Shown: piece by piece, positions 1-64,000 of the stretch | Layout of the letters: each line of letters opens with the position of its first letter | Position numbering within the stretch: the first letter of the stretch is position 1 | Assembly: GCF_030814215.1 (NCBI RefSeq) | Contig: NZ_JAUSUT010000001.1 | Location: 6,014,001-6,078,000 of the forward strand | DNA length: 64,000 bases | Direction: 5' to 3' | Source of the DNA: Amycolatopsis thermophila | GTDB lineage: Bacteria > Actinomycetota > Actinomycetes > Mycobacteriales > Pseudonocardiaceae | Notes under the pieces: model-generated | What the model was told of the DNA's origin: nothing | What the model saw: only the letters and a program-made list of their open reading frames with translations | Database searches by the model: none | Translations under genes and position numbers: made by a program

Positions 1-1
1 C

Positions 2-97
2 GGCTGTGTGTGGATCCGCCGGTTCGAGGAGGAACAGGAACGAGCGGCCCTGGCCCCAGGGGGCAGAGCTTCCTGCTCGTCGACGGGATCAAGGTGA
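2..97 (+). CDS. possible 3' end of an unidentified gene
   Basis: The frame that begins at base 2 is open from the window edge to a TGA at 95-97 and encodes a tail beginning GCVWIRRFEEEQERAAL. The charged, helix-like start of this tail looks more like a real protein than the other two frames. No family can be recognised from about 31 residues. Its true extent lies outside the window, and it could be chance coding. Confidence 0.2.
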   Translation, partial: GCVWIRRFEEEQERAALAPGGRASCSSTGSR

Positions 98-480
98 CCC
101 ACGCCCCACTCGGAACTGCAGTAACCCTGCGGGCCTCGGCTCTCCGTCCCCAACGCCCGACAGCTGGGGTTCCCGATTCCACAGCGGAAGGGGCGGCGGC
201 GGGGCCGCACCGTCGCCCTCTCCACTGCCGAGCGAGCCGCCGGACCTCGGACGCTCGGCCGTCACCGATGCAGTGGTGGCCCCCGCGGCCCTTAGCGGAC
301 GAACACCTCGATTCCGTTGGCCGCCGGCGGCCCGGCACCGTCTGAGGGCGTATTGCGCACCGTCGCCGGGGTGCCCCCGCCCGGCGGTCACCAGCGTCGT
401 CGATTCGCCGCCGTGCGCGGCGCCCGCGAGGCGTCCAGTTTGGGCAGTACGACCCCGTCGTCGAGCATCGGGAACGGTGA
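98..480. other. intergenic, no supported gene
   Basis: About 380 bases before the 3' end of the ssgA-like gene. Short open frames exist on both strands, but their products are Arg/Pro/Gly-rich and lack any recognisable fold or ribosome binding site. I see no RNA gene or strong terminator here. Confidence 0.5.
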
Positions 481-885
481 TCAGACCTTGGTGATCGCGG
501 CGATGAACCCGTCCACGTCGACGAAGGCGCTTTCCGCTCCCAGGGGCACCAGCGTGTGCGTGGAGGCGACGAACCGGGCGGCCGCCTCGCGGCCGAACTC
601 GACCACGGCGTACCCGTCCGGCGATTCCAGCTCCATCAGCATCTGGTCGGGGTCCGGGGACAGGTCCGGACGGATCCGCACGTCACCCTCACCGGCCGGC
701 CCGCTCAGCCCGGCGACGAGGAGATCCCGCGCGAAGCACCACTCGACCCAGCTGCCGCGGTCGGCGCGGAAGGACAGGGTGACGGCGTAGGGGTCGGCCG
801 TGGTGTAGCTCCACCGCGAGAAGACCGGGATGTCGTATCCGTCCAGGCTGACGAACTGGTGCTCCTCGACCATTTCCGCGTCCAT
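481..885 (-). CDS. SsgA/SsgB-family sporulation and cell-division regulator
   Basis: A 134-residue protein, the normal size for the actinobacterial SsgA-like family. These proteins help position FtsZ and control septum formation in sporulating actinomycetes. Family landmarks are visible: the early segment GYDIPVFSRWSY, the PYAVTLSF strand, the WVEWCFARDLLVAGL core and the later EFGREAAARFV stretch. The ATG at 885 is preceded by GGGAGGCC at good spacing, which supports this start. The gene is divergent from the YibE/F gene and appears monocistronic. Which paralogue (SsgB or an SsgC-G type) it represents cannot be told from sequence alone. Confidence 0.88.
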   Translation of the reverse strand: MDAEMVEEHQFVSLDGYDIPVFSRWSYTTADPYAVTLSFRADRGSWVEWCFARDLLVAGLSGPAGEGDVRIRPDLSPDPDQMLMELESPDGYAVVEFGREAAARFVASTHTLVPLGAESAFVDVDGFIAAITKV

Positions 886-1015
886 GATCGGCCTCCCTCA
901 CATCCCGGGGTCTTCGCTTGGAGGACGCGGCAGGGCGGGCGCTGTTACGCGGTTTCGCCGAAGATTTTCGCGACCCACCCGCCGGAGTGATCCGGCCGGG
1001 CGGCACGATGATCCG

Positions 1016-2800
1016 GTGCAGCACGACAACGCCGACGCGGACACCGGCCCCATCCGCCGCGTCCCCGCCTCGCCGCCTGCTGCCGACCCCGCGCACCGCC
1101 GCGCGCGACGGGCGCGCGGCTACGCCGGGGACGCACCCGCCTGGCCCACCCACGGCGACGACACCGGCCGGCACAGCGCCGGCACCGATCCGGCGGGCCG
1201 GGGCGGCCCTCCCCCGTCACGGCGCCGCACCGCGGGAACCGGGGAACACGCCGCACCCGGCGCACGGCCCGCGACCGGAAGCCGCCCAGCCCGGGAACCG
1301 GCACGCCCGGACGGCGAACTCGGCAACCCGGACGGCGAAACCGGCCGCCGGCACCGAGGCACCCCGGCGCCCGCCGCCCACCGCCGTCGCGACGAGGCCG
1401 CGGGCGCCCCGGAGACCCCGGACCCACCGGGCAGCACGCGACGGGACAGCACCCCCCGCCGGGCAGCACGCCCGGCTCAGGGTGACCGCGACGCCACCGC
1501 GGGCGCGGCAGGTCCCGGCGCCGCGCGCCCCCGGCGCGCCGGAACAGCCCACGGGCACGGACACGGCCCCGCAGCCCCGGCGTCCCGCCGCGTGAAGCTG
1601 CTCCTCGCCTGGCTGCTCGGCCCGATCGCGGTCGCCACCGTGGCCGGGGTGCTCCTGCTCTACCCGTGGGGGCGGGACGCACCGACCTCGGCGATCTCCT
1701 CCGGCACCCCGGTGCACGGCACCATCACCACCGCGACCTCGGGACCGTGCCTGGCCGCCGGGCAGGTGCAGGTCGGCGACCAGCCCGATCCCGGCGCCAA
1801 ACCGTGCCTGAGCGCGCGGGTCGAACTCACCGACGGACCGGGCAGCGGGCGGACCGTGGAGCTCACGGTCCCGATCGAGCCGAGCACCCCGCGCTTCAGC
1901 GCCGGCGACCACGTCGTCCTCGCCTACAACGGGGGTGACGCCGCCGACCCCGCCTCCTACCAGCTGATCGACTTCCAGCGCGGTCTCCCGCTCGCGGTGC
2001 TGGCCGCGCTGTTCGCGATCGCCGTGGTGGTGCTCGGCCGCTGGCACGGCCTGGCCGCGCTGGGTGCGCTGGTGCTGAGCTTCGTGGTGCTCGTGGCGTT
2101 CGTCCTGCCCGCGATCCTCGCCGGGGAGAACCCGCTGCTGGTGGCGATCGTGGGCGCCGGGCTCATCATGTTCATCGCCCTGTACCTGACCCACGGGCTG
2201 TCCGCGCGCACCTCGGTGGCCGTGCTGGGCACGCTGGCCAGCCTGGCGCTGATCGGCGCGCTGTCGGCGATCTTCTCCGCGGCGGCCTCGCTGACCGGCC
2301 TGGACGACAGCACCTCCACGCTCATCGCGTCGCTGGGCCACGGCATCGACGCCCGCGGCCTGCTGCTGGCCGGCATCGTAATCGGCGCGCTCGGGGTGCT
2401 CGACGACATCACCGTCACCCAGACCAGCGCGGTGTGGGAGCTGCGCCGCGCCAACCCGGCCCTGACGCGGCGCGAACTGTACTCGGCCGGGCTGCGGATC
2501 GGCCGCGACCACGTCGGCTCGGCGGTGAACACCCTGGTCATGGCCTACGCCGGGGCGGCGCTGCCGGTGATGCTGTACTCGTCGATCTCCGGGGTCGGGC
2601 TGGGGGCGATCCTCGGTTCCCAGGACGTCGCGCAGGAGATCGTGCGCACGCTCGCGGGCAGTGTCGGCATCGTCGCGGCGGTCCCGGTGACCACGGTGCT
2701 CGCCGCGGTCATCGCCAGCCGGGAACCCGTCAGTCACATCAGCCCCACTAGTGCTCATGAGCCCCAGCCCACGACCCCGGCCCGGTCAGCGCCACCGTGA
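1016..2800 (+). CDS. YibE/F-family multipass membrane protein with disordered N-terminal extension
   Basis: The region from the GTG at 1592 (residue 193 of this call) encodes a first membrane segment, an extracytoplasmic beta-rich domain (residues about 220-330) and six or seven further membrane helices, as in YibE/F proteins. An internal segment beginning GVLDDITVTQTSA is typical of the family. The function of the family is unclear; transport or signalling has been suggested. The upstream 192 codons are in frame, GC-rich at third positions and encode a Pro/Arg/Gly-rich tail ending AHGHGHGPAAPASRR, which resembles His-Gly tails I recall from actinobacterial relatives. I therefore include the tail and use the GTG at 1016, although no clear ribosome binding site fixes that start. 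A shorter product from 1592 is possible. Confidence 0.75.
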   Translation: MQHDNADADTGPIRRVPASPPAADPAHRRARRARGYAGDAPAWPTHGDDTGRHSAGTDPAGRGGPPPSRRRTAGTGEHAAPGARPATGSRPAREPARPDGELGNPDGETGRRHRGTPAPAAHRRRDEAAGAPETPDPPGSTRRDSTPRRAARPAQGDRDATAGAAGPGAARPRRAGTAHGHGHGPAAPASRRVKLLLAWLLGPIAVATVAGVLLLYPWGRDAPTSAISSGTPVHGTITTATSGPCLAAGQVQVGDQPDPGAKPCLSARVELTDGPGSGRTVELTVPIEPSTPRFSAGDHVVLAYNGGDAADPASYQLIDFQRGLPLAVLAALFAIAVVVLGRWHGLAALGALVLSFVVLVAFVLPAILAGENPLLVAIVGAGLIMFIALYLTHGLSARTSVAVLGTLASLALIGALSAIFSAAASLTGLDDSTSTLIASLGHGIDARGLLLAGIVIGALGVLDDITVTQTSAVWELRRANPALTRRELYSAGLRIGRDHVGSAVNTLVMAYAGAALPVMLYSSISGVGLGAILGSQDVAQEIVRTLAGSVGIVAAVPVTTVLAAVIASREPVSHISPTSAHEPQPTTPARSAPP

Positions 2801-2848
2801 TGGGGTACGAAGGCCGGGCACACGGTTGGCATCCCGTGGGGAGGGGTC

Positions 2849-3139
2849 TTGGTCGTCCACGCACTGCCGGGGCAGGTGTCCCGGGCCGCCGCCCGCGCCG
2901 CCCGCGCGCTCACCAGCCTGCCGCGCATCGCCATCGTGCTCACCGAACTCCGCGACGCCGCCGGGCACCTCGAACGGCTCGCGACCTTCGCCGCCGAGGA
3001 GCTGCCGGAGATCGTCTACCAGCTGGAGGGCATCCGCGAGCAGCTGACCGCGATCGAGAACCGGCTCGGCGGCCGCGACGGGCGGCAAGCGGGCCTCACC
3101 CCAGCCGCGCGACGAACCGGCTCACCGCCTCCATCGTGA
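2849..3139 (+). CDS. small helical hypothetical protein
   Basis: A 96-residue frame starting at TTG 2849, immediately after GGGGAGGGG, a good ribosome binding site. Residues about 20-75 are amphipathic and helix-rich (for example ELRDAAGHLERLATFAAEEL and YQLEGIREQLTAIENRLG), so a coiled coil or helical hairpin is likely. The last 14 codons overlap the convergent membrane-protein gene that ends at 3096. I do not recognise the family. It lies 48 bases after yibE/F on the same strand and may be co-transcribed with it. Confidence 0.6.
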   Translation: MVVHALPGQVSRAAARAARALTSLPRIAIVLTELRDAAGHLERLATFAAEELPEIVYQLEGIREQLTAIENRLGGRDGRQAGLTPAARRTGSPPPS

Positions 3140-3767
3140 ACCGCTGGGCGATCTTGCCCGACGGCGCCGCGGACGCCAGCTGGTACAACGGCCGCTCCGG
3201 CACACCCGCGCCGCGCGCCTCCGCCCGCAGCTGCGCGACGAGCAGCTCGGCGAACACCAGCCCGTTGGACTCGATGTTGTCCGCCAGCGCGTCGGCCAGC
3301 CGCCGCAGCGTGAGGATGGGCAGCTCGCGGCCGCCGGTACCGGCGTAGACGGCGACGTCGATCTTCACCACCTGGCCGCGCTGCCCGGAGTTGAACAGCA
3401 GGCTCACCGTGCGCGCGCCCCGGACGTCGGTGACCAGCAGGTCGATCCGCCGCGCCGTGGTCAGGTCCACGCGGCGCGTGCGCCAGGTCCGCACCAGCAC
3501 CGCGGTGCCCTCGAGCCACAGCTTGCGCCGCACGTTCCACAGCACGACGTAGAGCAGCGGCAGGCCCACCACGAGCGCGGCGACCAGCCCCGCGACGCGC
3601 CCCCCGATCAGCCCGGCGACGCCGCCGAACGCCGCGGCCATGATCAGCACGCCCACCAGGCCCGAGACCAGCCGCTTGCGGGCCAGGCCCGGGTCCTCCT
3701 GGTGCAGCGGCAGCCGCTGCGGTTCCGCCGGCTTCCTCGGCTCCCCGGTCACGTTCTCCCCCATCAC
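3096..3767 (-). CDS. conserved actinobacterial membrane protein
   Basis: A 223-residue protein. A charged N-terminus is followed by two or three membrane helices (about residues 33-82, including LVGVLIMAAAFGGVAGLIGG and VAALVVGLPLLYVVLW), then a cytosolic beta-rich region and a helical C-terminus. The layout resembles membrane-anchored PH-like proteins, but I cannot assign a family. Its ATG overlaps the stop of the metallo-hydrolase gene upstream (ATGA), so the two genes are translationally coupled. Confidence 0.75.
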   Translation of the reverse strand: MMGENVTGEPRKPAEPQRLPLHQEDPGLARKRLVSGLVGVLIMAAAFGGVAGLIGGRVAGLVAALVVGLPLLYVVLWNVRRKLWLEGTAVLVRTWRTRRVDLTTARRIDLLVTDVRGARTVSLLFNSGQRGQVVKIDVAVYAGTGGRELPILTLRRLADALADNIESNGLVFAELLVAQLRAEARGAGVPERPLYQLASAAPSGKIAQRFTMEAVSRFVARLG

Positions 3768-4372
3768 GGCACCGGAACGACGCTGCGCGCCCCGCTCAGG
3801 AACGGATTGCCGGCCCGCTCGCGGCCGATCGTCGTGGCCGGACCGTGCCCGGGCAGCACCACCGTGTCGTCGGGCAGCGGCAGCAGCACGTCACGCAGCG
3901 ACTCCCCCAGCCGCCGGTGGTCGCCGCGGCCGATCGAGCCCGCGAAGAGCGTGTCGCCGGTCAGGGCGAGCCGCCCGCCCTCCGGCGTGGCCACGCGGAA
4001 CACGACCGATCCGGCGGTGTGGCCGGGCGCCGGGTCGACCTCGATCACCAGGTCCGCCAGTTCCAGCGGGGCACCGGTCAGCTCGCGGACGTCGGCGGGT
4101 TCTCCGCCGTCGTACAGGCCGCGGTCGGCCGGGTGGATCCACATCGGAACGTCGTGGGCCGCGGTCAGCAGCGCGGCGTCGGCGACGTGGTCGGGGTGGC
4201 CGTGCGTGGCCAGCACGGCCACCGGCGTCAGGCGGTGTTCGGCGAGGGCGCCGGCGACGGCGCCGGCCGAGTCCTGCCCGGGGTCCACCACCACGCAGGC
4301 GGTGTCCGCTCCGGGCGCGAGCAGGTAGCAGTTGGCCTGCAGCGCGCCGGCTCCGAACCCGACGACGAGCAC
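3764..4372 (-). CDS. metallo-beta-lactamase-fold hydrolase (glyoxalase II-like)
   Basis: About 202 residues. The zinc-binding THGHPDH (HxHxDH) lies near residue 75, followed by the metal-ligand histidine in PGHTAGSVVF, the aspartate in LTGDTLFAG and a C-terminal VLPGHGPATTIG. These are the ligands of hydroxyacylglutathione hydrolase-like enzymes. The substrate in actinobacteria, which use mycothiol rather than glutathione, is not established. I chose the GTG at 4372 because CGGAGGTGG lies six bases upstream; a longer reading from 4423 lacks such a site. Gene order (hydrolase, cyclophilin, rel, apt) follows the Rv2581c-Rv2584c region of M. tuberculosis, which supports orthology. Confidence 0.9.
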   Translation of the reverse strand: MLVVGFGAGALQANCYLLAPGADTACVVVDPGQDSAGAVAGALAEHRLTPVAVLATHGHPDHVADAALLTAAHDVPMWIHPADRGLYDGGEPADVRELTGAPLELADLVIEVDPAPGHTAGSVVFRVATPEGGRLALTGDTLFAGSIGRGDHRRLGESLRDVLLPLPDDTVVLPGHGPATTIGRERAGNPFLSGARSVVPVP

Positions 4373-4517
4373 GAAAATCCACCTCCGCGTCCACGCGTTC
4401 CCCGCGCCCGGGATGTCCGGCACACCACCCTAACCGGGGCTGTACAGGGTCCTTACAGGCTGTGCCCATAGACTGCCGCCACCCGGTCGGTGACGTCGAG
4501 TGGATTCTGGAGGGCAG

Positions 4518-5369
4518 GTGGCGACCAACCAGCAGCGCCGTGAGGCCGCGAAGCGCAAGCTCGAGCGGCAGATGGCCCGCCGGGCCGAGCAGGCGCGGCG
4601 CCGGAAGATCGTCGGCGTCGGCGCGACCGTCGGCGCGGTGGTGGTGGTCGCCGGGCTGGTGGTGTTCTTCGCGACCCAGGGCGGCGACGACGGCGGCGCG
4701 GCGGCGTCCCCGACGACGGCCCCGTCCGCCACCGAGCTGAACATCCCGACGCAGCGCGCGGCGGTGCCGCAGCGTCCGAAACCACTGGCGAACCCGGTGC
4801 AGTGCGAGTACCCGGCCACGCCGGACCAGCCCGCCGCCAAGCCGAACACCCCGCCGCAGGGCAAGAACATCCCGTCCACGGGGACGGTGAACGTCACGTT
4901 CAAGACCACCGCCGGGGACATCCCGCTGACGCTGGACCGCGCGCTCGCGCCGTGCACCGTGAACAGCTTCCTCAGCCTGGCGCAGCAGGGTTTCTACACC
5001 GACACCGCGTGCGCGCGTCTGGGCACGGACGCGAGCCTGATGATGCTGCAGTGCGGTGACCCGACGGGCACCGGCAGCGGCGGCCCGGGCTACTCGTTCG
5101 CCGACGAGACGTTCCCCGAACTGAAGTACGGCCGCGGGCTGCTGGCGATGGCCAACGCCGGCCCGAACACCAACGGCAGCCAGTTCTTCATGGTCTACGG
5201 TGCCGCCGAGCTGAGCCCCGACTACACGGTGTTCGGCTCGATCTCCGACGCCGGCCTCGCGGTGCTCGACAAGGTCGCCCGCGCCGGGCACGACGGCAGC
5301 TTCGACCCGAGCCCGGGTGGCGGCAAGCCGAACATGGAGGTCAAGTTCACCGCGGTGCAGATCGGCTGA
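4518..5369 (+). CDS. ppiB: membrane-anchored cyclophilin-type peptidyl-prolyl isomerase
   Basis: A 283-residue protein. A basic coiled N-terminus (QQRREAAKRKLERQMARR) is followed by one membrane helix (about residues 34-53), a low-complexity spacer and a cyclophilin domain from about residue 115 to the end. The domain contains GTVNVTFKTTAGDIPLTLD, PNTNGSQFFMVYG (the conserved SQFF segment) and YTVFGSISDAG. The likely role is folding of secreted proteins outside the membrane. The GTG at 4518 follows GGAGGG at 4509-4514, so I prefer it to the in-frame GTG at 4500. The gene is divergent from the metallo-hydrolase and convergent with the enoyl-CoA hydratase, as for Rv2582. Confidence 0.9.
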   Translation: MATNQQRREAAKRKLERQMARRAEQARRRKIVGVGATVGAVVVVAGLVVFFATQGGDDGGAAASPTTAPSATELNIPTQRAAVPQRPKPLANPVQCEYPATPDQPAAKPNTPPQGKNIPSTGTVNVTFKTTAGDIPLTLDRALAPCTVNSFLSLAQQGFYTDTACARLGTDASLMMLQCGDPTGTGSGGPGYSFADETFPELKYGRGLLAMANAGPNTNGSQFFMVYGAAELSPDYTVFGSISDAGLAVLDKVARAGHDGSFDPSPGGGKPNMEVKFTAVQIG

Positions 5370-5379
5370 CGCGTCCGGT

Positions 5380-5406
5380 GGCCTCCGTCCGGTTCGGACG
5401 GAGGCC
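5380..5406. terminator. bidirectional hairpin terminator between ppiB and the enoyl-CoA hydratase
   Basis: A perfect inverted repeat: left arm GGCCTCCGTCCG (5380-5391), loop GTT, right arm CGGACGGAGGCC (5395-5406). It lies exactly between two convergent genes ending at 5369 and 5415. There is no T-tract, as is usual for high-GC actinobacterial terminators. Confidence 0.8.
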
Positions 5407-5414
5407 GCGATGCG

Positions 5415-6188
5415 TCAGGAGGCGGTGAACCTGGGCGGGCGGCGGTCCAGGAAGGCGGCGACGCCCTCCGCGTAGTCCTCGCCGTGGATGGCGGCCAGCC
5501 GGATCGCCTCGACCTCGTCGTCGGTCTCGGACCGCCCGTCGAGGATCTTGCCGATGATCCGGTTCATGCCGCGGATCGAGGCCTGGGAACGGGAGCAGAG
5601 GGTGGCGGTGAACTGCTCCACGGTGGTGTCGAGGTCGTCGGAGACGTCGTTGACGAGGCCGATCTCGCGGGCCCGGGTGGCGTCGATCAGCTGACCGGAC
5701 AGCAGGAAGTACCGCGCGTGGGCGGGCCCGATCAGCGACACGAGCTGGTGGGTGGAGCGGAAGTCGTAGACGATGCCCAGTTTCGCCGGGGTGATCCCGA
5801 AACGGGCGCCGGGGTCGGCGAAGCGGAAGTCGCAGGCGACCGAGATCTGGCAGCCGCCGCCGATGCAGTTGCCGCGGATCTTCGCCACGGTCGGCTTGGT
5901 CATGCCGGCGAGCGCGGTCACGGCGCCCTCGACGACCTTGTCGTAGGCCGCCGCGCCGTCCGCTGTGGAGCGCAGGCTGCCGAACTCGCTGATGTCCGCA
6001 CCGGCCGAGAAGTCCGCCCCCGCGCCGGTCAGCACGAGCACCTTCAGCGCCGGATCACCCTCGACCTCCCCCACGACGTCCGGGATCGCCGCCCACATGT
6101 CGTGCGTGATCGCGTTCTTCTTCTCCGGCCGCGCGAAGGTCAGCGTGGCCACTGCCCCGTCGCGGGCGAACTCCAGCCCAGATGCCAT
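5415..6188 (-). CDS. enoyl-CoA hydratase/isomerase (crotonase) family protein
   Basis: A 257-residue protein of normal crotonase length. The oxyanion-hole regions are visible as AGADFSAGADISEF (near residue 60) and GNCIGGGCQISVACDFRFAD (near residue 105). At the usual second catalytic glutamate position the sequence reads AKLGIVYDFRSTHQL, so that residue is not obvious. The enzyme may therefore be an isomerase, a thioesterase-like member or an inactive relative rather than a classical hydratase. The ATG at 6188 is the first good start next to the conserved N-terminus MASGLEFARDGAVATL. It is convergent with ppiB and upstream of no obvious operon partner. Confidence 0.82.
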   Translation of the reverse strand: MASGLEFARDGAVATLTFARPEKKNAITHDMWAAIPDVVGEVEGDPALKVLVLTGAGADFSAGADISEFGSLRSTADGAAAYDKVVEGAVTALAGMTKPTVAKIRGNCIGGGCQISVACDFRFADPGARFGITPAKLGIVYDFRSTHQLVSLIGPAHARYFLLSGQLIDATRAREIGLVNDVSDDLDTTVEQFTATLCSRSQASIRGMNRIIGKILDGRSETDDEVEAIRLAAIHGEDYAEGVAAFLDRRPPRFTAS

Positions 6189-6326
6189 GCGCCGACAGTA
6201 GAGGGCACCGCCGGGCCGGCGCCGTGAGGCACGCCACCGGAGCCGCGCGCCGCGGCGGGCCGGGCCTTGGACCTCACTCCCGCAGGCCGAAGCCGCCACC
6301 CTCGGCTGCGCCCTCGCCCTGGCTGA

Positions 6327-8666
6327 CTACGAGGCCGACGTGACGCGGTAGACGTCGTAGACGCCCTCGACGCCCCGGACCACCTTCAGCACGTGGCCCA
6401 GGTGCTTGGGGTCGCCCATCTCGAAGGTGAACCGGCTGACCGCGACCCGGTCCCGGGAGGTCTGCACCGACGCGGACAGGATGTTGACCTTCTCGTCCGC
6501 CAGCACCTTCGTCACGTCGGACAGCAGCCGGTGCCGGTCGAGCGCCTCGACCTGGATGGACACCAGGAACACCGAGTTCGCCGACGGCGCCCACTCCACC
6601 TCGACCAGCCGCTCGGGCTGGGCGCGCAGGTCCTCGGCGTTCGTGCAGTCCGTGCGGTGCACGCTGACGCCACCGCCGCGGGTGACGAAACCCAGGATCT
6701 CGTCGCCGGGCACCGGGGTGCAGCAGCGCGCCAGCTTCGTCCACACGTCGGTCGCGTCCTTGACCACCACGCCGACGTCGTTGGCCGCCCGGCGCCGGGT
6801 GACCGTCGACGGCGTGGACCGGGCCGCGAGCTCGTCCTCGGCCTCCTCGACACCGCCGATCAACGCCACCAGCCGCTGCACGACGTGCCGCGCGCTGACG
6901 TGCCCTTCGCCGACCGCGGCGTACAGCGAGCTGATGTCGGAGTGATGCAGCTCGGCCGCCAGCGCGCCCATCGCCTCCGCCGACACCAGCCGCTGCAGCG
7001 GCAGCCCGACCTTGCGGACCTCCTTGGTGATCGCGTCCTTGCCCGCGTCGATGGCCTCGTCGCGGCGTTCCTTCGCGAACCACTGGCGGATCTTGGCGCG
7101 CGCCTTGGGCGACTTGGCGAAGGTCAGCCAGTCGCGGCTGGGCCCGGAGTTCTCCGCCTTGGAGGTGAAGATCTCGACGACGTCGCCGTTCTCCAGCTTG
7201 CGTTCCAGCGCGACGAGCCGGCCGTTGACGCGTGCGCCGATGCAGCGGTGCCCCACCTCGGTGTGCACGGCGTAGGCGAAGTCGACCGGTGTGCCGCCGA
7301 CCGGCAACGTCACGACGTCGCCCTTGGGCGTGAAGACGAAGATCTCGCGGGCGGCGAGCTCGTAGCGCAGCGAGTCGAGGAACTCCCCCGGGTCCGCCGC
7401 CTCGCGCTGCCAGTCGAGCAGCTGCCGCATCCACGCCATCTCGTCGATGTCGACGGCGGTGCCGTGAGAACTGCTGTGGGTGCCTCGGGTTTCCTTGTAC
7501 CGCCAGTGCGCGGCGATGCCGTACTCGGCCGTGTGGTGCATCTCGTAGGTGCGGATCTGCACCTCGAGCGGCTTGCCGTCGGGACCGATGACGGTGGTGT
7601 GCAGCGACTGGTACACACCGAAGCGCGGCTGGGCGATGTAGTCCTTGAACCGGCCGGGCATCGGCTGCCACAGCGCGTGCACGACACCCATGGCCGCGTA
7701 GCAGTCCCGCACGTCCTCGACGAGGATGCGCACGCCCACCAGGTCGTGGATGTCGTCCAGGTCGCGGCCGCGGACGATCATCTTCTGGTGGATCGAGTAG
7801 TAGTGCTTCGGCCTGCCCTCGACCTTCGCGGTGATGCGGGAGCCGCCGAGCGCGCCGGTCAGCTCGTCGATCACCTTGCGCAGGTAGATGTCCCGCGACG
7901 GGGCGCGGTCGGCGACGAGCCGGACGATCTCGTCGTACTTCTTGGGCTGCAGGATGGCGAACGCCAGGTCCTCCAGCTCCCACTTGACCGTCGCCATGCC
8001 CAGGCGGTGCGCCAGCGGCGCCAGGACCTCGAGGGTTTCCTTGGCCTTGCGGACCTGCTTCTCCGGCGGCAGGAACCGCATGGTGCGCATGTTGTGCAGG
8101 CGGTCGGCGAGCTTGATGACGAGGACGCGCGGGTCGCGGGCCATCGCGATGACCATCTTGCGGATGGTCTCGGCCTCGGCCGCGGTGCCCAGCTTGACCT
8201 TGTCCAGCTTGGTGACGCCGTCGACGAGCTGGGCGACCTTGTCGCCGAAGTCGGCGGTCAGCTGTTCCACCGAGTAGCCGGTGTCCTCGACCGTGTCGTG
8301 CAGCAGCGCCGCGACGAGGGTCGTGGTGTCCATGCCCAGCTCGGCGAGGATCGTCGCCACCGCGAGCGGGTGGGTGATGTAGGGGTCGCCGGACTTGCGC
8401 CGCTGGTGCCGGTGCAGCTCCTCGGCCACGTCGTAGGCGCGCTGCAGCAGGCTCAGGTCCGCGTTCGGGTGCAGGTCGCGGTGGATCGCGGCGAGCGGTT
8501 CGAGGACCTGCTTGACCGGGGCGGCGCGCTGCGCGGTGATGCGGCGCGCGAGCCGGGCGCGGACGCGCCGCGTCGCGGACGGGGCCCTGGTGACGCCCTG
8601 CGGCTGGGCGCCGCGGTTCTCGGCGGTCTCCCGAGCGGGTGCGGGGCTCCCGAGCTCCTGGCTCAA
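6327..8666 (-). CDS. rel: bifunctional (p)ppGpp synthetase/hydrolase Rel
   Basis: A 779-residue long-form RelA/SpoT homologue that makes and degrades the stringent-response alarmone. Domains in order: HD hydrolase (residues about 60-230, with [15 protein letters not shown] and [12 protein letters not shown]), synthetase (about 260-420, with [34 protein letters not shown]), TGS (about 445-505, [20 protein letters not shown]), a helical/zinc-finger region with [10 protein letters not shown], and a C-terminal ACT domain ([18 protein letters not shown]). The intact HD motif indicates hydrolase activity is retained. I start at the TTG at 8666 because AGGAGG lies five bases upstream; earlier in-frame starts lack such a site. 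The gene precedes apt in the opposite reading sense of the cyclophilin, as in mycobacteria. Confidence 0.95.
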
Positions 8667-8910
8667 GCCCACCTCCTGCTGATCGCGCGGCCTGTAGACC
8701 ACCAAGCGTAACCCCGGGGGTGGCCTCGTTGTTCCCAGCCGCGCCGAAGGACCACCGGACGCGCCCAACGGTCACCTCGGCAGCCCGAACGACCCGAAGC
8801 GCCAAAGGCGCACGCCACCGGAAGCAGCCCCGACCAGGCCACGCCGGGCACGAGAACCAGCGTCAGGGCGCCCGTGTGTTCCCCGGCCGGTGGCCGGGCG
8901 CACCGGCCGG

Positions 8911-9429
8911 TCAGACCGCGAGCAGCGAGCGCACTGTGCGGCCGCTCAGCACCGACCGCCCCGCCAGGGCCGCCAGCTCCAACACCACCGACACCCCGGC
9001 CACCTCGGCACCGGCCTTCTCCAGCAGCTCACACGCCGCCGCCACGGTGCCACCGGTCGCGAGCACGTCGTCGATCACCACCGCGCGACGGCCGGGCTCC
9101 ACGACGCCCGCGGGCAGCTCCAGCGTCGCGGTTCCGTACTCCAGCGCGTAGTCCACCCGGCCCGCCACGCTCGGCAGTTTGCCGGGCTTGCGCACCAGCA
9201 CCACGCCGAGCCCGCGCGCGTAGCCGACCGCCGCGGCAAGCAGGAACCCGCGCGCTTCCACCGCGGCCAGCAGGTCCACCGCGGGGTCGACCGTCGCGGC
9301 CAGTGCGTCGACCACCGCGCGGAACCCGTCGGCGTCGGCGAACAGCGGGGACAGGTCGCGGAACAGCACGCCGGGCTCGGGGAAGTCCGGCACCTCGGCG
9401 ATCAGGCCGAGAGCACGCTCCAGCTCCAC
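8911..9429 (-). CDS. apt: adenine phosphoribosyltransferase
   Basis: A 172-residue protein of the usual Apt size. It converts adenine plus PRPP to AMP in purine salvage. The N-terminal PDFPEPGVLFRDLSPLF segment and the PRPP-binding loop AVVIDDVLATGGTVAAA (near residue 117) are diagnostic. The GTG at 9429 begins five bases after the secF stop, so apt is expected to be translated from the secD-secF message. The secDF-apt-rel order is a known actinobacterial arrangement. Confidence 0.93.
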   Translation of the reverse strand: MELERALGLIAEVPDFPEPGVLFRDLSPLFADADGFRAVVDALAATVDPAVDLLAAVEARGFLLAAAVGYARGLGVVLVRKPGKLPSVAGRVDYALEYGTATLELPAGVVEPGRRAVVIDDVLATGGTVAAACELLEKAGAEVAGVSVVLELAALAGRSVLSGRTVRSLLAV

Positions 9430-9434
9430 CCCGC

Positions 9435-10664
9435 TCAGCGCTTCCGCTTGCCCGAGGGCCGCCCGCGCCGCGGCTGCGCCTTCGGCGTCCGCGCCGGGAC
9501 GCTCGCCGCCGCCGCGTACGCCTTCTCCTTGCGCAGCTCGGCGTCCAGCGCCTCGTCGTCGGCCGCGTCGAAGTCGGCGTCCCGCTCGGCGGCCTTGCGG
9601 GCCTGGTTCGCGCGGCGCGCCCGCACCCGCTCGGCCTGCTGCTTGTACTTCGGGTCCCGCATCTTGAGGTCCACCAGCAGCGGCGTGGCCAGGAACAGCG
9701 ACGACAGCACACCGGCGAGCATGCCGGTCAGCTGCACGAGCGCCAGGTCCTGCAGCGTGCCCGAGCCGAGCAGGATGTAACCGACGATCAGCAGGCCGAG
9801 CACCGGCAGCAGCGCGATGACCGACGTGTTGATCGACCGCATCAGCGTCTGGTTCAGCGCCAGGTTCGCCGTCTCGCCGTAGGTGCGCCGCGTCAGGCCG
9901 AGGATGCCGCGGGTGTTCTCCTTGACCTTGTCGAACACCACCACGGTGTCGTACAGCGAGAAGCCGAGGATCGTCAGCAGGCCGATCACCGTCGCCGGGG
10001 TCACCTCGAACCCGACCAGCGAGTAGATGCCCGCGGTGACGAGGATGTCGTGCACCAGCGCGATGAGCGCGGTGATCGCCATCCACCGCTCGAAGTAGAT
10101 CGCCAGGAACACGGTCACCAGGACCATGAACACCCCGAGCGCGATGAGCGCCTGCCGCGAGATCTCCTGCCCCCAGGACGCGCTCACCGCGCTGTCGCTG
10201 ATGGCCTGCGCGCTCGGCTGGCCGTTGCTGCCCAGCGGCTTGAGCTCGTCGAACAGGGACTGCTTGACCTTGCCGACCTGGTCGGCGTCCAGCGTGCTGG
10301 ACCGCAGCTGGACGGTGGCGGCGTTGCCGACACCGACCGTCTGGGCCGACTCGGCCTGCTCGCCCAGCGCGTCGGCGAACGCCCGCTTCGCGTCGTCGGC
10401 GGTGATCGGGCCGTTCGCACCCTGGGCCGGCATCTGGATCTGCGTGCCGCCCTCGAACTCGATGCCGAGGTTGAAGCCCTTGATGCCGATCGAGGCGAGG
10501 CAGACCAGCACGAGCACGGCGAAGAACACGTACCAGCGCTTGCGCTTGCCGACGATGTCGAACGCGCCCGTGCCGACGTAGAGCCGGTGGAACACGCTCT
10601 CCCGACGGGCCGGCTTCGCGGCCGGCGTGGCGCCGGCGGTCTCGGTGTTCAGCTCGTCAGCCAC
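9435..10664 (-). CDS. secF: protein translocase subunit SecF
   Basis: A 409-residue SecF, which works with SecD in the membrane to drive late steps of Sec-dependent export using the proton gradient. One membrane helix near residues 38-60 is followed by LGIEFEGGTQIQM, an extracytoplasmic domain, then five helices with the conserved VGFEVTPATVIGLLTILGFSLYDTVVVFD region split across helices 4 and 5. The lysine/arginine-rich C-terminal tail (RGRPSGKRKR) is typical of actinobacteria. The GTG at 10664 overlaps the secD end region (two bases apart) with GGAGTCCTGAG just upstream. Confidence 0.95.
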   Translation of the reverse strand: MADELNTETAGATPAAKPARRESVFHRLYVGTGAFDIVGKRKRWYVFFAVLVLVCLASIGIKGFNLGIEFEGGTQIQMPAQGANGPITADDAKRAFADALGEQAESAQTVGVGNAATVQLRSSTLDADQVGKVKQSLFDELKPLGSNGQPSAQAISDSAVSASWGQEISRQALIALGVFMVLVTVFLAIYFERWMAITALIALVHDILVTAGIYSLVGFEVTPATVIGLLTILGFSLYDTVVVFDKVKENTRGILGLTRRTYGETANLALNQTLMRSINTSVIALLPVLGLLIVGYILLGSGTLQDLALVQLTGMLAGVLSSLFLATPLLVDLKMRDPKYKQQAERVRARRANQARKAAERDADFDAADDEALDAELRKEKAYAAAASVPARTPKAQPRRGRPSGKRKR

Positions 10665-10665
10665 C

Positions 10666-12240
10666 TCAGGACTCCTTCGCGCCCGCGCCGGCGGGCACCT
10701 TGCGCGCGGACCGGCGCTGCGCGGCCAGCGTCTGCACGCCGCCAAGGCCGGTGAGTTTCGGCTGGGACAGGAACTTCGACTGCGACGCCAGCGCGACCAG
10801 CGGGTGCGTCACCAGGAACACCACGATCAGGTCGAGGACGGTCGACATGCCCAGGGTGAAGGCGAAGCCCTGCACGTCGCCGACCGCGATGGCGTACAGC
10901 ACCGCGGACGCGAGGAACATGACCGCGTCCGAGGCGAGGATCGTGCGCCGGGCGCGCACCCAGCCGCGTGGCACCGCGGAGCGGAAGCTGCGCCCGCCCT
11001 CGCGTATCTCGTCCTTGAGCCGTTCGAAGAACACCACGAACGAGTCCGCGGTGACACCGATGGCGATGATGAACCCGGCGACGCCGGCGAGGTCGAGCGT
11101 GAAGTTGATCCACCGCCCGAGCAGCACCAGCACCGCGTAGACGATGAGACCGGACAGGGCCAGCGACACGATGGTCAGCAGGCCGAGCAGGCGGTAGTAC
11201 ACCAGGCAGTAGATGAACACCAGCGCCAGGCCGATGCCGCCGGCGATGAGGCCCGCCTCGAGCGAGGCCAGGCCGAGCGTGGCGGACACGGTGGTGGCGT
11301 CGGAGGAGGTGAACGACAGCGGCAGTGAGCCGTACTTGAGGATGTCGGCGAGGTCCTTGCTGGACTGCTGCGTGAAGTTGCCCGTGATCTGCGTCTGGCC
11401 GTCGAGGATCGCGCTCTGGATCGTCGGCGCGGACACGACCTGGGTGTCCAGCACGAACGCCGCGTTCTGGCCGATGTTCTTGGTGGTGAAGTCGCCCCAC
11501 ACCTTGCGGCCCTCGGACTTGAACGTCAGGTCCACGGTCCACTGGGGCTTGTTCTGCGCCGGCGGGGAGGACACCGCGTTGTCGATCTCGGTGCCCTTGA
11601 GGAACACCGGGCCGAGCAGGTACTTCGCCGTGCCGTTCTGGTCGCACGCCAGCAGCGGCAGGTTCGGGTCGTCGTTGCCGCGCAGCGGGTCCTGCGTCGA
11701 GCAGGTGAACGCGCTCAGCGCCGCGGAGGCGTTCGGGCCCGCGGCGAGGGTGTCGCCGCTGCCGGTGACCAGGTCCGCCGCCTGGCGGGTCGCCTTGGCG
11801 GCCTGGATCGCGGCCGGGTCCTCGGCCTGACCGGGCGGCGGCGCGGCCGGCGGCGCGGTCGCCTGCTGCATGTCGAGGACCTTGCGGAAGCCCAGCTGGG
11901 CGGTCTGGCCCAGCTTCTTGGCCTGGTCGCCCTGCTCGCCCGGTACCGTGATCACGATGTTGCTGCCGTCGAGGACGACCTCGGTGCCACTGACACCGAT
12001 GCCGTTCACGCGGGTCTCGATGATCTGGCGGGCCTGGTTGAGCGACTCGCGTGAGGGCGCCGAACCGTCCGGCGTGCGCGCGCTCAGCGTCACCCGGGTG
12101 CCGCCCTGCAGGTCGATGCCCAGCTTCGGGGTCGCCTTGCCGCCGCCGGTGAAGAACACCAGGGCGTAGAGCACGACCACGATCAGGATGAACAGGCCGA
12201 GATAGCGTCCCGGGCGGATCCGCCCGGCCGGTGGTGCCAC
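10666..12240 (-). CDS. secD: protein translocase subunit SecD
   Basis: A 524-residue SecD, partner of SecF. A first membrane helix (residues 14-33) precedes LGIDLQGGTRVTL, the family signature. A large extracytoplasmic part (residues 50-310) contains a Gln/Ala/Pro-rich insertion near residues 130-160. Five further helices follow from about residue 320, including LVFIYCLVYYRLLGLLTIVS and FIIAIGVTADSFVVFFERLK. It starts at GTG 12240. The region between yajC and secD holds three consecutive hairpins, described separately. Confidence 0.95.
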   Translation of the reverse strand: MAPPAGRIRPGRYLGLFILIVVVLYALVFFTGGGKATPKLGIDLQGGTRVTLSARTPDGSAPSRESLNQARQIIETRVNGIGVSGTEVVLDGSNIVITVPGEQGDQAKKLGQTAQLGFRKVLDMQQATAPPAAPPPGQAEDPAAIQAAKATRQAADLVTGSGDTLAAGPNASAALSAFTCSTQDPLRGNDDPNLPLLACDQNGTAKYLLGPVFLKGTEIDNAVSSPPAQNKPQWTVDLTFKSEGRKVWGDFTTKNIGQNAAFVLDTQVVSAPTIQSAILDGQTQITGNFTQQSSKDLADILKYGSLPLSFTSSDATTVSATLGLASLEAGLIAGGIGLALVFIYCLVYYRLLGLLTIVSLALSGLIVYAVLVLLGRWINFTLDLAGVAGFIIAIGVTADSFVVFFERLKDEIREGGRSFRSAVPRGWVRARRTILASDAVMFLASAVLYAIAVGDVQGFAFTLGMSTVLDLIVVFLVTHPLVALASQSKFLSQPKLTGLGGVQTLAAQRRSARKVPAGAGAKES

Positions 12241-12275
12241 GGTGGTGGTTCTCCTCGACGGTCAACTGTGCGGAC

Positions 12276-12360
12276 TACCGCCTACGCGGCGGTACGCAGA
12301 CACTACTCGCCGCGTTGTGAACGCGGCGTCGACCCCGGCGCCTCCGCCGGACGCCGGGGT
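12276..12360. repeat. three tandem hairpins in the yajC-secD spacer
   Basis: Three consecutive inverted repeats without gaps longer than 13 bases: TACCGCC/GGCGGTA (12276-12294, loop 5), CGCCGCGTT/AACGCGGCG (12308-12328, loop GTG) and ACCCCGGCG/CGCCGGGGT (12332-12360, loop 11). All arms are perfect. They follow the yajC stop at 12375 on the leftward transcript and could terminate, attenuate or process the yajC-secD message. Confidence 0.7.
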
Positions 12361-12374
12361 TGCCCTGGACCGGG

Positions 12375-12773
12375 CTACTTCTTCTCGTGCTCCAGCGGCG
12401 GCGCGATCTGCGGGCCGGGCTTCGCGTCGGCCTCGGCCACCGAAGCCCCGGTGGTCTCCTCGGCCGGCTCGACGACAGCCTCGTCCTCGTCGGCGCCGGT
12501 CTCGTCGACCTCGGGCGCGACCTTCTCACGCACCGCCTGGCGCAGCCACGTCGTGACGACACCGGGCGCGATCTCGATGTCGATCGTGGTGTCGCTGCTG
12601 GTGTCGGCCACCGTGCCGTACAGGCCGGAGGTCGTCATCACCCGGTCGCCGTCGGACAGGCTGCTCTGCAGCTTCTGCTGCTCCTGCGCGGCACGCTTCT
12701 GCTTCCGGGTGCCCATCACCAGCGGGATCGCCACGACGAGCATGAGCAGCAACGGCAGGAAAAGCTGTTCCAT
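12375..12773 (-). CDS. yajC: preprotein translocase subunit YajC
   Basis: A 132-residue YajC, an accessory membrane protein of the SecDF complex. The single N-terminal helix (FLPLLLMLVVAIPLVMG) is followed by the conserved GDRVMTTSGLYGTVAD segment and the hydrophobic strand region ending WLRQAVREKV. The C-terminal 45 residues are acidic and low in complexity, typical of actinobacteria. It stands between ruvB and secD on the same strand. Confidence 0.93.
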   Translation of the reverse strand: MEQLFLPLLLMLVVAIPLVMGTRKQKRAAQEQQKLQSSLSDGDRVMTTSGLYGTVADTSSDTTIDIEIAPGVVTTWLRQAVREKVAPEVDETGADEDEAVVEPAEETTGASVAEADAKPGPQIAPPLEHEKK

Positions 12774-12872
12774 GATTCTCCATTCGGCGCCACGACCGCG
12801 GCCGGCGCGCCAATTTTGTCCGGATGTGCTCTTTCGAGTGTGCCAGGCACCACCGCCCGGGCGAGCACCCGG

Positions 12873-13931
12873 TTAGTCGAACAGGGTAGGCCCTGCCTGG
12901 TCCGGGCGGGAGGGCGGGCGCAGCCCCAGGTGCTCCCAGGCACTCGCCGTCGCCACCCGGCCACGCGGAGTCCGGGCGAGCATACCCGCGCGCACCAGGT
13001 AGGGCTCGCACACTTCCTCGACCGTCGTCGGTTCCTCACCGACCGCCACCGCGAGGGTGGCCACGCCGACCGGGCCGCCACCGAAGGAGTGCACCAGTGC
13101 CGACAGCACCGCGCGGTCGAGCCGGTCCAGCCCCAGCTCGTCGACGTCGTAGACCGCCAGCGCGGCGCGGGCGACCTCCAGCGTGACCCGGCCGTCCACG
13201 CGCACCTCGGCGTAGTCGCGGACCCGGCGCAGCAGGCGGTTGGCGATGCGGGGCGTGCCGCGCGAGCGGCGCGCGATCTCCGCGCTGCCCTCGGCGTCGA
13301 TCTCGATGTCCAGGATCTTCGCCGACCGGCGGACCACCTGGTCGAGCTCGTGGTCGGCGTAGAACTCCATCTGGCCGGTGAACCCGAAGCGGTCGCGCAG
13401 GGGACCGGTCAGCGCGCCCGACCGGGTGGTGGCGCCGACCAGGGTGAACGGCGCGATCTCCAGCGGGATGCTGGTGGCGCCGGGACCCTTCCCGACCACG
13501 ACGTCGACGCGGAAGTCCTCCATCGCCAGGTACAGCATCTCCTCGGCCGGACGGGCGATGCGGTGGATCTCGTCGATGAACAGCACGTCGCCCTCGGCCA
13601 GGTTGGACAGCATCGCGGCGAGGTCGCCCGCGCGTTCCAGGGCCGGGCCGGAGGTGATGCGGATCGAGGCGTCCAGCTCGGCCGCGACGATCATCGCCAG
13701 GCTCGTCTTGCCCAGGCCGGGCGGGCCGGACAGCAGCACGTGGTCCGGCGGCACACCGCGGCGGCGGGCGCTCTCCAGCACCAGTTCCAGCTGCTCGCGC
13801 ACCCGCGGCTGGCCGATGAACTCGCTCAGCCTGCTCGGGCGCAGTGTCGTCTCCATCTCGCGCTCGCCCAGCTGGGGCAGCGCGGAGAGGGTCTCGTCCG
13901 CCGGCTGTCCGGTCACGTCCTCATCGTGCAC
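12873..13931 (-). CDS. ruvB: Holliday junction branch-migration ATPase RuvB
   Basis: A 352-residue AAA+ ATPase that, with RuvA, drives branch migration of Holliday junctions. Visible motifs: Walker [12 protein letters not shown] (near residue 69), Walker B LFIDEIHR, sensor 1 VGATTRSG, the arginine-finger region GPLRDRFGF, and the C-terminal winged-helix domain with [19 protein letters not shown]. The annotated start is GTG 13931, 12 bases after the ruvA stop; a GTG a few codons further in is an alternative. Confidence 0.96.
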
Positions 13932-13943
13932 GCGTCACCAGCC

Positions 13944-14537
13944 TCACTTGCGGCCGAGGGTGCTCAGTGCGGCGCGGAGCACGGCCGGAGTGGTGTCGGC
14001 CCCGCCGGCGGCCAGGACCTTCTCCACGGCCTGCTCGGCCTGCTTGGCCGGGAACCCGAGGCCGGTGAGGGCCTCGACGACCTCGGCGCGCACCGCGCCG
14101 GCGGCCGGGACCGCGGCCGGCTCACCGGCGCCGGCGACCGCGGTGACCTTGTCGCGCAGTTCGAGCGTGAGCCGCTCGGCGCCCTTGCGCCCGATGCCCG
14201 GGACCTGGGTGAGCACGGTGATGTTGCCTTCGGCCAGCGCCGTGCGCAGCTTGTCCGGCTCGAGCACCGCCAGCGCGGCCAGCGCCAGCCGCGGGCCGAT
14301 GCCGGAGACGGTCTGCAACAGCCCGAACAGCTCGCGAGCCTCGGCGTCGGCGAACCCGAACAGGGTCAGCGAGTCCTCACGCACCACCAGCGAGGTGTGC
14401 AACCGGGTCTGCTCGCCGCGGCGCAGCGTGGCCAGCGTCGCCGGCGTCGCCTGCACCGCGAGGCCGACCCCGCCGACCTCCACCACCACGTGGTCGAGAC
14501 CGACCGAGAGGACCTCGCCCCGCACCGAGGAGATCAT
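13944..14537 (-). CDS. ruvA: Holliday junction DNA-binding protein RuvA
   Basis: A 197-residue RuvA, the tetrameric junction-recognition partner of RuvB. An N-terminal OB-fold ([20 protein letters not shown]) is followed by two helix-hairpin-helix motifs ([14 protein letters not shown] and [13 protein letters not shown]) and a C-terminal domain that contacts RuvB. Its ATG at 14537 overlaps the ruvC stop (ATGA), giving tight translational coupling. Confidence 0.96.
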
Positions 14538-15163
14538 CCCCGCACTCCCTTCCCTCGTGTCCGCGTGTTCAGCCGCGTCACGGCCGTCCGGGACACGGTA
14601 TTGGCCGACTTCGCCGCCGCGGCCAGCCGGGCCTGGTGCGCCCGGGCCAGCTCGGCGGCGCGTGCCTCGGCCTCGGCGAGCCGGTCGCGCATCGGCTGGC
14701 GCCACAGGTGGCAGATGGCCAGCGCGAGCGCGTCCGCGGCGTCGGCGGGGCGGGGCGCCTGCGCGAGCCCCAGCAGCCGGGTCACCATCCCGGTGACCTG
14801 CGCCTTGTCGGCGCGGCCGGACCCGGTGACGGCGGCCTTGACCTCGCTCGGGGTGTGGAACACGACCGGCAGCCCGCGGCGGGCGGCGGCCAGTGCCACC
14901 ACTCCCCCGGCCTGGGCGGTGCCCATCGCGGTGCGCACGTTGTGCTGGCTGAAGACCCGCTCGACGGCCACCGCCTGCGGGCGGTAGGTGTCCAGCCAGT
15001 GCTCGACGGCGTCGGCGACCGCGAGCAGGCGGCGCTCCAGCGGGTCGCCGACCGGGGTGCGCACGACGTCCACCGCCACACAGCTGACGGTGCGGCCCGT
15101 GCCGCCGTCCACCACGCCGAGCCCGCACCGGGTCAGCCCGGGGTCCACGCCGAGCACTCGCAC
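14534..15163 (-). CDS. ruvC: crossover junction endodeoxyribonuclease RuvC
   Basis: A 209-residue resolvase that cuts Holliday junctions. The four catalytic acids of the RNase H fold are present: VDPGLT near the N-terminus, the glutamate in [10 protein letters not shown], and the paired aspartates in [14 protein letters not shown]. The C-terminus carries a basic tail about 25 residues longer than in the E. coli protein. GTG start at 15163 with GGGAGGGTGAT upstream. First gene of the ruvC-ruvA-ruvB unit. Confidence 0.95.
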
Positions 15164-15257
15164 CGATCACCCTCCCTGCCGAACACGCGTTCGAGGTGAG
15201 GCTACCGCGCTGCGGGGCGACGGCCCGGCAGGACGCGCCGGGGCGGATGATCGTCCT

Positions 15258-15776
15258 TTATGGACCGTCCACGCCGGGGGTCCAGCTCTCCGGGTCGCCG
15301 CTCTCGGTCAGCACCGGCTGCCACTGCGCGAACCCCTCGGGCGCACCCTCGCTCCACGGCCAGTGGCCGTCGGGGGTGGCGACGATGATCTGCAGCGCCG
15401 GGAAGTCGCCGTCGGGGTAGACCAGGAAAGCGCTGCCGAGGTACTCGAGGTAGTGGCCCTTCGCGACGCGCTCGAAGGTGACCGGCACGCCGTCGAAGAA
15501 GTCGTCGTAGACCTTGCCCGGCTCGAACTTCTCCCCGTTGGCGGCGCGGTCGACGTAGGCGTCGAGCAGCACCGGCGCCATCTGCTCGGGCAGCCCGACC
15601 ACGACCGCCTCCGGCACCTGGTGCAGCGCCCACACGCACGCGGTGAACGCGTAACCCGCTCCTTCGTCGTCCGCGGCCACCGAGATCACCGCGTTGCCAC
15701 GGGTTTCGGCCTGGTTGACGATCCACTCGAGGAGGTCGGATTCTTCGGGAGCGAGGGTCTCGGTCACGGGCGGCAT
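15258..15776 (-). CDS. DUF4262 domain-containing protein
   Basis: A 172-residue protein resembling DUF4262 members, which are widespread in actinobacteria and of unknown function. Family-like features are YAFTACVWALHQVPEAVVVGLPEQMA in the first half and a C-terminal region with LQIIVATPDGHWPW. I use the ATG at 15776 because the encoded sequence before it looks non-coding. The gene lies downstream of the yebC terminator and is probably transcribed alone. Confidence 0.8.
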   Translation of the reverse strand: MPPVTETLAPEESDLLEWIVNQAETRGNAVISVAADDEGAGYAFTACVWALHQVPEAVVVGLPEQMAPVLLDAYVDRAANGEKFEPGKVYDDFFDGVPVTFERVAKGHYLEYLGSAFLVYPDGDFPALQIIVATPDGHWPWSEGAPEGFAQWQPVLTESGDPESWTPGVDGP

Positions 15777-15837
15777 TCTGCCGTACCGGCCCGGGCGCGG
15801 CACAGCCCCCGTGGGTGGAAAATTCCCGTTGCACGCC

Positions 15838-15872
15838 AAGGGCCCTCCGGCGCGGCGCACCGGAGGGCCCTT
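15838..15872. terminator. strong hairpin terminator downstream of yebC
   Basis: A perfect 13-base inverted repeat, AAGGGCCCTCCGG (15838-15850) and CCGGAGGGCCCTT (15860-15872), with a nine-base loop. The A and T bases at the stem ends give a short U run. It sits between the end of yebC and the DUF4262 gene. Confidence 0.82.
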
Positions 15873-15885
15873 GTGGGTGAAGGCG

Positions 15886-15950
15886 TTACGCGCCGACCTC
15901 TTCGAGCACCTCGTCGGAAACGCGGAATCGGACGCAGGGCGTAGACGTTC
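15886..15950 (-). pseudogene. diverged duplicate of the yebC 3' end
   Basis: Read leftward, this stretch repeats the last codons of yebC: it contains AACGTCTACGCC, a non-matching 16-base interval, and then codons for [11 protein letters not shown] and a stop. The real gene has only nine bases in that interval, so the copy is out of frame. Several codons are synonymous variants (GAA/GAG swapped) and the stop is TAA instead of TGA. It therefore looks like an old partial duplication or a scar of gene replacement rather than a recent slip. Confidence 0.75.
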
Positions 15951-15953
15951 CCG

Positions 15954-16706
15954 TCACGCGCCGACTTCCTCGAGCACCTCGTCGGAAACGTCGAAGTTGG
16001 CGTAGACGTTCTGCACGTCGTCGCAGTCCTCGAGCGCGTCGATCAGCCGGAAGACCTTCTTGGCGCCCTCGGCGTCGAGCGGGACGCTCACCGACGGCAG
16101 GAAGGTCGGGTCAGCCGACTCGTAGTCGTAGCCGGCCTCCTGCAGCGCCTTGCGGACGCCGATCAGGTCGGTGGCCTCGGAGACGATCTCGAAGTTGTCG
16201 CCGAGGTCGTTGACCTCCTCGGCGCCCGCGTCGAGGACGGCCATCAGGACGTCGTCCTCGGTGAGGTCGTTCTTCGGCATGATCACGACGCCCTTGCGGT
16301 TGAACAGGTACGCCACCGAGCCCGGGTCGGCGAGCGAGCCGCCGTTGCGGGTCAGGGCGGTGCGCACCTCGCCGGCCGCGCGGTTGCGGTTGTCGGTCAG
16401 GCACTCGATCAGCACCGCGACGCCGTTGGGGCCGTAGCCCTCGTAGTTGATCGTCTGCCAGTCGGCGCCGCCCGCTTCCTCACCGGCGCCGCGCTTGCGC
16501 GCACGCTCGATGTTGTCCTGCGGGACCGAGTTCTTCTTCGCCTTCTGGATGGCGTCGTACAGCGTCGGGTTGCCCTCGGGATCGCCCCCGCCGGTCCGCG
16601 CGGCGACCTCGATGTTCTTGATGAGTCTCGCGAACAGCTTGCCACGCTTGGCGTCGAGGGCGGCCTTCTTGTGCTTCGTGGTGGCCCACTTGGAGTGGCC
16701 GCTCAT
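15954..16706 (-). CDS. yebC: YebC/PmpR-family protein
   Basis: A 250-residue protein with the family N-terminus [20 protein letters not shown] and the central [20 protein letters not shown]. YebC proteins were described as DNA-binding regulators, and recent work links them to ribosome function on difficult proline-rich messages (recalled knowledge). Full length. The start overlaps the pdxT stop (ATGA), so yebC is coupled to pdxT. The 3' end is partly duplicated just downstream. Confidence 0.94.
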
Positions 16707-17341
16707 CTCTCCTCCGTCTCGCTCGTCGTCGCCGCGTCCCGCACCATCTCCACGAACAGGCGATGGACCCGATCGTCCCCGGTCAGCTCCGGGTGGAAGG
16801 CCGTGGCGAGCACCGGCCCCTGCCGGACCGCGACGATCCTAGCGCCGGTGCTTCCGGTCGCGGGCACCGTGGCCAGGACCTCGACCCCGTCGCCGGTTTT
16901 CTCCACCCACGGGGCGCGGATGAAGACGGCGTGCAGCGGGCCCGCCGGGGTGAGCTCCGCGAAGTCCAGGTCCTCCTCGAAGGAGTCCACCTGGCGCCCG
17001 AACGCGTTGCGGCGCACGATCACGTCGAGCGCGCCGAGCTGGTGCTGGTCGGGGCGGCCGTCCAGGGCCTGCTTGGCGAGCAGGATCATGCCCGCGCACG
17101 AGCCGAAGGCCGGCATCCCCGCGGCGAGGCGCTCGCGGAGCGGGTCGAGGAGGTCGAAGGTCTCGAGCAGGCGGGACACGGTCGTGGACTCCCCGCCCGG
17201 CAGGACGAGACCGTCCACGCGGGCGAGCTCGGACGCGCGACGGACGGTGACGGTTCTCGCGCCGGCCCGCTCGAGCATCGCGGAGTGCTCCCGCACGTCC
17301 CCCTGCAGGGCGAGCACCCCGATCACCGGTACCGCGGACAC
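16703..17341 (-). CDS. pdxT: pyridoxal 5'-phosphate synthase glutaminase subunit
   Basis: A 212-residue class I glutaminase that supplies ammonia to PdxS for ribose-5-phosphate-dependent vitamin B6 synthesis. The active-site cysteine is in [11 protein letters not shown] (near residue 81), and the His-x-Glu pair is in [10 protein letters not shown] near the C-terminus; GGESTT is also conserved. GTG start at 17341 with GGAGGTCAAC upstream. Unusually, its partner pdxS lies 1 kb away across a repeat-rich spacer, although on the same strand. Confidence 0.95.
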
Positions 17342-17397
17342 GTTGACCTCCTGAAACCTGTTCGATGACTACTTTATGCGCGTGGTGGGTCTGGGGG

Positions 17398-17552
17398 TGG
17401 TGAGGCCTCATCGCCGGGTGGGGATGAGGCCTCCGGGCCGGGTTGGCGGTGGTGAGGCCTCCCGGGCCCGGGTTGGGGCGAAGCCGCGGGGCGGGGTGGG
17501 CGGTGGTGAGGCCTACGGGCCGGGTTGGGGGTGAGGTCTCGGGGCCGGGTGG
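17398..17552. repeat. degenerate G-rich tandem repeats
   Basis: About six imperfect copies of a 24-29 base unit built around GGTGAGGCCT followed by GGGCCGGGTTGG. Many G runs of three to five bases on the plus strand make quadruplex formation plausible. Confidence 0.65.
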
Positions 17553-17749
17553 CTTGGAGTCGCGTGGACCCGGGTCCGGGTGGCGCGGCCGGGTGGGCCG
17601 GGGCGGGAGCGGCCTCGGCCGGGTGGCCTGAGTGCTCGCCGTTTGCACTCGCCTTGGTGCCGTTGCCCCTTTCAGGTAGGCGCCGCAGGTCCGTGCGTGA
17701 ACCCACCGGCGGCCCGTTCCTGCACGCCCCGCTGGTCCATCCGCCCGGG

Positions 17750-17818
17750 CACCGGCGGTCCGTTCGTGGGGGCACCGGCGGTCCGCTCGTGGGGGCACCG
17801 GCGGTCCGCTCGTGGGGG
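17750..17818. repeat. three tandem 23-base repeats
   Basis: Units at 17750-17772, 17773-17795 and 17796-17818 share the core GGCGGTCCGCTCGTGGGGG. Units two and three are identical and unit one differs by one base (T for C). A reverse-complement copy of GGTCCGTTCGTG occurs at 17918-17929, so a long hairpin is possible. Confidence 0.85.
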
Positions 17819-18378
17819 CACCACTGGCATCCACGCGAAGGGCATTTTCGCTCGTGTACGGGTGGGCCACCCGCCCGGATGTGCCTGGTCCGTTCGCGGC
17901 GGCGCCACTGGCGCGCGCACGAACGGACCTCTCGCACACCCACCAGCGGTCCACCCACCTCGGCAGGACGTGCCCAGTCGCGCGGGCGCATCGGCACCTC
18001 ACGACTGGCACCCTCGCGCGCCAACCGCTGGTCCGACCGTGCGGGAGCCACTGACACCCGCACGAACGGAAGCTTGGTGGCGCCGTCACTGGAGCAGGGC
18101 CCGGACCGCCATCGGCCAACCAGCCGGTGCGCACCCCGCCAGCCACCGGTCACAGGTGCACACCCGGCCGACCGCCGCTCGACAACCAGCCGCTCCGCGC
18201 CCCGCCGACCACCGACCGCTCCGCACCCCGCTGGCCGCCAGCCCGTGAGGACCCGGCCGCCGAACGACCGTCACTCGGGACCGCCACCCGGCCGGCCACC
18301 CAACAACCGCCACCCGGCGCCGGACACCCAAACGACCGCCGGCCGACCGGTCCGCACCCACCGGCCCGCCGAAACGAC

Positions 18379-19293
18379 CTACCAGCCCCGCTCCGCGAGC
18401 CGGTGCGGTTCGGGCACGTCGTCGACGTTGATGCCGACCATGGCCTCCCCCAGGCCGCGCGACACCTTGGCGATCACGTCGGGGTCGTCGTGGAACGTGG
18501 TCGCCTTCACGATCGCCTCCGCGCGCTTCGCGGGGTCACCCGACTTGAAGATGCCGGACCCGACGAACACGCCCTCGGCGCCGAGCTGCATCATCATCGC
18601 CGCGTCGGCGGGGGTCGCGATGCCCCCGGCGGTGAACAGCACCACCGGCAGCTTGCCCTTCTCGGCCACCTCGCGCACCAGCTCGTACGGCGCCTGCATC
18701 TCCTTGGCGGCCACGTACAGCTCGTCCTCGGGCAGCGACGTCAGCCGCCGGATCTCCGCCCTGATCTTGCGCATGTGGGTGGTCGCGTTGGAGACGTCAC
18801 CGGTACCGGCCTCGCCCTTCGACCGGATCATCGCCGCGCCCTCGTTGATCCGCCGCAACGCCTCCCCGAGGTTCGTGGCCCCGCACACGAACGGCACGGT
18901 GAACGCCCACTTGTCGATGTGGTTGGCGTAGTCGGCGGGGGTCAGCACCTCGGACTCGTCGATGTAGTCCACGCCGAGCGACTGCAGCACCTGCGCCTCG
19001 ACGAAATGACCGATGCGCGCCTTCGCCATCACCGGGATGGACACCGCGCTGATGATGCCGTCGATCAGGTCCGGGTCGCTCATCCGCGCCACGCCACCCT
19101 GCGCGCGGATGTCGGCCGGCACCCGCTCCAGCGCCATCACGGCCACGGCACCCGCGTCCTCGGCGATCTTCGCCTGGTCGGGGGTGACGACGTCCATGAT
19201 CACGCCGCCCTTGAGCATCTCGGCCATACCACGCTTGACACGCGCGGTGCCCCGCTCGGGCGCGGCGGAACTGCTGGACTGAACTTCGGACAC
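18379..19293 (-). CDS. pdxS: pyridoxal 5'-phosphate synthase lyase subunit
   Basis: A 304-residue (beta/alpha)8 synthase that builds PLP from ribose 5-phosphate, glyceraldehyde 3-phosphate and ammonia from PdxT. Motifs: [19 protein letters not shown] at the start, [18 protein letters not shown], the lysine in [11 protein letters not shown] and the [19 protein letters not shown] segment. GTG start at 19293; the longer open frame upstream lies in the divergent promoter region. The neighbouring divergent gene is the EF-G2-type GTPase. Confidence 0.96.
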
Positions 19294-19445
19294 GACAGGA
19301 CGCCTTTCAGGGAGAACCAACAACAACCTCCAGCGTATGAGCCGGTGGACCGCTCTCCCAGGCCAGTTCGGCCCTATCTCGGCAGGCCACTTTCGCTCCG
19401 TGGGCGCAACCTCACCGCACCGGGGTTGCCGGACCATGCTCGCCG

Positions 19446-19467
19446 GGTGTGTGATCGGAGACACACC
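19446..19467 (+). promoter_or_regulatory. hairpin in the leader of the EF-G2 gene
   Basis: Inverted repeat GGTGTGT/ACACACC with an eight-base loop, 30 bases before the ATG at 19497. It could be an operator or a leader structure; nothing further can be said. Confidence 0.35.
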
Positions 19468-19496
19468 TTCGACAGCGTTGTTCCCGGGAGCCTGCC

Positions 19497-21620
19497 ATGG
19501 CCGACAAACAAGCCCGCACCGTCGATGCCGGAGCCGCGGTCGCTGTAGACGACCCGGTCAACGTCCGCAACGTGGTCCTGGTCGGCCCCTCCGGATCCGG
19601 CAAGACCACCCTCACCGAGGCCCTGCTCGCGGTGTCCGGCACCGTGAGCAGGGCCGGTTCCGTTGTGGAGGGCACCACGGTCTGCGACCACGACCCGGCG
19701 GCGGTGCGCCAGCAGCGCTCGGTCGGGCTGTCGGTGGCGCCGGTGATGCACAACGGCTACAAGATCAACCTGATCGACACCCCCGGCTACGCCGACTTCG
19801 TGGGCGAACTGCGGGCCGGGCTGCGCGCCGCCGACGCCGCCCTGTTCGTCGTGTCCGCCGCCGAGGGCGTGGACCCGGCGACGGTGGCCATCTGGGAGGA
19901 GTGCGCCGCGGTGGGCATGCCGCGCGCCGTGATCGTCTCCCGCCTCGACCACCACCGCGCCGACGCCGAGACCGAGATCGCCGCGTGCCAGGAGGTCTTC
20001 GGCGCGGGCGTGCTGCCGCTGTACCTGCCGGCGAGCGGATCGGGCACCGGCCTGATCGGGCTCATCACCCGCCGGTTCTTCGACTACTCCGAGGGCTACC
20101 CGCCGCGCGTCGGCGAACCGTCGCCGGAGGACTTGGAGCGCCTCACCGAGGCGCGCAACGAGCTGATCGAGGGCGTGATCTCCGAGAGCGAGGACGAGAC
20201 GCTCATGGACCGCTACCTCGCGGGCGAGGAGATCGGCGAGGACACCCTCATCGCCGACCTGGAGACCGCGGTCGCCCGCGGCTCGTTCCACCCGGTCATC
20301 CCGGTGTGCGCGACCACCGGCGTGGGCCTGGCCGAGGTGCTGGACGGGATCGTGCGCGCGTTCCCGTCCCCGCTGGAGCACGCGCTGCCGCCGGTGACCA
20401 CCCCCGACGGCGCCGCCCACCCCGAGCTGAGCACAGACCCGGACGGGCCGCTGGCCGCTGAGGTGGTGCGCACCGCCGTGGACTCCTACGTGGGGCGCGT
20501 GTCGCTGGTGCGGGTGTTCTCCGGGACGCTGCGCCCGGAACGCCCGGTGCACGTCTCCGGCCACGGCCTGGCCGAGCGCGGGCACGAGGACCACGACACC
20601 GACGAACGGGTCGCGCACCTGTACTCGCCGCTGGGCGCCAACCTGCGCGAGGTGCCCTACTGCGTGGCCGGTGACCTGTGCGCGCTGACGAAGGTCGGCT
20701 CCGCCGAGACCGGCGACACCGTCTCCTCCCCCGACCACCCGCTCCTGATGCGTCCCTGGCCGATGCCCGAGCCGCTGCTGCCGGTCGCCGTGGTGGCCCG
20801 CAACCGCAGCGACGAGGACGCCCTGGCGCGCAACCTGTCGCGGCTCGTGGCCGGCGACCCGACGCTGCGGCTGGAACGCAACCCCGAGACCGCGCAGCTG
20901 GTCCTGTGGTGCATGGGCGAGGCGCACGCGGACGTGGTCCTGTCCCGGCTCCGGGCCGGCGGGGCCGAAGTGGACACCGAGCCGGTGAAGACGAGCCTGC
21001 GGGAAACGTTCGCCGGCCCGGCGAAGGGGCACGGGCGGCACGTCAAGCAGTCCGGCGGGCACGGCCAGTACGCCGTGTGCGACATCGAGGTCGAGCCGCT
21101 GCCGCGCGGCAGCGGGTTCGAGTTCGTCGACCGGATCGTCGGCGGCGCGATCCCGCACCAGTTCATCCCCAGCGTGGAGAAGGGAGTGCGGGCGCAGCTG
21201 CAACGCGGGCTGACCGCCGGGTACCCGGTGGTCGACGTGCGCGTGACGCTGGTCGACGGCAAGGCGCACAGCGTGGACTCCTCCGACGCGGCGTTCCAGA
21301 CGGCCGGGTCGCTGGCGCTGAAGGAGGCGGCCGCCAACGGGCGGGTCGTGCTGCTCGAACCGCTCGACGAGGTCGCGGTGTCGCTGCCCGACGAGTACCT
21401 GGGCACGGTGCTCGGGGACCTGTCGTCGCGGCGCGGCCGCGTGCTGGGCACCGAGTCCGGGGAGGGTGGCCGCACCGTCATCCGCGCCGAGGTGCCCGCC
21501 ACGGAGCTGCTGCGCTACACCACCGAGCTGCGGTCACTGAGTTCCGGGACGGCGACCTTCACCCGGCGGCACGCGCGGTACGACCCGCTGCCGGAGAACC
21601 TGGCGGCCTCACAGGCCTGA
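19497..21620 (+). CDS. elongation factor G-like protein (EF-G2)
   Basis: A 707-residue translational GTPase. The G domain has a normal P-loop [10 protein letters not shown] (near residue 30) and G3 DTPGYADF, but the G4 position reads SRLD instead of the usual NKxD/TKxD. Later domains include the EF-G domain IV region [19 protein letters not shown] and [16 protein letters not shown]2-type paralogues in actinobacteria do not replace EF-G in translocation, and their role is unclear. ATG start at 19497 preceded by GGGAG. It stands alone, divergent from pdxS. Confidence 0.9.
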
Positions 21621-21667
21621 CCCGGAAACCGCGGGCGCCCGGTGATCATCGCCGCTATGCTCGGCGC

Positions 21668-21988
21668 ATGACCAGCCAGTACGCCCGCTACCGGGAGGAC
21701 GCCGACGTTCTCGCGGCGATCGGCGCCGCCGTCGGTGAGCAGGCCGGCCGGATCACGGTGCGGCTGCCGCGGGCGCTCGCCGACGCCGCGGTCGCGGCCT
21801 GGGAACGGGACGAGATCGAGCCGTTGCCGGCCGAGACACCGGAGCAGCGGGTGCTGCGGGACCGGGCCGCCGAGCTGGCGCTGATCGGCCTGGCGGTGAG
21901 CGAACGCGGCCGGCGCGAGGGCGACGTGGTGGAGGTCGACCTCGACGCGGGGGCGGTGGGGGCCGCCGTGCGCGCCGCGCCGCGCTGA
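21668..21988 (+). CDS. hypothetical protein
   Basis: A 106-residue protein of unknown family. It appears helical, with ADAAVAAWERDEIEPLP and VLRDRAAELALIGLAVSERG the most ordered parts. The ATG at 21668 lies 47 bases after the EF-G2 stop on the same strand, so it may be co-transcribed. No motif suggests a function. Confidence 0.6.
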   Translation: MTSQYARYREDADVLAAIGAAVGEQAGRITVRLPRALADAAVAAWERDEIEPLPAETPEQRVLRDRAAELALIGLAVSERGRREGDVVEVDLDAGAVGAAVRAAPR

Positions 21989-22054
21989 CCGCCCGGTCCG
22001 CGCAGACCTCGGCACGGGACCACACGCTCGCCACCCGGCGGGCCGGCCGATGCG

Positions 22055-22567
22055 TCAGCGGGTGAAGAAGCCGCCCGGGCGGGAATTGCGGTCGGCGATC
22101 AGGCCGGCCAGCGTGGCGATCGCGATCTCGGCCGGGCGGCGGGACCCGATGTCCAGTCCGATGGGCCGGTGCACGCGGTCGATGTCCGCCTGGGGCACGC
22201 CCAGCGAGCGCAGCGCCTCGACGTGCGGGCCCTCGTGCCGCGGGTTGCCCATCACCCCCACCCAGCGCACCGGCCGCGCCAGCACGTCCCGCAGCGCCGG
22301 ACCCAGCTCGGGCCGGTGGTGGTCGGTCACCACGACGTCGGTGTCCTCGTCCAGGTCCGGCAGCACGCTCGTGACCTTGACCGCGACATCGATCGACCGG
22401 GACGGGTCCGGGTCGAACAGCACCGGGCGGTAACCGAGGTCCTGCCCGTACCGCAGCAGGAAACTCGCGACCGGTGACGCGAACACGGCCACCAGCGTCC
22501 GCGTCTCCTGCTCAGCTGCACCTTCGCCGTGCGCCACCGCGCACGCGGCGTCTGTTTCCGAAGCCAT
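22055..22567 (-). CDS. XdhC-like Rossmann-domain protein
   Basis: A 170-residue protein corresponding to the C-terminal Rossmann part of XdhC/CoxF proteins, which aid molybdenum-cofactor insertion into xanthine dehydrogenase-type enzymes. Visible features: VAVFASPVASFLLRYGQDLGYR at the start, DTDVVVTDHHRPE, WVGVMGNPRHEG and the terminal GLDIGSRRPAEIAIATLAGL. The N-terminal XdhC domain is absent, and no molybdenum enzyme is nearby, so it may serve another purpose. It follows the LemA-like gene closely on the same strand. Confidence 0.82.
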   Translation of the reverse strand: MASETDAACAVAHGEGAAEQETRTLVAVFASPVASFLLRYGQDLGYRPVLFDPDPSRSIDVAVKVTSVLPDLDEDTDVVVTDHHRPELGPALRDVLARPVRWVGVMGNPRHEGPHVEALRSLGVPQADIDRVHRPIGLDIGSRRPAEIAIATLAGLIADRNSRPGGFFTR

Positions 22568-22576
22568 CCCCCGATC

Positions 22577-23071
22577 CTAGGCGCCCGGAACCGGCGGCTC
22601 CGCGATCTCGAAGTACTCCGGCTGCCGCGCGGTGCCGGCGAGCTTGAAGTACCGCACCTTCCGTCGCCGCCGCAGCGCCAGCGTGTCCCGGACCGCGTCG
22701 TTGTGCACGCGCCGCGCGATCACCACCCGGTGCTCGGCGTCGGCCAGCTCCCCCGCCAGCTCGGCGGGCAGCCGGGAACGGTCGATGGACGCCAGCAGCC
22801 GCGTCAGCTCGTTCTCCGCGACCTCGCGCTCGGCGCGCGGCGCCTTCTCCGCGATGTCCGCCGCCTCGCGCAGACCCGGCGCCGCACCGTCCACCGCGGC
22901 CACCGCGCGGGCCACCACCGCCCGCCGGGCCAGCGCCGCGTCCAGCGCCGCCCACCCCGCGTCAAGCCGGACGTGCAGCCGGTCCAGCCGGTTGGCGGTG
23001 GCCACCAGGAACAGCCCGCCGAGCACGACCACCGCGGCCACGATCGACACGACCAGCACGAAAACGCTCAC
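22577..23071 (-). CDS. LemA-like membrane-anchored helical protein
   Basis: A 164-residue protein. An N-terminal membrane helix (VFVLVVSIVAAVVVLGGLFL) is followed by NRLDRLHVRLDAGWAALDAAL, which resembles the start of LemA proteins, and a helical body. The C-terminus has a strand-like stretch ending FEIAEPPVPGA. Its GTG overlaps the pimA stop (GTGA), so it is coupled to pimA. The role is unknown. Confidence 0.72.
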   Translation of the reverse strand: MSVFVLVVSIVAAVVVLGGLFLVATANRLDRLHVRLDAGWAALDAALARRAVVARAVAAVDGAAPGLREAADIAEKAPRAEREVAENELTRLLASIDRSRLPAELAGELADAEHRVVIARRVHNDAVRDTLALRRRRKVRYFKLAGTARQPEYFEIAEPPVPGA

Positions 23072-24207
23072 TGCGGTACTTCCTCCGCGCTGACCCGGCG
23101 CGGGTCGGCGGCGATCGCCGTCTCGTACACCCGCAGGACCTGCGTCACCACCACCGGCCAGTCGTAGATCGCGACCCGCTCCCCCGCCGCCGCGGCCAGC
23201 GACGCCCGCCGCGCCGGATCGCCGAGCAGCTCACGCAGGCACTCCGCCAGCGCCGCGGGGTCACCGGTGGTGAACAGCGCCCCGGCGCGGCCGTCGTCGA
23301 GCACACGGCGGAAGGAGTCCAGGTTGGACGCGGCGACCGCGGTGCCGGCCGCCATCGCCTCGGTGAGGATCATCCCGAAGCTCTCCCCGCCGGTGTTGGG
23401 CGCGCAGTAGACGTCGGCACTGCGCAGCGCCCGCGCCTTCGTCGCGTCGTCGACCTGGCCGAGCAACTCCAGGTGCGGAGCCAGCTGGGGGCCCGCCATG
23501 CGGCGCAGCGCCTCCGGCTCCCCGCGGCCGACCACGAGCAGGCGCAGGTCCGGAAACTCCGGCACGAGGCGCCGGGCGGCGTCGAGCAGGACCTCCATCC
23601 CCTTGCGCGGCTCGGTGAACCGGCCCACGAACCCGATCGTGCCGCCGGCCCGCGGATACCCGTCGAGGGGCTTCGCACGGGAGAAGAACTCCACGTCCAC
23701 GCCGTTGGGGATTTCCACGGCGTCGCCCCCGGCGTGCTCGACCTGCACCCGCCGCGCCAGCGCGGACACCGCGATCCGCGCGGTGATCTTCTCCAGCAGC
23801 GGCCGCAGCACCGGCTGGAACGCCGACAGGGTCCGCGACCGCGGCGTGGACGTGTGGAAGGTGGCGACGATCGGCCCGTCGGCGACCTTCAGCGCCAGCA
23901 GCGACAGGCTCGGCGCGGCCGGCTCGTGCAGGTGCAGCACGTCGAACGCCCCGTCGCGCAGCCACCGCCGGACCCGGGCGTAGGACACCGGGCCGAACTG
24001 CAGCCGCGCCACCGACCCGTTGTACGGGATGCCGAGCGCCTTGCCCGCGGGGTGCACGAAGTCCGGCAGGTCGGCGTCCTCGTCGGCGGGAGCCAGCACC
24101 GACACCTCGTGCCCGCGATCCAGGAGCGCCCGCGCCAGATCGGTGACGTGCCCCTGGACACCGCCGGGGACGTCGAAGGAGTACGGGCACACGATCCCGA
24201 CCTTCAC
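23068..24207 (-). CDS. pimA: phosphatidyl-myo-inositol mannosyltransferase PimA
   Basis: A 379-residue GT4 glycosyltransferase that transfers mannose from GDP-mannose to phosphatidylinositol at the inner membrane face, the first step of PIM synthesis. Motifs: PGGVQGHVTDLARAL near the N-terminus, FVGRFTEPRKGMEVLL, and the retaining-transferase EX7E segment ESFGMILTEAMAAG. The GTG at 24207 overlaps the patA stop (GTGA). Neighbours patA and pgsA complete the PIM pathway. Confidence 0.95.
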   Translation of the reverse strand: MKVGIVCPYSFDVPGGVQGHVTDLARALLDRGHEVSVLAPADEDADLPDFVHPAGKALGIPYNGSVARLQFGPVSYARVRRWLRDGAFDVLHLHEPAAPSLSLLALKVADGPIVATFHTSTPRSRTLSAFQPVLRPLLEKITARIAVSALARRVQVEHAGGDAVEIPNGVDVEFFSRAKPLDGYPRAGGTIGFVGRFTEPRKGMEVLLDAARRLVPEFPDLRLLVVGRGEPEALRRMAGPQLAPHLELLGQVDDATKARALRSADVYCAPNTGGESFGMILTEAMAAGTAVAASNLDSFRRVLDDGRAGALFTTGDPAALAECLRELLGDPARRASLAAAAGERVAIYDWPVVVTQVLRVYETAIAADPRRVSAEEVPQ

Positions 24208-25121
24208 GCCGCTTCCTCCCGCGCGGGAACGCCGTCCTCCTCGAAATCGGCAGTCCACAACTTCTGCATCATGTGCCAGTCCGCCGGGTGCGCCGCGATG
24301 TCCCCGGCGAAGATGTCGGCCAGCGCCTGGGTCGCGGCGGGCACCTCGGTGCGGTGGGCCACGCGGATCCGCGGGTGGATCCGCAGACCCCAGCCGTCCT
24401 CGGTGAACCAGCTGCCCACCGGCAGCAACGCGGCCCCGGTGCTCGCGGCCAGCCGCGCGGGACCGCCCGGCATGCTCGTCTTCTCCCCCAGGAACGACAC
24501 CGGGATGCCGCCGCCGGACAGGTCGCGGTCGGCGATCAGGCACACCACCCGGTTCTCCCGCAGCCGCTGCAGCAGCAGCCGGAACGAGCCGGTGCCGCCG
24601 TCGGCGGACAGAATCTCGAAGCCCAGCGACTCGCGGTAGGCCACGAACCGCTGGAACAGCGACTCCGGCTTCAGGCGCTCGACGACGGTGGTGAACGGGC
24701 CGTAGCGGCCGACGGCCCAGATCCCCGGCACGTCCCAGTTCCCGCTGTGCGGCAGGGCGACCACGGCCCCGTTGCCCTCGGCGAGCGCCGCGTCGAGGTA
24801 CTCCACGCCGCTGATGGTGGCGTCCACCCTGGCCCGGATGTCCTTCGGATCGAGGCTGGGCAGCCGGAACGCTTCGTGCCAGTAGCGCGCGTAGGACCGC
24901 ACCGCCTGCCGGGTCAGCTCGTCGAGCTCGGCCTCGCCGGCCTGCGGCACCACGCGAGCCAGGTTGCGGCGCAGCTGCCGCACCCCCGGGCCCTTGCGCC
25001 ACGCGGCGAAGTCGGCGGCCAGCCCGAAACCGGCCTTGGCCAGCGGCACCGGCAGGCGGCGCACCACGTTCCAGCCCGCCGCGTAGCCCAGGTCCGCCAT
25101 CCGCTCGCCGAACCGGCCCAT
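24204..25121 (-). CDS. patA: phosphatidylinositol mannoside acyltransferase
   Basis: A 305-residue member of the LpxL/HtrB-like acyltransferase family, here expected to acylate the mannose of PIM1/PIM2. The HX4D catalytic motif is HSGNWD (near residue 125), and ADRDLSGGGIPVSFLGE follows. ATG start at 25121 shares one base with the pgsA stop, so the two are coupled. Orthologous in position to Rv2611c. Confidence 0.93.
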   Translation of the reverse strand: MGRFGERMADLGYAAGWNVVRRLPVPLAKAGFGLAADFAAWRKGPGVRQLRRNLARVVPQAGEAELDELTRQAVRSYARYWHEAFRLPSLDPKDIRARVDATISGVEYLDAALAEGNGAVVALPHSGNWDVPGIWAVGRYGPFTTVVERLKPESLFQRFVAYRESLGFEILSADGGTGSFRLLLQRLRENRVVCLIADRDLSGGGIPVSFLGEKTSMPGGPARLAASTGAALLPVGSWFTEDGWGLRIHPRIRVAHRTEVPAATQALADIFAGDIAAHPADWHMMQKLWTADFEEDGVPAREEAA

Positions 25122-25783
25122 CAGCCCGCCTCCCGGGCGGAGGCGGCCACGGCCAGCATCCGCTGGACCGTGGTGATGATCGACCCGGCCGCGAGCAGCC
25201 ACAGGGTGCCCTCGACCGCGAACGGCACGCCCAGCCCCTCCAGGCCGGTGCCGACGAGCGCGATGATCAGCCGCTCGGCGCGCTCGACCAGACCACCGTC
25301 GGCCTTGAGGCCCTCCGCCTCGGCACGCGCCTTGATGTAGGAGATCACCTGCGCCAGCACCAGGCAGATCAGGCACGCGGCGGCGGCGCGCAGGTTGTGC
25401 TCGACCGCGAAGCACCACCAGGCGATGCCGGCGAACAGGGCGCCGTCGGCGAGGCGGTCGCAGGTCGCGTCCAGGGTGGCGCCGAACGGGGTGCCGTACC
25501 CGCGGGCGCGGGCCATCGCGCCGTCGAGCAGGTCGAGCATCGCGAAGCCCCACACGGTGAACGTGCCGGCCAGCAGCATCCCGTTCGGGAAGAACACCAG
25601 TGCGCAGGCGATCGCGCCCGCCGTGCCGATCAGGGTCATCGCGTTCGGGGTGAGCCCGGCCCGCATCAGCGCGTGGCCGAGCGGGTCCAGGGCTCGCGAG
25701 ACGGACGCTCGCGCGAAGATGTTCAGCATCAGATCGTCGGTAGGGCGGTATCGGCGGGCATGTCCATCGCTCTCGGCGTCCAC
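25121..25783 (-). CDS. pgsA: phosphatidylinositol phosphate synthase (CDP-alcohol phosphotransferase)
   Basis: A 220-residue integral membrane enzyme that joins CDP-diacylglycerol with inositol phosphate. The complete CDP-alcohol phosphotransferase signature DGX2ARX8GX3DX3D is present between residues about 87 and 109 (DLLDGAMARARGYG onward). Six membrane helices are predicted by eye. ATG start at 25783. The HIT and thrS genes that normally adjoin it are separated here by a MarR/YceI pair. Confidence 0.93.
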   Translation of the reverse strand: MDAESDGHARRYRPTDDLMLNIFARASVSRALDPLGHALMRAGLTPNAMTLIGTAGAIACALVFFPNGMLLAGTFTVWGFAMLDLLDGAMARARGYGTPFGATLDATCDRLADGALFAGIAWWCFAVEHNLRAAAACLICLVLAQVISYIKARAEAEGLKADGGLVERAERLIIALVGTGLEGLGVPFAVEGTLWLLAAGSIITTVQRMLAVAASAREAG

Positions 25784-25871
25784 CTGGGCTGCGGGGTCGG
25801 TTTGCTGACCGCAGCCTATCCACCCGGTACGACGATCCGGTGACGTGGCGCGCCCAACCCGCGGCGGGTGC

Positions 25872-26378
25872 TCAGGCGAGCTGGTCCAGACGCGCGTCCG
25901 CGGCCTCCAGCGCCGCCGCGCACTGCGGCCGGAGCCGGTTGCGGATGGCGTCGGCGATCTCGCCCAGCGCCTCGACCTGATCCGGTGTCAGCGCGTCGAA
26001 CAGGGCCTCGCGCACCGCTTCGACGTGCCCCGGGGCGGCGGCCTCCAGCGCGGCGAACCCGCGGTCGGTGAGGCGGGCGAACGAGCCGCGCTTGTCCGTG
26101 CCGCAGGTGTCGCGGCGCACCCAGCCGTTGGCCTCCAGCCGGGCCACGGCGTGCGAGAGCCGGCTGCGTGACGAATGGCACTTCTCCGCCAGCTCGCTCA
26201 TCCGCAGCGTGCGGCCGGGCGCCTCGGACAGGACCACGAGCACCTCGTAGTAGGTCTGCGGCATCCCCGCCTCACGCTGGAGCTGGGATTCCACGTGGCC
26301 GCGGAGCATCGTCACGGCGGCCGTGAACGCGCGCCACACACGCTGCTCGTCGTCGCTGAGCCATCGTGGTTCGGACAT
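25872..26378 (-). CDS. MarR-family transcriptional regulator
   Basis: A 168-residue winged-helix regulator. The DNA-recognition region is RMSELAEKCHSSRSRLSHAVARLEANGWVRR, spanning residues about 62-92, followed by a wing (RRDTCGTDKRGSFARLTDRG). Start at ATG 26378; an alternative ATG lies three codons upstream. It is divergent from yceI, and two palindromes lie in the shared promoter region, so it probably represses both itself and yceI. Confidence 0.9.
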   Translation of the reverse strand: MSEPRWLSDDEQRVWRAFTAAVTMLRGHVESQLQREAGMPQTYYEVLVVLSEAPGRTLRMSELAEKCHSSRSRLSHAVARLEANGWVRRDTCGTDKRGSFARLTDRGFAALEAAAPGHVEAVREALFDALTPDQVEALGEIADAIRNRLRPQCAAALEAADARLDQLA

Positions 26379-26396
26379 GCGGTACATCCTACCCCT

Positions 26397-26446
26397 GGTT
26401 GAGAGCTCAACCAGTCTTTCGCTACTGTGTGGTTGAGGGCTCAACC
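26397..26446. promoter_or_regulatory. paired MarR operators between marR and yceI
   Basis: Two palindromes, GGTTGAGAGCTCAACC at 26397-26412 and GGTTGAGGGCTCAACC at 26431-26446. Each has perfect seven-base arms (GGTTGAG/CTCAACC) around a two-base centre. Their centres are 34 bases apart, and they fill most of the divergent spacer. This is the expected layout for a MarR dimer blocking both promoters. Confidence 0.85.
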
Positions 26447-26474
26447 AAGCACGTACTTCGCAAGGAGATCACAG

Positions 26475-27023
26475 ATGACCGCTTCGACGACCGAGATCCC
26501 CGGCTACATCGCCGGCACCTGGACCATCGACTCGACGCACTCCGACGTCGACTTCGTCGTCCGCCACCTGGGCGTGTCGAAGGTCCGCGGCCGCTTCGCC
26601 GAGGTCGAGGGCGAGATCGTGACCGGTGCCGACCTCGCCGACTCGAAGGTGACCGCGACCATCAAGGCCGCCAGCATCGACACCAAGAACGCCGACCGCG
26701 ACGCCCACGTGCGCGGTGCGGACTTCCTGGACGTCGAGCAGTTCCCCACCCTGACGTTCACCTCCACCGGCATCCGCGCCGAGGACGGCGAGTACTTCAT
26801 CGACGGTGACCTCACCATCCACGGCGTCACCAAGCCGGTCACGCTGACCGCCGAGGTCGGCGGCTTCGCCGACGGCATGAGCGAGGGCAGCAAGGTCTTC
26901 GGCATCTCCGCCACCACCGAGATCAAGCGCAGCGACTTCGGCGTCGGCGCCACCATCCCGACCGCCGTGCTCAGCGACAAGGTCAAGATCGAGCTGAACA
27001 TCGAGGCCGGCCTGCAGGCCTGA
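26475..27023 (+). CDS. yceI: YceI-family lipocalin-like protein
   Basis: A 182-residue YceI-like protein, a family that binds isoprenoid-type lipids in a beta-barrel. Landmarks: AGTWTIDSTHSDVDFVVRHLG at the start, DAHVRGADFLDVEQFPTLTF in the middle and the C-terminal GVGATIPTAVLSDKVKIELN. No signal peptide is visible, so it is probably cytosolic. ATG 26475 is preceded by AAGGAGAT. It is the likely target of the divergent MarR repressor. Confidence 0.92.
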   Translation: MTASTTEIPGYIAGTWTIDSTHSDVDFVVRHLGVSKVRGRFAEVEGEIVTGADLADSKVTATIKAASIDTKNADRDAHVRGADFLDVEQFPTLTFTSTGIRAEDGEYFIDGDLTIHGVTKPVTLTAEVGGFADGMSEGSKVFGISATTEIKRSDFGVGATIPTAVLSDKVKIELNIEAGLQA

Positions 27024-27036
27024 CACCCCTTTCTGG

Positions 27037-27069
27037 ACGGGCCCGGGCGGAACTGCCGTCCGGGCCCGT
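27037..27069. terminator. bidirectional terminator between yceI and the HIT gene
   Basis: Perfect ten-base arms ACGGGCCCGG (27037-27046) and CCGGGCCCGT (27060-27069). The inner bases extend the stem by four pairs including one G-U. It lies between convergent genes ending at 27023 and 27075. Confidence 0.85.
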
Positions 27070-27074
27070 TCGCG

Positions 27075-27626
27075 TCAGTCCACGCGCTGCCAGGCCTTGG
27101 ACAGCAGTTCCCGCGTCTCGCCCAGCAGCTGGGGCAGCACCTTCGTCTGACCGATCACCGGCATGAAGTTCGCGTCGCCGCCCCAGCGGGGCACCAGGTG
27201 CTGGTGCAGGTGCGCGGCGATGCCCGCGCCGGCGATCACGCCCTGGTTCATGCCGATGTTGAACCCGTGCGCCCCGGACACCGACCGCACGACCTTCATG
27301 GCGTGCTGGGTGAACTCGGCCAGCTCGCGGGTCTCGTCCGCGGTCAGGTCCGGGTAGTCGGCCACGTGCCGGTACGGCAGGACCATCAGGTGACCCGGGT
27401 TGTACGGGTAGAGGTTCAGCACCGCCCACACGTGCTCGCCGCGGGCCACGATCAGCGCGTCCGCGTCGTCCATGCCCAGCAGGCGGCAGAACGGGCAGCC
27501 CTCGGCCTCGTCGCCCTCCGGCTTGTCCTGGCCCTGCACGTAGGCGAGCCGGTGCGGGGTCCACAGCCGCTGCAGCGCGTCCGGCACGCCGACCCCGTCC
27601 TGGCCCACCAGCTCCGGCTCGGTCAA
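27075..27626 (-). CDS. HIT-domain protein (diadenosine polyphosphate phosphorylase-like)
   Basis: A 183-residue HIT protein. The catalytic triad HxHxH is in [12 protein letters not shown] (near residue 142), and a zinc-type CPFCRLLG is near residue 37. The M. tuberculosis orthologue in this position (Rv2613c) is reported to act on Ap4A. The start is TTG at 27626, overlapping the thrS stop (TTGA); the conserved sequence begins immediately after it. Confidence 0.9.
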
Positions 27627-29683
27627 GGCAGGACCGCCTTCAGCGCCTCCGCGCTCGGCGACCCGTTCTCCCTCCGCTCGACCCAGCCGGCGATGGCCTC
27701 GACCGCGTCGGCGACCGCGACACCGTTGATCTGGCTGCCGTCGCGGAACCGGAACGACACCGCGCCCGCCTCGACGTCCTTGCCGCCCGCCAGCACCATG
27801 AACGGCACCTTCTGGGTGGTGTGCGTGCGGATCTTCTTCTGCATCCGGTCGTCGCTGGTGTCCACCTCGACGCGGATCCCCTTGGCGCGCAACGCCTTCT
27901 CCACCCCGCGCAGGTGCTCGACGTGCTCGTCGGCGATCGGGATGCCGACCACCTGCACCGGCGCCAGCCACGCCGGGAACGCGCCCGCGTAGTGCTCGGT
28001 GAGCACCCCGAAGAACCGTTCGATCGAGCCGAACAGCGCGCGGTGGATCATCACCGGACGCCGGCGGGACCCGTCCGCGGCGGTGTACTCGAGCTTGAAC
28101 AGCTCGGGCAGGTTGAAGTCCAGCTGGATGGTCGACATCTGCCACGACCGGCCCAGCGCGTCCTTGGCCTGCACCGAGATCTTCGGCCCGTAGAACGCCG
28201 CGCCACCCGGGTCCGGCACCAGCTCCAGGCCGGAGGCCTCGGCGGTCTGCCGCAGCACCTCGGTGGCCTCGGCCCACACCTCGTCGGAGCCGACGTACTT
28301 CTCGTCGTTGCGGGTGGACAGCTCGAGGTAGAAGTCGTCCAGACCGTAGTCGCGCAACAGGTTCAGCACGAAGTCCAGCAGCGACCGCAGCTCGTCGGCC
28401 ACCTGCTCCTGGGTGCAGAAGATGTGCGCGTCGTCCTGGGTGAAGCCGCGGGCGCGGGTCAGGCCGTGCACCACACCGGACTTCTCGTACCGGTAGACCG
28501 TGCCGAACTCGAACAGCCGCATCGGCAGGTCGCGGTAGGACCGGCCGCGCGAGGCGAAGATCAGGTCGTGGAACGGGCAGTTCATCGGCTTGAGGTAGTA
28601 GTCCTGCCCGGGCTTGCGGACCTTGCCCTCGTCGTCGTACTCGGCGTCGAGGTGCATCGCCGGGAACATGCCGTCGCGGTACCAGTCCAGGTGACCGGAG
28701 ACCTCGAACAGCGTGCCCTTGGTGATGTGCGGCGAATAGACGAACTCGTAGCCGGCCTCGACGTGGCGCTGCCGGGAGTAGTTCTCCATCTCCTGCCGGA
28801 TGATGCCGCCCTTGGGGTGGAACACCGGCAGGCCCGAGCCGATCTCGTCGGGGAAGGAGAACAGGTCCAGCTCGGCGCCCAGCTTGCGGTGGTCGCGCCG
28901 CTCGGCCTCGGCCAGCCGCTCCAGGTAGGCCTCCTGCGCCTCGGCCGACTCCCAGGCGGTGCCGTAGATGCGCTGCAGCTGCGGGTTCTTCTCACTGCCG
29001 CGCCAGTAGGCGGCGGCGACGCGGGTCAGCTTGAACGCCGGGATGAACTTGGTGGTCGGCACGTGCGGGCCGCGGCACAGGTCGCTCCACACGCGCTCCT
29101 TGGTGCGCGGGTCGAGGTTGTCGTAGATGGTCAGCTCGCCGCCGCCGACCTCCATGACCTCGGAAGTGTCCACATCGGACTTGAGGTCGATGAGCTCGAG
29201 CTTGAACGGCTCGTTCGCCAGCTCCTCGCGGGCCTGCTCGGGCGAGTCGAAGCGGCGGCGGGAGAACTGCTGCGCCCCCTTGACGATCTGCTTCATGCGC
29301 TTTTCCAGCGCCTGCAGGTCTTCCGGGGTGAACGGCTTGTCGACGAGGAAGTCGTAGTAGAAGCCATCCTTGACGGGAGGGCCGATGCCGAGCTTGGCCT
29401 CCGGGAACTGCTGCTGCACGGCCTGGGCGAGGACGTGCGCCGCGGAGTGCCGGATGACGCTGCGGCCGTCCTCGGTGTTCGCCGCGACGGCCTCGACCGG
29501 GGTGTTCGCCTCGGGCGCCCACGCCAGGTCGCGCAGGCGCCCGTCGGCGTCGCGGACGACGACGATCGCGTCCGGGCCCTTGGTCGGCAGGCCCGCCTCC
29601 CGGATCGCGGTGCCGGCCGTGGTCCCGGCCGGCACCACCACGCTGACGGCGGGTGCGGCTGCGGCGGACGACGGCTGGTTCAC
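27623..29683 (-). CDS. thrS: threonyl-tRNA synthetase
   Basis: A 686-residue class II synthetase. Domains: N-terminal TGS-like and editing region (residues 1-240, with [16 protein letters not shown]), catalytic core (about 270-560) and an anticodon-binding C-terminus. Zinc-ligand segments are [12 protein letters not shown] and [17 protein letters not shown], and motif 2 is [21 protein letters not shown] start at 29683 after GAAGGAGCCC. No T-box leader was recognised upstream. Confidence 0.96.
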
Positions 29684-29760
29684 GATGGGCTCCTTCGGAT
29701 GCGAAGTGGTGACCCACCGATGCTATCCGCCGCCCGCCAGCGGCTTTTCAGCGAGGGAGG

Positions 29761-30378
29761 TCAGACGGTCTCGACGACCTCGTCGTAGTCCAGCCGCGGC
29801 AGCCGGTCGAACCACGGGTTGTCGCCCGGCTTGCCGACGTTGATCACGACCAGCGACTTCCAGTTGCGGTCGGCGAAGAACTCCTTGTCCACACCGGCGG
29901 CGTCGAAGCCGGTCATCGGGCCGGCGGCCAGGCCCGCGGCGCGCACGCCGATGATGAAGTAGCCGACCTGCAGCAGCGAGTTCAGGCGCGCGAACCCCTC
30001 GCGGCCGGACTCGTCGCCGGCGAAGAGGTCCTTGGCGTCGGGCTTGTGCGGGAAGGTCTTGGGCAGGTTCTCGTGGAAGTCGGTGTCGGCGGCCAGCACC
30101 ACGGTCACCGGGGCGCTCGCCGTCTTGGCGCGGTTGCCCTCCGACATGTGCGGCAGCAGCCGCTGCTTGCCCTCCTCGGAGCGGATGACCAGCGCCCGCA
30201 GGGGCTGGGTGTTCATCGAGGTCGGGGCCCACTTGACCAGGTCGTAGATCGCCTGGATCTGCTCCTCGCCGACTGGCTCGTCGGAGAACGAGTTGGCCGT
30301 CCGCGCCTCGCGGAACAGCAGGTCCTGGACCTCCTGCGGCAGCTGGAGGGTCTCGGCGAGGCTGCTGGTCGAAGTCAT
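29761..30378 (-). CDS. nitroreductase-family protein (malonic semialdehyde reductase RutE-like)
   Basis: A 205-residue flavin reductase-like protein. The N-terminal ARTANSFSDEPV and the segment YDLVKWAPTSMNTQPLR are typical of RutE-like nitroreductases, as is the GPMTGFDAAGVDKEFF stretch. The rest of the rut pathway is not present, so the physiological substrate is unknown. A near-match to the MarR operator lies about 50 bases upstream of the ATG. Confidence 0.87.
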   Translation of the reverse strand: MTSTSSLAETLQLPQEVQDLLFREARTANSFSDEPVGEEQIQAIYDLVKWAPTSMNTQPLRALVIRSEEGKQRLLPHMSEGNRAKTASAPVTVVLAADTDFHENLPKTFPHKPDAKDLFAGDESGREGFARLNSLLQVGYFIIGVRAAGLAAGPMTGFDAAGVDKEFFADRNWKSLVVINVGKPGDNPWFDRLPRLDYDEVVETV

Positions 30379-30425
30379 CGACGTACTCCCGTTGTCGGTA
30401 GTTGAACTGTCACCGACTCCAACCT

Positions 30426-30441
30426 GGTTGAGCGCTTGACT
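30426..30441. promoter_or_regulatory. possible third MarR-type operator upstream of the nitroreductase gene
   Basis: GGTTGAGCGCTTGACT has the exact left arm of the two marR-yceI operators and four of seven matches in the right arm. It is 48 bases before the nitroreductase start. This is a suggestion only. Confidence 0.3.
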
Positions 30442-30460
30442 ATTTCCGGTGTGCCGGTCG

Positions 30461-31264
30461 TCACTCGTACAGGCGAACCCGGTCGACCTCCGCGGTGCTG
30501 CGGAGGGGCGGCTGCGGCTTGTGCCGGTTGTGGTTCTGCTGGATGACCAGGTGCATCGGCTGGTCCGGGATGGTCCCCGGCATGCCGTAGGTCGCCCAGG
30601 CGACGCCGTCGATGTAGCAGGTGACGTGGTCGGGCTGCCATTCGACGGCGTAGTTGTGCCACCCGGTGATGTCGAACGGGTCCTTCCTGGTGTGGCCGGC
30701 GTCGGTGTTGCCCTTGCCGTGCAGCCAGCTCTCCACGAACTGGCGCGCCGGGTCGTAGATCTCGGCGAAATCGATCTCGCCGTCGGCGTTGGTGTCGCTC
30801 TCCGGCCACAGCAGCAGCACCGGGTTGAAGTCGTGGTCGGCGGGCGCCGGGAACCGCGCCCGCACCTCCCACCGACCGTAGGTGCGATCGTCGTGCCAGG
30901 CGATGCCGCAGGTGGCAGCGGTGTCGTCGCCGTTGCCGACCAGGGTGAGGACGCCGCCGCGGACCACGCACTGGTCCTTGCTCAGCGTTTCCCCCGAGAC
31001 CGTGTTGAACCCCTGGTAGACCTCCCACTTGGAGGTGTCCACCCGGCGGCCGTCGAAGTCGTCGGAGTCGGTGAGCCGCCATCCGTAGTTGACCGCGGCC
31101 TCGTCCGACCGGTCCGGGGTCACCACGGCCGTGCTCGGTGGCGCCGTCACCACCGTCGGCGTGTCGCCATCCGACTCGAAGCGATCCGACGTCACTCGCA
31201 CGGCGATGATCGCGACACCCGCCAGGACTACGCAGGCGATCAGGATGACTACGCGACGCACCAC
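30461..31264 (-). CDS. membrane-anchored GH16-like glycoside hydrolase
   Basis: A 267-residue protein. An N-terminal membrane anchor (VVILIACVVLAGVAIIAV, residues 5-22) leads into a beta-jelly-roll domain with GEIDFAEIYD, which fits the GH16 ExDxxE catalytic pattern. Other family-like parts are YGRWEVRARFPAP, WHNYAVEWQPDHVTCYIDG and MHLVIQQNHN. It is expected to cut or remodel a beta-glucan-type polysaccharide outside the cell. GTG start at 31264. It is the last gene of the leftward polysaccharide locus and may trim the product during export. Confidence 0.85.
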   Translation of the reverse strand: MVRRVVILIACVVLAGVAIIAVRVTSDRFESDGDTPTVVTAPPSTAVVTPDRSDEAAVNYGWRLTDSDDFDGRRVDTSKWEVYQGFNTVSGETLSKDQCVVRGGVLTLVGNGDDTAATCGIAWHDDRTYGRWEVRARFPAPADHDFNPVLLLWPESDTNADGEIDFAEIYDPARQFVESWLHGKGNTDAGHTRKDPFDITGWHNYAVEWQPDHVTCYIDGVAWATYGMPGTIPDQPMHLVIQQNHNRHKPQPPLRSTAEVDRVRLYE

Positions 31265-31301
31265 GGGCGACAACCTATCGTCCCCCGAACGGGTGGGAGA
31301 T

Positions 31302-32138
31302 CTACCCCCGCTCGCCCTGCCGCTTCGCGACCAGGAACAGCGCCTGCCTGCGCAGACGGGCACCCGGCGCCATCGCCGCACCGACCAGGCGGTCGACCGG
31401 CCGCACGCCCCACCCCGGATCGCTGGCCAGCCCCTCCGACAGCGCCCGCTGCTCGGCGTACTCCGCGCGCTGCGCCCGCGCCGACAACGAGCTCCGCCGG
31501 ACCCGGAACGCGGCCAGCGACTCCCGCTGGCCGACGAAGTCGCCGTGGCCGAGCAGGCCGATCCACAGCGCCAGGTCCATCGGGAACTTCCAGCGGGCGT
31601 CGAACCCGCCGACCGCGTCGAACTGCTCCCGCCGGAACAAGGCGCCGCCGGGCTCCCCGAGCGGGTTGCCGCCGTGGCGGACGATCTTGCGGATCACCGT
31701 GCCCGCCGGCTGGCGGCCCACCAGCCCGCGCAGGCCGCGGTTGGCGGCCAGCACCTCGCCGGCCTCGTTGATCATGTCGCGGCGGGCGCACACCAGGGCG
31801 ATCGCGGGGTCGCTCGCGAGCACCTCGTACTGCCTGCGCACGCAGTCCGGGTGCAGCAGGTCGTCGGCGCACACCAGCTTGACGAACCGGCCGCGGGACT
31901 CGGCGACGACGCGGTTCCAGTTCTCCGCCAGCGGCAGCACCCGGTCGTTGCGGAGCACCCGCAGCCGGGGATCGGTGAACCCCCGCAGGATGTCCGGGGT
32001 CTCGTCGGTGGAGGCGTTGTCCAGCACGACGACCTCGACGTCGTCGAGGGTCTGCGCCAGGACGCTCCGGACCGTGTCGGCGAGGTAGCGCCCGGCCTGG
32101 TAGGCCGGGATGCACACGGAGACCGCGGCCGCGCTCAC
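31302..32138 (-). CDS. family 2 glycosyltransferase
   Basis: A 278-residue inverting GT-A transferase. VSVCIPAYQAGRYLADTVRSV begins the Rossmann-like domain, VVVLDNASTDET and the later LVCADDLLHPDC (metal/nucleotide binding) follow, and the acceptor-side segment WKFPMDLALWIGLLGHGDF is near residue 190. The first codon is GTG 32138. Sugar specificity cannot be read from sequence. It is divergent from the GH39-like gene. Confidence 0.88.
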   Translation of the reverse strand: MSAAAVSVCIPAYQAGRYLADTVRSVLAQTLDDVEVVVLDNASTDETPDILRGFTDPRLRVLRNDRVLPLAENWNRVVAESRGRFVKLVCADDLLHPDCVRRQYEVLASDPAIALVCARRDMINEAGEVLAANRGLRGLVGRQPAGTVIRKIVRHGGNPLGEPGGALFRREQFDAVGGFDARWKFPMDLALWIGLLGHGDFVGQRESLAAFRVRRSSLSARAQRAEYAEQRALSEGLASDPGWGVRPVDRLVGAAMAPGARLRRQALFLVAKRQGERG

Positions 32139-32194
32139 TCCGTTTCCCCCTTCCGGGTGTAGCTCTGAACAGGCACGACGATGTTCGGTCGCTC

Positions 32195-33814
32195 ATGCTG
32201 GCACGCGTGGGGATCTTCGCGATCGTCGCCCTGCTCGTGGCGGGGCTGTTCAGCTGGGCTCCGGGGGACCGGGACGAGCCCCCGGCTCCACCCGCGGTGG
32301 CGCTGCGACCCGGCGCCGGGGGCGGGCTCGTACTGGGCGTGACGCACGCACAGTACAGCCTCGACTCGTGGCTCACACCCGGACAGCGGGAGAGCGGCGA
32401 GCAGATCCTGGGCGCCACGCCGATGCTGCAGAACCAGCACATCATGGGCTTCGGCGTGGGCAACCCGGAACCGGTACCCGGCCGCTACGACTGGTCCCGC
32501 CTGGACGAGCGGATGGACCTGATCGGGCGTACCGGCGGCACCCCGGTGATCACGTTGTGCTGCGCACCCGACTGGATGAAGGGCGGCGCGACGGGCACGA
32601 CGAACTGGGACGACCTGGCCGCCGCCCCGCTGCGCGCGCACTTCGCCGACTTCGCCCGCCTGTCGGCCGTGGTCGCCCAGCGCTATCCGCAGGTGCGCTA
32701 CTTCCAGGTGTGGAACGAGCTCAAGGGGTTCTGGGACTCCGCGAAGGGCCGCTGGGACCAGGAGGGCTACACCGACCTCTACAACCAGGTCTACGACGCG
32801 GTGAAGAAGGTGCGGCCGGACGCGCTGATCGGCGGCCCGTACGTGGTGATCAACACCTGGTCGTCGGCGGAGGCCACGGACCACCCGTCCGAGTTGCGCG
32901 GTCCCTACGGCGTGGTCGACCAGCGGTCGCTGGACGTCGTGGAGTACTGGAACGAGCACAAGCACGGCGCGGACTTCGTGGCGCTGGACGCCTCCACCGC
33001 GACCCGCGACAAGGGCCTGATCACCACACCCGACCGGGCGAGCCAGATCTACTCCGACGCCACCCGCTGGGCGCGCGGCGTCACGGGCCTGCCCGTGTGG
33101 TGGTCGGAGTTCTACCCGGACGCCGCTCCCCCGGCCGACCAGCCCGGCGCCCCCGCGAAGAGCAGCCCACCGGCCACGAGCACGGCACCCGCGGCGAGCA
33201 GCACGCCCACCACGACCACAGCACCCACCCCGTCCGGCGGACCCACGCCCTCCGGCGAACCCACCCGCGCCGGTGAGCCCACGAGCACCACGCCCACCAC
33301 GACCGGCGAGCCCACCACGACCACCGCACCCGCGGCCACGACCGGGACCCCGAAGCCCGCCACCGCCACGAAGTCCAGCGCGCCCACCACCACGAAGACC
33401 AGCCCGCCCACCACCACACCGTCCGGGCAGGCCCCGGACAACGCGGTGCCGGTGGACCAGGCTCGCGCGGTGGCCACGCTCGACGCGGTGGCCCGCGCCG
33501 CCGACGCGGGCGCGGCGGCGATGCTGCTGTGGCAACCCGAGGCCAGCGACGACCTGCCCTACGCCGCGCTCTGGTCGCAGGCCAGGGCCGGTTCGGACGT
33601 GCTGCGGCCGACCAGCCTGACCGCGGCGTGGACGTGGCTCGCCCCGCGTCTGCGCGACGGCCTGGTCGACGTGCACCGCAAGCCGGCCGACCTGGTGCAG
33701 TTCGTCGCGCCACAGGGGAACGTGACCATCAACCCGCAGCCGCGGGCCGCGCCGCTGCGCCGGGGCGGACTGTCGGTGACGGTGCCACCGCTGGCGATCC
33801 TGCTGCCGGGGTGA
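32195..33814 (+). CDS. GH39-like glycoside hydrolase with a large Pro/Thr-rich insertion
   Basis: A 539-residue protein with an N-terminal membrane anchor/signal (residues 3-21). The TIM-barrel part resembles GH39 enzymes: the likely acid/base glutamate is Glu175 in FQVWNELKGFW, and the nucleophile candidate is Glu305 in PVWWSEFYPD. Immediately after, residues about 311-417 are a Thr/Pro/Ser/Ala-rich low-complexity segment. Barrel-like sequence then resumes (ARAVATLDAVARAADAGAAA and MLLWQPEASDD), so the linker is inside the catalytic domain. It is one of two plus-strand genes in the otherwise leftward locus. Confidence 0.82.
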   Translation: MLARVGIFAIVALLVAGLFSWAPGDRDEPPAPPAVALRPGAGGGLVLGVTHAQYSLDSWLTPGQRESGEQILGATPMLQNQHIMGFGVGNPEPVPGRYDWSRLDERMDLIGRTGGTPVITLCCAPDWMKGGATGTTNWDDLAAAPLRAHFADFARLSAVVAQRYPQVRYFQVWNELKGFWDSAKGRWDQEGYTDLYNQVYDAVKKVRPDALIGGPYVVINTWSSAEATDHPSELRGPYGVVDQRSLDVVEYWNEHKHGADFVALDASTATRDKGLITTPDRASQIYSDATRWARGVTGLPVWWSEFYPDAAPPADQPGAPAKSSPPATSTAPAASSTPTTTTAPTPSGGPTPSGEPTRAGEPTSTTPTTTGEPTTTTAPAATTGTPKPATATKSSAPTTTKTSPPTTTPSGQAPDNAVPVDQARAVATLDAVARAADAGAAAMLLWQPEASDDLPYAALWSQARAGSDVLRPTSLTAAWTWLAPRLRDGLVDVHRKPADLVQFVAPQGNVTINPQPRAAPLRRGGLSVTVPPLAILLPG

Positions 33815-33819
33815 CCGGC

Positions 33820-34050
33820 TCACAGGGTCAGTCCCACCACGATCCGCCAGATCGCGCCGATCGCCGTCAGCACCGTCAGCCCGACCGCGACCAGGTCCAG
33901 GGTGCGGATCCGCTCGGTGCGGGCCGACGCCGTGTCGGTCGAGCGGCGCCCGACCGCCCGCTCCTTGAGGACGGTCCGCCACACCAGCACGACGAGCAGG
34001 GCCAGCCCGAGCAGCGCCGTGACCAGGGTGAGGAAGTCGGCCTGGCTCAC
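33820..34050 (-). CDS. small two-helix membrane protein
   Basis: A 76-residue protein with two predicted membrane helices, FLTLVTALLGLALLVVLVW and LVAVGLTVLTAIGAIWRIVV, joined by a basic loop. The GTG at 34050 overlaps the acyltransferase stop (GTGA), so it is coupled to the locus. Unknown family; it may support assembly of the export machinery. Confidence 0.68.
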   Translation of the reverse strand: MSQADFLTLVTALLGLALLVVLVWRTVLKERAVGRRSTDTASARTERIRTLDLVAVGLTVLTAIGAIWRIVVGLTL

Positions 34051-34610
34051 GCCGGCTGTCCCGCCACGGTCGTCTCGCGCACCAGCCGGGCCGGCACGCC
34101 GGCGTAGACGCCGGGCACCGGGCAGTCCCGCGCGACGACGGCGCCGGCCGCGATCACCACGTCGTCGGCGATGCGCACGCCGGGCAGGATCTGCGCCCGC
34201 GCACCGACCCACACCCGGTCCCCGATCACCACCGGCCGCGCCTGCGCGACGCGGGAGACCCTGCCGTCGGGCAGCGTCGGGTGGTGCGAGGTGACGATCA
34301 TGACCTGCGGCCCGAACTGGCAGGCCTCGCCGATCCTGATCGGGCCGACCGACTCCAGGTAGCACTCGGCGTTGAGGAAGGTGCGGCGGCCGATCTCGAT
34401 GTTGCGCAGGGCGCCGTAGATGCGCAGCCCGGCGAAGATGTTGCCGGACCGGATGCGCGCGCCGAACGCGCGGTAGCCGAGCAGCCGCAGCGGGCGCGGC
34501 ACCACGGCGCTGCCGAGCACGCCGTTGACGACCGCACCGACGGTCATCGACCACAGCTCGATGCGCACCTGGTCTCTCAGCCGCCGGGAAAGGGACCGGA
34601 TCTCGCTCAA
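34047..34610 (-). CDS. left-handed beta-helix acyltransferase
   Basis: A 187-residue protein of the hexapeptide-repeat (LbH) family, related to WcaF/maltose O-acetyltransferases. Repeat-like strands include IRIGEACQFGPQVMIV and VVIGDRVWVGARAQILPGVR; SHHPTLPDGR contains the likely catalytic histidine. It probably acetylates a sugar of the polysaccharide. Translation starts at TTG 34610, overlapping the previous stop (TTGA), with GGAGGAACGAG before it. Confidence 0.88.
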   Translation of the reverse strand: MSEIRSLSRRLRDQVRIELWSMTVGAVVNGVLGSAVVPRPLRLLGYRAFGARIRSGNIFAGLRIYGALRNIEIGRRTFLNAECYLESVGPIRIGEACQFGPQVMIVTSHHPTLPDGRVSRVAQARPVVIGDRVWVGARAQILPGVRIADDVVIAAGAVVARDCPVPGVYAGVPARLVRETTVAGQPA

Positions 34611-36613
34611 CTCGTTCCTCCGCCACTGCCCTGCACGAACCGCTCGGCGGGCGTCGTCCGGCCGAGCACGAGCGACCCGCGATCGTCGAACACCACGTGG
34701 TACACCCCGGTCGCCTCGAGCTCGCGCACGAGGTCGGCGCCGTAGGTGGCGGGCACCTGGTCGAAGATCTTCAGGTAGGCCCACTGCGGCTCCGTGAGCA
34801 CAAGATAATCGGGGCCCTTCAGGCGAAGGCAGCCGACCAGCGCGGGCACGTCGGCCAGCTCCTTCTCGCAATAGCCGTCGACCTCGTACTGGGACACCTC
34901 GCCCACGCGCGCGAACGACAGCGGCACCGAGTTGACCAGCGAGTCCACCCGCTGCCCCGGCTCCGCCTGGTGCACCGCCCACGAGGCGGCGGCGATGTCG
35001 CTGTCGTGGAAGCTGGTGTAGGCGTCGTTGCCGCCGCGGGCGGTGACGGTCGAGGCGAGCAGCCCGGTGAGCACGACCCACGGCACCGCGGCCATCAGCA
35101 CGGTCCGCGCCGGCCGGTTGCGCCAGCGCAGCCGCCGCGCCGAGGTGACCGCCCGTTCCAGCGCGAGCGAGGCCGGCAGCGCCATGACCGGCAGCGAGAA
35201 CAGGAAGCAGCGCATGAAGACCTCGCCGCCGTAGGGCTGGGCCACGGCGAGCCCGAACGGCGCCACGCACAGCGCGGGCAGCAGCCACGACCGCAGCGAG
35301 TCCCGCCACATGCGCCAGATGCCGTACCCGGCCATCGCCGCCACGAACAGCGTGATCGCGATGCGCACGGTCAGCACGACGAGCCGGCCGGGACTGCCGG
35401 CGAACCGGGCCACGATGCCCTCATCCACAGAGGACCCGACGTCGCCGAGCGGGCTGAGGATCATCTGGACCAGCTGCCCGCTCCAGAACTCCGACGCGCC
35501 CAGCGAGAACCACACCACGGCGCCGCCGAGGACCACGAACGGCATCCACGCCGGCCACAACCGGCCGAACACCAGCAGCAGCAACAGCAGGACGCCGAGC
35601 ACGAACGGCGTCAGCTGGTGGGTCGGCGCGAGCGCGAGCCCGATGAGCACGACCGCGCCCTGGGCGACCAGCCGCGCCTTGGGGCTCGACCGCGGCGCGA
35701 GCCGGGCCCGCAGCCGCGCTTTCACCGGTTCGGTGAGGCGGGGCCGCACCAGGTGCCGGAAGGTCAGGGTCAGCGCGGCCAGCAGCAGCACCATCGCGGT
35801 GCCCTGCGGGGAGAAGTAGTCCTGCTCGGTCCAGTTGGCGACCAGGTAGAGCCACGGGGCGATCCACGCGGCGCGCCGGTTGCCCAGCGCCGACACGGCC
35901 AGCGCGCGCACGCCCAGGACCGCGAGGCCGGACAGCAGGACCGGCGCCCAGTTCAGGAACGGGATCGCGTCGCCCAGCCCCGCGGCGCGGGTGATCATCG
36001 CGACCAGGGAGAAGAACCCGGCCCAGGAGAACCGCGCGTCGTAGTCGTGCAGGATGTCGCCGTGCGTGGCGATGTAGTCGGCGAAGCCGGCGTGCAGCCA
36101 CGCCACCGGCAGGCGCGCGACCTCCTCGACCGCGGGCTGCAGCCCGTACACCCCGAGCACGCCGACGAGCGTGTAGAGCGACAGCAGCCAGGTGCGCGGC
36201 CGGTAGCGCAGCAGTTCCAGCACCACCGCGGCGACCAGCAGCGGGTAGGACAGCAGCGTCGGGACCGACAGTTCGGCCACCAGGCCGAGACCGCCGATCT
36301 CCTCGGGCGGGATCGGGTGCAGCCCGATGATCCACAGCACCACCGCGACCGCGGCGAGGCCGGGGCCGAAGAACGGGTCGGCGAGGAACGCCGGCCGCCC
36401 GGCGCCGGTGCCCAGCCGGGGACGCGAGTCGACGGCGCGGGCGGGCGGCTTCTCCGACGGTGCGCCGAGCCGACCGGAGGCCGGGATGTAACGGGTCGGC
36501 GTGCCGGGCGGGGGCGGCTGGGTGAACCGCATCGGCTCGCGCGGGCGGGGCGAGGGGCGGATGGGCCGGTCCGGGCGTAGCGGGCGCAGGAACCGGGTGG
36601 GCGGCTCGGTCAC
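34607..36613 (-). CDS. large polytopic membrane protein of the polysaccharide locus
   Basis: A 668-residue protein. The first 85 residues are Pro/Arg-rich and cytosolic. About 11-13 membrane helices follow, and a C-terminal soluble part (from about residue 535) ends near VFDDRGSLVLGRTTP. The membrane portion contains NWTEQDYFSPQGTAMVLLLA, which resembles glycosyltransferase-like or polymerase-like membrane proteins of polysaccharide loci. A Wzy-like polymerase is one possibility, but no defining motif was identified. The GTG start overlaps the flippase stop. Confidence 0.78.
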   Translation of the reverse strand: MTEPPTRFLRPLRPDRPIRPSPRPREPMRFTQPPPPGTPTRYIPASGRLGAPSEKPPARAVDSRPRLGTGAGRPAFLADPFFGPGLAAVAVVLWIIGLHPIPPEEIGGLGLVAELSVPTLLSYPLLVAAVVLELLRYRPRTWLLSLYTLVGVLGVYGLQPAVEEVARLPVAWLHAGFADYIATHGDILHDYDARFSWAGFFSLVAMITRAAGLGDAIPFLNWAPVLLSGLAVLGVRALAVSALGNRRAAWIAPWLYLVANWTEQDYFSPQGTAMVLLLAALTLTFRHLVRPRLTEPVKARLRARLAPRSSPKARLVAQGAVVLIGLALAPTHQLTPFVLGVLLLLLLVFGRLWPAWMPFVVLGGAVVWFSLGASEFWSGQLVQMILSPLGDVGSSVDEGIVARFAGSPGRLVVLTVRIAITLFVAAMAGYGIWRMWRDSLRSWLLPALCVAPFGLAVAQPYGGEVFMRCFLFSLPVMALPASLALERAVTSARRLRWRNRPARTVLMAAVPWVVLTGLLASTVTARGGNDAYTSFHDSDIAAASWAVHQAEPGQRVDSLVNSVPLSFARVGEVSQYEVDGYCEKELADVPALVGCLRLKGPDYLVLTEPQWAYLKIFDQVPATYGADLVRELEATGVYHVVFDDRGSLVLGRTTPAERFVQGSGGGTS

Positions 36614-37854
36614 GGACGCGCCGCCCGGGACAGCCGCCGCCGCAGGTCGATCAGCACCGCCGCGGCGATGACGGTCTGGGCGACCAGCATTCCGGTCCCG
36701 AAGCCGAACGCGGTCGGCACGAGCAGCGCCAGCACCACCGCGGAGGCGGCGGTCGCGGCCTGCAACAGCGCCACACCCGCCCCGCGCCCGGCGGCGAGGT
36801 GCACGGCGACGCCGAGCACGACGGCCAGCCGGGGCACCTGGGCGGCCAGCAGGACCCGCAACAGGTCGGTGCCCTGGGTGTACTCCGGGCCGAAGATCGC
36901 CAGCATCACCCAGGCCAGCAGCGCGCCGGCCGCGAGCAGCGGGACGAACACCATCACCAGCCGCTTGCCCGCGCCGGTGACCAGCGACCGGGCGTGATCC
37001 GGTTCGGCGGACAGGCGCACCACCAGCGGGTTGACGAACGCGGTGGCCGCGACGTCGAGCGCGTTGATCGCGGTCCACACCACGAAGAAGACGGCGTTGG
37101 CCTCGGCGCCGAACCGGTGCAGCACGATCAGCGGCACCAGGTTGTAGAGCACCACCACGCACACCATGGCGGGGTAGGAGGGGGCCAGCAGGCGCAGGAT
37201 CTCGCGCCGGTCGGGCAGCACGCCCGGCTCCCGCGCAGCCGCGGTGCGCCGCACCGACCGCCGGATCAGGATCGTCACGACCACGACGCCGATCAGCGTC
37301 GGCACCGCCCAGGACAGCACCAGCCCGAGCGCGCCGGCGACCGGCCCGAGCCCGGCCAGCAGGCCCAGGCGCGCGACGCTGAACGAGGTGTTCTCCACCG
37401 GCACCCAGCGGGCCAGCCCGAGCCCGGTCAGCACCTCGTCCTGGAACTGGAACAGGGTCCAGCCGATGCCGGCGACGAGGAACCAGGCCACCCCGGCCGG
37501 CACCCGGTGCACGACGTCCGCGCCGGCGGGCACGAGCACGAACGCGACCGAGCCGACGACACCGCCGGCCAGCACGACCAGGTAGGTGCGCAGCAGCAGC
37601 TTCGGCTGCCGGGAACCGGCGCGGGGCAGCCAGCGCAGCACCGCCGGGCCCAGGCCGAGCTCGGCGATCCCGGCGATGAGCAGGAAACCCGACACGAACG
37701 CGGAGGTGTCGCCGACCTCGGCGGCCGGCAGCAGGCGCGCGGCCAGCACCCAGCCGATCATCCCGGCGAGCGCGGTGATCGCGGCCGACGCCGACAGCGC
37801 CAGCCCGTCGGCCACCATGCCCTTCCCGGGTGCGGTCTCCTTCTCCAGCGTCAT
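36610..37854 (-). CDS. Wzx-like oligosaccharide flippase
   Basis: A 414-residue protein with about 12 membrane helices, of the MATE/Wzx superfamily type. It is expected to flip lipid-linked repeat units across the membrane. The opening GMVADGLALSASAAITALAG, the LAPSYPAMVCVVVLYNLVPL region and the family-like FGAEANAVFFVVWTAINALD support the call. ATG start at 37854 overlaps the stop of the small upstream gene. Confidence 0.85.
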   Translation of the reverse strand: MTLEKETAPGKGMVADGLALSASAAITALAGMIGWVLAARLLPAAEVGDTSAFVSGFLLIAGIAELGLGPAVLRWLPRAGSRQPKLLLRTYLVVLAGGVVGSVAFVLVPAGADVVHRVPAGVAWFLVAGIGWTLFQFQDEVLTGLGLARWVPVENTSFSVARLGLLAGLGPVAGALGLVLSWAVPTLIGVVVVTILIRRSVRRTAAAREPGVLPDRREILRLLAPSYPAMVCVVVLYNLVPLIVLHRFGAEANAVFFVVWTAINALDVAATAFVNPLVVRLSAEPDHARSLVTGAGKRLVMVFVPLLAAGALLAWVMLAIFGPEYTQGTDLLRVLLAAQVPRLAVVLGVAVHLAAGRGAGVALLQAATAASAVVLALLVPTAFGFGTGMLVAQTVIAAAVLIDLRRRLSRAARP

Positions 37855-38210
37855 CGGCCCTCACCGGTGCGGCTGCGCTGGACGTGGTGCGCCAGCGGGA
37901 TCGCGGTGACGAACGCCAGCACCACGACCGCCGCCTCCGGATACCAGGCGTGCGTGAGCACCAGGACCTGCGCCAGGATCAGCGTGATCGACAGCGAGAG
38001 GCCGACCGCGCTGATCCAGGTGACCGACAGGTGCCGGACGTTGACGTAGGAGATCAGGGCCCAGCCGGGCGCGGTCAGCACGAACACCAGCACCGCGACC
38101 GGCCGCAGCGCGAAGTCCAGCCCGGACCAGACGAGCACGATCGTCACCAGGCAAACCGCGAGCAGCCCGCAGGCGGTGTACCGCCGGATCCTCAGCTGCT
38201 GCTCGACCAC
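37851..38210 (-). CDS. small polytopic membrane protein
   Basis: A 119-residue protein with about four membrane helices, including YTACGLLAVCLVTIVLVWSG and VAVLVFVLTAPGWALISYV. The sequence resembles DUF1616-type membrane proteins but is too short to assign firmly. Start is GTG 38210, chosen because AGGAGGGG lies six bases upstream. It is tightly coupled to the flippase gene (ATGA). Confidence 0.72.
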   Translation of the reverse strand: MVEQQLRIRRYTACGLLAVCLVTIVLVWSGLDFALRPVAVLVFVLTAPGWALISYVNVRHLSVTWISAVGLSLSITLILAQVLVLTHAWYPEAAVVVLAFVTAIPLAHHVQRSRTGEGR

Positions 38211-38241
38211 ACGTGCCCCTCCTGCCCGTCGCCCACCATCT

Positions 38242-40398
38242 TCACCGGTGGCCGGACCCGCCCTCACCCCGGGCCCGCACCAGGGCCGCGGCGCCGCCGA
38301 GCAGGCCCAGGCGCTCGTCGCGGCGCAGCTGCCGCAGGCGCGAGCGGGCCGCGCGGTCGGACAGCGGCAGTTCGGGCGTGCGCGCGGCCAGGCGGGCGGC
38401 CCCGCGCGGCACCCGGCGCAGGATGGAGAACGCGGTGACCGGGCGGCGGCGCACGGACAGCAGGAGCATCGCGGCCAGTCCCACGCCGTAGCCGCGCATC
38501 CGCTCGCGCAGCTCGAGCCAGTCGGCGCGGTGGATGTGCCGGGCCACGGCGTGCGGGGTGTGGACCACCGCGCCGCCGGCGTAGGCCAGCCGCACGAACA
38601 GGTCCAGGTCCTCCCCCGCCATCGTCGGCGTGCCGGCGCCGAGCAGCGGGTCGAACCCGCCGAGGTCCTCGAACACCGCGCGGCGCCAGGTCGCGCAGCT
38701 GCCCGGGCCGTAACGCGCCATGGACAGCGGGTACAGCGGGTCCTCGCGGGCGGTGTCGCGGTCGATCCGCTGCCACCGCACGGAGTTGCTGTAGCCCTTG
38801 AGCCGTTCGAACAGGACCTCGGCGTCGGTCTCCAGGCTGGCCGGGAGCACCAGCGAGGTCACGCACGCGACCGCGGGGTCCGCGGCGAACTCCTCGGCCA
38901 CCGCGTCGAACCAGCCCGGCTCGACGGTGATGTTCTCGTCCACGAACGCGATCAGGTCGTGGCTCGCCGCGCGGGCCCCGGTGTTGCGCGCGGTGCTGAC
39001 ACCCTTGCGCGGCTCGACGAGGTAACGCGCGCCGAGGGCCTCGACCTCGCCGCGCAACCAGGCGTCCCCCTCGGGCAGCCGCGGCAGGTTGTCGACCACG
39101 ATCACCTCGAGATCGGGGTACCCGGCCTCGAGCGCGGCGCGGGCGCTCGCGACGGCCTCCCGCTTGCGGTACGCGGTCGGGATGACGACGCTGACCGGCG
39201 GTCTGGTGAACTCCGGGCGCCGGCGCGGGGCGGGCGGGGCGGCCAGGTTCGGCAGCCGCACCACGCCGTGCTCGACCGGGAGCAGCAGGACGTCGACCGT
39301 GCGGTCGCCGTCGCGGACCAGCACCTGCGCCGCCCGGTAGTGCCCCACCCGCCGGTGCGGGACGGGCAGCACCTCCGGCGCGGTGCGCGCCTCGACGGTG
39401 GCGATGTGGATCGGGCCGTGCACCAGCGACGGCGACGGGCCGGGCCGCGGGGTGCGGATCTGCGCCTTGCCCCGCAGGTAGCCGGCCGCGGTCGAGGACA
39501 CCACGGTCACCAGGCCGAGCACACCGGAGGCACCGCTCACGCGGCCCACTGCCAGGCGCCCGAACTCGCGCACGACCGCGGCCGGGATGGCCCGGCTGAG
39601 GTAGTCCCGCTCGGTGGACAGCGCCGCCTCCCTGCCGACGAGGCGGGAGACGTAGGCCTTGGACAGGCCCTCGCCCCAGCCGCGGCGGCGCAGGTACGCC
39701 CAGGTGACCCGGTCCGGCGTCACGCGGTGGTGCACCACGGCCTCGGGCCGGAAGACGATCCGCGCGTCCGGCGCCGCCTGGCGCAGCCGGATGCACAGCT
39801 CGGTCTCCTCGCAGCCCAGCGGGGTGCGCCCGATGCGGCCGAGGTCCTCGGAGAACACCCCGGCCAGCGCGAAGGCCTCGCGGCGGAAGGACATGTTGCA
39901 GCCCATGAGGTTGCGCACCGGCGTCTCGGCGGTGGGCTGCCCGGTGTAGGTGCAGCCGACGACCCAGTCCAGCTCGCCGGTGAGCGAGCCGCGGCCCGCC
40001 GGCAGCTTCGCGGGCCGCCGCCCGGCGGGCCAGCGCGGCCGGGCGGAGCCGCCGACGGCCAGCACGTCCCGGTCGCGGTAGCCGGCCAGCAGCTGCTCCA
40101 GCCAGTCCGGCGCGGCCTCGGCGTCGTCGTCGAGGAACGCGATCACGTCGCCCTTGGCGATGCCGAGCGCGGTGTTGCGGGCGCCGGACAGTCCGCGCCG
40201 CCCGGCGTTGGGCACCACCGTCACGCCGTCGAACTCCGCGGCGGCCCGGCGCTCCAGCTCCGGGTTGTGGTCGACGACCACGATGATCTCGCGCGGCGGC
40301 ACCGACTGCCCGCGGGCCGAGGCCACCGCCGCGGCCAGGTCCGCCCAGCGCCGTTCGGTGTAGGCGCAGATCACCACGCTGGTGTCGAACGAGGTCAT
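38242..40398 (-). CDS. glycosyltransferase with two GT2 domains
   Basis: A 718-residue protein with two GT-A modules. The first (residues 1-300) has VVICAYTERRWADLAAAV and AFLDDDAEAAPDWLEQLL; the second (about 415-690) has VSVVIPTAYRKREAVASAR and FVDENITVEPGWFDAV. The metal-binding triad is DDD in module one but DEN in module two. Each also has the acceptor-binding segment typical of family 2 (GCEETELCIRLRQ and AGEDLDLFVRLAY). It may add two sugars in sequence. The ATG at 40398 overlaps the upstream stop. Confidence 0.88.
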   Translation of the reverse strand: MTSFDTSVVICAYTERRWADLAAAVASARGQSVPPREIIVVVDHNPELERRAAAEFDGVTVVPNAGRRGLSGARNTALGIAKGDVIAFLDDDAEAAPDWLEQLLAGYRDRDVLAVGGSARPRWPAGRRPAKLPAGRGSLTGELDWVVGCTYTGQPTAETPVRNLMGCNMSFRREAFALAGVFSEDLGRIGRTPLGCEETELCIRLRQAAPDARIVFRPEAVVHHRVTPDRVTWAYLRRRGWGEGLSKAYVSRLVGREAALSTERDYLSRAIPAAVVREFGRLAVGRVSGASGVLGLVTVVSSTAAGYLRGKAQIRTPRPGPSPSLVHGPIHIATVEARTAPEVLPVPHRRVGHYRAAQVLVRDGDRTVDVLLLPVEHGVVRLPNLAAPPAPRRRPEFTRPPVSVVIPTAYRKREAVASARAALEAGYPDLEVIVVDNLPRLPEGDAWLRGEVEALGARYLVEPRKGVSTARNTGARAASHDLIAFVDENITVEPGWFDAVAEEFAADPAVACVTSLVLPASLETDAEVLFERLKGYSNSVRWQRIDRDTAREDPLYPLSMARYGPGSCATWRRAVFEDLGGFDPLLGAGTPTMAGEDLDLFVRLAYAGGAVVHTPHAVARHIHRADWLELRERMRGYGVGLAAMLLLSVRRRPVTAFSILRRVPRGAARLAARTPELPLSDRAARSRLRQLRRDERLGLLGGAAALVRARGEGGSGHR

Positions 40399-41285
40399 GC
40401 TTCGGGAACCTTCGTGTCCAGCGCGAGCGGCGCGGGGACCTCGGCGGCGGGCTCGGGGGTGAACAGGCCGAAGCGCCGGCTGCGGCGCTGACGGCCGACC
40501 CGCTGCCACTCGGCCACCAGCGTGCGCAGCACCCGCCCGCCGTCGGAGAAGGTGCGCAGGTTGGTCTCACCGTGCAGGCGGGCCCGCTCGACGCTGGGCA
40601 CCTCCGTGATCCACAGGCCCAGCGCGGCCATCCGGCAGTTGATCACGGTCTCGATCTCGAAGCCGTCGCCCCACAGCATCTCCTCGCCGGCCGGCGCGAA
40701 CACCGGCGGCAGGTTCAGCAGGGGAACCAGGTCGCGCCAGAACGCGTTGTACCCGTAGCACAGGTCGGTGAAGCCGGCGCTGAAGAGCGTGTTCGACAGC
40801 CGGTTGAGGCCGGAGTTGCCGGCCGCGCGCAGGTGTGTGATGTCGTGGCTGCCGCCACCGGGGGCGAACCGGGTGCCCTTGGCGAAGTCGGCGCCGCCGG
40901 TGAGCGCTTCCACGAACCGCGGGATCTCCGCCGGATCGGCCGAGCCGTCGGCGTCGAACATGACGATGACGTCGCCGGAGGCGGCGAGGAAGCCGCAGGC
41001 CAGCGCGTTGCCCTTGCCCCGGCGGGTCTGCCGGATCACGCGCGTGCCGGGACGGGCGGCGCGGGCGACCTCGGGCGTGCCGTCGCCGGAGTCGGCGTCG
41101 ACCACCAGCACCTCGTGCACCGGCGGCAGCTCGGGCAGGACCTCGCGCAGGTTCGGCGCCTCGTTCTTGGCCGGGACCACGATGGTGACGCGCGGATCGG
41201 GGCCGCGGCGGGGCGGGTGCGCGGCGGCGAAGGCGAACGCGTCGCCGAGGTTCTCGTAGTCGGTGACGGGACTGGGGGAATCCAT
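40395..41285 (-). CDS. family 2 glycosyltransferase (DPM/GtrB-like)
   Basis: A 296-residue protein. VTIVVPAKNEAPNLREVLPEL opens the GT-A fold, and VIVMFDADGSADPAEIP carries the DxD. No membrane anchor is visible, so it is a soluble or peripherally bound member. ATG start at 41285. It begins a run of six coupled genes down to 33820. Confidence 0.88.
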   Translation of the reverse strand: MDSPSPVTDYENLGDAFAFAAAHPPRRGPDPRVTIVVPAKNEAPNLREVLPELPPVHEVLVVDADSGDGTPEVARAARPGTRVIRQTRRGKGNALACGFLAASGDVIVMFDADGSADPAEIPRFVEALTGGADFAKGTRFAPGGGSHDITHLRAAGNSGLNRLSNTLFSAGFTDLCYGYNAFWRDLVPLLNLPPVFAPAGEEMLWGDGFEIETVINCRMAALGLWITEVPSVERARLHGETNLRTFSDGGRVLRTLVAEWQRVGRQRRSRRFGLFTPEPAAEVPAPLALDTKVPEA

Positions 41286-41394
41286 GATCGTCAACGCCGT
41301 GCTGTCCTTGCTGGCGGGCACACCCTGGGGGTGGTGTGCGGGTCGGGGGTGGCGGGGCTGCTGGTGCTGCTGTCTGGGACGCGCGGCCCTGCGG

Positions 41395-42420
41395 TCAGGT
41401 TCGGTCTCTTCGCAGATCCGCCGCGAGCGCGCCGCGGGCCTGTTCGGACTTCAGCCACGCCAGGCGCGTGTAGCGCCCGGTGAAGGCCTCCATGGTCAGG
41501 CCGTGACGGGTGTAGTGCCCGGCCAGTTCCCTGGCGCCGTCGGCGACGGTCCAGACGGCGTCGTAGCCGGGAAGCGCTTCCCGGATCCGGGAGAAGTCGA
41601 CCCGGTAGGAGCGCGGGTCCGGGCCCGCCTCGCCGGTGATCAGCAGCTCCGAGCCGGGCACCGCGGTGACCACGGACTCGGCGATCTGGCGGACGGTGAG
41701 GTTGTTGGCCTCGGTGCCCACGTTGAACGCCCGGTCGTGCACGGCTTCGGCGGGCGCGGTCAGCGCCGCCGCGAAGGCCCGGGCGATGTCGAGCGCGTGC
41801 ACCAGCGGCCGCCACGGAGTGCCGTCGGAGAGCACCCGCACCTGGCCGGTGAGCACGGCGTGGCCCACCAGGTTGTTCAGGACGATGTCCGCGCGCAGCC
41901 GCGGCGAGAACCCGAAGGCGGTGGCGTTGCGCAGGTACACCGGGCTGAAGCCGGCGTCGGCGAGGTCGTGCAGGTCGTCCTCGACCCGGACCTTGGACTC
42001 GGCGTACGGGGTGACCGGGCGCAGCGGCGCGTCCTCGGTCACCAGCTCCTCCCCCGCCGCGCCGTAGACCGAGCACGTGGAGGCGTAGAGGAACCGCCGC
42101 ACCCCGGCGTCCTTGGCGAGCTTGGCCAGCTGGACCGACGCGGTGTGGTTGATCTCGTAGGTCAGTTCGGGCGCGAGGGCGCCGAGCGGGTCGTTGGACA
42201 GCGCGGCCAGGTGGATCACGGCGTCCACTCCGGACAGCCGGTCGGCGGTGACGTCGCGCAGGTCCGCCGGCTCGCCCGGCGGGTCGTCCGGCCGCGGCCC
42301 GAGCACGCAGGCCGCGAACAGGCCGGAGTCCAGCCCGAGCACCTCGTGCCCGGCCTCGCGCAGCACCGGCGCCATCACCGAGCCCAGGTACCCCTGGTGA
42401 CCGGTCAGCAGAACGCGCAT
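41395..42420 (-). CDS. NAD-dependent nucleotide-sugar epimerase/dehydratase (extended SDR)
   Basis: A 341-residue extended short-chain dehydrogenase. [17 protein letters not shown] is the GxxGxxG cofactor loop, and [11 protein letters not shown] holds the YxxxK pair. [11 protein letters not shown] and [14 protein letters not shown] are typical of nucleotide-sugar enzymes. It may act on the CDP- or dTDP-activated sugar made by the neighbouring cytidylyltransferase-like gene. The ATG shares one base with that gene's stop. Confidence 0.9.
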
Positions 42421-43223
42421 CACCGCACCCCCGCCGGGATCGTGGACGGGCGCTCCCACAGCATCCAGGGTCGCGCGCCGCTCTCGTAGGCCGCGTCGAG
42501 CGCCGCCCGTTCCTTGAACGTGTCCGCGGGCTGCCAGAACCCGCGGTAGGGGTAGGCGATCAGGCGGTCCTTTTCGGCCAGTGCGGCGCAGCCGTCCTCG
42601 ACCAGGTCGCCGTTCTCCGGCAGGTGGTCGAAGATCTCCTGGCGGAGCACGAAGTAGCCGGCGTTCTCCCACAGCGGCAGGCGGCTGGCCGAGCTGATCG
42701 AGGAGACCCGGTTGCCGTCGCCGGCGAACTGGACGCAGTGGAACGACGACTGCGGCGGAACCACCATCATCGAGGCGCCCGCGTCGGCGGCGGCGAGGTT
42801 GTCGACCATGACGTCGAGCGGGGCGTCGGTGAGCACGTCGGCGTAGTTGGCCAGGAACATCTCCTCGCCCTCGACGTGCTCGCGCACGCGCCGCAGCCGC
42901 TCGCCGATCGGCGATTCGACACCGGTGTGCACGAACGTGATCGTCCAGTCGCTGATGTCGGTGGACAGCAGCTCGACCTCGCCACCGCGCAGCACGAAGT
43001 CGTTGGACGCGGTCTCGGTGTAGGACAGGAAGAAGTCCTTGATGTGCCGGGCGCCGTAGCCCAGGCACAGGACGAACTCGGTGTGCCCGAAGTGCGCGTA
43101 GTAGCGCATCACGTGCCACAGCAGCGGCCGCGGGCCGACCATCTGCATCGGCTTCGGGACGTCGTCCGCGGGGCCGTTGCGCATGCGCATCCCGTAGCCA
43201 CCGCAGAAGAGCACCACCTTCAT
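42420..43223 (-). CDS. sugar nucleotidyltransferase (glucose-1-phosphate cytidylyltransferase-like)
   Basis: A 267-residue nucleotidyltransferase. The N-terminal [17 protein letters not shown] is a family variant of the GGxGxR binding loop, and [20 protein letters not shown] resembles RfbF/DdhA. Later landmarks are [17 protein letters not shown] and [16 protein letters not shown]. It should activate a hexose 1-phosphate with CTP or a related nucleotide. Start codon lies directly after the C-methyltransferase stop. Confidence 0.88.
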
Positions 43224-44507
43224 TCAGTTCACCTCGACAGCCTGCAGCGCGGGGATTTCCGGGACTTCCGGGGAGACGATCTCGAGTTCCGGGATCGCGA
43301 ACACCAGCCGGCCGCCCCAGTCCGCGATGTGGCGCAGCTGCTCGGTCAGCTCGGCGCGCAGGTTCCACGGCAGCACGAGCACGTAGTCGGGGCGGTCCGC
43401 CTCGATCCGGTCCGGTTCGAGGATCGGGATGCGCGTACCGGGGGTGAACCGGCCGTGCTTGTACGGATTCCGGTCCACAGTGTACTCGAGCAGGTCGGGC
43501 CGGATCCCGCAGTGGTTGAGCAGCGTGTTGCCCTTGCCCGGCGCGCCGTAGCCGACCACGCGCTCGCCGCGGCGCTTCGCCCCGATCAGGAACTCCAGCA
43601 GGGACAACCGGACCTCGCCGACACGGCGGGCGAAACCGGCGTACCCGGACAGCTCGTGCAGGCCCGCGGCCCGCTCGCGCTCCAGCACACCGGTGACGCG
43701 CGCCGACGGCTCGCCCGCGACCTCGGCCGGCCGCGCCCACACGCGGATCGAGCCGCCGTGGGTGTCCAGCAGCTCGACGTCGGCCACGGCCAAGCCGGCG
43801 GTCGCGAGGGCGCGGCGGGCCGAGGCGAGCGTGTAGTACTGGAAGTGCTCGTGGTAGATCGTGTCGTACTGGGTCAGCTCGATGAGGCTGAGCAGGTGCT
43901 GCACCTCGATCGAGACCCAGCCGTCGTCGGCGACGAGCGCGCGCAGGCCGCGCGTGAACCCGAGGACGTCGGGGATGTGGGCGTAGACGTTGTTGGCCAC
44001 CACCAGGTCCGCCGGGCCGTGCTCGCGCCGCACGCGCTCGCCGGTCTCCGGGGTCAGGAACTCGGTCAGGGTCGGCACGCCGGCCTCCCGGGCGGCCGCG
44101 CCGACGTTGACCGACGGCTCGATGCCCAGGCAGCGCACGCCGCGCGCGACGACGTTGCGCAGCAGGTACCCGTCGTTGCTGGCGACCTCGACGACGAAGG
44201 AGTCCGGGCCCAGGCCCAGGCGGGCGGCCGCGGAGTCGACGAACCGTTCCGCGTGCGCGAGCCAGGAGGAGGAAAATGACGAGAAGTAAGCGTATTCGGT
44301 GAAAGTCTCGACGGGATCGATCAGGGGCGGCAGCTGGGCCAGCAGGCAGTCCGGGCAGATCCGCAGGTGCAGGGGGTACGCCGGCTCGGGCGCGTCGAGC
44401 TGGTCCGGCGCGAGGAACGATTCGCACGGCGGACTGGCGCCGAGGTCGACCACGCTCCGCAGGTCCGGCGAACCGCACAGGCGGCAGGACAGCGGCTCGG
44501 CTGGCAT
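43224..44507 (-). CDS. class I SAM-dependent sugar C-methyltransferase (NovU/TylC3-like)
   Basis: A 427-residue protein. Two Cys pairs near the N-terminus (CRLCGSPDL and CPDCLLAQL) form the zinc-binding domain. The SAM-binding core begins [19 protein letters not shown] (near residue 105). The C-terminal Rossmann-like part has [14 protein letters not shown]. This domain order is that of enzymes that C-methylate activated deoxysugars. ATG at 44507. It precedes the nucleotidyltransferase and SDR, so all three may make one methyl-branched sugar donor. Confidence 0.92.
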
Positions 44508-44603
44508 GTGGCAGTTACTCCCCTGTGGTCAGATCACCCCGCCCGCAGCGGGGCCTCATCACCGTGACTATAGGGATGGCGCGGAGCGGCGTTACGAGCA
44601 ACT

Positions 44604-44634
44604 GGGTGATCAATTCACCCCAATCGGGTGATCG
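44604..44634. promoter_or_regulatory. repeat cluster upstream of the sugar C-methyltransferase operon
   Basis: GGGTGA and TCACCC form an inverted repeat around TCAAT (44604-44620), and GGGTGATCG recurs at 44626-44634. A leftward TATAGT box lies between this cluster and the start at 44507. It could be an activator or repressor site for the leftward operon. Confidence 0.4.
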
Positions 44635-44719
44635 ATAACACGCACTGTGTCGCCCGGTCTCACGAGAAGCCACCAGAAGAGATCAACTTCGCGGTCCGAC
44701 CGGATTTCCCGAAGACGCG

Positions 44720-45793
44720 TCAGGCCAGGATCCACTCGCAGTGGCCCCCGTCGAGCTGCGGGAAAGCCGTGCGCACCTCGGCTTCAAGATCGGGGACGAA
44801 CAGCAGGACGGCGTGCGGGATCGGGTGGGTGAGGTTCTCCGGACCGACCACCGGTATCCGGGTACCGGGCATACGCCGGCCGTGCTTCGCCGGGGAGATG
44901 TCGACGATCGCGGGCAACAGATCGATATCGATTCCCGCGCGGCGAAGCAAGACGACGGCACGGGAGGCCGCACCGTAGCCCACCACGCCGCGGCCGGCGT
45001 AGTCGCGCAGCCGCGCCAGCACGCGGTCGCACCCCTGCCCGACCGCCCGGCCCAGTCCCGCCACCACGCCGATGTCCTCGATGCCGGCGGCGCGTTCGGC
45101 GGCCACCAGCGCGGCGGTCGCCTCGTCCGGCGCCGGCTCGCGGCGCAGCTCCAGCAGCACGGTGCCGCCGTAGAGGTCGAAGCTCCAGCTGCGCCCCGGC
45201 CCGAGCCCGGCGGAGGCGGCCAGTGTGATCGCCGCCGGTGCCGAGTAGTACGCGAAATGCCCGTGCCGCAAGGCGTTCCACTGTCCCTGACGGACGATCG
45301 AGGCCAGCGAGTGGAACTGCATGAGCAGTGCGCCGCCGGGAGCCAGCCGCGCGGCCCGGCGCGCCATCGCCGCGCGCTGGTCCGGTTCGTGCATCAGGCC
45401 GAAGCAGTCGACCACGACGTCGGCGGGCTCGTCCGCGGCGGCCTCCCGCATGCCGGCGGCGCGCAGCAACGGCAGCCACGACCCGCCGTGCGGGCTGCCG
45501 AACTCGGCCACGGTCGCACCCGGCCGCACCAGCCCGGCCCGCGTCAGCCGGGCGACCGCGTCGGCGGCCTGGTCGGTCAGCGCCCTCGGTTCCACCCCCG
45601 CCGGCTCCTCGGCCGTGCCGGGGTCCTCGGCCAGCTGCGCCAGCGCGCACCGCGCGCACATCCACATCCGCAGCGGCCACACCGGGTCGGGGCCGGGATC
45701 GGTGGCGGGCGGGAACAGGTCGCACGGCGGTTGCTCCCCCAGGTCGAGCACGAGCTCCCCGTCGGCCGTGCCGCACGCCCGGCAAGATGGCAC
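44720..45793 (-). CDS. shorter paralogue of the sugar C-methyltransferase
   Basis: A 357-residue protein. The N-terminal zinc-binding Cys pairs are kept (CRACGTADG and CARCALAQL), as is the C-terminal GYGAASRAVVLLRRAG segment. The SAM motif is unusual: the neighbour reads [10 protein letters not shown], this one reads EFGSPHGGSWLPLL, and the protein is 70 residues shorter. It may bind SAM poorly or have a structural role. GTG start at 45793 with GGAAGGGG upstream. Its divergent neighbour is the RmlC-like gene, 43 bases away. Confidence 0.85.
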   Translation of the reverse strand: MPSCRACGTADGELVLDLGEQPPCDLFPPATDPGPDPVWPLRMWMCARCALAQLAEDPGTAEEPAGVEPRALTDQAADAVARLTRAGLVRPGATVAEFGSPHGGSWLPLLRAAGMREAAADEPADVVVDCFGLMHEPDQRAAMARRAARLAPGGALLMQFHSLASIVRQGQWNALRHGHFAYYSAPAAITLAASAGLGPGRSWSFDLYGGTVLLELRREPAPDEATAALVAAERAAGIEDIGVVAGLGRAVGQGCDRVLARLRDYAGRGVVGYGAASRAVVLLRRAGIDIDLLPAIVDISPAKHGRRMPGTRIPVVGPENLTHPIPHAVLLFVPDLEAEVRTAFPQLDGGHCEWILA

Positions 45794-45836
45794 CGTTTCC
45801 CCTTCCCCAACACCGATCGGACAGGAGCAACATACG

Positions 45837-46385
45837 GTGCAGGTGACCGAGACCGCGCTGGCGGGCGTGCTGCTCATGCGCCCGCGGCCCCACCACGACG
45901 AACGGGGCCTGTTCACCCGGACCTTCGACGCCGCGATCGCCCGCGAGCACGGGGTCGACCTCGGCCCGCTCGCGCAGGACTCGCAGTCCCGGTCGCGCCG
46001 GGGTGTCGTGCGCGGGCTGCACGGGCGGTCCGGGCGCGGCGAAGGCAAGCTCGTGCGGTGCGCGCACGGCGCCGTGCTGGACGTCGTGGTCGACATCCGG
46101 CCGGGGTCGGCGACCTTCGGGCGGTCCCTGGCGGTGCGGCTGGACGACGAGGAGTTCGTCTCGCTGTGGGTACCGCCCGGGATGCTGCACGGCTTCCAGT
46201 CGCTGACCGCGACCGCCGACGTCTGCTACCGCATCGACACACCGCACGATCCGGCGCAGGACCTGGCGGTCCGCTACGACGACCCCGATCTGGCGATCGA
46301 GTGGCCGCTGCCGGTGTCGGCGGTCAGCCCGCGCGACGCGTCGGCGCCGTCGTGGCGGGAGCTGCTGGCGACGCTGCGAGCGTGA
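45837..46385 (+). CDS. RmlC-like dTDP-4-dehydro-6-deoxysugar epimerase
   Basis: A 182-residue cupin-type sugar epimerase. The catalytic histidine is in VVRGLHGRSGRGEGKLVRC, the aspartate in DVVVDIRPGSATFG, and FVSLWVPPGMLHGFQSLTA matches the family. It should act on a 4-keto-6-deoxysugar nucleotide. The start is GTG 45837 with AGGAG at 45823-45827. The last 62 bases overlap the convergent PIG-L gene. Confidence 0.9.
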   Translation: MQVTETALAGVLLMRPRPHHDERGLFTRTFDAAIAREHGVDLGPLAQDSQSRSRRGVVRGLHGRSGRGEGKLVRCAHGAVLDVVVDIRPGSATFGRSLAVRLDDEEFVSLWVPPGMLHGFQSLTATADVCYRIDTPHDPAQDLAVRYDDPDLAIEWPLPVSAVSPRDASAPSWRELLATLRA

Positions 46386-47016
46386 GCGCGAGCTTGTCCA
46401 CGTAGAAGGCCTCGGCGTAGCGGGTGTGCTGCTGCACCCCGCGCAGCCGGGCCAGGCCGAGGAACGCGTCACGGGTGTACCAGTCCCGGCCGTGCTGCGA
46501 GGGGTAGTGCTTGGCCAGCAGGTCGGCCTTCGCCTCGGCGGTCTCGGCGGTGAGCTCCTGGTACACCGCCGGCTGCCCGAGGTCGCCGTCCCACTTGAGG
46601 ATCTCGTAGCCGAGCACGGGCTGGTCGCGGAACACGGTCGGCACGATCTCGGCGAGCAGGCGGTGGTCCTGGTGCCGGTCGTGGCGCTGCGGCGCGAACA
46701 CCAGGTCCGGCGTGACGCGGCCGCGCAGCGCGGTGACCGCGTCCTTGACCGCGTCCCAGTGCGCGGGCATCCGCCCGTCGGGCAGGTCCAGGACGGTCAG
46801 CTCGACGCGCGCCGGGGCGCAGAACTCGTCCAGCGCGGCGCGTTCCTCCGCGGCACGCTCGGTGGAGCCGCCGGACAGGACGAGCGCGTGCACGTCGAGG
46901 CCGGGCCGCCCGGCGCACAGCGTGAGCAGCGCGCCGCCGGCGCCGATGGCGATGTCGTCGCAGTGGGCGCCCAGCAGCGCGACGGAACGGAGTTCGGGGA
47001 AGGAGACAGCCTGCAC
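46324..47016 (-). CDS. PIG-L-family deacetylase
   Basis: A 230-residue zinc-dependent deacetylase-like protein. The AHCDD motif near residue 20 and the paired histidines in RHDRHQDHRL near residue 120 are the metal ligands. Such enzymes remove N-acetyl groups from sugars. In this locus it may deacetylate a saccharide intermediate. The GTG at 47016 is the best start, although its ribosome binding site is weak. The 3' end overlaps the RmlC-like gene. Confidence 0.88.
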   Translation of the reverse strand: MQAVSFPELRSVALLGAHCDDIAIGAGGALLTLCAGRPGLDVHALVLSGGSTERAAEERAALDEFCAPARVELTVLDLPDGRMPAHWDAVKDAVTALRGRVTPDLVFAPQRHDRHQDHRLLAEIVPTVFRDQPVLGYEILKWDGDLGQPAVYQELTAETAEAKADLLAKHYPSQHGRDWYTRDAFLGLARLRGVQQHTRYAEAFYVDKLALTLAASPAAPATTAPTRRAG

Positions 47017-47042
47017 GCCGGGCAAGGGTGCCAGAGGCCGTG

Positions 47043-48566
47043 TCAGTAGGCGCCGCGGCCTCCCGTGACCGCCCGGAACGTCTTCCACAGGATCGCCATG
47101 TCCAGGGCCAGCGACCAGTCCTCGACGTACCGCAGGTCCAGCCGGACGCTCTCCTCCCAGGACAGGTCACTGCGGCCGCTGACCTGCCACAGGCCGGTCA
47201 TGCCGGGCTTGACGAGCAGCTTGCGGCGCGCGGCGCGCTCGTAGTTCTCGGTCTCGGCGGGCAGCGGGGGCCGGGGCCCGACGAGCGACATCGTGCCGCC
47301 CAGGACGTTGAACAGCTGGGGCAGCTCGTCCAGGGAGTAGCGGCGCAGCACGGCGCCCACCCGGGTGATGCGCGGGTCGCGGCGGAGCTTGAACAACGGG
47401 CCGGACCCCTCGTTGTCGCCGAGCAGGCCGCTGCGCATCCGGTCGGCGCCGGTGACCATGGTGCGGAACTTGACCATCGTGAAGGCGCGGCCGTCGCGGC
47501 CCACCCGCAGCTGGCGGTAGAACACCGGGCCGCGGTCGTTGAGCTTGATCAGCGTCGCGATGGCGGCCAGCAGCGGCGCGGCCAGCGCGAGGATCGCGGC
47601 GGCGCCCAGGCGGTCGACGACGTCCTTGACGATGCGGCGGCCGCCGGTGAACGTGGGCGCGGAGACCCGTAGCAGGGGCATGCCCAGTACCCCGGAGACG
47701 TTCAGCCGCGGCCCCGCGATGTCCATCAGGACCGGCGCGACCACGAGTTCCGCCCCGGTGCCCTCGAGGTCCCAGGCCAGCTGCTGCAGGCGCTCGGGTG
47801 TCCAATACGGATCGGAGGTGATCGCGACGACGCGGTAGCCGCCGCGGCGGACCTGCTCGGCGAGCTCGTGCAGGCGCCCCGCCACGGCGATCCCGCCGAT
47901 CTCGCCGCCGGCCCGCTCACCCTGCCCGGTGGCGGTGCACACGGCCGACACCTGCCAGCCGACGTGCGATTCGGCGCGGGTGCGCTCGATGAGGTCCCGC
48001 AGCGTCTGCGGCGACCCCGCGGCGATGACCGAGTGCATGCACTGCCCGGCGCGGCGGGCCCGGTGCAGCACCTGGCGCAGCGCGTACCGCAGCGGGAAGG
48101 CGATCACCGCGACGGCCGGGACCGCGAAGAAGACCCACGGCTGCACGTCGAGGGCGCCGAAGAGCAACCCCGCGAGCGCGACGACCACGGCGGCCATCAG
48201 GAGGCTGCGGCCCAGGCGGCGGAACTCCTCGGTGCCTTCGCCGAGGACGTGCTGGCTCCACGCCCGGTTGATCGGCAGGGAGCACAGGATCGCGAACGCC
48301 GTGCCCGACGCGTGCAGGAAGTAGGGCCGTCCGGTGATGTCCAGGATCAGCAGCGCGCCGGTGACGATGACCAGCATCGTGGCCACCACGTCCGCGAGGA
48401 TCACGTACCCGCGGTACCGGGTCTCCCACGGCTGGACGGCGGCGCGCGGGGTGGCCGTCTCCCCCGGGTCGACGGCGTGCAGCCGCGCGTGACCCGGCAG
48501 GCCTCGCGTCTCGGAACCCCGTCCGGTGTCCGCCACCGGGATGGGCTTCCGCACCGGCTCTTCCAT
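47043..48566 (-). CDS. polyprenyl-phosphate sugar-1-phosphate transferase
   Basis: A 507-residue initiating transferase of the WbaP/CpsE type. Four membrane helices (residues about 55-165) precede a Rossmann-like domain (about 185-290) and the conserved C-terminal catalytic domain: KFRTMVTGADRM, VGPRPPLPAETENY and KPGMTGLWQVSGRSDLSWEE. It loads the first sugar on undecaprenyl phosphate. ATG start at 48566 with GGGAGGTCGG upstream. First gene of the leftward locus. Confidence 0.94.
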   Translation of the reverse strand: MEEPVRKPIPVADTGRGSETRGLPGHARLHAVDPGETATPRAAVQPWETRYRGYVILADVVATMLVIVTGALLILDITGRPYFLHASGTAFAILCSLPINRAWSQHVLGEGTEEFRRLGRSLLMAAVVVALAGLLFGALDVQPWVFFAVPAVAVIAFPLRYALRQVLHRARRAGQCMHSVIAAGSPQTLRDLIERTRAESHVGWQVSAVCTATGQGERAGGEIGGIAVAGRLHELAEQVRRGGYRVVAITSDPYWTPERLQQLAWDLEGTGAELVVAPVLMDIAGPRLNVSGVLGMPLLRVSAPTFTGGRRIVKDVVDRLGAAAILALAAPLLAAIATLIKLNDRGPVFYRQLRVGRDGRAFTMVKFRTMVTGADRMRSGLLGDNEGSGPLFKLRRDPRITRVGAVLRRYSLDELPQLFNVLGGTMSLVGPRPPLPAETENYERAARRKLLVKPGMTGLWQVSGRSDLSWEESVRLDLRYVEDWSLALDMAILWKTFRAVTGGRGAY

Positions 48567-49263
48567 CCGACCTCCCGCGACGTCCGGCTGGTACCGGCGC
48601 GTCCCGAACCACGCCGACGATTACGTCGAGTAACCGTGCTCTCCGCTCCGCCACACCCGAAAGGGGCGGCATCTGCCCTGGAATCGGTGACGTTCAGGGC
48701 GGTGTTACAGGCCACTTCAGGGAAATTCGGGGGAAAATCAGCCGCTTCGCGGCCTCGATCGGGCGACGGCGAGGCCACGGAGAGCGCTCGTTGCTCAGCC
48801 GCACACCACTACTGCTGGTAGCCGGTTATTTGACCACCTCCGCCGGTGTTTCATCCACTGGAACACAGAAGCTGAAATTGCCCCCGTTTGGGCATTGTCC
48901 GGGGTTGACGCGGAGGCGGACATCGCTCCCGCCGCGCGGCGTTTCCGCACCGCAGCGGCAGCCCGCCCGCAGCGCCACAGCCGTTGACGCCCGGCCCGGC
49001 CGGCCCGGACAGGGGAACCCCCGGCGCACGTCACGATCCCGCCCTCCCTCGTGCACCGGGGTTCCCTGCCCGGGCATCAAGCAGCCAACCCACACCCGCG
49101 GGGCCGCGACAGCACGCAACCAACACGCGCCGGCTCACACCGGAGGGGAGGGCCTGGTGCTCGCCTTCACCGCCGCCCCCACGTCCCGGTGCGGGAACCG
49201 CTCGATGATGCCGGTGCAGATGGCCGAGGTGCCGGACGACACTCGCACCGCGCGCCGGCACGG
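48567..49263. other. 697-base spacer upstream of the polysaccharide locus
   Basis: No supported gene. The right part reads into the 3' end of a TetR gene. The left part should hold the locus promoter, but no convincing -35/-10 pair was fixed. A short minus-strand frame ending in a Pro/Asn-rich tail is probably chance. Confidence 0.5.
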
Positions 49264-49884
49264 TCAGGGCTCGATTCCCGCGGCCCGGAGCCAGACCACC
49301 CGGCAGGTCTCGGCGGCCTGGTCGAGCGCCTCGGGAGAAATCGCCGACGCGTGGTAGAACGTCCGCTCGATCATCCAGCACACCGCGCGCGCGAGAGCCG
49401 GTGCGCCGTCGGGCCCGTCGTGGGAGGCGACGCCGGCGCGCACCAGGATCGCCGTGATGGCTTCGATGAAGATCTCCGCCGTCTCCGTCCACAACGCTCC
49501 GATCTCCGGGATCGTGGACGCCTGGTCGATGGTGACGCGCATGATCAGGCCGTGCTCACGCCAGTGGTCGCGGGTGCGCCGCAGGGCCGTCGCGATCGCG
49601 TCCCGGGGTGCCGCGGGATCATCAGCCGCGGCGCGAGATTTCTCGCGCAGCGCCTCGACGGTCTTGGCGAAGAGGGCGACCAGCGCCTCCTGTTTGGAGC
49701 TGAAGTAGAAGTACATCGACGCGCGGGAGAGCCCGGCGCGTTCGGCGATGTCGTTGGTCGTGAGCGCATCGAAGCTCTTGACCGCCAAGAGGTCGCCGAG
49801 GACTTCGAGGATCTTCTGTTCGCGCAGGTCGCCCTTGGACGGCGCACCGGATCGCCGTCGCCCCGCCTTGACCGGATCAGGCAT
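49264..49884 (-). CDS. TetR-family regulator
   Basis: A 206-residue regulator. The helix-turn-helix is DALTTNDIAERAGLSRASMYFYF (residues about 39-61), preceded by a basic N-terminus. The C-terminal ligand region includes LMRVTIDQASTIPEIGALW. Start at ATG 49884, in preference to a longer frame that begins in non-coding sequence. It likely controls the adjacent SDR gene, where a palindrome sits in the promoter. Confidence 0.87.
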   Translation of the reverse strand: MPDPVKAGRRRSGAPSKGDLREQKILEVLGDLLAVKSFDALTTNDIAERAGLSRASMYFYFSSKQEALVALFAKTVEALREKSRAAADDPAAPRDAIATALRRTRDHWREHGLIMRVTIDQASTIPEIGALWTETAEIFIEAITAILVRAGVASHDGPDGAPALARAVCWMIERTFYHASAISPEALDQAAETCRVVWLRAAGIEP

Positions 49885-49980
49885 CGCCTGCCCACCTCCC
49901 CTTTCGCCGGCACCACGATCGTCCGCGCACACGATGGCACGGCCCGGCTGCCGGAGGTCCGGCAGCCGGGCCACCGGCGC

Positions 49981-50838
49981 TCAGTTCGCCGCGATCTGGT
50001 GCCCGTCCGGGAAATCCGTGGACCGCGACAGCTCTTCCCACGCTTCGATGTCCGCGGCCACCGCGGCCCGGCCGCTCGCCACGAGCCGCAACGCGTCCGA
50101 ACCGAGCACGAGGTGCACCGGCGGCGACTCCGCCTCGATCACCTCGAGCACGGCCTCGGCGGCCTTGGCCGGATTGCCCAGCTGGTTGCCGCTGGCGGCC
50201 CGCCGGGCCGCGCGGATCGGCTCGAAGAGCTCGTCGTAGTCCGGGATCGACCGGTCACTGCGGACCATCGAGCGGCCCGCCCAGTCCGTCCGGAACGAAC
50301 CGGGCTCGATGATGGTCACCCGCACCCCGAAACCCGCGACCTCCTTGGCCAGGGTTTCGAGCATGCCCACCACCGCGTATTTGCTGCCGCAGTAGTACGC
50401 CAGCCCGGGCACGGTCATCAACCCGCCCATCGAACTCACGGCGAAGATGTGTCCCGAGCGCCGCTTCCGCATCCCCGGCAGGACCGCGTGGACGGTGGCC
50501 GCCACGCCGAAAACGTTGACGTCGAACTGCGCGCGCAGCTCGGCCATCGACGACTCCTCGAACACGCCCTCGTGCCCGTAACCGGCGTTCGCGATCAGCA
50601 CGTCGACCGGGCCCACGCTGCGCTCGACCTCGCCGACCACGTCGAACACCGCCTCGTCGTCGGTCACGTCGAGCAGCCGGGCGTGGGCCCGTCCAGGCGC
50701 GAGCGCCTCGAACTTCGCCAGGTCCTCGGACTTGCGCACAGTGCCGACGACAGTGTGGCCGGCCGCCAGCGCACCCTGAGCGAAGGCGCGGCCGAGGCCG
50801 CTGCTCGCGCCCGTGATCAGAAACGTTCGCTTCGTCAT
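49981..50838 (-). CDS. short-chain dehydrogenase/reductase
   Basis: A 285-residue SDR. TGASSGLGRAFAQGAL is the cofactor loop, DVLIANAGYGHEG the NAG motif, and GLAYYCGSKYAVVGML holds the YxxxK pair. An oxidoreductase on an unknown substrate is likely. The ATG at 50838 is preceded by a TATAGA box and a palindrome. It lies upstream of the TetR gene on the same strand. Confidence 0.9.
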   Translation of the reverse strand: MTKRTFLITGASSGLGRAFAQGALAAGHTVVGTVRKSEDLAKFEALAPGRAHARLLDVTDDEAVFDVVGEVERSVGPVDVLIANAGYGHEGVFEESSMAELRAQFDVNVFGVAATVHAVLPGMRKRRSGHIFAVSSMGGLMTVPGLAYYCGSKYAVVGMLETLAKEVAGFGVRVTIIEPGSFRTDWAGRSMVRSDRSIPDYDELFEPIRAARRAASGNQLGNPAKAAEAVLEVIEAESPPVHLVLGSDALRLVASGRAAVAADIEAWEELSRSTDFPDGHQIAAN

Positions 50839-50868
50839 GGCACCGACTCTACACTTCGTCTATAAAAA

Positions 50869-50883
50869 TCGACACTGTGTCGA
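50869..50883. promoter_or_regulatory. palindromic operator upstream of the SDR gene
   Basis: TCGACACTGTGTCGA has perfect seven-base arms around a central T. Reading leftward it is just upstream of TATAGA, the likely -10, so a repressor bound here would block the SDR promoter. The adjacent TetR is the obvious candidate. Confidence 0.7.
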
Positions 50884-51574
50884 CCAACTCGGGTGCACTG
50901 CTGCCCCACGCCGTGTCAGCCACCTCGGCGACGAGACGAGATCACCCGGCCGGCACAGGACGCCTACACGGGCTACGTATCGGTTGCGGGCCATTCTGGC
51001 CGGTCTAGAGCACCGCAGGTCCGAGTTGGGCGATCTTGGCCGAGTCCCACCCGGTCTTGTGGGCTTGTTCCGGGTATCAACCCACTACCACCGGAATCTG
51101 GTTTCCCCGCACGGCCAAGCTGCGGTGAGGAACACGCGCTAGCACGGAGCCATGACGGGACACCAACGCAGCCCTCCGGTGACTCCGCGCCGGCGGTCAT
51201 CTCGAGCACGACGCAACAGTGACTTACACGGAAACCGTGACAAACCGCGAGTGTTGCACGGTCACTGCCGTAGCTCGCCCCGTTGGCCATCGGGTGCCGC
51301 ATCGAAGACGCCGAGGCGTACGCGGCTGACATGACCACGGATCGGCGGCGAGGCATCTGGGGCGACCCCACGGCCGGCAGGACCACCCTGACGGCGTGGG
51401 TCGCGCCAGCTTCCCGGATGGTTGATGACGATCTGCCTGAGCGGGCGAAGGAGGAGGACGCGCGTCATGGCTGCACGTGGCGATGGCCCGGGCTGACTCG
51501 CCAGGGCGATCAGCCCCGGACGAGATGACGGCCCAGGCCGGAATCTCGCGCTCAGCGAGTAGGTGAATCGATTG
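50884..51574. other. 690-base region with an integrase remnant
   Basis: No intact gene. The stretch includes several stop-interrupted frames and the integrase-like fragment annotated at 51283. Base composition is less GC-rich than the flanks, which fits acquired DNA. Confidence 0.5.
51283..51528 (+). pseudogene. site-specific integrase N-terminal remnant
   Basis: A short frame encodes AEAYAADMTTDRRRGIW followed by GDPTAGRTTLTAWVA. This resembles the N-terminal arm-binding segment of actinobacterial tyrosine integrases (the G-x-DPxAGRxTL pattern). No catalytic Arg/His/Tyr domain follows; the frame drifts into unrelated sequence. It is a fragment, and the resemblance rests on a short stretch. 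Confidence 0.4.
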
Positions 51575-52168
51575 CTACACCGGATTGTGGTCGCTGGGAA
51601 CGCGCAGGCCGGCGAGGGTGACGGCGACGAGCCGGTCGACTGCAGCTTGGGCTGGCAGGCTGCCGGCGGCGTTGAGCGCGTGCAGGCAGTAGGCGGCGAG
51701 TTCGCCTGCCGGTGTGTCAGCGCGGAGGTCGCCGGCCTGGGCTGCGTCGGCGATCAGGCTGGAGACGAGGTCGTGGAGTTGCTGCTGCGCGTCGGCGAGG
51801 TGTTCGTCGCGGTGGAGGAACCGTCCGATCTCGGTGTTGTGGTGGCTACGTGTTTGGTGGGCGATGCGCGCGTACGCCTGCAACACGGCCTCCAACCGCT
51901 GCCCGGGGTCGTTCACAGTGTCCCGGGCCTCGGTCAGCTGCGTCAGGTGCGTGGTGATCTGGCGGTGGTGCCAGGCATGCAGGATGGCGTCGACGTCGGG
52001 GAAGTACTTGTAGAGCGTGGCGCGGCCGATGCCGGCCTTCTCGGCTATTTGCGCCATCGTCACTGACCGCAGTCCGTGCTCGAACACCAGCGCCGCCGTG
52101 GCGTCGAGGATTGCGTCGCGCACCTGGTGGCGGTGCGCCTCGATCGTCTCGTTCCACAGCTTCGGCAC
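51575..52168 (-). CDS. TetR-family regulator
   Basis: A 197-residue regulator. The helix-turn-helix is SVTMAQIAEKAGIGRATLYKYF (residues about 35-56). The C-terminal half is helical and His/Gln-rich (HRDEHLADAQQQLHDLV). Start is GTG 52168. It is divergent from the methyltransferase gene and likely binds the palindrome in that promoter. Confidence 0.87.
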   Translation of the reverse strand: MPKLWNETIEAHRHQVRDAILDATAALVFEHGLRSVTMAQIAEKAGIGRATLYKYFPDVDAILHAWHHRQITTHLTQLTEARDTVNDPGQRLEAVLQAYARIAHQTRSHHNTEIGRFLHRDEHLADAQQQLHDLVSSLIADAAQAGDLRADTPAGELAAYCLHALNAAGSLPAQAAVDRLVAVTLAGLRVPSDHNPV

Positions 52169-52209
52169 GCGCCAACTATACGCAACGCCGTCACTGCAGA
52201 CATCAAGAA

Positions 52210-52239
52210 TTGACTATAGACACCATGTCTCGATAAATT
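52210..52239 (+). promoter_or_regulatory. promoter with an embedded operator, TetR/methyltransferase spacer
   Basis: TTGACT (52210-52215) and TAAATT (52234-52239) are 18 bases apart, a good sigma-A-type promoter reading right. AGACA-CCA-TGTCT (52218-52230) lies between the two boxes. A repressor bound there would block polymerase, as expected for the divergent TetR. Confidence 0.65.
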
Positions 52240-52292
52240 CGAGTAGCCACCATCCAGCCGCCGCCGCGGCGGCACGAGCCGAGGACACGCTG

Positions 52293-52910
52293 ATGACGCG
52301 ACCTTCCCGCCCGTATCCGGGAACGCACAGGCCAGCCGGACCGGACGATCTGTACGCCAGTCCGCCGCCGTGGGACATCGGCCGGCCACAACTCGCGTTC
52401 CAGGCGCTCGCCGAGGACGGTGCGCTGTCGGGCCGGGTGCTGGACGTTGGCTGCGGGACCGGCGAGCACACGCTCATGGCCGCTGCGCTCGGCCTGGACG
52501 TCACCGGCGTCGACCTGGCGAGCAATGCCCTGGACAAGGCCGGGCACAAGGCGCGTGACCGGGGACTGACGGTGCGGTTCCTGCGCCACGACGCCCGCCG
52601 GCTCGGCGAGCTGGGCGAGGTGTTCGACACTGCCCTCGACTGCGGGTTGTTCCACATCTTCGCCGACGCCGACCGTACCGCCTATGTGGACAGCCTCCGG
52701 TCCGTGCTGGCTTCGGGCGGCCGGTACTTCATGCTCGGCTTCAGCGACCAGCAGCCCGGCGACTGGGGACCGCACCGGCTGACCCGCTCGGACATCACCA
52801 CCGCGTTCACCGGCGGATGGCGAATCGACATCTTGGAACCGGCCACGATCGAGATCACCACCGACCCACAGGGCGTTCGCGCCTGGTTCGCGGCCGTTAC
52901 CCGACTCTGA
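52293..52910 (+). CDS. class I SAM-dependent methyltransferase
   Basis: A 205-residue methyltransferase. Motif I is VLDVGCGTGEHTLMAAALG (near residue 50), followed by VTGVDLASNALDKA and the post-motif FDTALDCGLFHIFAD. The substrate is unknown. ATG at 52293 with GAGGACA upstream. It is the first gene after the TetR-controlled promoter, followed closely by the DUF2218 gene. Confidence 0.88.
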   Translation: MTRPSRPYPGTHRPAGPDDLYASPPPWDIGRPQLAFQALAEDGALSGRVLDVGCGTGEHTLMAAALGLDVTGVDLASNALDKAGHKARDRGLTVRFLRHDARRLGELGEVFDTALDCGLFHIFADADRTAYVDSLRSVLASGGRYFMLGFSDQQPGDWGPHRLTRSDITTAFTGGWRIDILEPATIEITTDPQGVRAWFAAVTRL

Positions 52911-52947
52911 CCATCCACCGGACTTCACCGGCCCCAGGAGGGCTTCC

Positions 52948-53622
52948 ATGCCGACCGCCGACGCGACGATCTCGACCAACCGGGCCAGCCGCTACCTCAC
53001 CCAGCTCTGCCGGCATCTCAACCAAATGAGCCGGATGCGACACCGCCCGGCCGCGAGCCACAGCGGTCAGGCGCCGCCCGCAGTGGACAACGTGGACTGG
53101 TCCGACACCGCAGGCACCATCCGCTTCTCGACCGGCACCTGCACGCTGCAGGCGACGCCCGACACGCTGACGCTGCGCGTCGACGCCGACGACGAGGACG
53201 CCCTGAACCGGCTGCAGCAGAGTATTGCCCGCCGGCTGGAGACGATCGGCAGGCGCGACCGCCTGACCGTCCACTGGGGACAGCCGGATTCGACATCCGG
53301 CCGTCCGGCCGAGGAGGCCGCCGCCGCAGCAATCCCAGGGCGACGTCGCCGGCTCGGCAGCACGCTCGTCCTCCTCGGACTCGTTGTGTTGGCAGTCGTC
53401 GTCCATCTCGGGTTGCTGGGTGGCGCGCTGGCGGCTTCACCGTGGGCAAGTTGGGGGACCACCATCGTGGTGGCGATCATCCTGGTGAAAGTCATCGCAG
53501 TTGGCGTACACGTGATCCTGGGACGAATGGCGTTTCGTCATCGCGGGACCTTCCTACGCCGTCGACATGGCCGCGTCGGGGTGCCCGCAGCGACGGCAGA
53601 CCGCCACGAGCACCCGTCCTGA
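52948..53622 (+). CDS. DUF2218 protein with C-terminal membrane helices
   Basis: A 224-residue protein. The first 100 residues match the DUF2218 pattern: an opening ISTNRASRYLTQLCRHLNQM, then IRFSTGTCTLQATPDTLTL and ALNRLQQSIARRLETIGRR. A linker leads to two membrane helices (STLVLLGLVVLAVVVHLGLL and TIVVAIILVKVIAVGVHVIL). DUF2218 proteins are normally short, so the membrane extension is unusual. ATG 52948 follows AGGAGGGC. Probably co-transcribed with the methyltransferase. Confidence 0.82.
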   Translation: MPTADATISTNRASRYLTQLCRHLNQMSRMRHRPAASHSGQAPPAVDNVDWSDTAGTIRFSTGTCTLQATPDTLTLRVDADDEDALNRLQQSIARRLETIGRRDRLTVHWGQPDSTSGRPAEEAAAAAIPGRRRRLGSTLVLLGLVVLAVVVHLGLLGGALAASPWASWGTTIVVAIILVKVIAVGVHVILGRMAFRHRGTFLRRRHGRVGVPAATADRHEHPS

Positions 53623-53695
53623 CCAGACGGCGGGCTGGGGATCCTGCCGCGGCGAGATCCCCAGTCCGATTACGCAGCCGTGTGCTCGCGGCCGG

Positions 53696-53863
53696 TGGGC
53701 GGATCGTGTTGCACTGTCCGGCCTCGCCCACGCCGCCTGCGAAGCCGGCGCCATCCGCCGCGAACAGGCCGACACCTGGATCGCCGAACATACGTGCCGT
53801 GCGCAGGCGGACCGTCTGTTCGCCGCCCTGCCGCGGGTTCTCGCCGCGGCCGCGCGTTCCGGA
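53696..53863 (+). pseudogene. methyltransferase C-terminal remnant
   Basis: The frame contains WADRVALSGLAHAACEAG and IRREQADTWIAEHTCRAQ, then [15 protein letters not shown]. It resembles the C-terminal helix region of class I methyltransferases, but there is no N-terminal domain or start codon. It is a fragment in a zone of decayed genes. Confidence 0.4.
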
Positions 53864-53905
53864 CGCCCACACTCAGGTGATCACCGTGACGGCCAAGGCG
53901 ACCCA

Positions 53906-54149
53906 TCACACCGTCGTCCCGGTGAACACGGCCGCGGCAAGCAGACGGAACGCTCGTGTTCGGACGAGGTGCGGTCGCAGCGCCAGCGGCAGGAAACCCA
54001 GCGGCTGTGCGACCGCACCGAACGCGATCAGCAGCGCGATCCACCCGGCCAGGGGCGGCACGGCGGCGCCGACCGCCCCCCTGCGCCACCCAGCCCGATA
54101 GCACCGCGATGGCCAGTTCGGCGACGCGCACGACCACGAGCAGCGGCAC
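53906..54149 (-). pseudogene. frameshifted membrane-protein fragment
   Basis: Read leftward from 54149, the first part encodes a helix LLVVVRVAELAIAVLSGWVA. Continuation is in the next frame: AVPPLAGWIALLIAFGAVA and LVRTRAFRLLAAAVFTG. The break falls at a run of six C residues (54076-54081), so a one-base slip explains it. The family is unknown. Confidence 0.5.
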
Positions 54150-54162
54150 GACGACCTCCGGG

Positions 54163-54484
54163 TCACAGTTCGAGGATCAGGTCGGCGACCCGGCGCGGAT
54201 CGTCGGACATCGGAACGTGGCCGCTGCCGGAAAGCCGGACGTGCCGTGCGCTCGGCACCCGCGCGGGCCGCCCGGCCTGACCGCCGATCAGCAGCCGGTC
54301 CTTCGCACCCCAGGCGATCATGACCGGCACATCCGCAGCGGTTTCGCCAAGTACAGGCCCAGCACCGCAGCGCGCACCGCAGGTATCCGCGGCAGCGAAG
54401 GCAACACGGGCCGCAGCAGCCGGGCCAGGGCGCGCGAGCCGCGGAGCACCGCGACCACGTAACCGACCTCGGGGCGCCGCCATG
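54163..54484 (-). pseudogene. alpha/beta-hydrolase fragment with internal deletion
   Basis: The C-terminal half encodes VPVMIAWGAKDRLLIGG and HVRLSGSGHVPMSDDPRRVA, holding the typical acid and histidine of an alpha/beta hydrolase. Upstream, in another frame, lies cap-domain-like sequence (VGYVVAVLRGSRALARLLRP and AVLGLYLAKPLRM). The two parts join near 54340 with a frame change and missing residues. The nucleophile region is absent, so the gene is broken. Confidence 0.6.
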
Positions 54485-54545
54485 CCGGCGGTGCAGGAAC
54501 CCCTCGCGGTCGGCGGACCGCGAACGGACAGCGGCCGGCCGCTCG

Positions 54546-55124
54546 TCATGTCCGGGTCAGGCTCGACAGCAGCGTGGCGGTGAGCACCTCCGGGACGTCG
54601 GCGGCGGCGAGCTGTCCTTCCTCGACCTCGTCGGCGGCGGCGTGGATGAGCGCGTAGCAGGTGGTGACCAGCCACCGGCGCGGGAGATCACCGCGGAACG
54701 CGCCGTCGGCCTGCCCCCGGGCGATCAGGCGGTCGACGTGCTGGAACGCCCGGTCGTGCTGCCGGCGCAGGCCCTCCGGGCCCAGCACGGTCACGGCGAC
54801 CGAGTGGAGCCTGCGATGGCGGTCCAGAACCGACCAGGACGTGCGCACCAGCCGCGCGAGCGCATCCGGCGGTGACGCCTCCTCCAGGCGCAAGCCGGTC
54901 AGCGCCTCGTCGGTCTCGGTCATGGCCCGCTCGATGACCGCCTCGAGCAGGACCTCCCGGCTCGGGAAGTGGCTGTAGAGGGTGACCCTGCCGATGCCCG
55001 CGGCCTGCGCGATCTCGATCATCGAGGGGTTGAGACCCCGGCTGAACAGGTCGCGGGCGGCGGCGAGGATTCCTTCGATGTTGCGTTCGGCGTCGGCTCT
55101 CCGGCGCGGTGGGGTAGCGGCCAC
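54546..55124 (-). CDS. TetR-family regulator (exporter repressor)
   Basis: A 192-residue regulator. The helix-turn-helix is PSMIEIAQAAGIGRVTLYSHF (residues about 36-56). It starts at GTG 55124, about 20 bases after the MFS stop, so both genes probably form one message. Such pairs usually autoregulate through an operator before the exporter, and a suitable palindrome is present at 56593-56616. Confidence 0.88.
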   Translation of the reverse strand: MAATPPRRRADAERNIEGILAAARDLFSRGLNPSMIEIAQAAGIGRVTLYSHFPSREVLLEAVIERAMTETDEALTGLRLEEASPPDALARLVRTSWSVLDRHRRLHSVAVTVLGPEGLRRQHDRAFQHVDRLIARGQADGAFRGDLPRRWLVTTCYALIHAAADEVEEGQLAAADVPEVLTATLLSSLTRT

Positions 55125-55144
55125 GGCGGCCAGGGTACGGCGGG

Positions 55145-56575
55145 TCAGTGCCCGTGCCCGGCCACGGCCCGCGGCTTGCCCGCCGGCACGAGGACGGCTG
55201 CGACCACCGCCGCCACCGGGGCCGCGATCGCGCAGAGCAGGTAGGCCGCGGTGAAACCGCCGACGCCGGCATCGCCGGCGATCGACCCCGCCGCCACGGT
55301 GGACACCACCGCCACACCGATGCTGCCGCCGAGTTCGTGGAAGGTGTTGATCACGCCGGAGGCGACTCCGGACTCGGTGTGCCCGACGTTGGCCAGTGTC
55401 GTGCTGGTCGCGGTGACGAACAGCGGACCGAGGCCGAGCGCGGCGATCAGGAACCCGGGGAGCACGCCGGTGTAGACGCTGCCGGCCGGATCGATCCGGG
55501 TGAGCAGGCTGGCGCCCACCGCGGTGAGCACGAACGCTCCGACGGCGACGGGACGGCCGCCGACCTTGCCGAGCAGGTGCGCCGCGAGCTGTGCGCCGAG
55601 AGTGATCGCGAGGGCGACGGGCAGGAACAGCAGCCCGGTCTTCAGGGCGCTGAAGCCGAGGACGTGCTGGAAGTACAGCGAGGTGAGGAAGAACAAGCCG
55701 AGCAGCACGCCGGTGGCGATCAGCATGAGGAAGGTGCCGGACAGCACCGGGCGCCGGGCGAACGCGCTCGGCGTCATCAGCGGGTGGCGCGTCCGCGATT
55801 CGATCCAGCCGAACGCGGCGTAGGCCAGCACCGATCCGCCCAGGCCGAGGACTGTGCCGGCGGACCCCCACCCGGCATCCCCGGCGTGCACCAGCGCGTA
55901 GATCAGCAGGCCGGTGGCCAGCGTGACGGCGATCGCGCCGGGCAGGTCGACGCCGGCTCGCCGGGCCTGGCCGCCGTTCGCCGGCACCACCGAGGGCAGG
56001 ACGAGCACGACGAGAACCCCGATCGGCACGTTCACGAAGAACACCCACTCCCAGCCGGGCCCGGCGGTGAGCAGTCCCGACAGCAGCACTCCGGCGGCGG
56101 CGCCGCTGCCGCCGATGGCCGCCCAGACGCCCAGGGCGCGGTTCCGCTCCCGCCCGGTGAAGGTGCTGGTGATGATCGACAAGGCCGACGGCGACAGCAG
56201 GGCCGCGCCGATGCCCTGGAGGGCCCGGCCCGTGATCAACACGCCACCGGTGTTCGCCAGCCCGCACAGCAACGACGCGAGCGTGAACAGGACCAGTCCG
56301 GTGAGCAGCGTCCGGCGTGCGCCGAAGGCGTCGGCGAGGCGGCCCCCGAAGACCATCAGGCCCCCGAACGCGAGGGTGTAGGTGGTGACGACCCAGGTCA
56401 GCGCATCCCGGCCGAGGGCCAGGTCGGTGCCGATGGTCGGCAACGCCACCTGCACCACCGTGATGTCCACGATCAGCATGAACTGGGCCAGGCACAGCAG
56501 TACGAGGGCGGTCCAGCGGCGCGGGTGCGGTGGTGCACCAGCCGCCGCTTCCGGTGCGTGATGGGCATGAGACAT
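55145..56575 (-). CDS. DHA2-type MFS drug-efflux transporter
   Basis: A 476-residue transporter with 14 predicted membrane helices, of the EmrB/QacA type. The N-terminal RWTALVLLCLAQFMLIVDIT and VQVALPTIGTDL match this family, as does GGRLADAFGARRTLLTG in the loop between helices 2 and 3. The His-rich tails (SHAHHAPE and AVAGHGH) are peculiar to this protein. ATG 56575 follows CGGAGGC. Drug or metabolite export is the expected role. Confidence 0.93.
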   Translation of the reverse strand: MSHAHHAPEAAAGAPPHPRRWTALVLLCLAQFMLIVDITVVQVALPTIGTDLALGRDALTWVVTTYTLAFGGLMVFGGRLADAFGARRTLLTGLVLFTLASLLCGLANTGGVLITGRALQGIGAALLSPSALSIITSTFTGRERNRALGVWAAIGGSGAAAGVLLSGLLTAGPGWEWVFFVNVPIGVLVVLVLPSVVPANGGQARRAGVDLPGAIAVTLATGLLIYALVHAGDAGWGSAGTVLGLGGSVLAYAAFGWIESRTRHPLMTPSAFARRPVLSGTFLMLIATGVLLGLFFLTSLYFQHVLGFSALKTGLLFLPVALAITLGAQLAAHLLGKVGGRPVAVGAFVLTAVGASLLTRIDPAGSVYTGVLPGFLIAALGLGPLFVTATSTTLANVGHTESGVASGVINTFHELGGSIGVAVVSTVAAGSIAGDAGVGGFTAAYLLCAIAAPVAAVVAAVLVPAGKPRAVAGHGH

Positions 56576-56592
56576 GGCGAGCCTCCGAGGAT

Positions 56593-56616
56593 AAGTTGAA
56601 CACCAGTGTTCGACTT
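56593..56616. promoter_or_regulatory. palindromic operator upstream of the MFS-TetR operon
   Basis: Arms AAGTTGAACAC (56593-56603) and GTGTTCGACTT (56606-56616) are complementary in 10 of 11 positions around CA. The site ends 18 bases before the MFS start, overlapping the expected promoter, as in TetR-controlled exporters. Confidence 0.75.
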
Positions 56617-57143
56617 AGTACGCTACCGGGGTACCGAATGTCAACCGGCTATCCCACCGACCGTGGTTCTGGTGCACGGCGGTGGCGCGGACATGCGGTC
56701 GTGGCACCACCTGACATCGAGGCCTCCTCCGGAGGCCGGGGTCTTCGCGCCCGACGTCCCCGGGCACGGAACCGAACGCGGGTTCACCTACAGGCCGGAT
56801 GTGGTCGCCGACTTGGCGGAACACCTGGTCGACAGCCTCGAACGCGCCGAGATCAGGTCACCAGGTTTGGTCGGACACTCACTCGGAGGCGCGATGCCCT
56901 GAAAATCGCTCAACGGATCCGGGTGGCAGCAGTGATCGCACTGGCGCCGACCGGGGTTCTGACACCCCCGCACGGACCTGATGCGGGCGTATTCCGCGTT
57001 TCCGTCCAGCTCGGGCGATCGGTCTCGACGCTGCCGCCGCAAGGGCCTCCGTGCTGCCGGACTTCTGGCCTCCGACGCACCGGACCAGGTCGCTCAGATC
57101 GTCACGCACACGACCCGTCTCCACACCCCGGTCCGGTCCTACT
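56606..57143 (+). pseudogene. frameshifted alpha/beta-hydrolase
   Basis: The first frame encodes PPTVVLVHGGGADMRSWHHL and LVGHSLGGAMP, which carries the nucleophile elbow GHSLGG, then stops at 56900-56902. The sequence continues in another frame as DALKIAQRIRVAAVIALAP and later in a third as GLLASDAPDQVAQIVTHTT. The order of the pieces is that of one hydrolase, so frameshifts have broken it. Confidence 0.65.
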
Positions 57144-57181
57144 AAGATTCCTAGTACTAACCACCCCCAGGAAACGTCCGC

Positions 57182-57907
57182 ATGACCTCACGTCCGCGCC
57201 GGATGTTGCTACTTGCGCTCGCGGCCTTGGCCCTCTCGGCGTGCGGGGCGTCGCCGACCGGACCCGAGCCAGACTCCCGCGAAGCCACGCTCGCGCACAT
57301 CCACGGCCTTGGCGTCGACCCCTCGGACGGCTCGCTGTACGCCGGCAGTCACTACGGCCTGTTCCGGCTACCAGCGGAGGCTCGCCGGAACGCCTCGGAC
57401 CGGTCCAGGACGTCATGGGTTCACCGTCGTCGGGCCACGCCATTTCCTCGCGAGCGGCCATCCCGGCGAGGCGGCCAGGGCACACCCACCTCGGCCTGAT
57501 CGAAACGCGCGACGCGGGGCAGGCCGTGGAACGAGCTCTCACTGGGCGGAACGGCTGATTTCCACGCGATGGAAGCCAAGCACGACCGGGCCGACGTGCT
57601 GATCGCGAACACCGCCGACAGGCTGGCCGGCAGTACGGACGGTGGTGTCACCTTCACCCCGCTGCCCGATGCGCCGGACCTGGTGTCCGTGGAATGGCCG
57701 GCACCGGACGTGTTCTTCGGGTCCGACCCGAACAACACCGTCTACCTCAGCACGGACGGTGGCGGCACCTGGAGGCGCCAAGGCCAGGCTCCCGGTCCGC
57801 CCGCAGCCTTCGCTGCCACGAGTGCCACCGAGGTCTACGTCGCCACGGACTCGGCCATCCACCACTCGACGGACGGCGGCCGGACCCTCCGGCAGACCTT
57901 GAGCTGA
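57182..57907 (+). pseudogene. multiply frameshifted F510_1955-like lipoprotein
   Basis: The gene begins with a lipoprotein signal (LLLALAALALSACGAS; lipobox LSAC) and HIHGLGVDPSDGSLYAGSHY. The frame then shifts several times: PERLGPVQDVM, GFTVVGPRHFLASGHPG, HLGLIETRDAGQA and TADFHAMEAKHDRA. It ends in the original frame with YLSTDGGGTWRRQGQ and HHSTDGGRTL. These pieces fit a beta-propeller-type F510_1955 protein, but about four shifts are needed, so the gene is dead or badly read. Confidence 0.7.
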
Positions 57908-57916
57908 CCGGCCGGA

Positions 57917-57943
57917 ATATACAGTTACCCGGTAATGGTATAT
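57917..57943. promoter_or_regulatory. AT-rich palindrome upstream of the nuo-like operon
   Basis: Left arm ATATACAGTTACC (57917-57929) and right arm GGTAATGGTATAT (57931-57943) match in 11 of 13 positions around a single C. It stands out from the surrounding GC-rich DNA and lies 72 bases before nuoA. It may be an operator; the regulator is not in the window. Confidence 0.6.
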
Positions 57944-58015
57944 AGCCTCATCAGGCTGATCCGGGCCTGCGCCTCTAGGCTCTGAGTAGATCGACGTCGA
58001 CTGCGGGAGGACGCT

Positions 58016-58357
58016 GTGCTCGGTGCGGTGGCGGCGCTTGTCGCTGTGGTCGCGCTCATCGCCGCGGTGTACGGCATCTCCCTCCTTGCCCGGTTCACGC
58101 GCACGGCGCGCGACGTGCACCCGTTCCTGTCCGGCGGCGCGCCCTCCGAGCACGCGGTGTCGCGGTACCACGTCCGCTGGTACACGGTGACGATGATCTT
58201 CCTGGCGTTCGACATGGAGATGGTGTTCATGTACCCGTGGACGCTCGTCGTGCCGGAGGTCGGCGTCGCGGCGGTCGTGGAGATGTTCCTCTTCCTGGCC
58301 CTGCTCTTCGCGGGTGTCTGGTACGCGTGGCGAGAGGGCGTGTTCCGGTGGACCTGA
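58016..58357 (+). CDS. nuoA: NADH-quinone oxidoreductase subunit A
   Basis: A 113-residue membrane subunit with three predicted helices. The conserved loop YHVRWYTVTMIFLAFDMEMV includes the acidic residues DMEMVF of NuoA. The GTG at 58016 follows GGGAGG at 58005-58010. It opens an operon that continues into the hybrid subunit by a ten-base overlap. Confidence 0.93.
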   Translation: MLGAVAALVAVVALIAAVYGISLLARFTRTARDVHPFLSGGAPSEHAVSRYHVRWYTVTMIFLAFDMEMVFMYPWTLVVPEVGVAAVVEMFLFLALLFAGVWYAWREGVFRWT

Positions 58358-59649
58358 CGTCCTGGCTGCTGCGCCGGACACCGGTGCGGCCGCTGATCGC
58401 CGCCACGCCTGGAGGCGCCGGCGCCCGTCTCGCCGCCGAGCGCGAGGCGCGGATCCGTGGGTGGCGCCTCGCGCTCAGCCCGGCCGAAGCCACCATGCTG
58501 ATCGTCGCTGGGCCGCAGGACGAGAGCATGGCCGCGGCTGTTGAGACGGTGTGGCGGCAGATGCCGTTTCCTCGCAGCCGGGCGGAGTTCGCGGAGGCGG
58601 CGGACGTGGTCACCGCCCTGGCCGAGGCCGAAGCGCGCCTACGCTCTGCCGAGCATCAGCGCCGGGAAGCTGCCCGGGGTGGCGACGCGCAGCACGGCAG
58701 CCATCACCAGGATGCGAGCGGTTCGCCGGAGCATGCCCACCACGGCAGCGGCGAAGCGGGTGGTGGTCAGTCGGCTCCCCCATCCCATCACGAGCACATG
58801 TATGCGCCGCCGGAGGATCACGACCGCGGTCACCGGCCGCACGACGAGCACGCGCACCATGATCACGACAGCGAAGACATGCGCGAACAGCACGATCACC
58901 ACGCAGACGAGCACCCCGGCGACCACACGGCGCTGGAGCATGACCACGGCGGCCACATGCAGCACGGCGGCCACGCCGGGCACGACATGGGCGGCATGGA
59001 GATGCCCGGCGACATCCCCATGGCCGACCGGGCGCCGGACCGCGACGGTCTCCAGCTCGATCGGCTGACGGTGCAGCTCGGGCCCATCCTGCCGGCGTGG
59101 CCGGATGGACTGGTGGTCCGCGTCGCGCTCCAGGGTGACGTCATCCAGGAGGCGGCGGTCGAGACGAACGGGAGCCAAGACGTCGCGGAACCGTTCTGGC
59201 AGTCGCTCGAGGACGGTGTTCCTCGCGACGCCGCCAGGCGGCTCGACAGCTGCTACCGGCTGCTCACGGTCGCCGGCTGGGAGCAGGCGGCGGACACGGC
59301 GGCCCGGATGCGTGACCTCGTTCTGGCAGGTGAACGGATCTCCGCCGAGTTCCACCGGTGGGCCCGGAGGGTCCGCCGGTCACGGATCTTGCGGTGGTCG
59401 TTGTCCGGTCTCGGCGAGATCGACTGGGTGGACTCCCCCGCCACCGGTGACGCACTGGACCGGTTGACCCGGTGGATCGACGACGCGGAGGCGGAGCTGG
59501 GCTCGGGCGAACCCGTCCCCGACGAGGACCCTGCCCGGATTCTCGAAGCGCTGCCGGAGTTGCTCATCGGTACCGAGTTCGCGGGGGCGCGGTTGATCGT
59601 AGCGAGCCTGGACCCGGACCTCGAGCGAGCACGGGTGGCCCATGGTTGA
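58348..59649 (+). CDS. His-rich hybrid complex-I-like subunit (NuoB/NuoD-like ends)
   Basis: A 433-residue protein. Residues about 44-77 (SPAEATMLIVAGPQDESM and VWRQMPFPR) resemble a NuoB stretch but lack its cluster cysteines. Residues about 103-212 contain 28 histidines with Asp, Glu and Gly, including HHDHDSEDM and HGGHAGHDMGG. Residues about 226-275 (DRDGLQLDRLTVQLGPILP and LQGDVIQEAAVE) resemble NuoD or hydrogenase large-subunit sequence, and the C-terminus is helical. The protein starts at GTG 58348, overlapping nuoA by ten bases. The role is unknown; metal binding by the His-rich segment is likely. Confidence 0.85.
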   Translation: MDLTSWLLRRTPVRPLIAATPGGAGARLAAEREARIRGWRLALSPAEATMLIVAGPQDESMAAAVETVWRQMPFPRSRAEFAEAADVVTALAEAEARLRSAEHQRREAARGGDAQHGSHHQDASGSPEHAHHGSGEAGGGQSAPPSHHEHMYAPPEDHDRGHRPHDEHAHHDHDSEDMREQHDHHADEHPGDHTALEHDHGGHMQHGGHAGHDMGGMEMPGDIPMADRAPDRDGLQLDRLTVQLGPILPAWPDGLVVRVALQGDVIQEAAVETNGSQDVAEPFWQSLEDGVPRDAARRLDSCYRLLTVAGWEQAADTAARMRDLVLAGERISAEFHRWARRVRRSRILRWSLSGLGEIDWVDSPATGDALDRLTRWIDDAEAELGSGEPVPDEDPARILEALPELLIGTEFAGARLIVASLDPDLERARVAHG

Positions 59650-60565
59650 GCAGCTCCCCTTCTGGGGCGGACTGGTCCTGCCGGTCGTGCTGGTATCGCT
59701 CGTCGCCGCCGCCGCGGCCTGGGACTCGGCGCTCGCCTCCCGAGCGTCCGGCGGCCCGGCGAGCGCACTGGTTGCGCCCTTCCACGCCGTGGCCGGGCTG
59801 CTGGTGCAACAGCGGCGGCGCACCCTCGCCGCCGACCTCCTGCTCTGGCGAGGTGGCGCGCTCGCCCTGGTGGGCGCGGGTGTCCTGGCATCCCTGGTGA
59901 CCCCGCTCGGCCGCTGGGTGGTCGCCGACTTCTCCATCGGGATCGTGTGGTTCAACGCGATGGAGGTCGTCGCCTGGGCCGCGGTCTGGCTCGTCGGCTG
60001 GGGCGCCAACTCGGCCTATGGACTCATCGGCGGGTACCGCTTCGTCGCCCTGGGGCTGGCCTACGAGCTGCCGCACATGTTCGCGCTGATCACGACGGCT
60101 CTGGGGGCCGAGTCGCTCCGGGTCGGCGACGTGGTCGCGGCACAGGATGCGGTGTGGTTCGTCGTGTGGATGCCGGTCGCCTTCGTGGTCTACCTGCTGT
60201 CGGTCCTCGCGATGGCGTTCTGGGGACCGTTCGGCCAAGCGGTCGCCGCGGATCTGGCCGGCGGCGCGGCCGCCGAGCTATCCGGTGTGGACCGTCTGCT
60301 GTTCGAGGCGGGACGGTGGCTCCTTCTGGTGTCGGGAGCGGCGTTCGCGGTACCGCTGTTCCTCGGCGGCGGCTCCGGCCCCCTGCTTCCGGACTGGCTG
60401 TGGTCGCTGCTGAAGACCCTCGCCGTGCTGGCCTCGCTCGTGTGGGTGCGGCGGTGGGTGCCGACCGTGCGCATGGAGCGCTACCAGGAGATCGCGTGGA
60501 TCGTGCTGATCCCGCTGACGTTGCTGCAAGCGCTCGTGGTGGCTCTCGTGGTCCTCGCCCGGTGA
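59642..60565 (+). CDS. nuoH: NADH-quinone oxidoreductase subunit H
   Basis: A 307-residue membrane subunit with about eight helices. The conserved NSAYGLIGGYRFVALGLAYE segment (near residues 122-141) corresponds to the quinone-site loop of NuoH, with the glutamate retained. It is shorter than typical NuoH. The ATG overlaps the hybrid gene by eight bases, indicating coupling. Confidence 0.9.
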   Translation: MVEQLPFWGGLVLPVVLVSLVAAAAAWDSALASRASGGPASALVAPFHAVAGLLVQQRRRTLAADLLLWRGGALALVGAGVLASLVTPLGRWVVADFSIGIVWFNAMEVVAWAAVWLVGWGANSAYGLIGGYRFVALGLAYELPHMFALITTALGAESLRVGDVVAAQDAVWFVVWMPVAFVVYLLSVLAMAFWGPFGQAVAADLAGGAAAELSGVDRLLFEAGRWLLLVSGAAFAVPLFLGGGSGPLLPDWLWSLLKTLAVLASLVWVRRWVPTVRMERYQEIAWIVLIPLTLLQALVVALVVLAR

Positions 60566-60581
60566 GAAAGGAGCGCACCTG

Positions 60582-61145
60582 ATGTGGGCACAGATCGCCT
60601 TCTGGGTCTGCGCCGTCGGCTCCGTCGTCACCGGAGTCGCGGTGTTCCGGGTGGACTCGATGGCGCGCGCGACGTTCGCGCTCCTGGCGTCGTTCGTCTT
60701 CGCCGCCGGGACCGTGCTGCTGCTGAACCTGGCCTACCTGGGCATTCTCGTGGTCCTCATGATGATCATGGAGATGGTCGTCATGGTGGTCTTCATGATC
60801 ATGTACATGATGAACCCGGCCGGGTTGATGCCGATGACCATGGTGCACAACCAGAAGGGTTCGCTGGCGATCGCCGGCGGGGTGTTCGCCGCACTGGTCG
60901 CGGGCATCTTCCTGATCCCCTGGCCCACGTCGGGCGATCCCCGGCCGGCCGACCCCACGCGGGCGCTCGGTGAGGCCCTGATGGGGTCGAAGATGCTGGT
61001 GATGATGGTGCTGGGGCTGTGCCTGTTCGCCACCATGGTGGCCACCGTCGTCCTGGCGACACACCGGGGCCGTTACGACCGTTATGGCGACCGGCTCGAC
61101 GCCAAGCATCCCGACGACCCGGTGCGAGGGGGCTTGAACCGGTGA
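60582..61145 (+). CDS. nuoJ: NADH-quinone oxidoreductase subunit J
   Basis: A 187-residue subunit with five predicted helices. The LNLAYLGILVVLMMIMEMVV helix is the NuoJ signature, including the conserved glutamate. This region is notably methionine-rich (MMIMEMVVMVVFMIMYMM). ATG 60582 follows AAGGAG. Confidence 0.9.
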   Translation: MWAQIAFWVCAVGSVVTGVAVFRVDSMARATFALLASFVFAAGTVLLLNLAYLGILVVLMMIMEMVVMVVFMIMYMMNPAGLMPMTMVHNQKGSLAIAGGVFAALVAGIFLIPWPTSGDPRPADPTRALGEALMGSKMLVMMVLGLCLFATMVATVVLATHRGRYDRYGDRLDAKHPDDPVRGGLNR

Positions 61146-61447
61146 TCCTGCAACAGTTCCTGCTCCTGGCCGCGGCGCTGTTCAGCGTCGGCCTCTACGG
61201 CGCGCTCTCCCAGCAGTCCATCGTGATGATCATGATGGGGCTGGAGCTGATGGCCAACGCGGTCATCGTGGCGGCGTCGGCGTACTGGTACTTCGCCTCG
61301 CCCAGCCGCCCCGACGGCCAGGTCGTGGTGGTCGTCGCGCTCGTGCTGATGGCGGTGGACATGGCGATCGGGTTCGCCGTCACGACCGCGATCTTCCGGC
61401 GCCGGGACGTGGACATGACCGACTCCGCGGCGGACCTCAAGGGCTGA
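61142..61447 (+). CDS. nuoK: NADH-quinone oxidoreductase subunit K
   Basis: A 101-residue antiporter-like subunit with three helices. The membrane glutamate in MGLELMANAVIVAA is conserved, and LMAVDMAIGFAVTTAIFRRR includes the second acidic position as an aspartate instead of glutamate. The GTG at 61142 overlaps the nuoJ stop (GTGA). Confidence 0.91.
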   Translation: MILQQFLLLAAALFSVGLYGALSQQSIVMIMMGLELMANAVIVAASAYWYFASPSRPDGQVVVVVALVLMAVDMAIGFAVTTAIFRRRDVDMTDSAADLKG

Positions 61448-61451
61448 ACCG

Positions 61452-63275
61452 ATGACCCTGTGGCTGCTCATCGCGCTCCCCGTCGTGGCCGGAGGCGCCC
61501 TCCTGCTGTCGGGCCACCGCGCCGACCGGCTCGCTGCCTGGGCCGGCATCGGCGCGGCAGCCGTGACGACGGTGCTGGCGATCATCGCCGCCGCCGGACG
61601 GCCGGAGGTCTCGATGCCGTTCCTGGCCGGCCTGCGGATCGGGCTCGGCGTCGACGGGCTGTCGGCCGTCATAGTGGTGACCGTCGCGGTCATCCTGCTC
61701 GCGGTGCTCGTCTTCGCGGGTGGGGAGTTCGGGGCCGACGAATCCCGTGCGCGCTTCCACGGCCTGATGCTGGTCTTCGCCGCGGCGATGCTGGTGACGG
61801 TCACCGCGCGCGACCTGGTCGTGCTGCTCATGGCCTGGGAAGTCATGGGCGCCTGCTCGTACGCCCTCATCGGGTTCTGGTGGCGGGAAGAGCGCCGGGC
61901 GGGCTCGGGTGTGGTCGCGTTCCTCACCACCCGGACGGCCGACTTGGGGCTGTACCTCGCGGCCGGGGCGGCGCTCGCAGGTGGGGTCGGTGGTCTCACC
62001 CTGGCCGGGCTGCCCGGGGCGGCGGGCGGATGGCGGGACGCCGTCGCGGCCGGGCTGGTGCTCGCCGCGATCGGCAAATCCGCCCAGTTGCCGTTCAGCT
62101 TCTGGCTTTCCCGGGCCATGGACGGCCCGAGCCCGGTCTCGGCGCTGCTGCACTCGGCGACGATGGTGGCGGCCGGTGCGTATCTGTTGCTGCGGTCCGA
62201 GCCGCTGCTGGCCGCGACCGGGTGGGCGGCCACCACGGTCGCGTGGATCGGGGTGCTCACCGCGCTGGCGCTCGGCGCCGTCGCGGTGGCGCAGCGCGAC
62301 CTCAAGCAGGTGCTGGCCGCGTCGACCTGCTCCCAGATCGGGTTCATGGTGCTCGCGGCCGGCACTGGCGGTGTGGCGGCCGGGACGGGTCAGCTCGTGG
62401 CGCACGCGGCGACGAAGAGCCTGCTGTTCCTCGGGGCCGGTGCGTGGCTCGTCGCGCTGGACACCAAGGACCTCGCGCGGCTGAAGGGTGCCGCGCGGCG
62501 TTTCCCGCTGCTCGGTGCGGTGTTCACGATCGGTGCGCTGAGCCTGGCGGGCGTGCCCCCGCTGTCGATCTGGGTGACCAAGGACGCGGTCCTCGCCGCC
62601 GCGCTGGCCGATTCCCCCGCCCTCCACGTGGCCGGGCTGGCGGCCGCACTGCTCAGCGGCGCCTACGTGGGCCGGGTGCTGGCCATCGTCTGGCAGCCCG
62701 GCGACACCATTGGGGCCCGGCCGCCGAACTCGTTGCTCATCGGCCCGCTGCCGGTCCTCGCCCTCGCCGCCGCGGTACTCGGGATTGTCGGTCTGCCCAG
62801 GCCCGCTCGCTGGTTCGCCTCGCTTCTCGGCGCCCCCGAGAACACCGGGGTCACCTGGTTCGAGCAGGCCATTTCCGGGTTGATCGCGCTCGCCGGCGCC
62901 GTGGCCGCCGCCTCGTGGACCCGTTCGCGGCCGCTCGCCGCACCGTCCTTGCCGGCCGGCTGGCTCGGGCTCGAGCGGCTCGCACGACTGCTCGTCGTGA
63001 CGCCTGCCCTGCGCTTGGCGGACGGGCTGGCCCGCTTCGACGACCGGGTGGTGGATGGCGGGGTCCGCGCCGCCGCCGCGACCGCGGGCGCCCTCGGCCG
63101 GCTGGTCGACCTGCGTGTCGAGTGGTCGATCGACGGCGCTGTACGTGGCCTGACCAGGGCGGCCCGGTCCCTGGGGCGGCAGGCACCGCGGCCGCAGACC
63201 GGTCAGCTGCACCACTACTACGCCCAGGCCGCGGTCGCGCTGGGTGTCCTGGCTCTGTTGTTGATCGTCCTGTGA
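61452..63275 (+). CDS. nuoL: NADH-quinone oxidoreductase subunit L
   Basis: A 607-residue antiporter-like subunit. Key ion-path residues are visible: the glutamate in LLMAWEVMGACSYALIG, the lysine in IGKSAQLPFSFWLSRAMDG and the histidine in PVSALLHSATMVAAGAYLLL. The C-terminal helix region and terminal transmembrane helix are retained. It is the proton-pumping subunit by homology; which ion moves here is untested. Confidence 0.93.
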   Translation: MTLWLLIALPVVAGGALLLSGHRADRLAAWAGIGAAAVTTVLAIIAAAGRPEVSMPFLAGLRIGLGVDGLSAVIVVTVAVILLAVLVFAGGEFGADESRARFHGLMLVFAAAMLVTVTARDLVVLLMAWEVMGACSYALIGFWWREERRAGSGVVAFLTTRTADLGLYLAAGAALAGGVGGLTLAGLPGAAGGWRDAVAAGLVLAAIGKSAQLPFSFWLSRAMDGPSPVSALLHSATMVAAGAYLLLRSEPLLAATGWAATTVAWIGVLTALALGAVAVAQRDLKQVLAASTCSQIGFMVLAAGTGGVAAGTGQLVAHAATKSLLFLGAGAWLVALDTKDLARLKGAARRFPLLGAVFTIGALSLAGVPPLSIWVTKDAVLAAALADSPALHVAGLAAALLSGAYVGRVLAIVWQPGDTIGARPPNSLLIGPLPVLALAAAVLGIVGLPRPARWFASLLGAPENTGVTWFEQAISGLIALAGAVAAASWTRSRPLAAPSLPAGWLGLERLARLLVVTPALRLADGLARFDDRVVDGGVRAAAATAGALGRLVDLRVEWSIDGAVRGLTRAARSLGRQAPRPQTGQLHHYYAQAAVALGVLALLLIVL

Positions 63276-63291
63276 CGAACGTGAGGTGAAC

Positions 63292-64000
63292 GTGCTCAGC
63301 GTGGTGGTGTTCCTGCCGCTGGTGGCGGCGGTGGTGCTGTTCGCGGTGCCGCGCGTGCCCGACCGGTTCGTCCGGTGGTGGTGGCTCGCGGTGGCGGCAG
63401 CCGATTTCGCGCTGGTCATCGCGTTGTGGGTGGGGTATCCGGGTGGGGACGGTTACGCCTACGAAGTGAACCTGCGGTGGATCCCGAGCGTGAGTTCCGG
63501 CTACCACCTGGGCGTGGACGGTCTCAGCCTGCCGCTGGTCGCGCTCACCGCGGGTCTGTTCCTCGCGTGCGCGGTGTACTCGCTGCGGCAGGACAAGCGG
63601 GTGCGCTCCTTCGCCGCATTGTTCCTGTTCCTGGAGACGGTGAGCCTCGGGCTGTTCGTCGCCCTGGACCTGATCCTGTTCTTCGTCTTCTTCGATCTGT
63701 CGATCGTCGGGATGTACTTCGTGATCGCGGGCTGGGGTCACCGCGACGCGGCTCGGGCGGCGGTGAAGTTCTTCCTGTACACCTTCGTCGGCTCCCTCGC
63801 CCTGCTGGTCGGGTTCATCGCCCTCTACCTCGCCGCCTCGCCGCACACGTTCGACATCGTCGAGCTGACGCGGCAGATGCCGCTGGCCGGTGGCGGATGG
63901 GTCGCCGGGCTCGTGCTGCTCGCCCTGGGTGTGGGTTTCGCGATCAAGACGCCGACCGTGCCGTTCCACACCTGGCTGCCGCCCGCGCACACGGAGGCGC
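63292..64000 (+). CDS. nuoM: NADH-quinone oxidoreductase subunit M (5' part)
   Basis: The first 236 codons of NuoM; the gene runs off the window. GVDGLSLPLVALTAGLFLA, FFVFFDLSIVGMYFVIAGWG and the pumping-lysine segment GFAIKTPTVPFHTWLPPAHT are diagnostic. In place of the usual ExxxxP the loop reads FFDLSIVGM, so the conserved glutamate appears as an aspartate. I use GTG 63292, following GAGGTGAA; GTG 63286 is in frame as well. Confidence 0.9.
   Translation, partial: MLSVVVFLPLVAAVVLFAVPRVPDRFVRWWWLAVAAADFALVIALWVGYPGGDGYAYEVNLRWIPSVSSGYHLGVDGLSLPLVALTAGLFLACAVYSLRQDKRVRSFAALFLFLETVSLGLFVALDLILFFVFFDLSIVGMYFVIAGWGHRDAARAAVKFFLYTFVGSLALLVGFIALYLAASPHTFDIVELTRQMPLAGGGWVAGLVLLALGVGFAIKTPTVPFHTWLPPAHTEA

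What the first reader, a model, noticed from the sequence alone, without database searches (positions are those of the whole stretch)
58348..59649. NuoB/NuoD-like hybrid with a 28-histidine insert
Short NuoB-like and NuoD-like stretches, without NuoB cysteines, flank a segment of 28 histidines in about 110 residues. This suggests that an ancestral fusion lost its Fe-S role and gained metal binding, perhaps as a metal-sensing or metal-storing regulator of the membrane arm.
Basis: partly seen in the sequence, partly recalled or inferred. Interest (0 to 1): 0.85.

Follow-up and report, generated by a model that had tools for sequence, protein, structure and literature searches.

The report
Copper-linked complex I relative without redox
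A bacterial gene fuses remnants of two core proteins of the respiratory enzyme complex I around a metal-binding stretch, and sits in an operon for the rest of that enzyme's membrane pump that often keeps company with copper-resistance genes, suggesting an ion pump re-purposed to handle copper.

Summary
A 433-residue CDS (58348-59649) sits in the operon nuoA-X-nuoH-J-K-L-M-N and has 28 His in 110 residues. Residues 35-82 match NuoB (hhalign E 3e-8) and 229-270 match the NuoD N-terminus (E 1.6e-4); ten of ten distant relatives scanned pass Pfam's Complex1_49kDa cut-off. The N2-cluster cysteines and the NuoD HPSTHG motif are gone. All eight genes are present in 56 of 69 actinomycete-type loci; 12 of the other 13 are cut by contig ends.

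Six of six scanned proteins of one deep branch carry Pfam's heavy-metal-binding domain between the two halves. A CsoR-family gene flanks 14 of 51 loci (0.26 expected). Plasmid copies often lie beside heavy-metal genes. NuoJ TM3 holds 10-13 Met in 65 of 65 operons, against 0-3 in 30 canonical NuoJ. NuoL and NuoM keep their proton-path residues; four of six NuoH quinone-cavity acids are lost.

Best reading: a redox-decoupled complex I relative serving copper (soft-metal) resistance, with X as its metal-binding cytosolic cap, perhaps feeding a Met-lined Cu(I) path driven by protons. Architecture and copper association are well supported; transport is inferred. Ten library searches (listed in the full report) showed no prior description.

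The parts
58348..59649 (+). gene X: NuoB-like / His-rich linker / NuoD-like fusion, 433 aa
58348..58647 (+). NuoB-derived N-terminal domain (residues 1-100), no cysteine
   Evidence: hhalign E 3.4e-8 to NuoB over residues 35-82, PDB NuoB hits best E 1.9e-6, block pLDDT 74-95
58648..59019 (+). His-rich linker (residues 101-224; 28 His), predicted disordered
   Evidence: pLDDT below 50 for most of residues 115-236
59020..59646 (+). NuoD-derived C-terminal domain (residues 225-433), starts MADRAPDRDGL
   Evidence: hhalign E 1.6e-4 over residues 229-270; Foldseek NuoD hits; relatives above PF00346 cut-off
58016..58357 (+). nuoA
   Evidence: Pfam Oxidored_q4 E 2.1e-24
59642..60565 (+). nuoH; four of six quinone-cavity acids lost, one of them a conserved Arg
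   Evidence: Pfam NADHdh E 2.8e-40; residue counts
60582..61145 (+). nuoJ with Met-rich TM3
   Evidence: Pfam Oxidored_q3 E 3e-13
60735..60848 (+). Met-rich TM3 segment of NuoJ (residues 52-89)
   Evidence: 10-13 Met in 65 of 65 operons against 0-3 in 30 canonical NuoJ; 10-12 in 13 of 13 further loci with a NuoJ hit
61142..61447 (+). nuoK
   Evidence: Pfam Oxidored_q2 E 6.6e-15; start inferred
61452..63275 (+). nuoL; nuoM (from about 63286) and nuoN follow, mostly beyond the window
   Evidence: Pfam Proton_antipo_M; locus L002
57926..57940 (+). TACCC-N6-GGTA site upstream of nuoA, possible copper-regulator operator
   Evidence: suggestive only, motif variant defined after inspection
57182..57907 (+). 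interrupted F510_1955-type BNR lipoprotein gene, a recurrent neighbour of this operon
   Evidence: NCBIfam NF045728 on both pieces, below its cut-off

Best explanation
The operon nuoA-X-nuoHJKLMN encodes a complex I-type membrane arm that has lost its redox driver and has been taken into copper (soft-metal) resistance in Actinomycetota. X is the cytosolic cap that replaces NuoB and NuoD. Its NuoB-like and NuoD-like halves are proposed to dock on NuoA/NuoH, and the His/Met/Asp-rich linker, or an HMBD domain in a deep branch, captures metal at the site where quinone and cluster N2 used to act. I propose that metal, most likely Cu(I), passes from this cap to the methionine-lined NuoJ helix at the A/H/J/K junction, and that its movement is coupled to proton flow through NuoL/M(/N): a complex I-derived proton/copper antiporter, or a copper-gated proton channel. 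Shown by sequence: architecture, loss of redox ligands, retained proton-path residues, Met helix, copper-gene linkage, HMBD. Inferred: assembly, metal identity, transport, direction and coupling.
For: Homology. Two-domain model of a His-free relative: mean pLDDT 90.6, pTM 0.89. All eight genes in 56 of 69 loci. Proton-path residues: NuoL E/K/H/K 65 of 65 and NuoM D/K/K/E 62 of 62, while NuoH loses four of six quinone-cavity acids, one of them to Arg in 63 of 65. NuoJ TM3 has a mean of 11.7 Met (n 65) against 1.9 (n 30), and 10-12 Met in 13 of 13 further loci with a NuoJ hit. HMBD in 6 of 6 scanned deep-branch X. CsoR beside 14 of 51 loci, 0.26 expected, and in 11 of 27 genus labels (counts). 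Plasmid linkage: nuoA starts 87 bp after a multicopper oxidase gene and 81 bp after a heavy-metal P-type ATPase gene that follows an HMA gene. The 15-mer TACCCCCTAGGGGTA, present in the S. lividans copZA1 CsoR operator variants printed in PMC3902906, lies upstream of nuoA in two loci.
Against: No experiment was found. 26 of 51 loci with at least 3.5 kb upstream show none of the seven copper-linked families that I scanned. CsoR was picked for testing after the neighbourhoods had been seen; the other six families had no genome-wide control. The linker has 3 or fewer His in 11 of 55 relatives, so His is not essential. More linker His goes with copper neighbours only weakly (P 0.03 by count, 0.09 by fraction). 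A compensating His tract in other subunits was not supported (2 of 11 against 6 of 44, P 0.65). The window's own locus has only an interrupted F510_1955 gene, a BlaI/CopY-type regulator and DUF305 nearby; the genome's three CsoR genes lie elsewhere. Foldseek E-values are weak (best 9e-4 and 5e-3). Two of six NuoH cavity acids are kept, and NuoN lacks the TM5 Glu in 62 of 62.
Confidence: 0.6

Rival explanations
1. X is a metal sensor or gate on a proton/cation antiporter (Mrp-like). Copper binding to the linker opens or closes proton flow to protect proton motive force or pH under metal stress; no metal crosses the membrane.
For: Retained proton paths, His/HMBD linker, copper-gene linkage, variable linker length.
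Against: Does not explain why a transmembrane helix of NuoJ has 10-13 Met in 65 of 65 operons.
Confidence: 0.25
2. The complex still does redox work with an unknown partner, for example copper-ion or quinone redox at the H/X junction, and the Met/His residues hold a redox-active copper site in place of cluster N2.
For: Cap is expected where quinone and N2 act; multicopper oxidase genes lie nearby on three of the eight plasmids opened.
Against: None of the eight genes of the operon is a flavin, Fe-S or NADH subunit; HPSTHG motif, N2 cysteines and four of six NuoH cavity acids lost.
Confidence: 0.08
3. The His tract is only a flexible, drifting spacer, and the operon is a generic ion pump that hitch-hikes in mobile resistance islands.
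For: Linker length 14-257 and His 0-25%; tandem-repeat expansions; 11 of 55 almost His-free; plasmid-borne.
Against: A bona fide metal-binding domain at that place in a deep branch, invariant Met helix, CsoR linkage in 11 of 27 genus labels.
Confidence: 0.07

Closest known systems
Respiratory complex I (NuoA-N), Q- and membrane modules
   Same: Gene set A, H, J, K, L, M, N; X descends from NuoB and NuoD; proton-path residues of L and M kept
   Different: No C, E, F, G, I in the operon; no N2 cysteines, no HPSTHG, four of six quinone-cavity acids of NuoH lost; Met-rich NuoJ; metal-binding insert
Mrp-type cation/proton antiporters
   Same: Works like: a redox-free complex of antiporter-like subunits (start of the abstracts of PMC7419157 and PMC9568556 seen in a search listing; rest recalled)
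   Different: Has NuoA, NuoH and a NuoB/D cap, which Mrp lacks (recalled); linked here to copper genes
Membrane-bound hydrogenase, MBS and Ehr complexes
   Same: Same superfamily with NuoB/NuoD-type cap (recalled); MBS L and formate hydrogenlyase E and G chains appear among fold hits
   Different: MBH, MBS and formate hydrogenlyase keep a redox role and Fe-S clusters (recalled); X lacks the ligands
HMBD (PF19335) of heavy-metal proteins
   Same: Found at the linker position of X in 6 of 6 scanned deep-branch proteins
   Different: In the window's X the place is taken by a His-rich tract, not HMBD

Membership tests
NuoB | profile similarity over the subunit | tested here: inconclusive
   residues 35-82 only, hhalign E 3.4e-8; below the NCBIfam cut-offs of the four models listed
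NuoB | four cysteines for cluster N2 | tested here: not met
   no Cys in residues 1-301; in relatives' N-domains 0-3 Cys, none in an invariant or nearly invariant column
NuoD | PF00346 above gathering score | tested here: inconclusive
   not met by the window protein; met by 10 of 10 distant relatives scanned, 32 to 69 bits
NuoD | quinone-site HPSTHG motif | tested here: not met
   aligned to GPxLPxWPxG in the X family, without its histidines
Complex I | peripheral electron-input subunits in the operon | tested here: not met
   operon is A-X-H-J-K-L-M-N; the genome's only PF01058 and PF00346 matches are elsewhere
Complex I | charged residues of the antiporter-like subunits | tested here: met
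   NuoL 65 of 65 and NuoM 62 of 62 (E to D in NuoM TM5); but NuoN TM5 Glu is Leu in 62 of 62; residue numbers and roles recalled
Copper efflux transporter | metal-dependent expression and transport | not testable with these tools
   only genomic linkage, operator-like sites and Met/His/HMBD content
Mrp antiporter | cation/proton exchange | not testable with these tools
   needs a transport assay

The most novel reading that the evidence does not exclude
A complex I-derived machine in which the quinone/Fe-S driver was replaced by a metal-capturing NuoB/NuoD fusion and a methionine-lined NuoJ conduit, so that proton flow through NuoL/M expels Cu(I) (or Ag(I)/Hg(II)) from the cytosol: a new class of copper exporter carried on chromosomes and plasmids of Actinomycetota.
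Probability: 0.42. Interest if true: 0.96.

Novelty: new variant of a known kind. Interest (0 to 1): 0.86.

Why it matters
If true, the complex I fold can be driven by, or drive, a metal ion rather than electrons. That would give a natural redox-free system in which to dissect how the A/H/J/K junction couples to proton movement, a long-open question in bioenergetics. It would also add a layer to bacterial copper resistance that I found undescribed in the library searched and that occurs on plasmids, including those of environmental and clinical mycobacteria. Its key protein is annotated there as hypothetical or as DUF4779 (in the five M. avium and M. intracellulare records: DUF4779 in four, hypothetical in one).

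Tried and rejected
Rejected: chance frame or artefact (conserved family). Rejected: canonical NuoB or NuoD subunit (defining ligands absent). Weak DUF3203 and Dicistro_VP4 hits were taken as chance. DUF4779 in plasmid annotation was taken as a low-complexity label; not tested. Tried and unsupported: His tracts in other subunits compensating for His-poor linkers. Tried and zero: the exact motif TACCC-N5-GGTA upstream of nuoA, 0 of 62; the N6 variant was added after looking at the sequences, so it is post hoc. TACCC-N5-GGGTA was picked from a palindrome screen of the same upstream regions (5 genus labels against a maximum of 4 in 20 mononucleotide shuffles), so its later count is not independent. 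Apparent NlpC neighbours were partly antisense to CsoR and were not used. Rows dropped: 14 of 68 fetched loci (cut ends, uncertain start or split frame) were left out of the 55-row alignment A2 (54 loci plus the window), and six long-linker rows were left out of A3 (49 rows). On checking, one search had printed the wrong stretch for two loci (L166, L168); one search corrects this.

Full report
What is there. The CDS 58348-59649 (433 aa, GTG start overlapping the nuoA stop) is the second gene of an operon nuoA-X-nuoH-nuoJ-nuoK-nuoL-nuoM-nuoN. The genome (7.3 Mb, one contig) holds a single PF01058 match and a single PF00346 match, both at about 1.74 Mb, that is, its canonical NuoB and NuoD. X has 28 His in residues 103-212, two more His, and one Cys at 302. 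Among 60 relatives plus this genome, 8 of 61 have X.

Homology of the two halves. Single-sequence matches are weak: NCBIfam NuoB models at E 0.005 to 0.035 and no relevant Pfam hit. Profiles settle it. Of the 55 family members, 34 match TIGR01957 nuoB at E up to 0.1, best 6e-5, and 5 match Pfam PF00346, best 4e-4. A profile of the family finds NuoB chains of the PDB at E 1.9e-6, at profile positions 35-84. HMM-HMM comparison gives N-part against NuoB E 3.4e-8 (probability 95%) and C-part against the NuoD N-terminus E 1.6e-4 (probability 50%); the crossed pairs gave 0.19 and 0.78. The NuoB side used only the 10 of 30 loci that passed my motif filter and the NuoD side 26 of 30. By eye, the C-terminal segment GAELAxARLIVASLDPD resembles the NuoD C-terminus VADVIAAVASVDPVMGGVDR.

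Structure. AlphaFold2 on the window protein with 8 sequences gives mean pLDDT 73.6, with both ends mostly 80 to 95 and most of residues 115-236 below 50. A relative with a 15-residue linker (L063, 49 sequences) gives pLDDT 90.6 and pTM 0.89. The 50 Foldseek rows listed for each model (of 442 and 449) are complex I or NDH entries, whose chains I read as NuoD/49 kDa, NuoCD or NuoB/PSST (partly by comparison, partly recalled); for the second model MBS and formate hydrogenlyase chains appear too. E-values are weak (best 8.9e-4 and 5.3e-3) although probabilities are mostly near 1.

What is lost and what is kept. The region aligned to NuoB lacks the N2 cysteines, and the NuoD quinone motif GPQHPSTHG is GPxLPxWPxG. 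The operon's own subunits were compared with the same genome's complex I (residue numbers and roles recalled). NuoL keeps Glu/Lys/His/Lys in 65 of 65. NuoM has Asp/Lys/Lys/Glu in 62 of 62 (Asp where complex I has Glu). NuoN keeps three Lys in 60 to 62 of 62, but its TM5 Glu is Leu in 62 of 62. NuoK has acids (Glu or Asp) at both sites in 65 of 65. NuoH keeps the TM5 Glu in 65 of 65. Of six acids near its quinone cavity, one column is a gap in 65 of 65, one is never acidic, one is acidic in 15 of 65, and the AEY Glu is Arg in 63 of 65; the other two are still acidic in 63 and 64 of 65. So the ion paths are under selection while the redox and quinone end is remodelled.

The methionine helix. In NuoJ, Met 27, 60, 65, 68, 72, 76, 77, 85, 87, 134, 138 and 141 and His 89 are invariant in 65 of 65 operons; Met 61, 74 and 83 are in 64, 62 and 61. 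In the 38-residue TM3 segment the operon proteins have 10-13 Met (mean 11.7, n 65) against 0-3 (mean 1.9, n 30) in canonical NuoJ, one per genome from 30 Actinomycetota including this one. In the 14 further loci described below, the 13 with a NuoJ hit have 10-12 Met in this segment; the fourteenth is a short contig without a NuoJ hit. NuoK (Met 29, 31, 32, 70, 74) and NuoA (His 46, 52; Met 67, 69, 72, 90) also show conserved soft ligands, but for these I ran no canonical control set. Met-lined membrane paths are the known chemistry of Cu(I)/Ag(I) transporters (recalled: CTR1, CusA).

The insert. Linkers vary from 14 to 257 residues with 0 to 25% His; 44 of 55 have more than 3 His. Several are tandem repeats of different units (for example EGMDHGSGH or AGHDMGG), so the tract has probably been rebuilt more than once. 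With profile A3, 22 of 296 Actinomycetota genomes matched at E up to 1e-10. I fetched 14 stretches, two of which (L171, L172) are close relatives and the rest more distant. Six came from one family (f28), of 11 genomes of that family with a match. All six of these X carry Pfam HMBD (E 5.5e-12 to 1.4e-14) between a NuoB-like stretch (PF01058 listed in 4 of 6, best E 2e-4, below the cut-off) and a NuoD-like part above the PF00346 cut-off; four more without HMBD also pass that cut-off (10 of the 14 were scanned). This is the most direct sign that the insert is a metal-binding module.

Genomic company. A scan of 84,980 species genomes with one peptide pattern gave 68 confirmed loci: 67 labelled as actinomycetes and one unverified 'Bacillus'. 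Of 69 loci including the window, 56 show all eight genes, 12 are cut by a contig end, and one (L089) has an X fragment without nuo genes. Recurrent neighbours include DUF305, CsoR, P-type ATPase, HMA/CopZ-like, DUF326 (Csp-like), multicopper oxidase and F510_1955 BNR proteins. CsoR-family genes number 1 to 7 per genome. In a set of 51 loci whose genomes I counted, CsoR lies in the fetched flanks of 14 against 0.26 expected (P 5e-21), or 11 of 27 genus labels (P 7e-17). These P values assume random placement and a family chosen beforehand; relatedness, and my having seen the neighbourhoods first, make them optimistic. In another set of 51 loci (the A2 rows with at least 3.5 kb upstream; 4 of 55 skipped), 25 have at least one of seven copper-linked families and 26 have none; only CsoR had a genome-wide control. 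In the 14 further loci, 10 have at least one.

Plasmids. tblastn found 15 plasmid records with X (13 with the window protein). I opened 8. In Arthrobacter FB24 plasmid 1, DUF305, F510_1955 and multicopper oxidase genes precede nuoA, the last by 87 bp. In Curtobacterium pC1a an HMA gene and a heavy-metal P-type ATPase gene precede nuoA, the last by 81 bp. Pseudonocardia alni, M. avium pMAH135 and M. paragordonae carry heavy-metal ATPases nearby; Ornithinimicrobium has DUF305 and metal regulators; R. oxybenzonivorans has only a BlaI/CopY regulator; R. pyridinivorans shows none.

Regulation. Upstream of nuoA, TACCC-N5-GGGTA occurs in 5 of 62 loci against a mean of 0.25 and a maximum of 2 in random windows. 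The 15-mer TACCCCCTAGGGGTA, found in L055 (about 53 bp upstream) and L062 (237 bp upstream, possibly belonging to another gene), is also the centre of the S. lividans copZA1 CsoR operator variants printed in PMC3902906 (passages read). The window has a related TACCC-N6-GGTA at 57926-57940. Both motifs were chosen after seeing these regions.

Mechanism and status. Shown by sequence: a redox-stripped complex I membrane arm with a NuoB/NuoD-derived cap, a metal-binding insert, a Met-rich NuoJ helix, and copper-gene linkage. Inferred: that X docks as NuoB/D do, that it hands Cu(I) to a NuoJ-lined path, and that proton flow through NuoL/M powers it. A copper-gated proton channel or antiporter without metal transport remains a serious rival.

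Prior knowledge. Ten library searches, some of them narrow, listed no title or abstract start describing such an operon. In PMC12361115, a 2025 HMM survey of complex I, I saw 12 passages only; it counts partial Nuo clusters, and the passages seen mention no NuoB/NuoD fusion. The library lacks most subscription journals, so an earlier report may exist.

Noticed in passing
window 57182-57907: The F510_1955-type BNR lipoprotein gene upstream of nuoA is broken into pieces by stops and frame changes, so it looks interrupted in this genome; a relative (L027) has an open frame.
   Followed up: partly
L063, L066, L040, L069, L032, L045, L081 (nuoJ) and L041 (nuoM): His-rich tracts also occur on NuoJ tails (7 of 55 loci) or NuoM (1 of 55), so such tracts arise at more than one place in the complex.
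   Followed up: partly
L154 (M. avium pMAH135) and L159 (M. paragordonae plasmid): The operon is carried on plasmids of clinical mycobacteria near heavy-metal ATPase genes; X is annotated DUF4779 or hypothetical.
   Followed up: partly
L072: A contig labelled Bacillus sp. AZ43 (unverified organism) encodes a Blastococcus-like X, perhaps a mislabelled or contaminated record.
   Followed up: no
L089 (Jiangella muralis): An X fragment stands without detected nuo genes in an 18 kb stretch.
   Followed up: no
L078, L091: X is split between reading frames, in L078 around the repeat-rich linker.
   Followed up: no
nuoH of the operon: A Glu of complex I NuoH (AEY motif) is replaced by Arg in 63 of 65 operons, a possible signature of the new function.
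   Followed up: partly
L002 12510-16914, beyond the window end: Downstream of nuoN lie an NlpC/P60 hydrolase, a metalloprotease-like gene, a BlaI/CopY-type regulator and DUF305, a set partly shared with a Pseudonocardia plasmid.
   Followed up: partly
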